34,003 nucleotides of DNA from assembly GCA_030746535.1 (NCBI GenBank), contig JASLML010000016.1, forward strand, positions 1 to 34,003. The letters run 5' to 3'. Positions 1 to 34,003 of the stretch are shown piece by piece (positions within the stretch are counted from its first letter, which is position 1; every line of letters starts with the position of its first letter). The notes beneath the pieces are model-generated. The model saw nothing but the letters and a program-made list of their open reading frames with translations. It ran no database searches and was not told the origin of the DNA. The translations under genes and the position numbers were made by a program. This stretch comes from Fidelibacterota bacterium (GTDB taxonomy: Bacteria; Fidelibacterota; Marinisomatia; Marinisomatales; TCS55).

Positions 1-1
1 C

Positions 2-388
2 AGTAGTGATTATAATTTAGCAGAAAATTCCCCTTGTATTGGGACTGGTGAGAATGGCGCCAATATGGGTGCGTTTGGTATTGGATGTTCTGCCATCCTT
101 GCGGTTGAGGAAGAATTCATCCCGACGGAATTTGCCCTTCACCAGAATTACCCGAATCCGTTCAACCCCGTAACAACGATCCAGTACGATATTCCGGAAG
201 CGGGAGAGATACGATTGGATGTGTACAACATTCTCGGTGAAAGAGTGGCAACATTGGCCCAGGGGAATCACCACGTTGGCAGGTACACGATCCGCTGGGA
301 TGCTGCAGGCATTTCTTCAGGGATGTATTTCTACCGAATCAGCTCTGCCAAATTCACTGCCACCAAAAAACTGGTGCTCATGAAATAG
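2..388 (+). CDS. Secreted parallel beta-helix-type protein with T9SS C-terminal sorting domain (3' part only)
   Basis: The reading frame is open from the left edge of the window, so the N-terminus is missing; the first Met (position 65) is probably internal. The visible start, SPCIGTGENGANMGAFG, resembles the closing segment of right-handed parallel beta-helix repeat proteins. It is followed by a C-terminal domain beginning around IPTEFALHQNYPNPFNPVTT, the classic NYPNPFNP motif of the type IX secretion type A sorting domain, and ending in a short basic tail (TKKLVLMK). By family knowledge the domain directs export across the outer membrane and is cleaved at the surface. The cargo function cannot be told from this fragment. 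The neighbouring ffh gene starts 143 bp downstream and is functionally unrelated. Confidence 0.85.
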   Translation, partial: SSDYNLAENSPCIGTGENGANMGAFGIGCSAILAVEEEFIPTEFALHQNYPNPFNPVTTIQYDIPEAGEIRLDVYNILGERVATLAQGNHHVGRYTIRWDAAGISSGMYFYRISSAKFTATKKLVLMK

Positions 389-396
389 CATTCAGG

Positions 397-448
397 TCAT
401 GCTGAGCTTTCCGAAGCATGAGTTTACCCTTTCAGGCTCAGGGTGTCA
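397..448. repeat. REP-like palindromic intergenic element (two hairpins)
   Basis: The gap between the T9SS gene and ffh holds two adjacent small palindromes. One pairs TCATGCT (397-403) with AGCATGA (415-421). The other pairs ACCCT (426-430) with AGGGT (440-444). An alternative long-range pairing joins CTGAGC (402-407) with GCTCAG (436-441). The wording (TCATGCTGAGC, GGCTCAGGGTG) resembles dispersed intergenic palindromes common in many bacterial genomes. It could also act as a 3' mRNA stabiliser or weak terminator, but no T-run follows. No second copy was noticed in the window. Confidence 0.45.
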
Positions 449-475
449 GCTGAAATTTACTCCAATCTTAACTTG

Positions 476-521
476 TTGTTTACGACGAGAAAAGCAGGTA
501 ATTTCCCAAGCTTTTTTCGAA
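476..521 (+). promoter_or_regulatory. Candidate promoter and conserved element upstream of ffh
   Basis: A -35-like TTGTTT (476-481) is followed after exactly 17 bp by a -10-like TAATTT (499-504). From 495 to 521 the sequence matches 24 of 27 positions of the region upstream of yicC (13007-13033), including CAGGTAA at the left and TTTTTTCGAA at the right. The element ends 10 bp before the ffh ATG. There is no clear Shine-Dalgarno between it and the start codon. The sigma-70-like reading is my inference; the shared sequence is directly visible. Confidence 0.45.
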
Positions 522-531
522 CCTATTTATC

Positions 532-1863
532 ATGTTTGAACAATTATCAGACAAATTAGATGCAGTTCTGAGGAATATCCGCGGGCTGGGCAAGATCTCT
601 GAAAAGAATATTAAGGAATCTTCACGCCAGATCCGCCGTGCTTTGCTGGATGCAGACGTGCATGTGGATGTTGCAAAGGATTTCATTAAGCGCGTTGAAA
701 AACGTGCCCTTGGAACAACCGTTACCCAGTCGGTAAAACCGGGAGAGCAGTTTGTAAAGATCCTACAAGATGAGCTAATTGGTCTGCTGGGTACCGGAGA
801 TACGTCCATTTCCTATGCCAAGCAGCTGCCAACGGTTATTTTGATGGCGGGCCTGCAGGGGGCCGGGAAAACCACCACATGCGCAAAATTAGCGCATAAA
901 TTAACAATTGAAGGCCAATCCGTACTACTTGTTGCAGCAGATATTTACCGTCCCGCGGCAATTGACCAGCTGAAAACGCTCGGAAAACAAATTGATATTC
1001 CGGTCTATTCGGAAGGGCACAAGGATCCTGTTGCCATTTGCGATAATGCCGTAAAGGAAGCCAAAGCAAATAAAACGCAGGTTGTCATTTTAGACACCGC
1101 CGGACGGCTTCACATCGACGGCGAAATGATGCAGGAGATTGAGGCAATATCGGATAAAGTGAAGCCGCATGAAACACTGTTCGTAGCAGATGGTATGACA
1201 GGCCAGGATGCTGTCAATTCGGCGAAAGCATTTTCGGAAGCGCTGGCGCTTAGCGGAACGGTGCTTACCAAGATGGACGGCGATGCGCGGGGAGGAGCAG
1301 CTGTGAGCATTGCGGAGATAACCGGTGTTCCGGTAAAATTCATCGGTATCAGCGAAAAAATGGACGGGCTGGATGTTTTTGATCCCAAACGGATCGCTGA
1401 TAGAATCCTTGGTATGGGCGATGTGGTATCGCTGGTGGAAAAAGCCGAAAAGGTAATGGATGCGAAAAAAGCGGAAAAACTTGAGGAAAAATTACAGAAA
1501 CAGTCATTCACGCTGGATGATTTCAAGGATCAGCTGAATCAATTGAGAAATATGGGGCCTTTGAACCAGCTGATGGGTATGATGCCCGGAATGAATAAAA
1601 AAATGCTGAAGGGCATGAATCTGGATGACAGGCACCTGATGTGGACCGAAGCGATCATCAATTCGATGACCCCGGCGGAACGGAACAATCCGAATATCAT
1701 AGATGGAAGCAGGCGCATGCGGATTGCAAAGGGATCCGGAAGAAACGTGCAGGAAGTGAATCAGCTGATAAAACAATATTTTGCATTGCAAAAAATGATG
1801 AAAAAAATGGGCAAAATGAAACTGCCCGCTGGACTGAACAACCCAATGATGGGTATACACTAA
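532..1863 (+). CDS. ffh: Signal recognition particle protein Ffh (SRP54)
   Basis: 443 residues, full family length. Ffh is the GTPase that with 4.5S/SRP RNA delivers nascent inner-membrane proteins to FtsY. The N domain covers residues 1-90. The G domain shows the P-loop GLQGAGKTTT (107-116), DTAGR (188-192) and TKMDGDARGG (246-255). The methionine-rich M domain (about 320-443) contains LMGMMPGM, the SGRNVQEVNQLIKQY helix and a Met/Lys-rich end, which bind signal peptides and RNA. The ATG at 532 matches the usual MFEQLSDKL start. No Shine-Dalgarno is obvious, unlike rpsP downstream. It is the first gene of the ffh-rpsP-khpA-rimM-trmD-rplS cluster, with rpsP starting 11 bp after its stop. Confidence 0.97.
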   Translation: MFEQLSDKLDAVLRNIRGLGKISEKNIKESSRQIRRALLDADVHVDVAKDFIKRVEKRALGTTVTQSVKPGEQFVKILQDELIGLLGTGDTSISYAKQLPTVILMAGLQGAGKTTTCAKLAHKLTIEGQSVLLVAADIYRPAAIDQLKTLGKQIDIPVYSEGHKDPVAICDNAVKEAKANKTQVVILDTAGRLHIDGEMMQEIEAISDKVKPHETLFVADGMTGQDAVNSAKAFSEALALSGTVLTKMDGDARGGAAVSIAEITGVPVKFIGISEKMDGLDVFDPKRIADRILGMGDVVSLVEKAEKVMDAKKAEKLEEKLQKQSFTLDDFKDQLNQLRNMGPLNQLMGMMPGMNKKMLKGMNLDDRHLMWTEAIINSMTPAERNNPNIIDGSRRMRIAKGSGRNVQEVNQLIKQYFALQKMMKKMGKMKLPAGLNNPMMGIH

Positions 1864-1874
1864 GGAGACGAAAC

Positions 1875-3029
1875 GTGTCAACGAAGATAAGACTGAAACG
1901 CATTGGAAGACGAAACCGGCCTTTTTACAGGATGGTAGTTATGGATTCCCGCAAACGCAGGGACGGAGCTGCCATTGAGGAACTGGGCTGGTACGATCCC
2001 ATCAAAACAGAAGATCAATACAGCCTGAAAGATGAAAGAATTTTGCACTGGCTGAAGGAAGGTGCACAGACTACGGATGCTGCGCACGGCCTGCTGCGCG
2101 ATGCCGGTCTCGCACATCGGTGGCACCTGATGAAGCAGGGCCTGGATGAAAAGTCTATTGACCAGGAAATGAAGAAATGGGTGCTCAACCGCGAGGAAGT
2201 GAAAACCAACCGGGCGGAAAAAGCAGCCAAAAAAGCCGAAGAAAAGAAAGCAGCTGCAGAAGCGGAAGCAGCCGATGCTGACGCACCTGCAGAAGCACCT
2301 GCAGCGGAAGCGGATGAACCCGCAGAAGAAGCGGTAGCAGAAGAACCAGCGGCTGAAGAATCAGCCGATGATGCGCCGGCCGCTGATGCAGAACCTGAAG
2401 AAGCTGAAGATACTGCACCGGCGAAGGAAGAACCCGCAGCGGAAGAATCAGAACCTGTTGCGCCTGCAGAGGATGCCGCTGAGGAAGCACCGGCTGAAGA
2501 AGAAGCTGCTGCCGAGGAAGCACCGGCTGTAGAAGAAACTCCCGCTGAGGAAACTTCTGATGAAGAGGCGTCTGCTGAAGAACCGGAAGAGGAAACACCG
2601 GAAGTAGAAGCTAAAGACGAACCAGAAACCGCCTCAGAAGAAACTGCCGAAGAAGAGCCGACCGCTGAAGAAGAAACTCAGGATGAACCTGAAGAATCTG
2701 CTGACGAACCGGAAACGGCTGAAGAACCTTCAAAGGAAGAAGAATCCGAGGAAGAAGCGAAGGAAGATGACGAAGCCGCACCGGAGGAAGCACCTGAGCC
2801 GGAAGCCGCTGACGACGAAGCCGAGGCCGAAGATGAATCTTCGGAAGAAAAAGCTGAAGAACCCGCAGCAGATGAAACAGCAGAATCCACAGATGATGCC
2901 AAAGACGAACCGGCAGAAGAAGAATCAGCAGAAGAAACACCTGCTGACTCAGAAGCAACCGACGATGCCGACCCCGCTGAAGAGCAGACTGAAGCAGACG
3001 GAGGCGAAGAAGAAAAGAAGGAGGAGTAA
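1875..3029 (+). CDS. rpsP: 30S ribosomal protein bS16 with a very long acidic C-terminal extension
   Basis: The start is GTG at 1875, preceded by AAGGAG (1862-1867). It gives the canonical S16 N-terminus STKIRLKRIGRRNRPFYRMV. The frame stays open further upstream, but that part overlaps ffh and is not S16-like. The S16 core covers about residues 1-85 (DSRKRRDG, LGWYDP, GAQTTDAAHGLL). A charged linker of about 40 residues leads to a low-complexity tail from about residue 125 to 384, made almost only of Glu, Ala, Pro, Asp, Thr, Ser and some Lys. I see no aromatic, Cys, Leu, Ile, Met, His or Arg in that tail. Typical S16 is 80-180 residues, so 384 is exceptional. The core assembles the 5' domain of 16S rRNA; the tail's role is unknown. 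Confidence 0.93.
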   Translation: MSTKIRLKRIGRRNRPFYRMVVMDSRKRRDGAAIEELGWYDPIKTEDQYSLKDERILHWLKEGAQTTDAAHGLLRDAGLAHRWHLMKQGLDEKSIDQEMKKWVLNREEVKTNRAEKAAKKAEEKKAAAEAEAADADAPAEAPAAEADEPAEEAVAEEPAAEESADDAPAADAEPEEAEDTAPAKEEPAAEESEPVAPAEDAAEEAPAEEEAAAEEAPAVEETPAEETSDEEASAEEPEEETPEVEAKDEPETASEETAEEEPTAEEETQDEPEESADEPETAEEPSKEEESEEEAKEDDEAAPEEAPEPEAADDEAEAEDESSEEKAEEPAADETAESTDDAKDEPAEEESAEETPADSEATDDADPAEEQTEADGGEEEKKEE

Positions 3030-3031
3030 TC

Positions 3032-3265
3032 ATGGAAGAATTCATTGAAGTAGCAGTCAAGCAGCTTGTGGATAAACCGGATGAAGTTCAAATCAACATC
3101 GTGGAAACAGAACAAAGAATAATATACGAACTCACCGTTGGTGAAGGCGATTACGGGAAGGTGATCGGCAAGCGCGGACGAAATATTTCCGCACTGCGCA
3201 CGATCGTATTTGCCATCAACGCGAAACAGGGCGGAAAGCGCGCCCGTTTGGACATCATTGACTGA
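3032..3265 (+). CDS. khpA: KH-domain RNA-binding protein KhpA
   Basis: 77 residues, the usual size for KhpA (YlqC family). A single KH fold carries the GxxG RNA-binding loop GKRG at residues 46-49 in the context YGKVIGKRGRNISALR. The ATG at 3032 lies 2 bp after the rpsP stop, with AAGGAGGA-type Shine-Dalgarno sequence inside the end of rpsP. In Firmicutes, KhpA partners with KhpB (Jag) as an RNA chaperone affecting cell-size and small-RNA biology. Its place between rpsP and rimM is the widespread arrangement and supports the assignment. Nothing unusual is seen in the sequence. Confidence 0.93.
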   Translation: MEEFIEVAVKQLVDKPDEVQINIVETEQRIIYELTVGEGDYGKVIGKRGRNISALRTIVFAINAKQGGKRARLDIID

Positions 3266-3272
3266 GGAAATC

Positions 3273-3776
3273 GTGGAAAAATTATTTCCCATCGGCAAAG
3301 TGACTAAAGCGTCCGGACTGAAAGGCGAAGTGCATGTAAGTCCGCTCTGCAGATATTTTGAGGATTATTCGGAAGAGCCGACGCTTTTTCTGGGGTTTTC
3401 CAATGAATCTGCGCTGGAAATGAAACTGAAAAAATCCGCGCCAGCGGGAAAAAAGAGGCGTATCCAGTTTGAAGGTGTCCAGAGCAGAACAGAGGCAGAA
3501 GCGCTCGTGGGCCAGCAGGTTTTTGCGACAGCTTCTGATGATGATCCCATATCGCTGGTTTCCCCTGATTTAATCGGATATGAAATTATGACCGATTCCG
3601 GCGAATTTGTCGGTAAGCTGAAAGAAATCCTTTGGCTTCCGGCAAACGATGTATATGCAATCGATAAGGACGGGCATGAATTTCTGATTCCGGTCATTGA
3701 CGAAATTGTAGAATGCGTGGTTCATGAACATGCAAAGATCATTATCCGGCCCGTGGAAGGACTGATGGAAGTATGA
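3273..3776 (+). CDS. rimM: 16S rRNA processing/ribosome maturation factor RimM
   Basis: Start chosen at GTG 3273, giving MEKLFPIGKVTKASGLKGEV, the standard RimM N-terminus. GAGG (3264-3267) supplies the ribosome-binding site within the khpA stop. A frame extending back to 3210 is in-frame khpA overlap and unlikely. The product is 167 residues, normal length. The N-terminal RimM beta-barrel covers about 1-80 and the C-terminal PRC-barrel about 90-165, with the typical LPANDVYAI and EFLIPVIDEIVE segments. RimM binds ribosomal protein S19 and helps mature the 30S head. The stop overlaps trmD by 4 bp (ATGA), suggesting translational coupling. Confidence 0.95.
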   Translation: MEKLFPIGKVTKASGLKGEVHVSPLCRYFEDYSEEPTLFLGFSNESALEMKLKKSAPAGKKRRIQFEGVQSRTEAEALVGQQVFATASDDDPISLVSPDLIGYEIMTDSGEFVGKLKEILWLPANDVYAIDKDGHEFLIPVIDEIVECVVHEHAKIIIRPVEGLMEV

Positions 3777-4498
3777 CGCAAATTGCGATTATATCAACCG
3801 TACCGGATTTGGTTCAGTCCGCGATCCAAGACAGCATTCTTCGTCAGGGAGAAGAACGGGATGCCGTCTCATTTCATCTTGTGGATCTGCGTGAATTTGG
3901 AGAAGGGAATTATCGTCAGGTGGATGATACACCATTCGGCGGCGGCAGCGGCATGGTGCTGATGGCAGGGCCAATGTTCAAGGCCATCGAGCATGCTTTT
4001 ACACTTGTCGGCGGGCAGGATGGCACAGCCGTAGTATACCCGACTCCGCAGGGCGATGTGTGGTCCGATGGAGCCGCAGGTACACTCAGCGAATGTGAGC
4101 GCATTATTTTTATCTGCGGACATTACAAAGGCATTGACCAGCGTGTGATTGATAAATATGTAACCCACGAATATTCCATTGGTGATTTTATCGTTTCAGC
4201 CGGAGAGCTTCCGTCGCTGATGATTATGGACAGTATTGTCCGGCTCATTCCGGGCGTTTTGAATTCCCGCGAATCTGCGTTGACGGACAGCTTCACATCC
4301 GGTCTTTTGGATGCGCCATGGTTTACGAAACCGAGAGAAATTGACGGTATGGAAGTGCCGGACACTTTGGTGAGCGGGCACCACGAACAAATTGACAGCT
4401 GGAGGCAGGCCGAGCGCGAAAAACGTACAAAGGTCCGTCGTCCGGATCTATGGAAAAAATATCAGGATAAACAGAAATCTATGGAGATAGAACGATGA
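3773..4498 (+). CDS. trmD: tRNA (guanine-37-N1)-methyltransferase TrmD
   Basis: 241 residues, normal for TrmD, a SPOUT-class enzyme that methylates G37 next to the anticodon with S-adenosylmethionine and so prevents +1 frameshifting. Visible hallmarks are [18 protein letters not shown], the trefoil-knot segment [11 protein letters not shown] through [15 protein letters not shown], and the C-terminal [10 protein letters not shown] and [13 protein letters not shown] segments. The N-terminus [14 protein letters not shown] is slightly divergent from the common MKIDILTLFPE type. It overlaps rimM and rplS by 4 bp on either side, consistent with one tightly coupled transcript. Confidence 0.96.
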
Positions 4499-4827
4499 GT
4501 GACGCAAAAGAAAAACAAATCAATAAAAATATCCCTTCTTTTAACGCCGGGGATACACTTGCTGTAGATGTGCGGGTTGTAGAAGGTGGAAAAGAACGCA
4601 CCCAGAAATTTGAGGGTGTAGTAATCGGTAAAAAAGGTGCAGGCGTATCCGCGACCTTTACGCTTCGGAAAATTTCCGGAGGCGTAGGTGTCGAAAGGAT
4701 TTTCCCGCTGCATTCACCAATGCTTAAAACCGTTAAAGTGGTTCGAAGAGGAAAGGTCCGAAGGGCCAAGCTAAATTATCTGCGAAAGCTGACCGGTAAA
4801 GCTACTCGGATCACGGAAAAACGGTAA
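4495..4827 (+). CDS. rplS: 50S ribosomal protein bL19
   Basis: 110 residues, standard length. It shows the bL19 core [53 protein letters not shown] and the basic C-terminus [21 protein letters not shown]19 sits at the 30S-50S interface. Its ATG overlaps the trmD stop by 4 bp. A factor-independent terminator begins 21 bp after its stop, so it is the last gene of the ffh operon. Confidence 0.97.
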
Positions 4828-4848
4828 TTCTTTCTTACTGCATCAATC

Positions 4849-4882
4849 AAGCCCTTGCCATCGCCGGCTAGGGCTTTTCTTT
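4849..4882 (+). terminator. Rho-independent terminator after rplS
   Basis: A 7-bp perfect stem, AAGCCCT (4849-4855) with AGGGCTT (4870-4876), encloses a 14-nt loop and is followed by TTCTTT (4877-4882). It ends the ffh-rplS transcription unit. It abuts the next gene: the likely ATG of the MFS transporter is at 4885. Confidence 0.75.
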
Positions 4883-4884
4883 AT

Positions 4885-6060
4885 ATGAACCGACAGGGAA
4901 AAATCATTCTTGCAATTACGGGGTTATCCCATATGCTGGCGCACGCGATGATGCTGATATACCCGACGCTCATGGTCGTGATCAGGGATGAATTGATTCT
5001 TGGCTTTGATGCCCTAGGTTTTATCGCCTTGGCCAGTTCATTTATGTTTGGTCTTGGCGCCATACCGGCCGGCTATTTTGAAAACAGGGTGGGCGGCAGG
5101 AAACTGCTGTTATTATTTCAGTTCTCCTGTATTCCTGCCGGAATCATGGTTGCCTTATCCAACTCGGTGGCATCTTTCACAGCGGGACTGGTTGTGGTAG
5201 GTCTGGCTGCATCGGTGTATCATCCCGCGGGGTTGACGCTGTTGTCGCGGCGCGTACGACCGATGGGCAGGGCAATGGCAATTCACGGCATTTTGGGTTC
5301 GATAGGGCTGGCATTGGGCCCGCTGCTGGCAACCGCATTTGCCGAATATGGATCTTGGCGCAATGCGTATCTCGTTATACCGGTGGTCGGAGGATTATTG
5401 GGCTTGGCAACCATGCTGTTGGTTCCTAGCAATCCGTCTGTTGAAGAACAGAAAGTGGATCAGGATATATCTCCTGCAAAAACAAATAAATCAGCGTTAG
5501 CATTTTTTTATATCACGGCCCTGCTGATGGGTTTGGCCTACAACGGTTTTACGACCTTTATGCCATCACATTTTGCCGAAAACACCGGCAATTTCATGCG
5601 CATGCTGTCGGAGAATCTGAGGGCAGGTTTTTTCCCGTCGCTGGTGTTTATTGCCGGAATTGCCGGACAATGGATAGGAGGTATACTGGCAGACAAATAT
5701 TCAAGGTCGGTGCTGCTGGTTTGGGTGGTCTTCCTCAATATACCGTTTCTGCTGCTGATGGGTATCAGCTCGGATCATTTGCTGGTTACATGGAGCCTGA
5801 TGCTAGGCATAGTTCATTTCAATTTTCAGCCGATCGCCAATACCCTTATCTCTGAATTAACACATTCGGATAACAGAGGGCTGGGTTTCGGCATTAATTT
5901 TTTCCTGACATTTGGAGTGGGTGCCGTCAGTGCCGGCCTCAGCGGCATGATCGCTCAACAATTCGGTATTGTTTATGTTTTTCCAACTATGGGACTGATT
6001 CTTATTCCGGCCGTTCTCAGCGGCCTTATGGTGATCAAAAAGTCGCGAGTTTCATCTTGA
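4885..6060 (+). CDS. Major facilitator superfamily transporter
   Basis: 391 residues with about 12 hydrophobic segments, the size and pattern of an MFS permease in the inner membrane. The first helix runs through ILAITGLSHMLAHAMMLIYP. The loop after helix 2 reads ENRVGGRKLL, an MFS motif-A-like GxxxxGRK sequence, and a weaker one recurs at ADKYSRSVLL in the C-terminal half. VYHPAGLTLLSRR and the general layout are reminiscent of the fosmidomycin-resistance/FSR-like branch, but the substrate cannot be inferred. ATG 4885 is chosen; an in-frame TTG at 4855 would put the start inside the terminator. No Shine-Dalgarno fits between the terminator and the ATG. selA follows after 31 bp. Confidence 0.85.
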   Translation: MNRQGKIILAITGLSHMLAHAMMLIYPTLMVVIRDELILGFDALGFIALASSFMFGLGAIPAGYFENRVGGRKLLLLFQFSCIPAGIMVALSNSVASFTAGLVVVGLAASVYHPAGLTLLSRRVRPMGRAMAIHGILGSIGLALGPLLATAFAEYGSWRNAYLVIPVVGGLLGLATMLLVPSNPSVEEQKVDQDISPAKTNKSALAFFYITALLMGLAYNGFTTFMPSHFAENTGNFMRMLSENLRAGFFPSLVFIAGIAGQWIGGILADKYSRSVLLVWVVFLNIPFLLLMGISSDHLLVTWSLMLGIVHFNFQPIANTLISELTHSDNRGLGFGINFFLTFGVGAVSAGLSGMIAQQFGIVYVFPTMGLILIPAVLSGLMVIKKSRVSS

Positions 6061-6091
6061 TAATTGATCAGGATATTGCCAAGTTTTAGGT

Positions 6092-7450
6092 ATGCCTTCT
6101 GACAAGCTTAAATCGTTGCCTTCTGTATCTGAAGTCTTACTTGAATTAAATTCAGATAACGCATTACATAATAACTACATAAAATTTATAATCAACAAAC
6201 AATTGAAGGAATTTCGCAGTCAGGCGAAGGCGGGAAAGCTAACCCTGAAACGGCCGGAAATTCTGAAAAATATTCTCAATAAAATTCAATCCGCATCAGC
6301 CGGAACTTATCGGTCGGTCATTAATGGAACCGGCATTGTACTGCACACAGGATTTGGCCGTGCGCCGATATCCAAAAAGACTATCATGACCGCCGCAAAA
6401 AAAATGGAACAATATGCGAATTTGGAATTGGATATAGAGTCAGGCAAACGGGGAGAGCGTCTTGGACACATTAGAGAGAATCTTGCTTCCATCTGCGGCG
6501 CGGATGATGCCCTTGCCGTAAACAACAATGCAGCTGCTGTTTTCCTGAGTCTCAATACATTTGCTGAAGGAAAAGAAGTGATCGTTTCCCGCGGACAGGA
6601 AGTTGAGATCGGCGGATCGTTCCGAATTCCGGATGTTATTCGAAAAGCCGGATGTACGATGGTAGAGGTCGGCACAACAAACAGGACGAGGCTGGAAGAC
6701 TATCAAAAAGCGATCTCAAAGAATACAGCACTGCTGCTCTGGGTGCACACCAGCAATTATATTGTGAAAGGATTTACAGAATCCGTTCTCCTTTCTGATT
6801 TGGCCGCGCTCGGAAAAAAACACAAAATTCCAGTCCTTGCTGATGTTGGCAGCGGCGCTCTCGTGGATATGCAATCTCTTGAACTTCCTCGTGAGATTCC
6901 CGTTTCCGAAATCGTAAAAACCGGTGTGGATGCAGTCACATTCTCCGGTGATAAACTGCTCGGCGGACCGCAGTCCGGACTGATCGCCGGAAAGAAAAGA
7001 CACATTGCTTCCATCCATAAGAATCCGGTTTACCGTACCATGCGCTGTGATAAATGGACCATTGCATTGCTGGATGAAACATTGCGGAATTACGGAAATC
7101 CGTCGTCCAACCTGGCGCTGAGTTTATTGTCAGTTTCCAGGCAAACATTAAAAAAGTGTGCGGAAAAAATTCTGAAAGGCGTTTCAAAAAGCCGGCAGAA
7201 GTCACTAGGAATATCAATTGTTGATACAGAAACGGAAGCAGGAAGCGGTTCGCTTCCCGATACACGGCTCGAAAGTGCGGCAATCAAGTGCAGTCCGAAA
7301 AATGGTTCCGCATCTCAACTAGCTGCCGCCTTTCGTGTCTTAGAAACTCCGGTCATAGGTTACTGCTCAGGCCGGGCATTTTACATAGATTTAAAAGCCA
7401 TTCTTCCCGGACAGCACGCCGCAGTCACAGACGCCATCAACAAGGTGTAA
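6092..7450 (+). CDS. selA: L-seryl-tRNA(Sec) selenium transferase SelA
   Basis: 452 residues, close to the usual 460. This PLP enzyme converts Ser-tRNA(Sec) to Sec-tRNA(Sec) using selenophosphate. An N-terminal helical region (LPSVSEVLLEL) precedes the aminotransferase fold. The conserved GTGIVLHTGFGRAPIS and the PLP-lysine segment SGDKLLGGPQSGLIAG, with Lys288 as the Schiff-base residue, are clear. The ATG at 6092 follows GGT closely with no strong Shine-Dalgarno. selB starts 3 bp after the stop. The pair shows that the organism encodes selenocysteine. The SelD and tRNA(Sec) genes are not in the window. Confidence 0.96.
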   Translation: MPSDKLKSLPSVSEVLLELNSDNALHNNYIKFIINKQLKEFRSQAKAGKLTLKRPEILKNILNKIQSASAGTYRSVINGTGIVLHTGFGRAPISKKTIMTAAKKMEQYANLELDIESGKRGERLGHIRENLASICGADDALAVNNNAAAVFLSLNTFAEGKEVIVSRGQEVEIGGSFRIPDVIRKAGCTMVEVGTTNRTRLEDYQKAISKNTALLLWVHTSNYIVKGFTESVLLSDLAALGKKHKIPVLADVGSGALVDMQSLELPREIPVSEIVKTGVDAVTFSGDKLLGGPQSGLIAGKKRHIASIHKNPVYRTMRCDKWTIALLDETLRNYGNPSSNLALSLLSVSRQTLKKCAEKILKGVSKSRQKSLGISIVDTETEAGSGSLPDTRLESAAIKCSPKNGSASQLAAAFRVLETPVIGYCSGRAFYIDLKAILPGQHAAVTDAINKV

Positions 7451-7453
7451 TCC

Positions 7454-9316
7454 ATGAGCCAGCTTGTCATTGGAACGGCGGGGCATATTGATCATGGGAA
7501 AACGTCCCTTGTGGAAGCGCTTACCGGAACCAACACCGACAGCCTCGATGAAGAGCAGTCCAGAGGCATGACCATCAATCTTGGTTTCGCTTATCTCGAT
7601 GAATCTGTAACCATTATTGATGTTCCCGGTCACGAGAAATTCGTCCGTAATATGGTGGCCGGCGTTTCAAACATTGATGTTGCTCTTCTTGTCGTCGCTG
7701 CCGATGACGGCGTTATGCCGCAAACCAGAGAGCATATCCACATTTTATCGCACCTCGGCATTCCACGCTGTGTGGTTGCACTAACGAAATCTGACAGGGT
7801 AAATGATACAGACTGGATCGCACTTGTTTCAGCGGATATACAGGAATTGCTGAAGGATACTCCTTTTCCCAATACGCCGATCATTCCGACGTCAACGGTT
7901 ACCGGCGAAGGTATTGATGACATTCGAAAAGCGCTCATTTCCAAAACCGAATCAAGAGAAGCCAAAAAAGATTCTGATATTTTCCGCATGCCGATTGACA
8001 GGGTGTTCCATAAAAAAGGATTCGGTGTTGTCGTTACGGGAACGGTGTTATCCGGGACACTGGAAAAAGGCGATAGCATTGAAGTGCTTCCGGAAACTCT
8101 TAAAGTAAAAGTGCGCGGAATGCAAACGCATCTTGCCGAAACAGATAAGGTAAATACCGGCGATCGCGCCGCAGTGAATATCACAGGCATCGAAGCAGAT
8201 CAGCTTTGGCGCGGATGCGAATTACATTCGGTAGGATGGATGCAGTCGACACAGCGCATAGCTGTGAAGGTGACAATGCTGCCGGACACTCGCTGGAAGC
8301 TAAAAGATAAACAGCGTATCCGCCTCCATATCGGAACAGCAGAGGTTTTGGGAAGGGTTTCCATGTATGAAACAAAATCCATTGGGAAAGGCAATTCTAA
8401 TACTGTACTGGTAACGCTTGAAAAACCTGTATCTGCCGCGATGGATGATAAGGTAATCGTTCGGTCATATTCGCCTATGGACACTATTGCCGGCGGCGTT
8501 GTTCTCGATCCGCATCCGCCAAAGGGAGAAATAATTAGAAAATGGCTGAATGACCTTTCCGAAGATTCTGCTGGTAGGCTGAATCAGTGGGTGCTTTTTA
8601 ACCAGAAGAATCCGAAATCTGTTTTAGAATATGCTCGGCATTTCCATGTATCAGAAGCGGACATTCTATCCATTTCTGAAAAAGCCGATCTGCACATTGA
8701 GAACGGCCTGCTAATCCATCCGGATTCTGAAAGTGGACACAAAGAAAGCGTATTGAACTTTTTAACGGATTTTCACAGATCGAATCCTTACAAAAAATCT
8801 GTGAATGCGGATACCATTCAGTCCAAATTGAATTTGTCATCATCCGTTGTAAACTTGGTTCTGGCTGATTTGATTTCTGCAGGTAAAGCGAAGGAAGCGG
8901 CGTCCGGATTTGCATTGATAGATCACGAAGTGAAGTTGAACGAAGACGACAGAAAGAGTGCTGATGCCATTTCACAATGGATCAAAGGCCAGGGATTCCA
9001 GCTTTCAAAAACAAACGACATTATAGCAACCATAAAATTGGAACCGAAAAAAGCGCTTGAGCTGCTTCATATCCTAAAAGATGAAGGCGCCGTGGATATG
9101 GTCGGTGATTCCTTTTGGATACATTCGGACGTATCAAAATCTCTGCAAAATGAACTGCAGGCCTTTTTTAAACAGAATGACTCACTGGATGTGAATACCT
9201 TTAAGGGAATGACGGGAACGTCCCGAAAATCCGCAATACCGCTTCTTGAATTTTGCGACGGCAGAGGGTGGACCGACCGCAGCGGCAACATCCGCATAAA
9301 AGGGCATGACATCTGA
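7454..9316 (+). CDS. selB: Selenocysteine-specific translation elongation factor SelB
   Basis: 620 residues, typical. SelB delivers Sec-tRNA(Sec) to UGA codons by binding a SECIS hairpin in the mRNA. GTPase motifs are GHIDHGKT (10-17), RGMT (38-41), DVPGH (56-60) and TKSD (111-114). EF-Tu-like beta-barrel domains follow (HKKGFGVVVTGTVLSG), then a C-terminal half with winged-helix repeats that bind SECIS RNA (about 380-620). The stop overlaps the mutS start by one base (TGATG), so mutS is probably co-translated. No in-frame UGA selenoprotein was recognised nearby. Confidence 0.96.
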   Translation: MSQLVIGTAGHIDHGKTSLVEALTGTNTDSLDEEQSRGMTINLGFAYLDESVTIIDVPGHEKFVRNMVAGVSNIDVALLVVAADDGVMPQTREHIHILSHLGIPRCVVALTKSDRVNDTDWIALVSADIQELLKDTPFPNTPIIPTSTVTGEGIDDIRKALISKTESREAKKDSDIFRMPIDRVFHKKGFGVVVTGTVLSGTLEKGDSIEVLPETLKVKVRGMQTHLAETDKVNTGDRAAVNITGIEADQLWRGCELHSVGWMQSTQRIAVKVTMLPDTRWKLKDKQRIRLHIGTAEVLGRVSMYETKSIGKGNSNTVLVTLEKPVSAAMDDKVIVRSYSPMDTIAGGVVLDPHPPKGEIIRKWLNDLSEDSAGRLNQWVLFNQKNPKSVLEYARHFHVSEADILSISEKADLHIENGLLIHPDSESGHKESVLNFLTDFHRSNPYKKSVNADTIQSKLNLSSSVVNLVLADLISAGKAKEAASGFALIDHEVKLNEDDRKSADAISQWIKGQGFQLSKTNDIIATIKLEPKKALELLHILKDEGAVDMVGDSFWIHSDVSKSLQNELQAFFKQNDSLDVNTFKGMTGTSRKSAIPLLEFCDGRGWTDRSGNIRIKGHDI

Positions 9317-11913
9317 TGGCAGCGGATAAAGCAAAATCCACACCGCTTATGAGGCAGTACGAGGAAGTGAAGCGCCAGTACGCTGAATCGATACTTCTTT
9401 TTAGAATGGGAGATTTTTACGAAACATTTGATGAGGACGCAAAAACAGTCGCAAAAATTTTGGGAATAGTTCTGACTAAACGCTCGAACGGTGCGGCCGG
9501 GAAAGTTCCGCTTGCAGGTTTTCCATACCACGCGCTTGATCAGTATCTCCCAAAATTGGTAAAGGCAGGACACAGAGTTGCCATTTGCGAACAAGTGGAA
9601 GATCCGAAGGATGCAAAAGGAATTGTAAAGCGGGAAGTAACGGAAGTGGTGACGCCGGGAACGATTACATCCGATCAGACGCTGAATGAGAAATCGAACC
9701 GGTTTTTAGGTGCGTTAACGTTTACGAAGGATATTACCGGTTTTGCGTTTTTGGATGCCTCTACCGGCGAATTCCTTATTGGCGAATGCGCAGGTGTTGA
9801 TCTGGTTGAAATCCTCAGAAAATTCAGCCCACACGAGATAGTGATCGCGGAGAGTGAGACCGTTTCGGATCAGGACTGGTTTCTGGAACTGCGTCCGTTT
9901 ATTTCCAGGATTGAAGACTGGGCAATAGATGAGCGCGAAGCCGAGCGGATTCTGAAAAATCATTTTGATGTAAAGTCCCTTAAAGGATTCGGATGCGATG
10001 CTTTACCGGCCGGAGTAACGGCAGGCGGAATGATATTCCATCATGTTGAGAAAAATTTAAACGGCAGTCTAACCCACGTATCAACCGTGAAGCCTGTTCG
10101 GGAAGAAGGCATCATGAATCTGGATGCATTTACGGTCAGAAATCTTGAAATATTTGCATCGCTGGCAACACAGGGAACGCACGGAACTCTGATAGATATT
10201 TTGGATGAAACGTGCACTGCCGGAGGCGGAAGGCTTCTGCGGAGCTGGCTCTACCGTCCATTGACCGATGTGAAGCAAATTCAAATGAGGCATGATTGTG
10301 TGGATGGATTTGCATCGGATAAAAACCGGCTGAATGATTTGCGCATCATTTTTAACGAATTGACTGATCTGGAAAGGGCAATCGGAAAATGCAGCAAACA
10401 AAAATTGATGCCGAGGGAATTAGCAGGATTTTGCCATTCGCTGGAACGCATCCCGGAAATTAAATCTTTGGTGAATGATTTCGGGAATAGCGCTCTAACA
10501 CGTCTAACAAAATCCTTTGTAGATGTTTCCAAAATCGTAAAAAATATTAGGGACATGTTGAGGGATGATCCGCCGGCAAATCTTCAGCAAGCCGGCATCA
10601 TAAAGGATGGCGTGCATGCGGAACTTGATGAACTGAGGTCCTTGTCATCCAGCGGAAAACAGTGGATTGCGGACCTCCAGAAATCGGAACGGGAAAGGAC
10701 CGGAATTCAGTCACTGAAAATTGGATTCAACAAAGTGTTTGGATATTACCTCGAAGTGACAAAAGTACACCAGGCACAGGTTCCCGAAGAATATATCCGC
10801 AAGCAGACACTGGTCAATTCTGAGCGCTACATCACACCGGAACTCAAGGAATTCGAGGAAAAGATTCTGACAGCAGATGAACGAATCAGAGAAATAGAAT
10901 CGGAATTGTATTTTAATCTTTGCAGCGAAGTCTTAGCGGAAAACCGGCCGATTCAGGCCAATGCTCAAATATTGAACCGGCTGGATGTGCTCTCCGCATT
11001 TGCTCAAACGGCGCTTGCGAACGGCTATACAAAGCCGAAAATGGTAAAGAAAATTGAATTGGATTTGAAGGATTCCCGTCATCCTGTTGTCGAACGGCTG
11101 CTGCCGGCAACCGACCGGTTTGTTCCGAATGATCTCAAGATGGATTCCAAATCCAGCCAGATCCATTTAATTACAGGTCCAAACATGGCAGGGAAATCCA
11201 CATATTTGCGTCAGATTGGGCAAATTGTACTCATGGCGCAGATTGGATCATTTGTTCCTGCAAAATCTGCAAAACTCGGATGCGTTGACCAATTATTTAC
11301 GCGGGTAGGCGCAAGCGATAATCTGGCCGGTGGCGAGAGCACTTTTTTAGTGGAAATGAATGAAGCGGCAAATATCCTAAATAATGCCACAAAAGACAGC
11401 CTTGTACTGTTGGATGAAATCGGGCGGGGCACCGCAACATTTGATGGACTTTCACTTGCGTGGGCGATTACAGAATTTCTGCATAATAATTCGGATTGCG
11501 CTGCGCTTACGCTATTTGCAACCCATTATCATGAATTGACTGATTTGGAACATTCGCTCGAACGATTGGAAAATCATCACGCCGCTGTCAAAGAATTCGG
11601 CGATAAAATTGTTTTTCTCAGGAAAGTGCTTCCGGGACCGGGAGACAGGAGTTATGGTATTCATGTCGCAAAAATGGCGGGCCTTCCTAAAAGCGTTATC
11701 AAAAGAGCATCTGAAATTCTTGCGCATCATATCAGCCAGCAGGAAGAAGAAGGAACCGCGCCGCCTCAGCCGGCGTCTAACCAGCAATCCTTGTTTGAGG
11801 ATAAAGAATCCGAACTGCAAAAAGATATTGAAAACATGAGCATAGAAAACATGACTCCGCTTGAAGCGTTGGAAACGCTTGATAAACTCAAGAAAAAACA
11901 CGGCCTTTCATGA
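9316..11913 (+). CDS. mutS: DNA mismatch repair protein MutS
   Basis: 865 residues, full-length MutS1. The mismatch-recognition domain carries the Phe-x-Glu motif in GDFYETF (Phe34, Glu36). Connector, lever and clamp domains follow. The ABC-type ATPase domain shows Walker A GPNMAGKS (621-628), Walker B LVLLDEIGRG (Asp700-Glu701) and the FATHYHELTDLE switch. A helical C-terminus (EALETLDKLKKKHG) fits the dimer/tetramer region. MutS binds mismatches and recruits MutL. No mutL is present here. The gene overlaps selB by 1 bp and the next gene by 4 bp. Confidence 0.98.
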   Translation: MAADKAKSTPLMRQYEEVKRQYAESILLFRMGDFYETFDEDAKTVAKILGIVLTKRSNGAAGKVPLAGFPYHALDQYLPKLVKAGHRVAICEQVEDPKDAKGIVKREVTEVVTPGTITSDQTLNEKSNRFLGALTFTKDITGFAFLDASTGEFLIGECAGVDLVEILRKFSPHEIVIAESETVSDQDWFLELRPFISRIEDWAIDEREAERILKNHFDVKSLKGFGCDALPAGVTAGGMIFHHVEKNLNGSLTHVSTVKPVREEGIMNLDAFTVRNLEIFASLATQGTHGTLIDILDETCTAGGGRLLRSWLYRPLTDVKQIQMRHDCVDGFASDKNRLNDLRIIFNELTDLERAIGKCSKQKLMPRELAGFCHSLERIPEIKSLVNDFGNSALTRLTKSFVDVSKIVKNIRDMLRDDPPANLQQAGIIKDGVHAELDELRSLSSSGKQWIADLQKSERERTGIQSLKIGFNKVFGYYLEVTKVHQAQVPEEYIRKQTLVNSERYITPELKEFEEKILTADERIREIESELYFNLCSEVLAENRPIQANAQILNRLDVLSAFAQTALANGYTKPKMVKKIELDLKDSRHPVVERLLPATDRFVPNDLKMDSKSSQIHLITGPNMAGKSTYLRQIGQIVLMAQIGSFVPAKSAKLGCVDQLFTRVGASDNLAGGESTFLVEMNEAANILNNATKDSLVLLDEIGRGTATFDGLSLAWAITEFLHNNSDCAALTLFATHYHELTDLEHSLERLENHHAAVKEFGDKIVFLRKVLPGPGDRSYGIHVAKMAGLPKSVIKRASEILAHHISQQEEEGTAPPQPASNQQSLFEDKESELQKDIENMSIENMTPLEALETLDKLKKKHGLS

Positions 11914-12971
11914 TACGCCGAACCATTTTTTATTTTGTTCTCTTTTTCCAATTAGCGAATGCCGAAACATATTGGGTGCGGTACGGCTGGGAAATTTTCG
12001 CCAATGCCGGCGACGGCCGATCCTTGGCACTCGGGAATACGCTGACTGCCTCCGGCGGCGGCGCGATTGGCCCTTTGTTCAATCCTGCGCTCGATCCGGG
12101 GATTTCGGAATTTGGCCTTACCTACGCCCACCAAAGCAGATTCGCAGGACTCATAAACAGCGATCTTGGCGCATTTTCGCTTTCGAATTCCCTTCGCTGG
12201 CCGATTGGCATTATCGTTCTTCATGAAGGAATCTCAAATATCGCGGATACACGGAATATTCTGCTGGATTTTGGTGAAGATGGTCAGCCGGGAACCGGTG
12301 ATGCCGGTGAAGGCGATGGCATTCTCAATGACGGCGAGCGGCTGGATGAAAGCAACGCTGTTTCTTTTAATCACCGGCAGCTGGCGGTTATGGCAACGAA
12401 AAATTGGACGGCGGGAAAAATGAAATTCGGTTTGGGAATCAAAGGACTTCATCATTCCCTTGGTCAAAACCTAGGTACAGGATTCGGATTGAATGTGGGT
12501 TTTCTTTACCGATTGTGGAACGGTAGTGCGCTCGGCATTAATCTATCTGATGTTTCTTCTTCATGGATCGTTTGGGATAACGGATCCATTGAAGCTTCGG
12601 CACCGCAGGCAGCGGTCGGCTTTTACCAGCAGATCACTTCTGAGAGAATCCCAGTGTCAGTCGGATTGGCAGCGGATCTGCTGATTGATCCTTCAGGGGA
12701 AACGCCTGATGATGATTTTCAAATATTGGATAAAGCAGGTGCGGATATTCGGTGGGGACTGGAAACGACGGTAAAGGAAAAGGTGTCCGTTCGATTAGGA
12801 AGAAACCGGTCAAAGGCTTACACGGCGGGTCTCGGACTTCGCTGGACATTTGCTGCTATTGATTATGCATTTCAAACCGCTCCGGCGGGAAGCGCTCTAG
12901 GAACGAGCCATTTTATTTCATTTTCCGTCAATCCAGAATGGATAATGGAACGGATAAAAACAATTCTTTAG
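11910..12971 (+). CDS. PorV/PorQ-like outer-membrane beta-barrel family protein
   Basis: 353 residues. A signal peptide (1-18, ending LANA) precedes GDGRSLALGNTLTASGGG and LFNPAL, a start pattern of the PorV/PorQ/UPF0164-type FadL-like barrels of the FCB group. Many alternating, aromatic-ended strands follow (for example FGLGIKGLHHSLG, LGLRWTFAAIDYAFQ) and an SFSVNP-type end. Residues about 120-150 form an Asp/Gly-rich loop, GEGDGILNDGERLDE, which resembles a calcium-binding loop and would be an extracellular insertion. PorV proteins help T9SS cargo release, and the T9SS-tagged protein at the left edge fits, but this assignment is by pattern only. It overlaps mutS by 4 bp. Confidence 0.65.
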   Translation: MIRRTIFYFVLFFQLANAETYWVRYGWEIFANAGDGRSLALGNTLTASGGGAIGPLFNPALDPGISEFGLTYAHQSRFAGLINSDLGAFSLSNSLRWPIGIIVLHEGISNIADTRNILLDFGEDGQPGTGDAGEGDGILNDGERLDESNAVSFNHRQLAVMATKNWTAGKMKFGLGIKGLHHSLGQNLGTGFGLNVGFLYRLWNGSALGINLSDVSSSWIVWDNGSIEASAPQAAVGFYQQITSERIPVSVGLAADLLIDPSGETPDDDFQILDKAGADIRWGLETTVKEKVSVRLGRNRSKAYTAGLGLRWTFAAIDYAFQTAPAGSALGTSHFISFSVNPEWIMERIKTIL

Positions 12972-12986
12972 CGCAATTCATTCCAG

Positions 12987-13033
12987 TTGTTCTAAAAGTA
13001 ATATCTCAGGTAAATTCCAAAGATTTTTTCGAA
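12987..13033 (+). promoter_or_regulatory. Candidate promoter and conserved element upstream of yicC
   Basis: TTGTTC (12987-12992) and TAAATT (13011-13016), 18 bp apart, form a -35/-10-like pair. Positions 13007-13033 match the element upstream of ffh (495-521) at 24 of 27 bases without gaps. The element ends 5 bp before the first possible yicC ATG. This is the only noticeable intergenic gap ahead of the long yicC-to-DUF4321 gene run, so it plausibly drives that run. The promoter reading is inference. Confidence 0.45.
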
Positions 13034-13038
13034 AGTAA

Positions 13039-13902
13039 ATGATGATTAAGAGTATGACAGGATTCGGCCGCGGAAGTGTATCCGCATCCGGAAGGCACAT
13101 TACCGCTCAGGTTCGGGCGGTAAACGGTCGCTTTCTAGACATTAAAATTCGCGGTATGGAATTGGATCCCTCCGTAGAACAGGAAATCCGGAAAATGCTG
13201 TCCGATTCCCTTCAGCGTGGAACCATCGCGCTGTCCATCAAATCGGTCAGCCAGAATGGTTCGGGTGGTTTGGTGTTCAACCGAGCGAAAATGAAATCCA
13301 TCGCTGATGCGGTTGCATCGGTCGAAAAAGAATTTGATGTCAGTATTTCTTTAGGGGATGTAATTCGCGCAGATGATCTTTTCAGTACTTCAGAAGAAGG
13401 AGAGACGCAAATGGACGGTGTGGCGGAAGCCGTCAAAAAAGCATGTGCGCAGGCGGAGAAAATGCGGAAAGCAGAAGGGAAAAAATTATACAAGGATTTG
13501 AAAAGCCGAACTGCCGTGATCAAACGATCCCTGAAAAATTTGAAAAAGCTTGCAGACTCTGAAACAAAATCGCGGTCAAAAAAATATGCATCCAAGGTTA
13601 AGGATCTTGCCGGCGGAATCGAAATTGACGGAAACAGGATGATTCAGGAAATTGCCATCCTAGCAGAAAAAGCGGATGTAACAGAAGAAGTGGTGCGCAT
13701 TGACAGCCACATGGAACAGTTTACCGAATTGCTCAATACGTACGGACAGGTTGGCAAGCGTCTCAATTTTATCCTGCAGGAAGTGGGGCGTGAGGTGAAT
13801 ACAGTTGGATCAAAAATTACATCTGACACCGGTGTGAACAGAGTTGTCGGAATGAAAAATGAACTAGAACGAATGCGTGAACAGGTGCAAAATGTCTTAT
13901 GA
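13039..13902 (+). CDS. YicC family protein (endoribonuclease family)
   Basis: 287 residues. It starts with the family signature MIKSMTGFGRG and contains VRAVNGRFLDIKIR. It ends with the DUF1732 C-terminal region: QEIAILAEKADVTEEVVRID, HMEQF, GKRLNFILQEVGREVNT and the closing MKNELERMREQVQNVL. The family includes E. coli YicC, described as an RNase/RNase adaptor that affects small-RNA turnover. The start may be ATG 13039 or the adjacent in-frame ATG 13042. Its stop overlaps gmk by 4 bp; yicC next to gmk is a common arrangement. Confidence 0.93.
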   Translation: MMIKSMTGFGRGSVSASGRHITAQVRAVNGRFLDIKIRGMELDPSVEQEIRKMLSDSLQRGTIALSIKSVSQNGSGGLVFNRAKMKSIADAVASVEKEFDVSISLGDVIRADDLFSTSEEGETQMDGVAEAVKKACAQAEKMRKAEGKKLYKDLKSRTAVIKRSLKNLKKLADSETKSRSKKYASKVKDLAGGIEIDGNRMIQEIAILAEKADVTEEVVRIDSHMEQFTELLNTYGQVGKRLNFILQEVGREVNTVGSKITSDTGVNRVVGMKNELERMREQVQNVL

Positions 13903-14477
13903 AGAATTTCATCGTGATATCGGCGCCGTCCGGTACGGGAAAAACAACCCTGTGCCGGAAACTTCAGGAAAGAATTTCCGACCTAGAATTTTCAATTTCC
14001 TGCACGACTCGACCGAAGAGAAGCAACGAAACGGATGGACATGACTACCATTTTATTTCGCGTGAAGAATTTGAGCATAAGCTCGCAGAAGATGCATTTG
14101 CTGAGCATGAGGAAGTCCATGGAAATTTTTTTTACGGCACGCTGACAGAAACTCTTGAGGAAGCCAGGAAAAACAATGCACAGATTTTATTGGAAGTAGA
14201 TGTGAAAGGCGCCATGTCGATAAAATCACTGTACCCAGAAGAGACTGTCACCATTTTTATTTCTCCGCCAAGCGAAGATCATTTGAGAAAGCGGCTTGAA
14301 AAACGGGGAACAGACTCGCCCCAGCGGATTGAAAAAAGACTTGAAAGAATAAGGGAAGAATATCCTTACAGAGAACGGTTTGACCACCAGGTAATCAATG
14401 ATGATCTGGACCAGGCCGTTAATGATTTGATTGAACTTATCAGCAATAGAACAAAAGGAGTATCTGATGGCAGTTAA
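13899..14477 (+). CDS. gmk: Guanylate kinase
   Basis: 192 residues, standard. The enzyme phosphorylates GMP to GDP with ATP. The P-loop APSGTGKT (9-16) is followed by the GMP-binding region SCTTRPKRSNETDGHDYHF and EVHGNFFYGT, then the lid region and RLEKRGTDSPQRIEKRL. ATGA overlap with yicC indicates coupling. The end overlaps rpoZ by 11 bp. Gmk is a known direct target of (p)ppGpp in several bacteria, and the rel gene lies four genes downstream in the same run. Confidence 0.97.
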   Translation: MKNFIVISAPSGTGKTTLCRKLQERISDLEFSISCTTRPKRSNETDGHDYHFISREEFEHKLAEDAFAEHEEVHGNFFYGTLTETLEEARKNNAQILLEVDVKGAMSIKSLYPEETVTIFISPPSEDHLRKRLEKRGTDSPQRIEKRLERIREEYPYRERFDHQVINDDLDQAVNDLIELISNRTKGVSDGS

Positions 14478-14748
14478 GCCTATTTCAATGAAGAAAATGG
14501 AAGAGCAGAATGTAGATAGCTATGCGGCTGTTGTGGTGGTAGCCAAGCGCGCTCGCCAGATTATGCAGGATCGCCTGATTGAAGAAAGTTTTATGGAGGA
14601 GGATCCGGATGAATTTGGCGTTTTGGATGAAATTCCTCAAAGAGACCCTGAGGATTACGAAGAAAAGGAAAAACCAACCACAGAGGCAATGGAAGAGTTT
14701 TTTGATGGCAAACTGGAATGGAGACAGGCAGAAACTTTAGACCTGTAA
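14467..14748 (+). CDS. rpoZ: DNA-directed RNA polymerase omega subunit
   Basis: 93 residues. The start is ATG 14467, with AGGAG at 14456-14460 and 6-bp spacing; an in-frame GTG/ATG-like extension into gmk is unneeded. It contains the omega signature YAAVVVVAKRARQI and the C-terminal KPTTEAMEEFFDGKLEW. An acidic stretch (EEDPDEFG, DPEDYEEKEK) separates the two. Omega helps assemble RNA polymerase by holding the beta-prime C-terminus, and in proteobacteria it contributes to ppGpp site 1. Position directly after gmk matches E. coli gmk-rpoZ-spoT. Confidence 0.93.
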   Translation: MAVKPISMKKMEEQNVDSYAAVVVVAKRARQIMQDRLIEESFMEEDPDEFGVLDEIPQRDPEDYEEKEKPTTEAMEEFFDGKLEWRQAETLDL

Positions 14749-14757
14749 TGTAATCTG

Positions 14758-15423
14758 TTGAAACCTCGATTATCCGATCCTGCACGGCGTTACCTGAAAC
14801 AGGTTCGTGACATTTTCGGGGATGAATTATATCTGAATTTTAAAGATCCGGATTCGGAACCGTTAGCTAATCCCGGTGAACTGGATGCGTTTCATCGTGA
14901 CATTTGTGAATGTCAGAAGTGTCCTTTGGGACAAACGCGAAACAAATTTGTTTTTGGTGTTGGTGACCCCAATGCCAGTTTGTTGCTTATCGGCGAGGCC
15001 CCCGGACGCGATGAAGACCTGAAAGGTGAGCCTTTTGTTGGCCGTGCAGGGTTCTTACTGGACAAGATACTAAAAGCGATCGGCCGCAGCCGTGAGAAAG
15101 ATGTTTACATCTGTAATGTCCTAAAATGTAGACCACCGGAAAACCGTGATCCGCTTGCTAACGAAGTTGAGCAGTGCGAACCGCATCTTTTGGAGCAAAT
15201 ACGGTTGATTAAGCCTAAACTTATTGTTAGTTTGGGACGCGTGGCCGGACAAACCCTCCTGCGTGTGGATAAACCGTTGAAAAGTATGCGAAATGTTATT
15301 CATGATTATCATGGAACGCCATTGATCGTCACATACCATCCGGCGGCATTACTGCGCAATGAGAATTTGAAACGGCCGACATGGGAAGATTTCAAAAAAA
15401 TTAGGGATTACTTAGAGGCATAG
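14758..15423 (+). CDS. Family 4 uracil-DNA glycosylase (Fe-S)
   Basis: 221 residues from TTG 14758; no ATG or GTG fits, because an ATG at 14748 is closed by an immediate stop. The enzyme removes uracil from DNA. Evidence includes four cysteines of the family-4 4Fe-4S pattern: CQKC, then LKCRPP, then EQC 15 residues later. The active-site motif GEAPGRDED, the GEPFVGRAGFLLD segment and the C-terminal YHPAALLRN motif are also present. GEAPG rather than GLAPA favours family 4 over family 5. It lies between rpoZ and dnaB, 9 and 4 bp from them, so it is probably co-transcribed. Confidence 0.93.
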   Translation: MKPRLSDPARRYLKQVRDIFGDELYLNFKDPDSEPLANPGELDAFHRDICECQKCPLGQTRNKFVFGVGDPNASLLLIGEAPGRDEDLKGEPFVGRAGFLLDKILKAIGRSREKDVYICNVLKCRPPENRDPLANEVEQCEPHLLEQIRLIKPKLIVSLGRVAGQTLLRVDKPLKSMRNVIHDYHGTPLIVTYHPAALLRNENLKRPTWEDFKKIRDYLEA

Positions 15424-15427
15424 ATAG

Positions 15428-16792
15428 ATGGCAGAAAATCAGGAGCAGATTCTAAACGTTCAGCCGCAGTCTAATGAAGCGGAACAGGCTGTGCTTGGCG
15501 CTATGCTTTCCAGCAAAGAGGCGGTAAGCAAGGTGCTGCAATGGATAACCGATGTGCATTTTTATAGGGAAGCGCATGCAAAAATATTTCGCGCAATGAT
15601 TCAGATGTTCAACGAAGGAGAACCGGTGGATACGGTATCGATCGTAAATCAGCTGAAAAAACAAAAAGAACTGGAGAATGTTGGTGGTGCATACTACATC
15701 ACCGGTTTGGTAGAATCTGTTCCGACGACAGCAAATGTTGAGCATTATGCCAAAATTGTCCTTGAAAAAGCAATGCTCAGGGAATTGATCAGAATTTCAC
15801 ATGATTTGACCAAAAATGCCTACGATGACAGGCAGGACGTTGATGATATCATGGATGCTGCAGAGCAGGCAATATTTTCTATTACGCAGGGCCGCCTGCG
15901 CGGCGGGTTTGAACAGTTGGACCCGATTCTTCAGGAAACCTTTGAGAACCTCGATAAGATTCATTCTTCCGGAGGAACGGTGACCGGTGTGCCGACAGGA
16001 TTGCTTGATCTGGATGAAATGACTTCCGGTTTTCAAAAGGGCGAATTGATCGTATTGGCCGGACGGCCGGGAATGGGAAAAACTGCACTTGCACTGACCA
16101 TAGCTCGGAACGCCGCTATAGATCATCAGAAATCTGTCGGGTTTTTCAGTCTGGAAATGGCGAGCCACCAGCTTGCTATGCGTATGCTCTGCGCCGAGGC
16201 ACGGGTGGATTCGCATCTCGTCCGAACCGGGAAACTGCCAAAATCGCAATGGCAAAATTTGAGTGTGTCTGTCGGGACACTTGCGGAAGCGCCGATGTAT
16301 CTCGATGATACTCCGTCCATCGGTATATTGGAATTACGTGCAAAAGCAAGGCGCCTGATGGCGGAACATGATATCGGCATGCTGATGATTGATTATCTCC
16401 AGCTTATGTCGGGGCCGAAAGGCGTGGAAAACCGCCAGCAAGAAATTTCGGTCATCTCTCGGTCTCTCAAGGCACTGGCAAAAGAATTGAACATTCCTGT
16501 AGTCGCGCTATCGCAGCTTTCGCGTGCAACGGAACAGCGCAGCGATCGACGGCCTCAGCTGTCTGATCTGCGCGAGAGCGGAGCTATAGAACAGGATGCT
16601 GATGTTGTTATGTTTGTGTATCGCCCCTATGTTTACAGCAGAGATGAGGACGACCGGGGGAAAGTGGAACTGCTCTTATCCAAGCAGCGTAACGGCCCCA
16701 CAGGAAATATAAATCTTACATTTATCGATAGATACGCTCGATTCGAAAATCTTACGACATTTTCAGATTTGGAAGCTGAGGTTCCCTTCTAA
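15428..16792 (+). CDS. dnaB: Replicative DNA helicase DnaB
   Basis: 454 residues, normal. The N-terminal primase-interaction domain starts at NEAEQAVLGAMLSSKEA and includes GGAYYITGLVESVPTTANVE. The RecA-like motor has Walker A GRPGMGKT (212-219), FFSLEMASHQLAMRML, the Walker B-like IGMLMIDYLQLMSG, ALSQLSRATEQRSDRRPQLS with the DLRESGAIEQDAD segment, and KQRNGPTG near the end. No intein is inserted at the P-loop, a frequent site. The stop overlaps the rel start by one base (TAATG). Confidence 0.97.
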   Translation: MAENQEQILNVQPQSNEAEQAVLGAMLSSKEAVSKVLQWITDVHFYREAHAKIFRAMIQMFNEGEPVDTVSIVNQLKKQKELENVGGAYYITGLVESVPTTANVEHYAKIVLEKAMLRELIRISHDLTKNAYDDRQDVDDIMDAAEQAIFSITQGRLRGGFEQLDPILQETFENLDKIHSSGGTVTGVPTGLLDLDEMTSGFQKGELIVLAGRPGMGKTALALTIARNAAIDHQKSVGFFSLEMASHQLAMRMLCAEARVDSHLVRTGKLPKSQWQNLSVSVGTLAEAPMYLDDTPSIGILELRAKARRLMAEHDIGMLMIDYLQLMSGPKGVENRQQEISVISRSLKALAKELNIPVVALSQLSRATEQRSDRRPQLSDLRESGAIEQDADVVMFVYRPYVYSRDEDDRGKVELLLSKQRNGPTGNINLTFIDRYARFENLTTFSDLEAEVPF

Positions 16793-18984
16793 TGCAGAAC
16801 CCGCTTGCACGGTTCGTGCCAAAGCTTGCAGGCGAATATCCGAAATCATTCCTGAAATTGTATGATCAGGTTTCGGTTCCGAATGGCATGGATCCCGAAG
16901 ATGTGAAGGAAATTTTGTGGAAGGCGTACGAATATGGAGACCGCCACCACGAAGGCCAAAAGCGCAAATCCGGTGCGCCGTATTTTGAGCATTGCATCGC
17001 GGTTGCCGAAATACTCGCTTCGTGGAATATGGATCCAACCATGATCATGGGCGGCCTGCTTCATGATACGGTTGAGGATACAAAAGCTTCTCATGATGAC
17101 CTTGCTGAAAATTTCGGTGAGGATGTTGCTGTTCTCGTGGAGGGAGTGACCAAACTCGGCGATATTGAATTTTCTACGCGGCAGGAACAGCAGGCCGGGA
17201 ATTTCATGAAAATGCTACTTTCCGTGGCAAAGGACATTCGGGTAATCATTATCAAATTCGCAGATCGGCTTCACAATATGCGTACCATTGAGTATATACC
17301 GCGCATCAAACAGCACCGCATAGCCATAGAAACGCGGGATGTTTATTCTCCGCTAGCCCACCGGCTTGGAATGGCAAAAGTAAAATGGCAGCTGGATGAT
17401 TTGGTGTTTAAAACATTGAACCCCAAGGCCTATAAAGAAATTGATTCCAAACTAAAGTCCACAACAAAAGAGCGTGAACGCTACATTAAAAAAGTAACAA
17501 CTGCCCTTAACAAAGAATTATCCGCCTATGATTTAAAGGCAGATGTGTATGGAAGGCCTAAATCCCATCATTCGATTTACAAAAAAATGATTTCACAGGA
17601 TAAAACATTTGATGAAATATATGACAAAGAAGCAATCAGGGTGATCGTTGATAAGATGGAAGATTGCTATCTTACTTTGGGCGTGATTCATCAGAATTAC
17701 AATCCGGTTCAGGAACGATTCAAAGATTTTATTGCCACTCCTAAATCAAACGCCTATCAATCCATTCATACCACAGTTGTAGGGCCGGAAAAACAGCTGG
17801 TAGAGATTCAGATTAGAACGGCAGACATGGAAGCTACGGCGGAGATCGGTGTTGCTGCACACTGGCGCTATAAAGAAGGTAAAGGAAGTGATACCAAGGA
17901 AATAGATTCGCAGGTGGGTTGGCTCAGGGAATTATTGGAGATATTAAGAAGCGAAGAGAGCGATCCCCGTGAATTCATGCATTTGCTAAAAATCGACCTT
18001 TTCAGTGATGAAATATTTGTTTTTACGCCTAAAGGCGCATTGGTGCAGCTGCCTGTTTCATCCACGCCGATCGATTTTGCATTTAAGGTTCATACCGAGG
18101 TTGGCATGAAATGCTTAGGAGCAAAGGTCAATCATGTAGTGGTGCCGCTGAACACCGAACTGAAGAACGGTGATTTGGTGGAGATTATCACTGGCAAGAA
18201 TCAAAACCCGAATTACGGCTGGCTAAAATTTGTTGTTACGTCCAAGGCACGAAATAAAATTAACCGCTTTCTTAAACAGTCCAATATTGAAGCAAGTTTA
18301 AAGCTGGGAGAAGAAATCCTGGTCAAAACTCTGAGGCGTTTAAAAAAGCTTGGTCTTAAAAAAGAGATTAAATCCTCATTTCAGAAATTTGGATTCCAGA
18401 ACGAAGATCAGCTGCTGGAGGCAATCGGAAATGGATCGTTAACGGTAAGAAAAATTTTCGAAAAAATCGCACCCGATACCAATCCCGAATTCGATTTGAA
18501 AGAAGAAAAGCCCTCACGTTTCAGCTTTACCGGAAAAGGGAAAAAAAGCGTCCAGCTTCAGGGAATTAAGGATGTGATGGTGTCATTCGGCAAATGTTGC
18601 AATCCGATTCCCGGAGATGAAATGCTAGGATTTATTACTCGAGGACGAGGGCTCACGGTCCACCGTTCAACCTGCTCGAGCCTCCCGCTGCTCAATGAAC
18701 AAAAAGACAGGCTCGTTCCGGTTGACTGGGATGTAGCCAAAACGGACCTTTTCAATGTCCGCTTAAAGATAACGGGACAGGACAGGAAGGGTATTTTAAA
18801 AGACCTCACGGAATCCATTTCTTCGCAAAACATCAATATCAAAAGCGTGGATATGAGGGGGAAAGATTCGGTTGCCACCGCGCATTTCATTGTCCAGGTG
18901 AATAATATCCGCCAGCTTGACCGCATCATCCGGAAAATTAAAAAGGTAAATGGTGTGGATCATATTGAGCGGGCGGAACGTTAA
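16792..18984 (+). CDS. Bifunctional (p)ppGpp synthetase/hydrolase (Rel/SpoT)
   Basis: 730 residues with the full long-RSH layout. The HD hydrolase domain contains LLHDTVEDT (His91-Asp92). The synthetase domain includes KSHHSIYKKM, DKEAIRVIVD and YQSIHTTVVGP. TGS follows at about 400-460, then a helical/zinc-finger region with CCNPIPGDE (Cys602-603), and a C-terminal ACT domain (RKGILKDLTESISSQNINI). The synthetase carries RFKD (309-312), the RXKD type associated with bifunctional enzymes rather than the EXDD of synthetase-only RelA. Both activities are therefore predicted. It is the stringent-response hub of an operon that also encodes Gmk and omega. Confidence 0.96.
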   Translation: MQNPLARFVPKLAGEYPKSFLKLYDQVSVPNGMDPEDVKEILWKAYEYGDRHHEGQKRKSGAPYFEHCIAVAEILASWNMDPTMIMGGLLHDTVEDTKASHDDLAENFGEDVAVLVEGVTKLGDIEFSTRQEQQAGNFMKMLLSVAKDIRVIIIKFADRLHNMRTIEYIPRIKQHRIAIETRDVYSPLAHRLGMAKVKWQLDDLVFKTLNPKAYKEIDSKLKSTTKERERYIKKVTTALNKELSAYDLKADVYGRPKSHHSIYKKMISQDKTFDEIYDKEAIRVIVDKMEDCYLTLGVIHQNYNPVQERFKDFIATPKSNAYQSIHTTVVGPEKQLVEIQIRTADMEATAEIGVAAHWRYKEGKGSDTKEIDSQVGWLRELLEILRSEESDPREFMHLLKIDLFSDEIFVFTPKGALVQLPVSSTPIDFAFKVHTEVGMKCLGAKVNHVVVPLNTELKNGDLVEIITGKNQNPNYGWLKFVVTSKARNKINRFLKQSNIEASLKLGEEILVKTLRRLKKLGLKKEIKSSFQKFGFQNEDQLLEAIGNGSLTVRKIFEKIAPDTNPEFDLKEEKPSRFSFTGKGKKSVQLQGIKDVMVSFGKCCNPIPGDEMLGFITRGRGLTVHRSTCSSLPLLNEQKDRLVPVDWDVAKTDLFNVRLKITGQDRKGILKDLTESISSQNINIKSVDMRGKDSVATAHFIVQVNNIRQLDRIIRKIKKVNGVDHIERAER

Positions 18985-19035
18985 CCGCAAGTATAGGGAT
19001 TGTACAAATCCCGATTCAAAAACACCATCACTATC

Positions 19036-19452
19036 ATGGGAAGAATTTTAGGAATTGATTACGGTTCGGCGCGCATTGGCTTGGCACTATCCGATCCAAC
19101 ACATCTTATCGCGAGCCCGCTTGAAACCATTACATTTTCATCGGAGAAAGACCTCATCGCACAGCTCCGTGAAAAAATAGATGCCCAGGAAGTTGAAGAG
19201 GTTGTAGTCGGCATGCCGTTCAGGATGAAGGGCGGTGATTCAAGACAGACGGAATCTGTGCGAAAGTTTGTAACAGCATTGAAAAAAGCTGGAATTTCCG
19301 CAAAGGAGGAAGATGAACGACTTAGTTCGGTGAGCGCTAAACGTGCATTAATTGAGCAGGAGTTAAAGATGGAGAAGGATAAAGGTTTGGTGGACCAAAC
19401 TGCAGCCGCTATCATGCTTCAGCAATACCTTGATAAGAAACGCAGTGGTTAA
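19036..19452 (+). CDS. ruvX: Putative pre-16S rRNA nuclease/Holliday junction resolvase YqgF (RuvX)
   Basis: 138 residues from ATG 19036. An upstream in-frame TTG at 19000 would add 12 non-conserved residues. RNase H-like signature GIDYGSARIGLALSD places the catalytic Asp at residue 8. VVVGMPFRMKGGDSRQTE and the end segment DEERLSSVSAKRA-like (here EDERLSSVSAKRAL) and VDQTAAAIMLQQYLD are conserved. The family is implicated in processing the 5' end of 16S rRNA. It overlaps lnt at its 3' end. Confidence 0.95.
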   Translation: MGRILGIDYGSARIGLALSDPTHLIASPLETITFSSEKDLIAQLREKIDAQEVEEVVVGMPFRMKGGDSRQTESVRKFVTALKKAGISAKEEDERLSSVSAKRALIEQELKMEKDKGLVDQTAAAIMLQQYLDKKRSG

Positions 19453-20944
19453 TTTTTTCAACAGGCCGGCCTTCCAGCTTGCCGTTATTTCGGGATTACT
19501 GATAGGCATCGCCTATCCGCCGCTTCCGCTGGGATTTATAGCGCTGTTTGGGCTTATTCCGATTCTACACCTCATTTTGAATGAGACACCCCGCATGGCG
19601 GCAAAATGGGCGTATCTTTCATCGGTAACAGCAAATTTTATTTCGCTTTATTGGATTGGTTTGAATACCGGAGCGCCGTTGTGGGTGAGTATGCTGTCGA
19701 TGGCGGGCGCAGTCTTTTATCTCGCAATATGGTGGGCGGCATTTGCGGCGCTCGTTTCCTTTATTCATGGAAGAACTGGAAAAGGCCTTATGGCGGCGCC
19801 GTTTCTCTGGATTACGATGGAGCTGCTGAGAACATTCGGTTCGCTCGGATTCCCATGGATTAATCTTGCTGTAACCCAATCAACATATTTACCGGTGATT
19901 CAAATGCTTGAAATTACCGGAACGTACGGCGTGTCATTTTGGATTATTTTGGTCAATGCGGCTTTATACGGGCTGCTAGTATCTACCCATAAAAAAGTAT
20001 CGCCTGCCTTTCCGGTTATCCTTGTCCTGCTGCCCTGGCTGTTTGGCGGAATTCGTTTATGGATGTGGAACCAGCCCGAAGGAGAAACGGTCAAGATTGC
20101 CGTTGTACAGCCCAATGTGAATGCGGTTGATAAATGGGATCAGGCTAAGCGGAATGCGATTTTTTCGCTGATGGATTCTTTACATGCGGAAGCAAACACG
20201 TTGAATCCTGATCTTGTCCTCTGGCCGGAATCTGCACTGCCGACCTATTTGCGTACGAATGCTGTTACAATACGGCCGATCATGAATCGGATTAAGGAAA
20301 CAGGTATTCCTCTACTCACTGGAATTCCAGATAAACGCACGGATCAGGAAGGGAATGTGAGATATTTCAACAGTACCATTTTCTTGAAGCCCGATGAAAG
20401 CAAAACCATGTATACCAAACTGAAACTGGTGCCGTTTGGAGAATATGTTCCTCTTTCTGATGTGTTGCCTTTTCTGGATTCATTCAACATTGGTCTCATG
20501 GGGAACTTTGAATACGGCGGAAACTATACGATGTTTGAAATGGATTCGCTCATATTCAGCAACATGATTTGTTATGATTCCAGCTTTCCTAGTGTTGCGC
20601 GGAAGTTTGTCAGGAAAGGTGCGCAAATGCTGACGATTCAGACAAATGACGGATGGTGGCTGCACACATCCGGCGCTTACCAGCATTTTGAACTGGCAAG
20701 ACTGAGGGCCGTGGAAAACCGTGTGCCTGTGATTCGAAGCGCGAATACAGGAATATCCGGCTTTTTTCATCCCAGCGGTGAGCATGATGGAAGAATCGCT
20801 TTCAATGAACAGGGCATTGTTCTTGCTGAAGTCACTCCCGTGAAATTGCCATCATTTTATTCAAGATTTGGCGACGCATTTGGGTGGATGATTAGCTTAA
20901 TTTCCATTGGATTTATAGGACTCGGATGGGCCAGAAAACCTTAA
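19445..20944 (+). CDS. lnt: Apolipoprotein N-acyltransferase
   Basis: 499 residues from GTG 19445, an 8-bp overlap with ruvX; TTG 19430 is an alternative adding five residues. Several N-terminal membrane helices (AVISGLLIGIAYPPLPLG onward, about 1-200) precede a nitrilase-like periplasmic domain. The catalytic triad is visible as Glu262 in LWPESALP, Lys325 in YTKLKLVPFGEYVPL and Cys376 in NMICYDSSFP. A terminal helix ends the protein. Lnt adds the third acyl chain to outer-membrane lipoproteins, supporting a diderm cell. The 3' end overlaps the next gene by 19 bp. Confidence 0.95.
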   Translation: MVNFFNRPAFQLAVISGLLIGIAYPPLPLGFIALFGLIPILHLILNETPRMAAKWAYLSSVTANFISLYWIGLNTGAPLWVSMLSMAGAVFYLAIWWAAFAALVSFIHGRTGKGLMAAPFLWITMELLRTFGSLGFPWINLAVTQSTYLPVIQMLEITGTYGVSFWIILVNAALYGLLVSTHKKVSPAFPVILVLLPWLFGGIRLWMWNQPEGETVKIAVVQPNVNAVDKWDQAKRNAIFSLMDSLHAEANTLNPDLVLWPESALPTYLRTNAVTIRPIMNRIKETGIPLLTGIPDKRTDQEGNVRYFNSTIFLKPDESKTMYTKLKLVPFGEYVPLSDVLPFLDSFNIGLMGNFEYGGNYTMFEMDSLIFSNMICYDSSFPSVARKFVRKGAQMLTIQTNDGWWLHTSGAYQHFELARLRAVENRVPVIRSANTGISGFFHPSGEHDGRIAFNEQGIVLAEVTPVKLPSFYSRFGDAFGWMISLISIGFIGLGWARKP

Positions 20945-21555
20945 CAATTCTATTAATGACCGTTTCGCTGTTTGCGCAGGAAAAAAACCAGCCTGAAGTG
21001 TCGCACTTGTCTCCAGTGGTAAAATCATTTCTGATACCGGGCTGGGGAGAAAAAACGCTAAACAATCCAGTGCGCTCTAAAGTTTTCTTTCTTTCCGAAG
21101 CAATGCTGTGGCTGAGTGTGGCAGGCACGTACACTGCTGCGCAATCTCAGGAGAGGGAATATATCGCTTTTGCTGCTGACTATGCCGGTGTGGACATCAG
21201 CGGGAAAACTCGCGACTTTTGGGTGGACATCGGGAATTATGAGAACCGGGATGCTTACAACCAGGAACATCTTCGGTTTCGGGAAAATGATGCGCTTTAT
21301 TCTCTGGATGAAGAATGGAACTGGTCCTGGGATGATTCGGGGAACAGGTCGCGGTTTGAAGGAATGCGAATCAGAGGAGACCGCCTAGCAAAAGCGACGT
21401 CTTTCCTGGTGGGAGGAATTGTACTAAACCATGTTATTTCAGCAATTGATGCAGCATACTTGCAAAACGTGCAGAACGATGCGGAAGTCACCATTCTGCC
21501 GAAAGTTGATGTTGAATCAAAAACCACGTCATTGGCATTTACCATAAGATTTTAA
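20926..21555 (+). CDS. Secreted/membrane protein of unknown function, DUF5683-like
   Basis: 209 residues. An N-terminal signal sequence (LTILLMTVSLFA) precedes HLSPVVKSFLIPGWGEKTLNN, which resembles the S-x-L-P-G-x-G opening of DUF5683-type proteins of the FCB group. A hydrophobic segment (FLSEAMLWLSVAGTYTAAQ) follows. A central Trp/Asp/Glu-rich part contains LDEEWNWSWDDSGN. Then comes a second hydrophobic stretch (TSFLVGGIVLNHVISAIDAAYL) and an end like a terminal beta-strand (SLAFTIRF). AGGA precedes the ATG by about 7 bp and overlap with lnt suggests co-expression. The family match is by eye; function is unknown. Confidence 0.6.
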   Translation: MGQKTLTILLMTVSLFAQEKNQPEVSHLSPVVKSFLIPGWGEKTLNNPVRSKVFFLSEAMLWLSVAGTYTAAQSQEREYIAFAADYAGVDISGKTRDFWVDIGNYENRDAYNQEHLRFRENDALYSLDEEWNWSWDDSGNRSRFEGMRIRGDRLAKATSFLVGGIVLNHVISAIDAAYLQNVQNDAEVTILPKVDVESKTTSLAFTIRF

Positions 21556-21556
21556 T

Positions 21557-22282
21557 ATGCTGAAGCATCCCCTGACAGAAGCAGCTTTTTTTACTGGATT
21601 TGCCATATCTGCACTTGTATCGGATTCCTGGTCTTTATGGATGCTGCATGCAGTTTGCCTGACAGGTATAGTCCTGTTGCAGCAAACTGCATTTGCAGTT
21701 TTGTGGAAGCGCGTCAGGCACCTTGTTTTATTTTTCCCAATTCTGCTGGGCATATTTTTGATCAGTTCTCTGATCTTTTCAAATATTTCATTGGTTGAAG
21801 CACTTCAATCGGGTTCCTTTTCGATGCTAAGGTTTCTGCTTGCCGGCCTGTGCATGAGCGCCTATCTGGAACGTGAACGAAAGAACAGTGTATTTCAATC
21901 TGTTAGGAGCATTTGGTCACGGATGGAAAAGCCGTGGCAAAAAGTTGAAGATATATTTCTATTCCTTGGGTTAACACTGCGTTTTTATCCATCTATTCAG
22001 AGGCAGTGGGCACAACTGCAGTCATCCCATGCTTCTCTCGGTTTGAACCAAGATATGGCTTGGCTCAAGAAAACGAAATCATTGCTCAGTGATCTGCCGG
22101 GCTTTTTGATATTTCAATTGAACCGCGCCGGCACTGCCTCGCTTGCGATGTCTCTGCGGGGCTACGGAAATCATGTGCCCAGAGGTGTTGCGGAATTTGT
22201 GCCGTTCGGTATACTGGATGGATTAAAGTTGCTTATCACTATTACTGCGTTTGTAGCATTTCACCATTTTGCCCCGTTTTAA
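21557..22282 (+). CDS. Putative energy-coupling factor transporter T component (EcfT/CbiQ family)
   Basis: 241 residues with N-terminal hydrophobic helices (about 10-110), then an amphipathic central part (FLFLGLTLRFYPSIQRQWAQLQ) and the segment ASLAMSLRGYGNHVPR, which resembles the coupling-helix Ala-x-x-x-Arg-Gly motif of EcfT/CbiQ proteins. A C-terminal membrane helix follows. EcfT links a pair of ABC ATPases to substrate-binding S components for vitamins or metals. No EcfA or S gene is adjacent. The following truA gene overlaps by 14 bp; ecfT-truA adjacency is typical of Firmicutes, which supports the call. It could instead be a more distant EcfT-like membrane protein. Confidence 0.65.
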   Translation: MLKHPLTEAAFFTGFAISALVSDSWSLWMLHAVCLTGIVLLQQTAFAVLWKRVRHLVLFFPILLGIFLISSLIFSNISLVEALQSGSFSMLRFLLAGLCMSAYLERERKNSVFQSVRSIWSRMEKPWQKVEDIFLFLGLTLRFYPSIQRQWAQLQSSHASLGLNQDMAWLKKTKSLLSDLPGFLIFQLNRAGTASLAMSLRGYGNHVPRGVAEFVPFGILDGLKLLITITAFVAFHHFAPF

Positions 22283-23003
22283 AATAGAAATTCAATATAT
22301 CGGCTCATCCTTTTCAGGTTGGCAAAAGCAAGACAATGGTCCAACTGTTCAGGAGGAAATTGAGTCGGCATTATCGAAACTGAATAAAGGAAAAAGAATC
22401 TCTGTAACAGGCGCCGGCAGGACCGATTCCGGCGTCCACGCCTCCGGACAGGTTGCCCACTTTGATTTTGATACGGATATGCCGTCCTGCAAGCTCAAAG
22501 ATGCTATCAACGGGAATATGAAAGGCAGCGTAAGAATCAATTCCTGTGGTGCGGCGAAATCGGATTTTCATGCACGGTTTTCAGCTACTGCGCGGAAATA
22601 TGTTTACACCTGCAGAACGGATGGCAATATTCTCGATGGGAATCTTGTCTGGCAAACCGGTCCGCTCAATCTTGATATTCTTAATAACGCTGCCGGCTGC
22701 ATCGTTGGAGAACATGATTTCACATCCTTTTCTAAACAGAACCCCGAAGTGGAAAACAGGGTTTGCAATGTGAGTCATTCCGCGTGGTTCGAAAAAGAGG
22801 GAATCGTAAATTACGAGGTTAAAGCCAACCGGTTTTTGCACCACATGGTTCGCTATCTTGTCGGCACAATGGTGGAAATATCGCGAGGAAAAATTACAAT
22901 GGAAGCATTTCAGCAACTAGTGAACAAGCCCGCAGAAAATGTCAGGATTTATAAAGCGCCTCCACAGGGACTGCGATTGGAAAAGGTAATCTATGATCCG
23001 TAG
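22269..23003 (+). CDS. truA: tRNA pseudouridine(38-40) synthase TruA
   Basis: 244 residues from TTG 22269, which gives PRFKIEIQYIGSSFSGWQKQ, the canonical N-terminus; no ATG is available near it. The catalytic aspartate is Asp53 in GAGRTDSGVHA. Further conserved segments are FHARFSATARKYVYTC, FTSFSK, NRFLHHMVRYLVGTMVEI and the end segment APPQGLRLEKV. TruA isomerises uridines 38-40 of the tRNA anticodon arm. It overlaps the EcfT-like gene by 14 bp and htrA by 11 bp. Confidence 0.96.
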   Translation: MPRFKIEIQYIGSSFSGWQKQDNGPTVQEEIESALSKLNKGKRISVTGAGRTDSGVHASGQVAHFDFDTDMPSCKLKDAINGNMKGSVRINSCGAAKSDFHARFSATARKYVYTCRTDGNILDGNLVWQTGPLNLDILNNAAGCIVGEHDFTSFSKQNPEVENRVCNVSHSAWFEKEGIVNYEVKANRFLHHMVRYLVGTMVEISRGKITMEAFQQLVNKPAENVRIYKAPPQGLRLEKVIYDP

Positions 23004-24093
23004 AATGGTTTTATTGGGAGTATGCTTTCTAATGGCTGCTTCGGTGATTGCTCAGGATGATGTTAGCGCTTCACGCCAGTCTGCCATCGTAAAGGCAATT
23101 GAAAAGGTGAGCCCGGCTGTAGCGAGTATCAATGTTACCCAGCTCAGGAACGTCCGTTATCGCACCGGATTCAATGATCCATTCTTTGATTATTTTTTCC
23201 CTCAAGAAATGTACCGAAGCCGGCAAAGAGTAAAAGGATCGGGTTCCGGTGTCCTCATCAGTCCGGACGGGTATATCATCACCAATTTTCACGTCATTGA
23301 AAATGCGACAGAAATTATTGTAACTCTTTCGGGCGGGAAGGAATATGAAGCGGAAGTTATAGGAACGGACAGAGTAACCGACCTGACACTGCTGAAAATT
23401 GAAGGCGATGCGTTTCCCTACGCAACAATGGGCGATTCGGACGATTTAATTATCGGCGAGTGGGCAATTGCGCTCGGGAATCCGTTCGGGCTTTTTGATC
23501 TGAATCAGCAGCCGACGGCAACAGCCGGAATTATCAGTGCGGTGGACATGGATTTCGGTCAGGTTCAGGCAGGACGGGTTTATCAGGATATGATCCAGAC
23601 AGATGCGGCGATCAATCCGGGAAACAGCGGAGGTCCACTAGTTAATGTTCATGGTGAAGTGATCGGGATAAATTCATTTATTTATACAGGTTCTCAGCTT
23701 TCAGAAGGTTCGGTCGGCATTGGATTTGCGATTCCCGTCAACCGCGCAAAACGTATTGTAAATGAGCTGAAAAATACCGGAAGAGTGGACCGCAGTTTTG
23801 CAACAGGCCTGACTGTGCAGGCGCTAACGAAAAAACTGGCGATGTATCTCGAACTTCCCTTTGATACCGGCGTAATGATCGTGGAAGTTGAATCCGGCAG
23901 CACCGCAGACAATTCCGGTTTGGAAGCAGGCGACATTATTGTGCGTGTGAATAATAATTCCGTTGGAAAATCGTCAGATATTCGAAAGGTTATCGAGGAA
24001 GGTGATCTTCGGTCCGGTGATAAATTGAGCCTCAAGATATATCGTAACGGAAGATACAGAACAAAATCGCTTCGCCTCGGAAAGGTAAACTAA
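22993..24093 (+). CDS. HtrA/Deg-family periplasmic serine protease with one PDZ domain
   Basis: 366 residues. A signal peptide (1-20, MIRRMVLLGVCFLMAASVIA) precedes an S1C trypsin-like domain. The catalytic triad is His100 in ITNFHVIEN, Asp130 in RVTDLTLLK and Ser212 in INPGNSGGPL. A single PDZ domain (about 270-360, GVMIVEVESGSTADNSGLEAGD) follows, so the layout is closer to DegS or short HtrA than to two-PDZ DegP/DegQ. A likely role is envelope protein quality control. It begins within the end of truA and is 1 bp from psd, implying one transcript. Confidence 0.92.
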   Translation: MIRRMVLLGVCFLMAASVIAQDDVSASRQSAIVKAIEKVSPAVASINVTQLRNVRYRTGFNDPFFDYFFPQEMYRSRQRVKGSGSGVLISPDGYIITNFHVIENATEIIVTLSGGKEYEAEVIGTDRVTDLTLLKIEGDAFPYATMGDSDDLIIGEWAIALGNPFGLFDLNQQPTATAGIISAVDMDFGQVQAGRVYQDMIQTDAAINPGNSGGPLVNVHGEVIGINSFIYTGSQLSEGSVGIGFAIPVNRAKRIVNELKNTGRVDRSFATGLTVQALTKKLAMYLELPFDTGVMIVEVESGSTADNSGLEAGDIIVRVNNNSVGKSSDIRKVIEEGDLRSGDKLSLKIYRNGRYRTKSLRLGKVN

Positions 24094-24094
24094 A

Positions 24095-24736
24095 TTGCTT
24101 GCCCCTGAAGGAAAACGCGTTCTCATTCCTCTATTAATTCTGACATTCGCCGTAGGATATTTCGGGTATAAGTTGGATCATTCCGCTTTGAAAATAGCAT
24201 ACGGGATCATCGGATTTTTATTCGTGTTTTCGCTTTTCTTTTTTCGCGATCCGCAGCGTCCCTTTCCGAAGGACGAAAACACTATTTTTTCGCCGGCGGA
24301 CGGAAAAGTTGTGCAGATCAAGGATGTGAACGATCCGGATGTCGGCAATGACGTCGTGCAGGTGTCCATTTTTCTGAGCGTATTCAATGTGCATGTAAAC
24401 CGGGTTCCAGTGAGCGGCACGGTAAAATCTATGGAATTTTTCAAAGGCAAATTTCTCGCTGCATTCAACCACAAAGCATCCGAGGATAATCAGCGGACGG
24501 AGATTGTCATGGAAACGAGTAATGGCCCGATTCGCATCCGCCAGATCACCGGTGCCGTTGCGAGAAGGATCTTTTGCTATGCAGATCCGGGAACTGCAAT
24601 GGCTCAGGGAGACCGCCTCGGATATATTATGTTTGGTTCGCGTACGGATATTATATTCCCCAAAACAGCGACGCTCAACGTCGAAGTCGGCACAGTCGTC
24701 AAAGGCGGCATGAGCACAATCGGTACATTTTCATGA
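24095..24736 (+). CDS. psd: Phosphatidylserine decarboxylase proenzyme, short type
   Basis: 213 residues from TTG 24095. One or two N-terminal membrane helices (about 10-50) precede FFRDPQRPFP and FSPADGKV, both typical of the short archaeal/Bacteroidetes-type Psd. VSIFLSVFNVHVNRVPVSG and AGAVARRI-like ITGAVARRI are also conserved. The self-cleavage site is the GSR motif at residues 181-183 (MFGSRTDI), where Ser becomes the pyruvoyl cofactor. It makes phosphatidylethanolamine from phosphatidylserine. The next gene, pssA, supplies that substrate and overlaps by 4 bp. Confidence 0.96.
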   Translation: MLAPEGKRVLIPLLILTFAVGYFGYKLDHSALKIAYGIIGFLFVFSLFFFRDPQRPFPKDENTIFSPADGKVVQIKDVNDPDVGNDVVQVSIFLSVFNVHVNRVPVSGTVKSMEFFKGKFLAAFNHKASEDNQRTEIVMETSNGPIRIRQITGAVARRIFCYADPGTAMAQGDRLGYIMFGSRTDIIFPKTATLNVEVGTVVKGGMSTIGTFS

Positions 24737-25500
24737 ACGGAAAAGAACAGAAAAGAAGGCGTGTCGGAAAAAATGTTATTCCAAACGTAGCGACAGTGTT
24801 CAACATGTTTTTGGGATTTCTCGCACTTGGATTTCTCGTGCGCGGAGAACCTATCATAGCATCATGGCTGATTTTAGTGGCGATCTTCTTCGATTCCATT
24901 GATGGAAAACTTGCCCGGCTTTTAGGCATTTCCAGTAGATTTGGGACTGAATTTGATTCGCTTGCGGATACGGTGTCTTTTTGTGTTACGCCTTCTGTGA
25001 TGGTGTATCTCGTGTACGGAAACGGCCTTCCGCCGGTGTTGCGGGGCGTCATCTGTTTTATCCCGCTTCTATTCGGCACAATCCGACTCGCGCGCTTCAA
25101 TGTGATGCAAACGGAAAAACCGGTGCCGTATTTCACCGGACTTACCACACCCCTAAATGCACTTATGATTGTGAGTTTTATGCTCTTTAATCAGCAAATT
25201 TGGGGCGATACGGGCGATCCCAGGATTGCGCTGGTACTCGTTTCTACGCTCGGATTTCTCATGGTCAGCCCTGTGCGGTTTTCAAAATTTCCGCTTTTAT
25301 CCTTTCGCAAAGGAAAGAAAAATACCATTCGGCTTGTGGCTCTCATTGTAGTGCTCAGTTCCATGGTTGTGCTGCGCGGAATCATCCTGTTTCCTGTCTT
25401 TTCGCTCTATATTATTTGGAGCATTTTCAAATGGATGCTGGATAATAACCGCTTCGATGAAGATGTTGTTGCAAAAGAAATAGGCAACGGACATGATTAA
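24733..25500 (+). CDS. pssA: CDP-diacylglycerol--serine O-phosphatidyltransferase
   Basis: 255 residues from ATG 24733 (ATGA overlap with psd). The frame is open further upstream but that part is an out-of-frame overlap with psd. The CDP-alcohol phosphatidyltransferase motif is complete: Asp54, Asp57-Gly58, Ala61-Arg62, Gly71, Asp75 and Asp79, in DSIDGKLARL and GTEFDSLAD. Multiple membrane helices cover the rest. It makes phosphatidylserine from CDP-diacylglycerol and serine, feeding Psd. The 3' end overlaps the DUF4321 gene by 8 bp. Confidence 0.95.
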   Translation: MNGKEQKRRRVGKNVIPNVATVFNMFLGFLALGFLVRGEPIIASWLILVAIFFDSIDGKLARLLGISSRFGTEFDSLADTVSFCVTPSVMVYLVYGNGLPPVLRGVICFIPLLFGTIRLARFNVMQTEKPVPYFTGLTTPLNALMIVSFMLFNQQIWGDTGDPRIALVLVSTLGFLMVSPVRFSKFPLLSFRKGKKNTIRLVALIVVLSSMVVLRGIILFPVFSLYIIWSIFKWMLDNNRFDEDVVAKEIGNGHD

Positions 25501-25780
25501 AAAATCAGTCGGATTTGTTGCACTGACGCTTTTTGTCGGACTGATCCTCGGCACCGTGGCCGGAGAACTTTTGGCGTGGGGACTTCCTGAAGGTGTAGTA
25601 AAAGAGTTTTTTCTGACAGGCGTTGAATTCAGCCTTGCCGGCCTCGCCGGGAATGATTCGGGTGTGATCACACTTGATCTTGTGGTGCTGACACTGTCTT
25701 TCGGCCTGATGCTTAAACTAAACATTACGACCATCCTCGGACTTGCTGTGGCATATTATTTTTTAAGATATTTCCGGTAA
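25493..25780 (+). CDS. DUF4321 family small membrane protein
   Basis: 95 residues. An N-terminal hydrophobic helix, VGFVALTLFVGLILGTVAGEL, precedes a soluble middle. The C-terminal part reads ITLDLVVLTLSFGLMLKLN and then TTILGLAVAYYFLRYF, a pattern I associate with DUF4321 proteins. The function of that family is not known. It overlaps pssA by 8 bp and ends the long gene run. A gap of 61 bp then leads to tatA. Confidence 0.75.
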   Translation: MIKKSVGFVALTLFVGLILGTVAGELLAWGLPEGVVKEFFLTGVEFSLAGLAGNDSGVITLDLVVLTLSFGLMLKLNITTILGLAVAYYFLRYFR

Positions 25781-25841
25781 TCTTGCAATGGCTTTTCACC
25801 GTACATTCACATCAAACATTTGACCTTCGGAGGAAGAATCC

Positions 25842-26084
25842 ATGGACAATCATTTCATTGAATACGCATTATTTAATCTTGGCGCTCCCGAGATCATTCT
25901 CATTTTGCTGGTCATTCTGCTTTTGTTCGGCGCCAAGCGGCTCCCCGAACTCGCACGGGGACTGGGTCAGGGAATCAAGGAATTCAAAGGTGCGGTGGAC
26001 GATACCAAGAAGACCATAGAAGATGCCGCCGACCCGGAAAGCGGTCCGTCCGAAGAAGCCGAAAAACCTTCTGAAAGCGACTAA
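25842..26084 (+). CDS. tatA: Sec-independent protein translocase subunit TatA
   Basis: 80 residues. A short N-terminal membrane helix, APEIILILLVILLLFGAKRL, is followed by the TatA signature LPELARGLGQGIKEFKGAV, an amphipathic helix, and a loose acidic tail. A strong Shine-Dalgarno GGAGG (25829-25833) lies 8 bp before the ATG. TatA oligomers form the pore that exports folded proteins with twin-arginine signals. TatC is not in this window. A strong terminator follows, so the gene is the end of its transcript, perhaps transcribed on its own. Confidence 0.95.
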   Translation: MDNHFIEYALFNLGAPEIILILLVILLLFGAKRLPELARGLGQGIKEFKGAVDDTKKTIEDAADPESGPSEEAEKPSESD

Positions 26085-26103
26085 TATTTTCCCATGCTTT
26101 TTG

Positions 26104-26135
26104 CCCCGGTTTTAGACTATAGAATCGGGGTTTTT
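26104..26135 (+). terminator. Rho-independent terminator after tatA
   Basis: CCCCG (26104-26108) pairs with CGGGG (26126-26130). The stem extends inward by further A-T and G-T pairs to about 11 bp around a GACTA loop, and TTTTT (26131-26135) follows. gatA starts only 14 bp later. Confidence 0.85.
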
Positions 26136-26149
26136 AGTTTCCATTCACC

Positions 26150-27508
26150 ATGACAGCATTGCCTGAGTCCATCCAAAATCAGCTCAACCTGATTGCAGAA
26201 AAATCGGATCTGAATTGTGTTATCCGAACACGGAATGAATCCGACATCGCTTCCGCTGAAACAGGATCCGGAATCCTGTCCGGAAAAACACTTCTTGTTA
26301 AAGATAATATTTCCATAAAGGGCGATCCTGTAACCTGTTCTTCCAATGTTCTGGAAGGGTACACATCTCCTTACAATGCAACGGTGATTGACCGCATTGA
26401 AAAGGAAGGAGGTTTTATTATAGGGCAAACAAACTGTGACGAATTTGCAATGGGGTCTTCCACGGAATATTCAGCATTTGGGCCGTCAAAAAATCCGTTC
26501 GATAAAACGCGTGTGACAGGCGGATCGAGCGGAGGTTCGGGAGCGTCCGTTGCCGCCGGACTCGCCGATATGGCGCTGGGTTCGGATACGGGCGGATCGG
26601 TGCGCCAGCCGGCTTCGTTCTGCGGTGTGTACGGACTCAAGCCGACATACGGACGTGTATCGCGTTACGGACTCGTGGCGTTTGCATCATCTTTTGATCA
26701 AATCGGTCCTTTTGCAACGTCAGCGGAAGATACTGCCTCGCTGTTTGTTACGATTGCCGGGCACGATCCGAAAGATGCGACTTCCTCGACAGAGCCAGTC
26801 CCAAATCTCAAAGATTGCCTTGAATCGCCGCTGCCGAAATCCGTAGGAATTCCGAGGTCATTTTTATCCAAAGGACTCGACCCCGAGTTAACAGAGAAAA
26901 TGAAAGTGCTGGAATCTTTTTGTGAAAAGGAAGGCGTTGAGGTTGCAGATATTGATCTGCCGCATGCACCGTATGCTGTTTCTACCTATTACATCCTGAC
27001 GATGGCGGAAGCTTCTTCGAATCTTGCGCGGTTCGACGGAGTGCGCTACGGCAATCGTTCATCCAATAAAAATATTCAGGAATTGTACCATAAGACGCGC
27101 TCGGAAGGATTTGGCCCGGAAGTCAAACGGCGCATAATGCTCGGCACCTATATTTTATCTTCAGGATATTACGATGCGTATTATGCCAAAGCGCAAAAGG
27201 TCCGCCGGCTCATCAAGCATGATTTTACGGATGCATTTCAATCCGTTGATTTGATTCTGCTTCCGACAGCCCCGACGGCCGCATTCAAAATCGGCGAAAA
27301 TACAGACGATCCGCTGGCAATGTATTTATCAGATTTATTCACCATTCCGATGAGCCTTGCCGGCGTTCCGGCCCTGAATATCCCTGCCGGCAAATTTTCA
27401 TCAGGACTCCCGGCAGGATTGCAGATTGTCGGAAATTATTTCAAAGAAGAAACAATTTTGTCCTTCAGTCGTAGAGTCGAACAAGCAGGCGTATTTACCC
27501 ATGACTGA
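26150..27508 (+). CDS. gatA: Aspartyl/glutamyl-tRNA(Asn/Gln) amidotransferase subunit A
   Basis: 452 residues. The amidase signature is complete: catalytic Lys51 (LLVKDNI), cis-Ser126 (TGGSSGGSGAS) and nucleophile Ser150 (GSDTGGSVRQPA), then YGLKPTYGRVSRYGLVAFAS, typical of GatA rather than a general amidase. The spacing Lys-Ser-Ser (75 and 99 residues) equals that of S. aureus GatA (Lys79, Ser154, Ser178). The N-terminus is therefore about 28 residues shorter than usual, and an in-frame TAG at 26135-26137 blocks extension upstream. GatA transfers ammonia from glutamine to Glu-tRNA(Gln)/Asp-tRNA(Asn) together with GatB and GatC, neither of which is adjacent. Confidence 0.93.
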   Translation: MTALPESIQNQLNLIAEKSDLNCVIRTRNESDIASAETGSGILSGKTLLVKDNISIKGDPVTCSSNVLEGYTSPYNATVIDRIEKEGGFIIGQTNCDEFAMGSSTEYSAFGPSKNPFDKTRVTGGSSGGSGASVAAGLADMALGSDTGGSVRQPASFCGVYGLKPTYGRVSRYGLVAFASSFDQIGPFATSAEDTASLFVTIAGHDPKDATSSTEPVPNLKDCLESPLPKSVGIPRSFLSKGLDPELTEKMKVLESFCEKEGVEVADIDLPHAPYAVSTYYILTMAEASSNLARFDGVRYGNRSSNKNIQELYHKTRSEGFGPEVKRRIMLGTYILSSGYYDAYYAKAQKVRRLIKHDFTDAFQSVDLILLPTAPTAAFKIGENTDDPLAMYLSDLFTIPMSLAGVPALNIPAGKFSSGLPAGLQIVGNYFKEETILSFSRRVEQAGVFTHD

Positions 27509-27548
27509 GGAACATAATTTTTGTCAGTTTTAACAATCATTTATTACA

Positions 27549-28520
27549 ATGATTGAGTTTTCACATCCATGGATGCTCATCTTCCTTTTCCTGATTCCTC
27601 TGCTTTGGATTTGGATGAGCAGGGCAGGGCAAAAACTGGAGGGAACAATTTCCGTATCGTCGCATCATATTTTCCCTGAAAGCATCAAGAAAAAGGGAAG
27701 GATGAAAGCACAAGTCCTAAAAACGCTTAGACTCGCCGTACTGGGGCTGATCATCATCGGCTTAGCCGGGCCGCGCCGGATAGATACACTTCAGGAAACG
27801 AATATGGATGTCGTGGATATAGTGCTCGTTATTGATATTTCCAGCAGCATGCTAGCGACAGATTTTGACCCGAACCGCCTCGAAGCTGTGAAGAAGACAG
27901 CGGATAGGTTTATCTTGGAACGGGAAGGCGACAGAATGGGCCTCTTGGTATTTGCCGGCGAAACATTTATTCAGTGTCCGCTTACGGTAGATAAAGATGT
28001 TGTCCGCAGGCTGCTTTCCGAAGTGCGGGTTGCGGAACAGGCATATGACGGAACAGCGATCGGTATGGCCATAGCAAATGCATCAAACAGGCTGAGAACA
28101 AGCTTAGCGAAGAGCAAAGTGATGATACTTCTTTCGGACGGAAGTAACAACGCCGGTGAGCTGGATCCGCTGACTGCTGCAGATTTGGCATCCCGTTTTG
28201 ACATAAAAATTTATACCATTGGTGCCGGCACTGACCGTTCGGTGTCTTTTGTTCCGGGACGCGGCAATATGCGCAATGTGATTGATGAAAAAACCTTGAA
28301 AGAAATTGCTGATAAAACCGGCGGAAAATATTTTCGCGCGAAAGACAGTTCAGCGCTCGATGATGTTTACGCTGAGATCAATGCCCTTGAACGAACCGAA
28401 ATAAAAGTGAAGGAATACACAAGGTATGAGGAATTATTTGCGTGGTTTCTGCTTCCTGCTCTATTAGCGGGATTGGGAACCGAATCCCTTGAACGGCATG
28501 TGCTTAGGAAACGGACATGA
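27549..28520 (+). CDS. batA: BatA-like VWA domain membrane protein
   Basis: 323 residues. Two N-terminal membrane helices (about 7-23 and 60-75) and a C-terminal one (about 296-313) frame a von Willebrand factor A domain. The metal-site residues are Asp96, Ser98 and Ser100 (DISSS), Thr169 (YDGTA) and Asp197 (LLSDGSNN). This is the layout of BatA from the Bacteroides aerotolerance operon. The ATG at 27549 is 40 bp after gatA. The next gene overlaps by 4 bp. The usual upstream partners MoxR ATPase and DUF58 protein are not present here. Function is inferred from the family; the molecular role of Bat proteins is poorly understood. Confidence 0.9.
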   Translation: MIEFSHPWMLIFLFLIPLLWIWMSRAGQKLEGTISVSSHHIFPESIKKKGRMKAQVLKTLRLAVLGLIIIGLAGPRRIDTLQETNMDVVDIVLVIDISSSMLATDFDPNRLEAVKKTADRFILEREGDRMGLLVFAGETFIQCPLTVDKDVVRRLLSEVRVAEQAYDGTAIGMAIANASNRLRTSLAKSKVMILLSDGSNNAGELDPLTAADLASRFDIKIYTIGAGTDRSVSFVPGRGNMRNVIDEKTLKEIADKTGGKYFRAKDSSALDDVYAEINALERTEIKVKEYTRYEELFAWFLLPALLAGLGTESLERHVLRKRT

Positions 28521-29527
28521 TTGCATTTCGTTATCCGGTATTACTGCTCCTCCTGATTCCGATTGCCATCCTGATGATCCTTTGGATGATGCAAAACAGA
28601 AATGGAATATCCTGGCTGAAAGACAGTTCTGTAAATGTGCAAAATGCACTGCTTTCTGGATTGGATGAATCGAGAAAAAAACGAAAAGGGTGGATGTTTG
28701 CATTTAGTCTTGTGTTGCTTATCCTCGCAGCTTCAGGTCCGCAAATCGGTGTGAAGCTGAGTCCAGTAGAACGCAAGGGAATTGATCTCATTTTTGCGGT
28801 AGATGTTTCCAGCAGTATGAATGCGGAAGATGTAAAGCCAAGCAGACTTGAGAAAGCGAAATACGAAATTTCTCAAGTGATACGCAGTTTGAAAGGGGAC
28901 CGTGTTTCGATGATCGTATATGCAGGCGTCAGTCATTTTTATCTCCCGCTGACGACTGATTACGAAGCTGCCCAGCTTTTCCTCGAAAATATTGATACAG
29001 GCATGATTCCAACCCAGGGTACTTCGCTGAGTTCTGCACTCAACACGGCGATCTCAGGATTTCAAGAAGAAAGCCAAAAGCATAAAGTGGTTGTGCTCGT
29101 TTCCGATGGTGAGGATCATGAAGGGGAAGCGGTGGAAATCGCAAGGAAAGCCGCGTCATCCGGAATGACCATCCATACGGTTGGCGTTGGAACACTGAAA
29201 GGATCGCTGATTCCTGTCCCGAAGGAGAAAGAAAACAACCTCGAATATAAAAGAGACAGGCAGGGGAAACTGGTTACTTCAATGCTGAATGAAGGCATAC
29301 TGCGGGATGTAGCACGAGCAGGGAACGGGATTTATACGAGGTTTGACAACCGTAAAGGCGGATTTCACGCACTCCTCAATGCGGTGGATGATATGGAAAA
29401 GCAGACATTTAAAACATTTGTCTATTCCGAGTTCGAGGACAGGTATCAGATATTTGCAGCATTTTCCATGCTTTTTTGGACAATCGGATTTTTATATCCG
29501 ACATCGCGTAAGAAAAATGATGATTAG
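28517..29527 (+). CDS. batB: BatB-like VWA domain membrane protein
   Basis: 336 residues and the same architecture as its upstream neighbour: membrane helices near residues 6-24 and 60-75, a VWA domain with DVSSS (Asp96, Ser98, Ser100), Thr169 (TQGTS) and Asp197 (LVSDGED), and a C-terminal helix (FAAFSMLFWTIGFLYP). The metal-site residues fall at identical positions in the two proteins, which suggests paralogues from a tandem duplication. It overlaps batA by 4 bp (ATGA) and batC by 11 bp. By family knowledge it probably complexes with BatA in the inner membrane. Confidence 0.9.
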   Translation: MIAFRYPVLLLLLIPIAILMILWMMQNRNGISWLKDSSVNVQNALLSGLDESRKKRKGWMFAFSLVLLILAASGPQIGVKLSPVERKGIDLIFAVDVSSSMNAEDVKPSRLEKAKYEISQVIRSLKGDRVSMIVYAGVSHFYLPLTTDYEAAQLFLENIDTGMIPTQGTSLSSALNTAISGFQEESQKHKVVVLVSDGEDHEGEAVEIARKAASSGMTIHTVGVGTLKGSLIPVPKEKENNLEYKRDRQGKLVTSMLNEGILRDVARAGNGIYTRFDNRKGGFHALLNAVDDMEKQTFKTFVYSEFEDRYQIFAAFSMLFWTIGFLYPTSRKKNDD

Positions 29528-30287
29528 ATTTATTTTCCTCATCGTGACCAGCGCTTTGACTTTTGTTTTTGCGGAGGACAAGGGATTGACCCATTTCAAA
29601 AAAGGCGAATTCGATAAAGCGATAGCATATTACGAATCAGCATTGGCCGAAGGTGCATCTTCTGATAAGGCGCATTTCGGCATCGGAACATCAGAACTAA
29701 ATAAAGGTGATATGGAAAAAGCAATGGAAGCGTTCGAGCGTGCTTTGGATACGAATGATGATGCACTGAAAGCAAAAGCGTATTACAATATGGGAAATGC
29801 TCTTTTTAATGCGCAGCGGAATGAGGAAAGCCTGGCTTTTTACCGGAAGGCACTTGAGCTGAACCCGAATGACAATGATGCCAAATATAATTATGAAATG
29901 GTGCGCTATCAACCCGAACAGCAGCAGGAAGAGCAGCAAAATCAGGATTCCAATTCAGAAGACGAAAATAATCAGGAAAAACAGGATCAAAAGCATGAAT
30001 CCGAACAGAATAATGAAGAACAGCAGGAGGATAAGCAAAGAGGCGAGGACGATCAGCAGCAGGAAGAAAACGAATCCGAAAGCAATAAATCCAACAAGGA
30101 AGAAAAGGGAAATGAAGAGCAATCAGATCAGGATACACACCCTGAGCAAGGTGAATCATCTGAAGAGGAAAAAGAAGAAATCCGCAATGCAGAACAGATT
30201 TTAGATGCCTTGAAGGAAGATGAAAAAATCCTTCAGAAACGACAGATGTCCCGCGTAAAATCCCGCAAACTTGAGAAAGACTGGTGA
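29517..30287 (+). CDS. batC: BatC-like TPR protein with a charged low-complexity tail
   Basis: 256 residues from ATG 29517, or the adjacent ATG 29520. A signal peptide (about 1-19, ending VFA) precedes about three TPR repeats (residues 20-125; for example AYYNMGNALFNAQRNEESLAFYRKALELNP). The rest (about 130-240) is almost entirely Gln, Glu, Asn, Asp, Ser and Lys, followed by the conserved-looking end ILDALKEDEKILQKRQMSRVK. BatC proteins commonly carry such a Q/E-rich tail. It probably works as a periplasmic scaffold with the VWA proteins. The stop overlaps the batD GTG start by 4 bp. Confidence 0.85.
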   Translation: MMIRFIFLIVTSALTFVFAEDKGLTHFKKGEFDKAIAYYESALAEGASSDKAHFGIGTSELNKGDMEKAMEAFERALDTNDDALKAKAYYNMGNALFNAQRNEESLAFYRKALELNPNDNDAKYNYEMVRYQPEQQQEEQQNQDSNSEDENNQEKQDQKHESEQNNEEQQEDKQRGEDDQQQEENESESNKSNKEEKGNEEQSDQDTHPEQGESSEEEKEEIRNAEQILDALKEDEKILQKRQMSRVKSRKLEKDW

Positions 30288-32002
30288 ATCAGGTTTACAA
30301 ATTTATCTTTTTAGCAACAATCGGATTATCCCGTATTGGTGCGGTTAGCGTGTCTGCTTCTGTCGATGCAGGCACCATAAACCTCAGCGACGTGTTCACA
30401 TTAAAGGTGGAAGCGAAAGACGCTGACAATACACCGACCGTAGACATTTCTCCGCTGCTTAAAAATTTCACCATCGTGAGCGGTCCTGCTCAGCAGACGA
30501 ATATTCAGTGGATAAACGGGAAAATGGCAAGCTCCCGCAGCTTGACTTGGACGCTGATCGCAAATAACAGCGGAACAATTGTCATTCCTCCACTGAGCGT
30601 TACAATGGGAGGTAAACGCTACAAAACGAATCCAATCACGATGGTAGTCAATGCAGACGGATCAGGAGGCGCTGGGAATGCGGATATTTTTATTGTCGCC
30701 GCGGCAGATAAACAGTCAGCCTACGTTGGTGAGCAAATCACGGTCTCCTATAAATTATTCACGAAAGTCAATCTGTCTCTCACAGGTGTGGAGTATCCGA
30801 AAGGTACGGGTTTTTGGGTGGAAGACCTTCGGAAACCGGCGGCACCAAGGCATCGCGATACGCAGGTAAACGGAATTCGATATCGTGTCTATACGCTGTA
30901 CGAAGCAGCACTTTTCCCGACAAAAACAGGCAATCTTTCCGTAGATCCGATGGTCGTGAATGCCGCTGTGTCTGTTAGCCAAAAAAGAAAAAGAGATCCA
31001 TTTTTTGATTCTCCTTTCATGGATTCTTTTTTCACCCAAACTGTTCCAAAAGTGATTCGATCGGAAAAGCTGGATATTAAAGTAAAACCGTATCCATCCG
31101 GGAAACCATCGGATTTCACCGGTGCCGTGGGAACTTTTTCACTGGATTCAAATCTGGACTCTGAAAAAGTGAAGGTGAATGAAGCGGTAACATTTACGGT
31201 AAAACTTAGCGGAACGGGAAATTTCAATTTATTCAGCATGCCGGAACTGCAGTTCCAAAACGATGTTCAAGTGCATTCGCCGACATCTGTGTTTCAAAAA
31301 GAAGCGCTTCGCGATAAGCTTACAGGAGAGCTCAGGATTGAATATATTCTCATTCCAAGAGAAGAAGGCCGCGTTTATATCCCTAAAGTAGAATTTGCAT
31401 TCTTTAATCCTCAGACAGAATCATGGGACCGGACAAAAACTCCGGGATTTACATTGTCGGTCGAAAAAGGTGAAGAAGCTGCCTTGTCCGGACTTTCGCG
31501 CAATGAAGTAGAATTGCTGAAAGAAGATATTCATTACATAAAAACGGATGCGCCGGACTGGTTGAAAAAGGGGTCAAGCAAGATCGGCATTACAGCATGG
31601 ATTATGTATGGATTTGCCGCATTGTTATTTCTTTCGCCATATCCGCTGGAATCAGCGCGTAAAAAGGCGATTGCATCCGCACCGCAGCGGCGATCGAAAG
31701 CAGCTTTACGGAAAGCATTAAAATCTCTTCAGAATATCACGGATAATCCTGATTCGGAAATATCAGGAACGGTTTACTGGTATCTTTCCGAAAAATGCGG
31801 ATTGGATGTAAAAGCAATGGATCCATCAGGTGTCCGCTCTTTGCTGACCCCAAAAATTACTGATGAGTCTCTTTCGGATATTTTACGGATTTTATCAGAC
31901 TGTGACGCCATACGGTACGCTCCCGGAAAGGGAATCGAAACGCAAAAGCTAATTGATGAAACAGCAACTGTTTTAACAACAATAGATGAGCAGTTATCGT
32001 GA
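30284..32002 (+). CDS. batD: BatD family protein
   Basis: 572 residues from GTG 30284 (GTGA overlap with batC). An N-terminal signal-like helix precedes SVSASVDAGTINLSDVFTLKVE, typical of BatD beta-sandwich domains, with repeats such as VSGPAQQTNIQWINGK and FSLDSNLDSEKVKVNEAVTFTVKLSGTG split across the protein. A membrane helix (about residues 438-457, IGITAWIMYGFAALLFLSPY) separates the large outer part from a C-terminal cytoplasmic helical region (RRSKAALRKALKSLQ onward). BatD is a core component of the Bat system, proposed to be periplasmically exposed. The precise role is not known. Confidence 0.88.
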   Translation: MNQVYKFIFLATIGLSRIGAVSVSASVDAGTINLSDVFTLKVEAKDADNTPTVDISPLLKNFTIVSGPAQQTNIQWINGKMASSRSLTWTLIANNSGTIVIPPLSVTMGGKRYKTNPITMVVNADGSGGAGNADIFIVAAADKQSAYVGEQITVSYKLFTKVNLSLTGVEYPKGTGFWVEDLRKPAAPRHRDTQVNGIRYRVYTLYEAALFPTKTGNLSVDPMVVNAAVSVSQKRKRDPFFDSPFMDSFFTQTVPKVIRSEKLDIKVKPYPSGKPSDFTGAVGTFSLDSNLDSEKVKVNEAVTFTVKLSGTGNFNLFSMPELQFQNDVQVHSPTSVFQKEALRDKLTGELRIEYILIPREEGRVYIPKVEFAFFNPQTESWDRTKTPGFTLSVEKGEEAALSGLSRNEVELLKEDIHYIKTDAPDWLKKGSSKIGITAWIMYGFAALLFLSPYPLESARKKAIASAPQRRSKAALRKALKSLQNITDNPDSEISGTVYWYLSEKCGLDVKAMDPSGVRSLLTPKITDESLSDILRILSDCDAIRYAPGKGIETQKLIDETATVLTTIDEQLS

Positions 32003-32754
32003 GCCGCATTCGAGTCATCATTGGTTTCCTTGGATTGTTAGTTTCTGTGGTTTGCGGGCAATCGCAGGCGGACAGTCTATTTGGTAAAGCAAATGCCGTA
32101 TTTGCTGCGGATAAATTTTCAGATGCATCCAACCTCTATGAATCGTTGATCTATACTGTTGAACATGCCGATCTCTACTATAATCTTGGGAATGCTTATT
32201 TCAGGCAAGGCGAAATTGGCCAATCAATTTGGGCGTACGAAAAGGGACTTCAGTTCAATCCAAGAGATAAAGATTTGCAGCACAATATCGCTATTGCAAG
32301 AGCACACGTAAGGGACAGGATTGAATTCCCGGAAGGTATGTTTTTCGTCGATTATTACAGATCGTTAAAACAAAAGGTTACGCTTGGCGATTTGTTTTTC
32401 CTGGGCGGATTTTTCTTACTGATGACGGCCGCTGTTTGGTTTGGGAAATTGTTCGGTTTCATCCGCGGAACTGCCTACCGAGTTCTCATGCTCCCATCGG
32501 TTATTGCAGTGATATCGCTTCACCTCTTTATGCTTGATGTTTACTGGGATATTACCGGGAATCAGCGCGCGGTTGTCATTACGCCAATCGTGGAAGCGCT
32601 GAGCGCACCGGCGGGAACGGATGATAAGATATTGTTCAGGATTCATGAAGGATCTGTAGTGGAATTGACACAGCAGCTTCCCGGATGGGTTGAGATCGGT
32701 TTACTCGATGGGAAAAAAGGCTGGATTCCGGACAGGACTTTGCGCGTATTATGA
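31999..32754 (+). CDS. batE: BatE-like TPR and SH3-domain membrane protein
   Basis: 251 residues from GTG 31999 (GTGA overlap with batD). A signal sequence (about 1-20) precedes TPR repeats (about 22-95, LYYNLGNAYFRQGEIGQSIWAYEKGL). Two membrane helices follow at about 130-155 and 160-178. The C-terminus (about 190-251) resembles a bacterial SH3-like domain, ending PGWVEIGLLDGKKGWIP. This is the usual BatE layout. It overlaps the SPOR gene by 4 bp, so all five Bat genes and the SPOR gene form one transcript. Confidence 0.88.
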   Translation: MSRIRVIIGFLGLLVSVVCGQSQADSLFGKANAVFAADKFSDASNLYESLIYTVEHADLYYNLGNAYFRQGEIGQSIWAYEKGLQFNPRDKDLQHNIAIARAHVRDRIEFPEGMFFVDYYRSLKQKVTLGDLFFLGGFFLLMTAAVWFGKLFGFIRGTAYRVLMLPSVIAVISLHLFMLDVYWDITGNQRAVVITPIVEALSAPAGTDDKILFRIHEGSVVELTQQLPGWVEIGLLDGKKGWIPDRTLRVL

Positions 32755-33185
32755 AGCGGATTATTCCATTGATCTTTTTCGGAATAGTTGCATCACAGGA
32801 TTCTGTACTCAAGGAAACATTCGATGCTTCCGCCATTCAGGCAAAGGATCCGGATTGGCCGGCGGTGATGGATCCGCTGATCAAAAATACCGCCGACCTT
32901 GATAAGGCACTCGGACTGGATTCAACGCAGCTTATCCGCGAGGGCTTTCGAGTACAGGTTTTTGCTTCCAGCCGCAAAGAAAAAGCGGACAGCCTGAAAT
33001 TTCACTTAGACAATATTATGCAGGAACCGGTATTTGTTACATTTGAGGTGCCGCTGTACAAGGTGAGGGTTGGAAATTGCATCACCCGCAAAGAGGCGGA
33101 GCGGCTGCAGGCTAGGCTAAATGAGATTGGCTACCGCAACGCTTGGATCATTCGATCTCGGATCGAACCTCAAAAACCGTATTGA
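32751..33185 (+). CDS. SPOR domain-containing exported protein
   Basis: 144 residues. A short signal peptide (MKRIIPLIFFGIVA) precedes an unstructured stretch. A SPOR domain at about 64-140 is recognised by REGFRVQVFASSRKEKADSL, VPLYKVRVGNCITRKEAERL and ARLNEIGYRNAWIIRSRI. SPOR domains bind denuded peptidoglycan glycans at the division septum. The ATG overlaps batE by 4 bp, and no other gene follows on this strand before the convergent rlmN. Its tie to the Bat operon is by position only. Confidence 0.88.
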   Translation: MKRIIPLIFFGIVASQDSVLKETFDASAIQAKDPDWPAVMDPLIKNTADLDKALGLDSTQLIREGFRVQVFASSRKEKADSLKFHLDNIMQEPVFVTFEVPLYKVRVGNCITRKEAERLQARLNEIGYRNAWIIRSRIEPQKPY

Positions 33186-33272
33186 TTTAAGGTTTATCTG
33201 CAGTGCTACGCTGATTTTTGCTCATATTTAGCACATCCATTGCCATACAATCTCTGATCAAACATAAACCGA

Positions 33273-34003
33273 TTACTCCTCGTTTTGTATCGCGAGCTGC
33301 CCGCAGGCGGCATCAATGTCTTTTCCGCGGCTGCGGCGGACATTCACTTCGATTCCGGCCTTTTCCAAGATGGATTGAAATTGACCGGTAGCTTGCGGGT
33401 TTGATCTCTGATAGGGAACACCTTGAACCGGATTGTATTCGATGATGTTTACTTTTACATCCAGCCCGTCGCAAAAATGAGCAAGGTGTTTCGCATCAGA
33501 AGGGGTATCGTTGAATTGGTTAAATAATATGTATTCGATGGTTGCCGTTTTTCCGGTAGATCTGCAGAAATACTGCATGGCTGCTTTCAGGGATGCCACG
33601 TTATTGCTCTCGTTGATATCCATGATCTTATTTCGTTTTTCATCGGTTCCCGCATGGAGGGAAAGGGCAAGATTGAATTTCACCTTATCATCCGCGAGTT
33701 TCTGGATCATTTTGGATATGCCCGCCGTGGATACAGTTAATCTTCTTGGTGCAATTCCGAGGCCAATCTTGGATGTGATCTTTTCCACAGAATTGAGCAC
33801 ATTGCCGTAATTCAGTAGCGGTTCTCCCATTCCCATGTAAACGATATTGGTGAGCGCTTTGCCGTGCTTATCCTCAGCCCAATCGCGAATTAATTTCACC
33901 TGATCGTACATTTCAGCAGCGTGGATATTGCGGAAATTTTTCATTTTACCAGTGGCGCAGAAATCGCACGACAGGCTGCAGCCAACCTGAGATGAAATAC
34001 ATG
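33273..34003 (-). CDS. rlmN: Dual-specificity 23S rRNA/tRNA adenine-C2 methyltransferase RlmN (partial)
   Basis: Reads leftward; the 5' end lies beyond the right edge. The first visible residues, CISSQVGCSLSCDFCATGK, hold the radical-SAM Cys-x3-Cys-x2-Cys cluster (GCSLSCDFC). GEPLLNYGNVLNSVEKI, RLTVSTAGI, LALSLHAGTDEKRNKIMDIN and IEYILFNQFNDTP are family-typical. The C-terminal Cys in IDAACGQLA is the position of the catalytic cysteine that forms the methyl-bridge intermediate in RlmN/Cfr. RlmN methylates A2503 of 23S rRNA and A37 of some tRNAs. Cfr is an alternative, but the sequence is RlmN-like. It converges on the Bat/SPOR operon with 87 bp between stops. Confidence 0.93.
   Translation of the reverse strand, partial: CISSQVGCSLSCDFCATGKMKNFRNIHAAEMYDQVKLIRDWAEDKHGKALTNIVYMGMGEPLLNYGNVLNSVEKITSKIGLGIAPRRLTVSTAGISKMIQKLADDKVKFNLALSLHAGTDEKRNKIMDINESNNVASLKAAMQYFCRSTGKTATIEYILFNQFNDTPSDAKHLAHFCDGLDVKVNIIEYNPVQGVPYQRSNPQATGQFQSILEKAGIEVNVRRSRGKDIDAACGQLAIQNEE

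Follow-up and report, generated by a model that had tools for sequence, protein, structure and literature searches.

In Bacteroidota, the primary sigma factor, sigma-A, uses a TAnnTTTG box at -12 to -5 (PMC9723704) and a TTTG near -33 (PMC7366714). Open complexes tend to be less stable the richer the discriminator is in G+C, and this G+C content is one of the determinants of control by DksA and (p)ppGpp (PMC10232725). On the promoters of Neomarinimicrobiota themselves, no paper was found in the literature searched.

Here, we propose that a 27-bp element, present twice in the window (the whole stretch of 34,003 bp analysed here), is in each copy the downstream half of a Bacteroidota-like sigma-A promoter serving translation-related operons, consisting of the -7 box, the discriminator and the start region. 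We put the probability of this reading at roughly three in four. As with the Bacteroidota primary sigma-A promoters, a TTG lies about 20 bp upstream of TAnnTT, and many tRNA promoters of the family carry the full TAnnTTTG form (TAAATTTG or TAATTTTG); unlike them, the window copies read TAnnTTYC, and the discriminator and a start region RCTTTWTTYGA are conserved in a translation-gene subset. With the E. coli rrn P1-type stringent promoters the class shares its gene set (tRNA, rRNA, ribosomal proteins, tuf) and a discriminator that tends to be G+C-rich, but its -10/-33 consensus is a different one and its T-rich initially transcribed region is conserved. The element marks a promoter class and not a new category: it is a lineage-specific variant of the translation-gene promoter, and the class assignment is strongly supported.

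The two copies and the parts of their proposed promoters

The copies, CAGGTAATTTCCCAAGCTTTTTTCGAA at 495-521 before ffh and CAGGTAAATTCCAAAGATTTTTTCGAA at 13007-13033 before yicC, are identical at 24 of 27 positions, with mismatches at 502, 507 and 511, exactly as the earlier note had described. The TTGTTY that it placed 17-18 bp from a TAAWTT is present at both, with TTGTTT (476-481) lying 17 bp from TAATTT (499-504) before ffh and TTGTTC (12987-12992) lying 18 bp from TAAATT (13011-13016) before yicC. In the window, no other two 27-mers on the forward strand agree at 24 or more positions, save within one low-complexity gene region (the Ala/Glu-rich tail of S16); in 16 simulated windows (order-1 Markov, same dinucleotide make-up) no such pair arose. 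The observation of the element is right and meaningful. Its distance to the start codon, originally given as 5-10 bp, is 10 bp at ffh and is refined to a likely 8 bp at yicC: the codon aligned with ATG 13039 is ATT in both same-genus relatives and the next codon is ATG, so the yicC start is more likely 13042 than 13039. The parts of the two promoters, with the genes behind them, are as follows.

476..478, + strand: TTG at 20 bp from the -7 box, putative -33 element of the ffh promoter; its columns rank with the best conserved ones upstream of 21 ffh orthologues
499..506, + strand: TAATTTCC, putative -7 box (TAnnTTTG-like) of the ffh promoter, from sequence and orthologue alignment
505..510, + strand: CCCAAG (G+C 4/6), ffh discriminator between the -7 box and the inferred start, from orthologue comparison and tRNA promoters
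510..521, + strand: GCTTTTTTCGAA, inferred ffh transcription start region; by the Bacteroidota sigma-A register transcription would begin within RCT (510-512), the GCT being invariant in 21 aligned ffh regions
532..1863, + strand: ffh (SRP54), leading the run ffh-rpsP-rimM-trmD-rplS (Pfam SRP54, S16, RimM, tRNA_m1G_MT, L19)
12987..12989, + strand: TTG at 21 bp from the -7 box, putative -33 element of the yicC promoter; kept in yicC orthologues
13011..13018, + strand: TAAATTCC, putative -7 box of the yicC promoter, from sequence and orthologue alignment
13017..13022, + strand: CCAAAG (G+C 3/6), discriminator of the yicC promoter, from sequence and orthologue regions
13022..13033, + strand: GATTTTTTCGAA, inferred transcription start region of the yicC operon, from sequence and orthologue alignment; transcription would begin, in the same register, within 13022-13024
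13042..13902, + strand: yicC, with its likely start from alignment, leading the run yicC-gmk-rpoZ-UDG-dnaB-rel (Pfam YicC, Guanylate_kin, RNA_pol_Rpb6, UDG, DnaB, RelA_SpoT)
16792..18984, + strand: Rel/SpoT-type (p)ppGpp synthetase-hydrolase (HD, RelA_SpoT, TGS, ACT), in the same-strand run downstream of the yicC promoter

The layout would comprise TTG at about -33, TAnnTT(T/C) at about -12 to -5, a short and mostly G+C-rich discriminator, and the RCTTTWTTYGA start region. Both -7 boxes keep TAnnTT, and the final G of TAnnTTTG is absent from the window copies. Two further features of the ffh side of the window may be recorded separately. The rpsP product, S16 (2231-2990), has a long, repetitive Ala/Glu/Pro-rich C-terminal extension of roughly 250-300 residues, and selA and selB occur together downstream of the ffh operon (6092-9316), which points to selenocysteine use.

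Conservation, range and the genes behind the proposed promoter

For the family, 21 ffh and 30 yicC orthologues were compared upstream, the motif having played no role in their choice. A block recurs there that consists of TTG, a spacing of about 20 bp, TAAWTT, some six bases that are often G+C-rich, and RCTTTWTTYGA or a close variant. It was found in nearly all ffh regions and, genus g4 and part of g8 apart, in most yicC regions. In the ffh alignment (n=21) the columns TA, TT and GCT vary little or not at all, and the element stands 9-10 nt from the ATG in 17 of the 21 regions; alignment by best motif score inflates the conservation somewhat, but the fixed distance to the ATG is independent of the alignment. 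The ffh genes of Neomarinimicrobiota outside the family (L171-L175) also carry the block, e.g. CTAATTTCCCGAGCTATTTTCGAATCGGAAACACATG. Absence of the element before ffh and yicC in close relatives had been looked for as a refutation; it is present there and the idea stands. Likewise borne out by these regions is the suggestion that conservation reaches past the -10 box. The G+C richness of the discriminator is a tendency only, because some members of the class are A+T-rich at this point (TTATAAG before ffh of genus g3, TTATTGG before rpsL).

At no more than 3 mismatches the 27-mer has two copies only in the genome of the window (G000, a Candidatus Neomarinimicrobiota MAG; 1.47 Mb, 85% complete; covered by pattern searches and about 0.4 Mb of sequence stretches), and the same-genus genome G002 likewise has exactly two, at orthologous places. 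An isolated two-copy element was nevertheless rejected, as more divergent members occur genome-wide and family-wide. With the 22-mer pattern TAAWTTYCCNRRCTTTWTTCGA at no more than 2 mismatches, and the reversed pattern as control, the 40 family genomes gave 115 sites against 13 for the control, with 33 against 14 in the same order outside the family, 9 against 2 in the same class and 27 against 16 in the rest of the phylum. No site (against 8 for the control) was found in thirteen Flavobacteriales and Fibrobacterota genomes, while five Neomarinimicrobiota genomes searched alongside them gave 18 against 3. The promoter form therefore belongs to the Neomarinimicrobiota lineage, being strongest in the family and weaker with distance.

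What genes, then, lie behind it? In the genome of the window a gene follows directly on each of the five sites; behind them stand ffh, yicC, rplM, a tRNA-tuf operon and an aldehyde-dehydrogenase-family gene. Among 70 sites inspected (L112 and L153 being one and the same site), 25 are directly 5' of tRNAs, among them the tRNA-Thr-Tyr-Gly-Thr set before tuf, and a further 21 lie before ffh, yicC, rplM, rplU, rpmB, secD, a sigma-70 gene or a DUF4295 gene, so that tRNA or translation, secretion and transcription genes stand behind 46 of the 70. About one third of the sites precede other genes, the remainder of which, beyond nine before a single aldehyde-dehydrogenase family, is mixed or uncertain. 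That family (L128, L109, L110, L132 and others) is the most frequent non-translation gene with the promoter. One representative of each gene family was identified by Pfam and the others from matching N-terminal sequence. Since the search pattern requires a T-rich start, the 70-site list cannot show conservation of the start region, for which the ffh and yicC sets serve. In G004, rpsL (named from its N-terminus, MPTINQLIRKGR) carries GGTAATTTTATTGGCTTTTTTAGAA, and in several genera the 16S rRNA upstream regions have a related form, e.g. TTGACACAGTACAACTTAAAGAATTAATTTTACAGGCTTTGC and TTGAC..TTAATTTTACAGGCTTTGC. In the family, operons encoding the machinery of translation, secretion and transcription would share this promoter form with tRNA genes, and rRNA would have a related one.

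A short hairpin is possible at the inferred 5' end of the rRNA leader (L292, L293, L294, L296, L301, L302), e.g. GGCTGTCTTAGACAGC, directly at the start region and about 130 to 100 bases before 16S, with arms that vary between genera. At L063:5976-6647 and on L107, tRNA-Ser genes are preceded by a small, basic protein whose acidic tail is variable and whose promoter is of similar form; it is a DUF4295 protein on L107 and has a similar N-terminus on L063.

The tRNA genes of G004, chosen by tRNA search alone and without the motif, often have promoters of the form TAAWTTTG or TAAWTTCG, then G+C-rich bases and then an A/T-rich stretch. The discriminators of these G004 promoters have a G+C fraction of 0.64, compared with 0.39 for the other promoter-like hits of G004 (one-sided P=0.02), in groups that are small and imperfect, the comparison group holding false positives because the bare TTG/TAnnTT scan of protein-gene upstream regions is noisy (19 forward against 14 reverse hits in G000). 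Several tRNA promoters are without the T-rich start.

Alternative readings of the conserved start region

Against the promoter reading is the fact that ordinary discriminator theory does not need a conserved start region. It is possible, if on the unlikely side, that the initially transcribed RCTTTWTTYGA is itself regulatory in Neomarinimicrobiota, being read by RNA polymerase or by a start-site factor and jointly setting how strongly translation, secretion and tRNA operons are expressed, in a manner distinct from discriminator control.

Less probable is a dedicated transcription factor that binds the block past the -10 box and coordinates the translation genes, either blocking RNA polymerase at the start or assisting it there. 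While a start region conserved beyond promoter need and a coherent gene set would suit such a factor, the TTCGAA of the window becomes TTATTGAG, TTTCGGAC or TTCTGGAA elsewhere, and the block keeps one fixed offset from the -7 box, like part of a core promoter. Inspection of about 50 orthologous upstream regions found no conserved dyad or direct repeat; with no dyad kept across genera an operator is unlikely, and the operator listed in the earlier note is, as a site for a dimer, not supported.

E. coli has pyrimidine-controlled promoters that work by reiterative transcription or start-site switching, and the T-run at the start could make initiation sensitive to UTP or CTP in the same way, so that the translation genes track nucleotide supply. 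As at E. coli codBA, upp and pyrBI, a T-run lies just past the inferred start in the window copies, where R-C-T6 sits at that start, and GATTTTTTCG of yicC is, we presume, similar to the starts of codBA and upp. Both window copies have the run unbroken, but many orthologous promoters carry other bases within it (CTTTATTCG, CTTTTATTGA, CTATTTTCG, CTCTTCTCAG), which means that a slippery homopolymer is not the conserved feature; moreover, the genes here are not pyrimidine genes. With the T-run so often broken, control by slippage is improbable, and we rate it below the transcription factor.

The earlier note had also raised a sigma-factor-specific promoter, of which the promoter part is supported. 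That an alternative sigma factor recognises the class is very unlikely: the gene set is coherent and the consensus distinct, but the boxes agree with TTG/TAnnTTTG, the primary-sigma consensus of the Bacteroidota type, the genes concerned are housekeeping genes and tRNAs, and the sigma-54 pattern (GG-N10-GC) was not seen. We give scarcely any credence to an RNA leader element that affects translation or the stability of the mRNA, for which the near-constant distance to the ffh ATG and a short hairpin possible in some leaders could be cited, since predicted folding is on average barely better than that of shuffled sequence (mean z -0.3) with no consistent fold, and the element also precedes untranslated tRNA genes, which argues against a translational role. 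Rfam gave no match in the window at gathering thresholds. Finally, a small dispersed repeat of REP or MITE type is not supported, as there are two copies at no more than 3 mismatches, and the looser-pattern sites are few per genome, lie at promoters, mostly before genes, and have unrelated flanks. From the interpretations first offered, a promoter with a conserved start region is what survives.

Proposed control and what it would mean

If the element is part of a sigma-A-like promoter, how might the class be controlled? A G+C-rich discriminator would give a short-lived open complex, so that output should track growth rate and drop when (p)ppGpp rises, as it does at stringent promoters elsewhere. 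Stringent control is plausible on sequence grounds because discriminator G+C is one determinant of DksA/(p)ppGpp control and because all 6 genomes tested have rel (in the window it lies downstream of yicC) and 4 of the 6 have a DksA/TraR zinc finger, to which there was no match in the 85% complete G000. The likeness to stringent promoters thus extends to the presence of rel here and of DksA/TraR-type proteins in the family, and growth-rate or stringent control of the class is probable, the part played by ppGpp being predicted. The two operons of the window would be the ffh and yicC runs, the latter with the alarmone enzyme gene; as rel lies in the same-strand run after dnaB, the alarmone gene may itself be driven by a promoter of putative stringent type.

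Neomarinimicrobiota are known mostly from metagenomes. A defined promoter consensus would allow the prediction of growth-linked operons in these uncultured marine bacteria, and in this promoter class conservation beyond the start of transcription can be put to the test.
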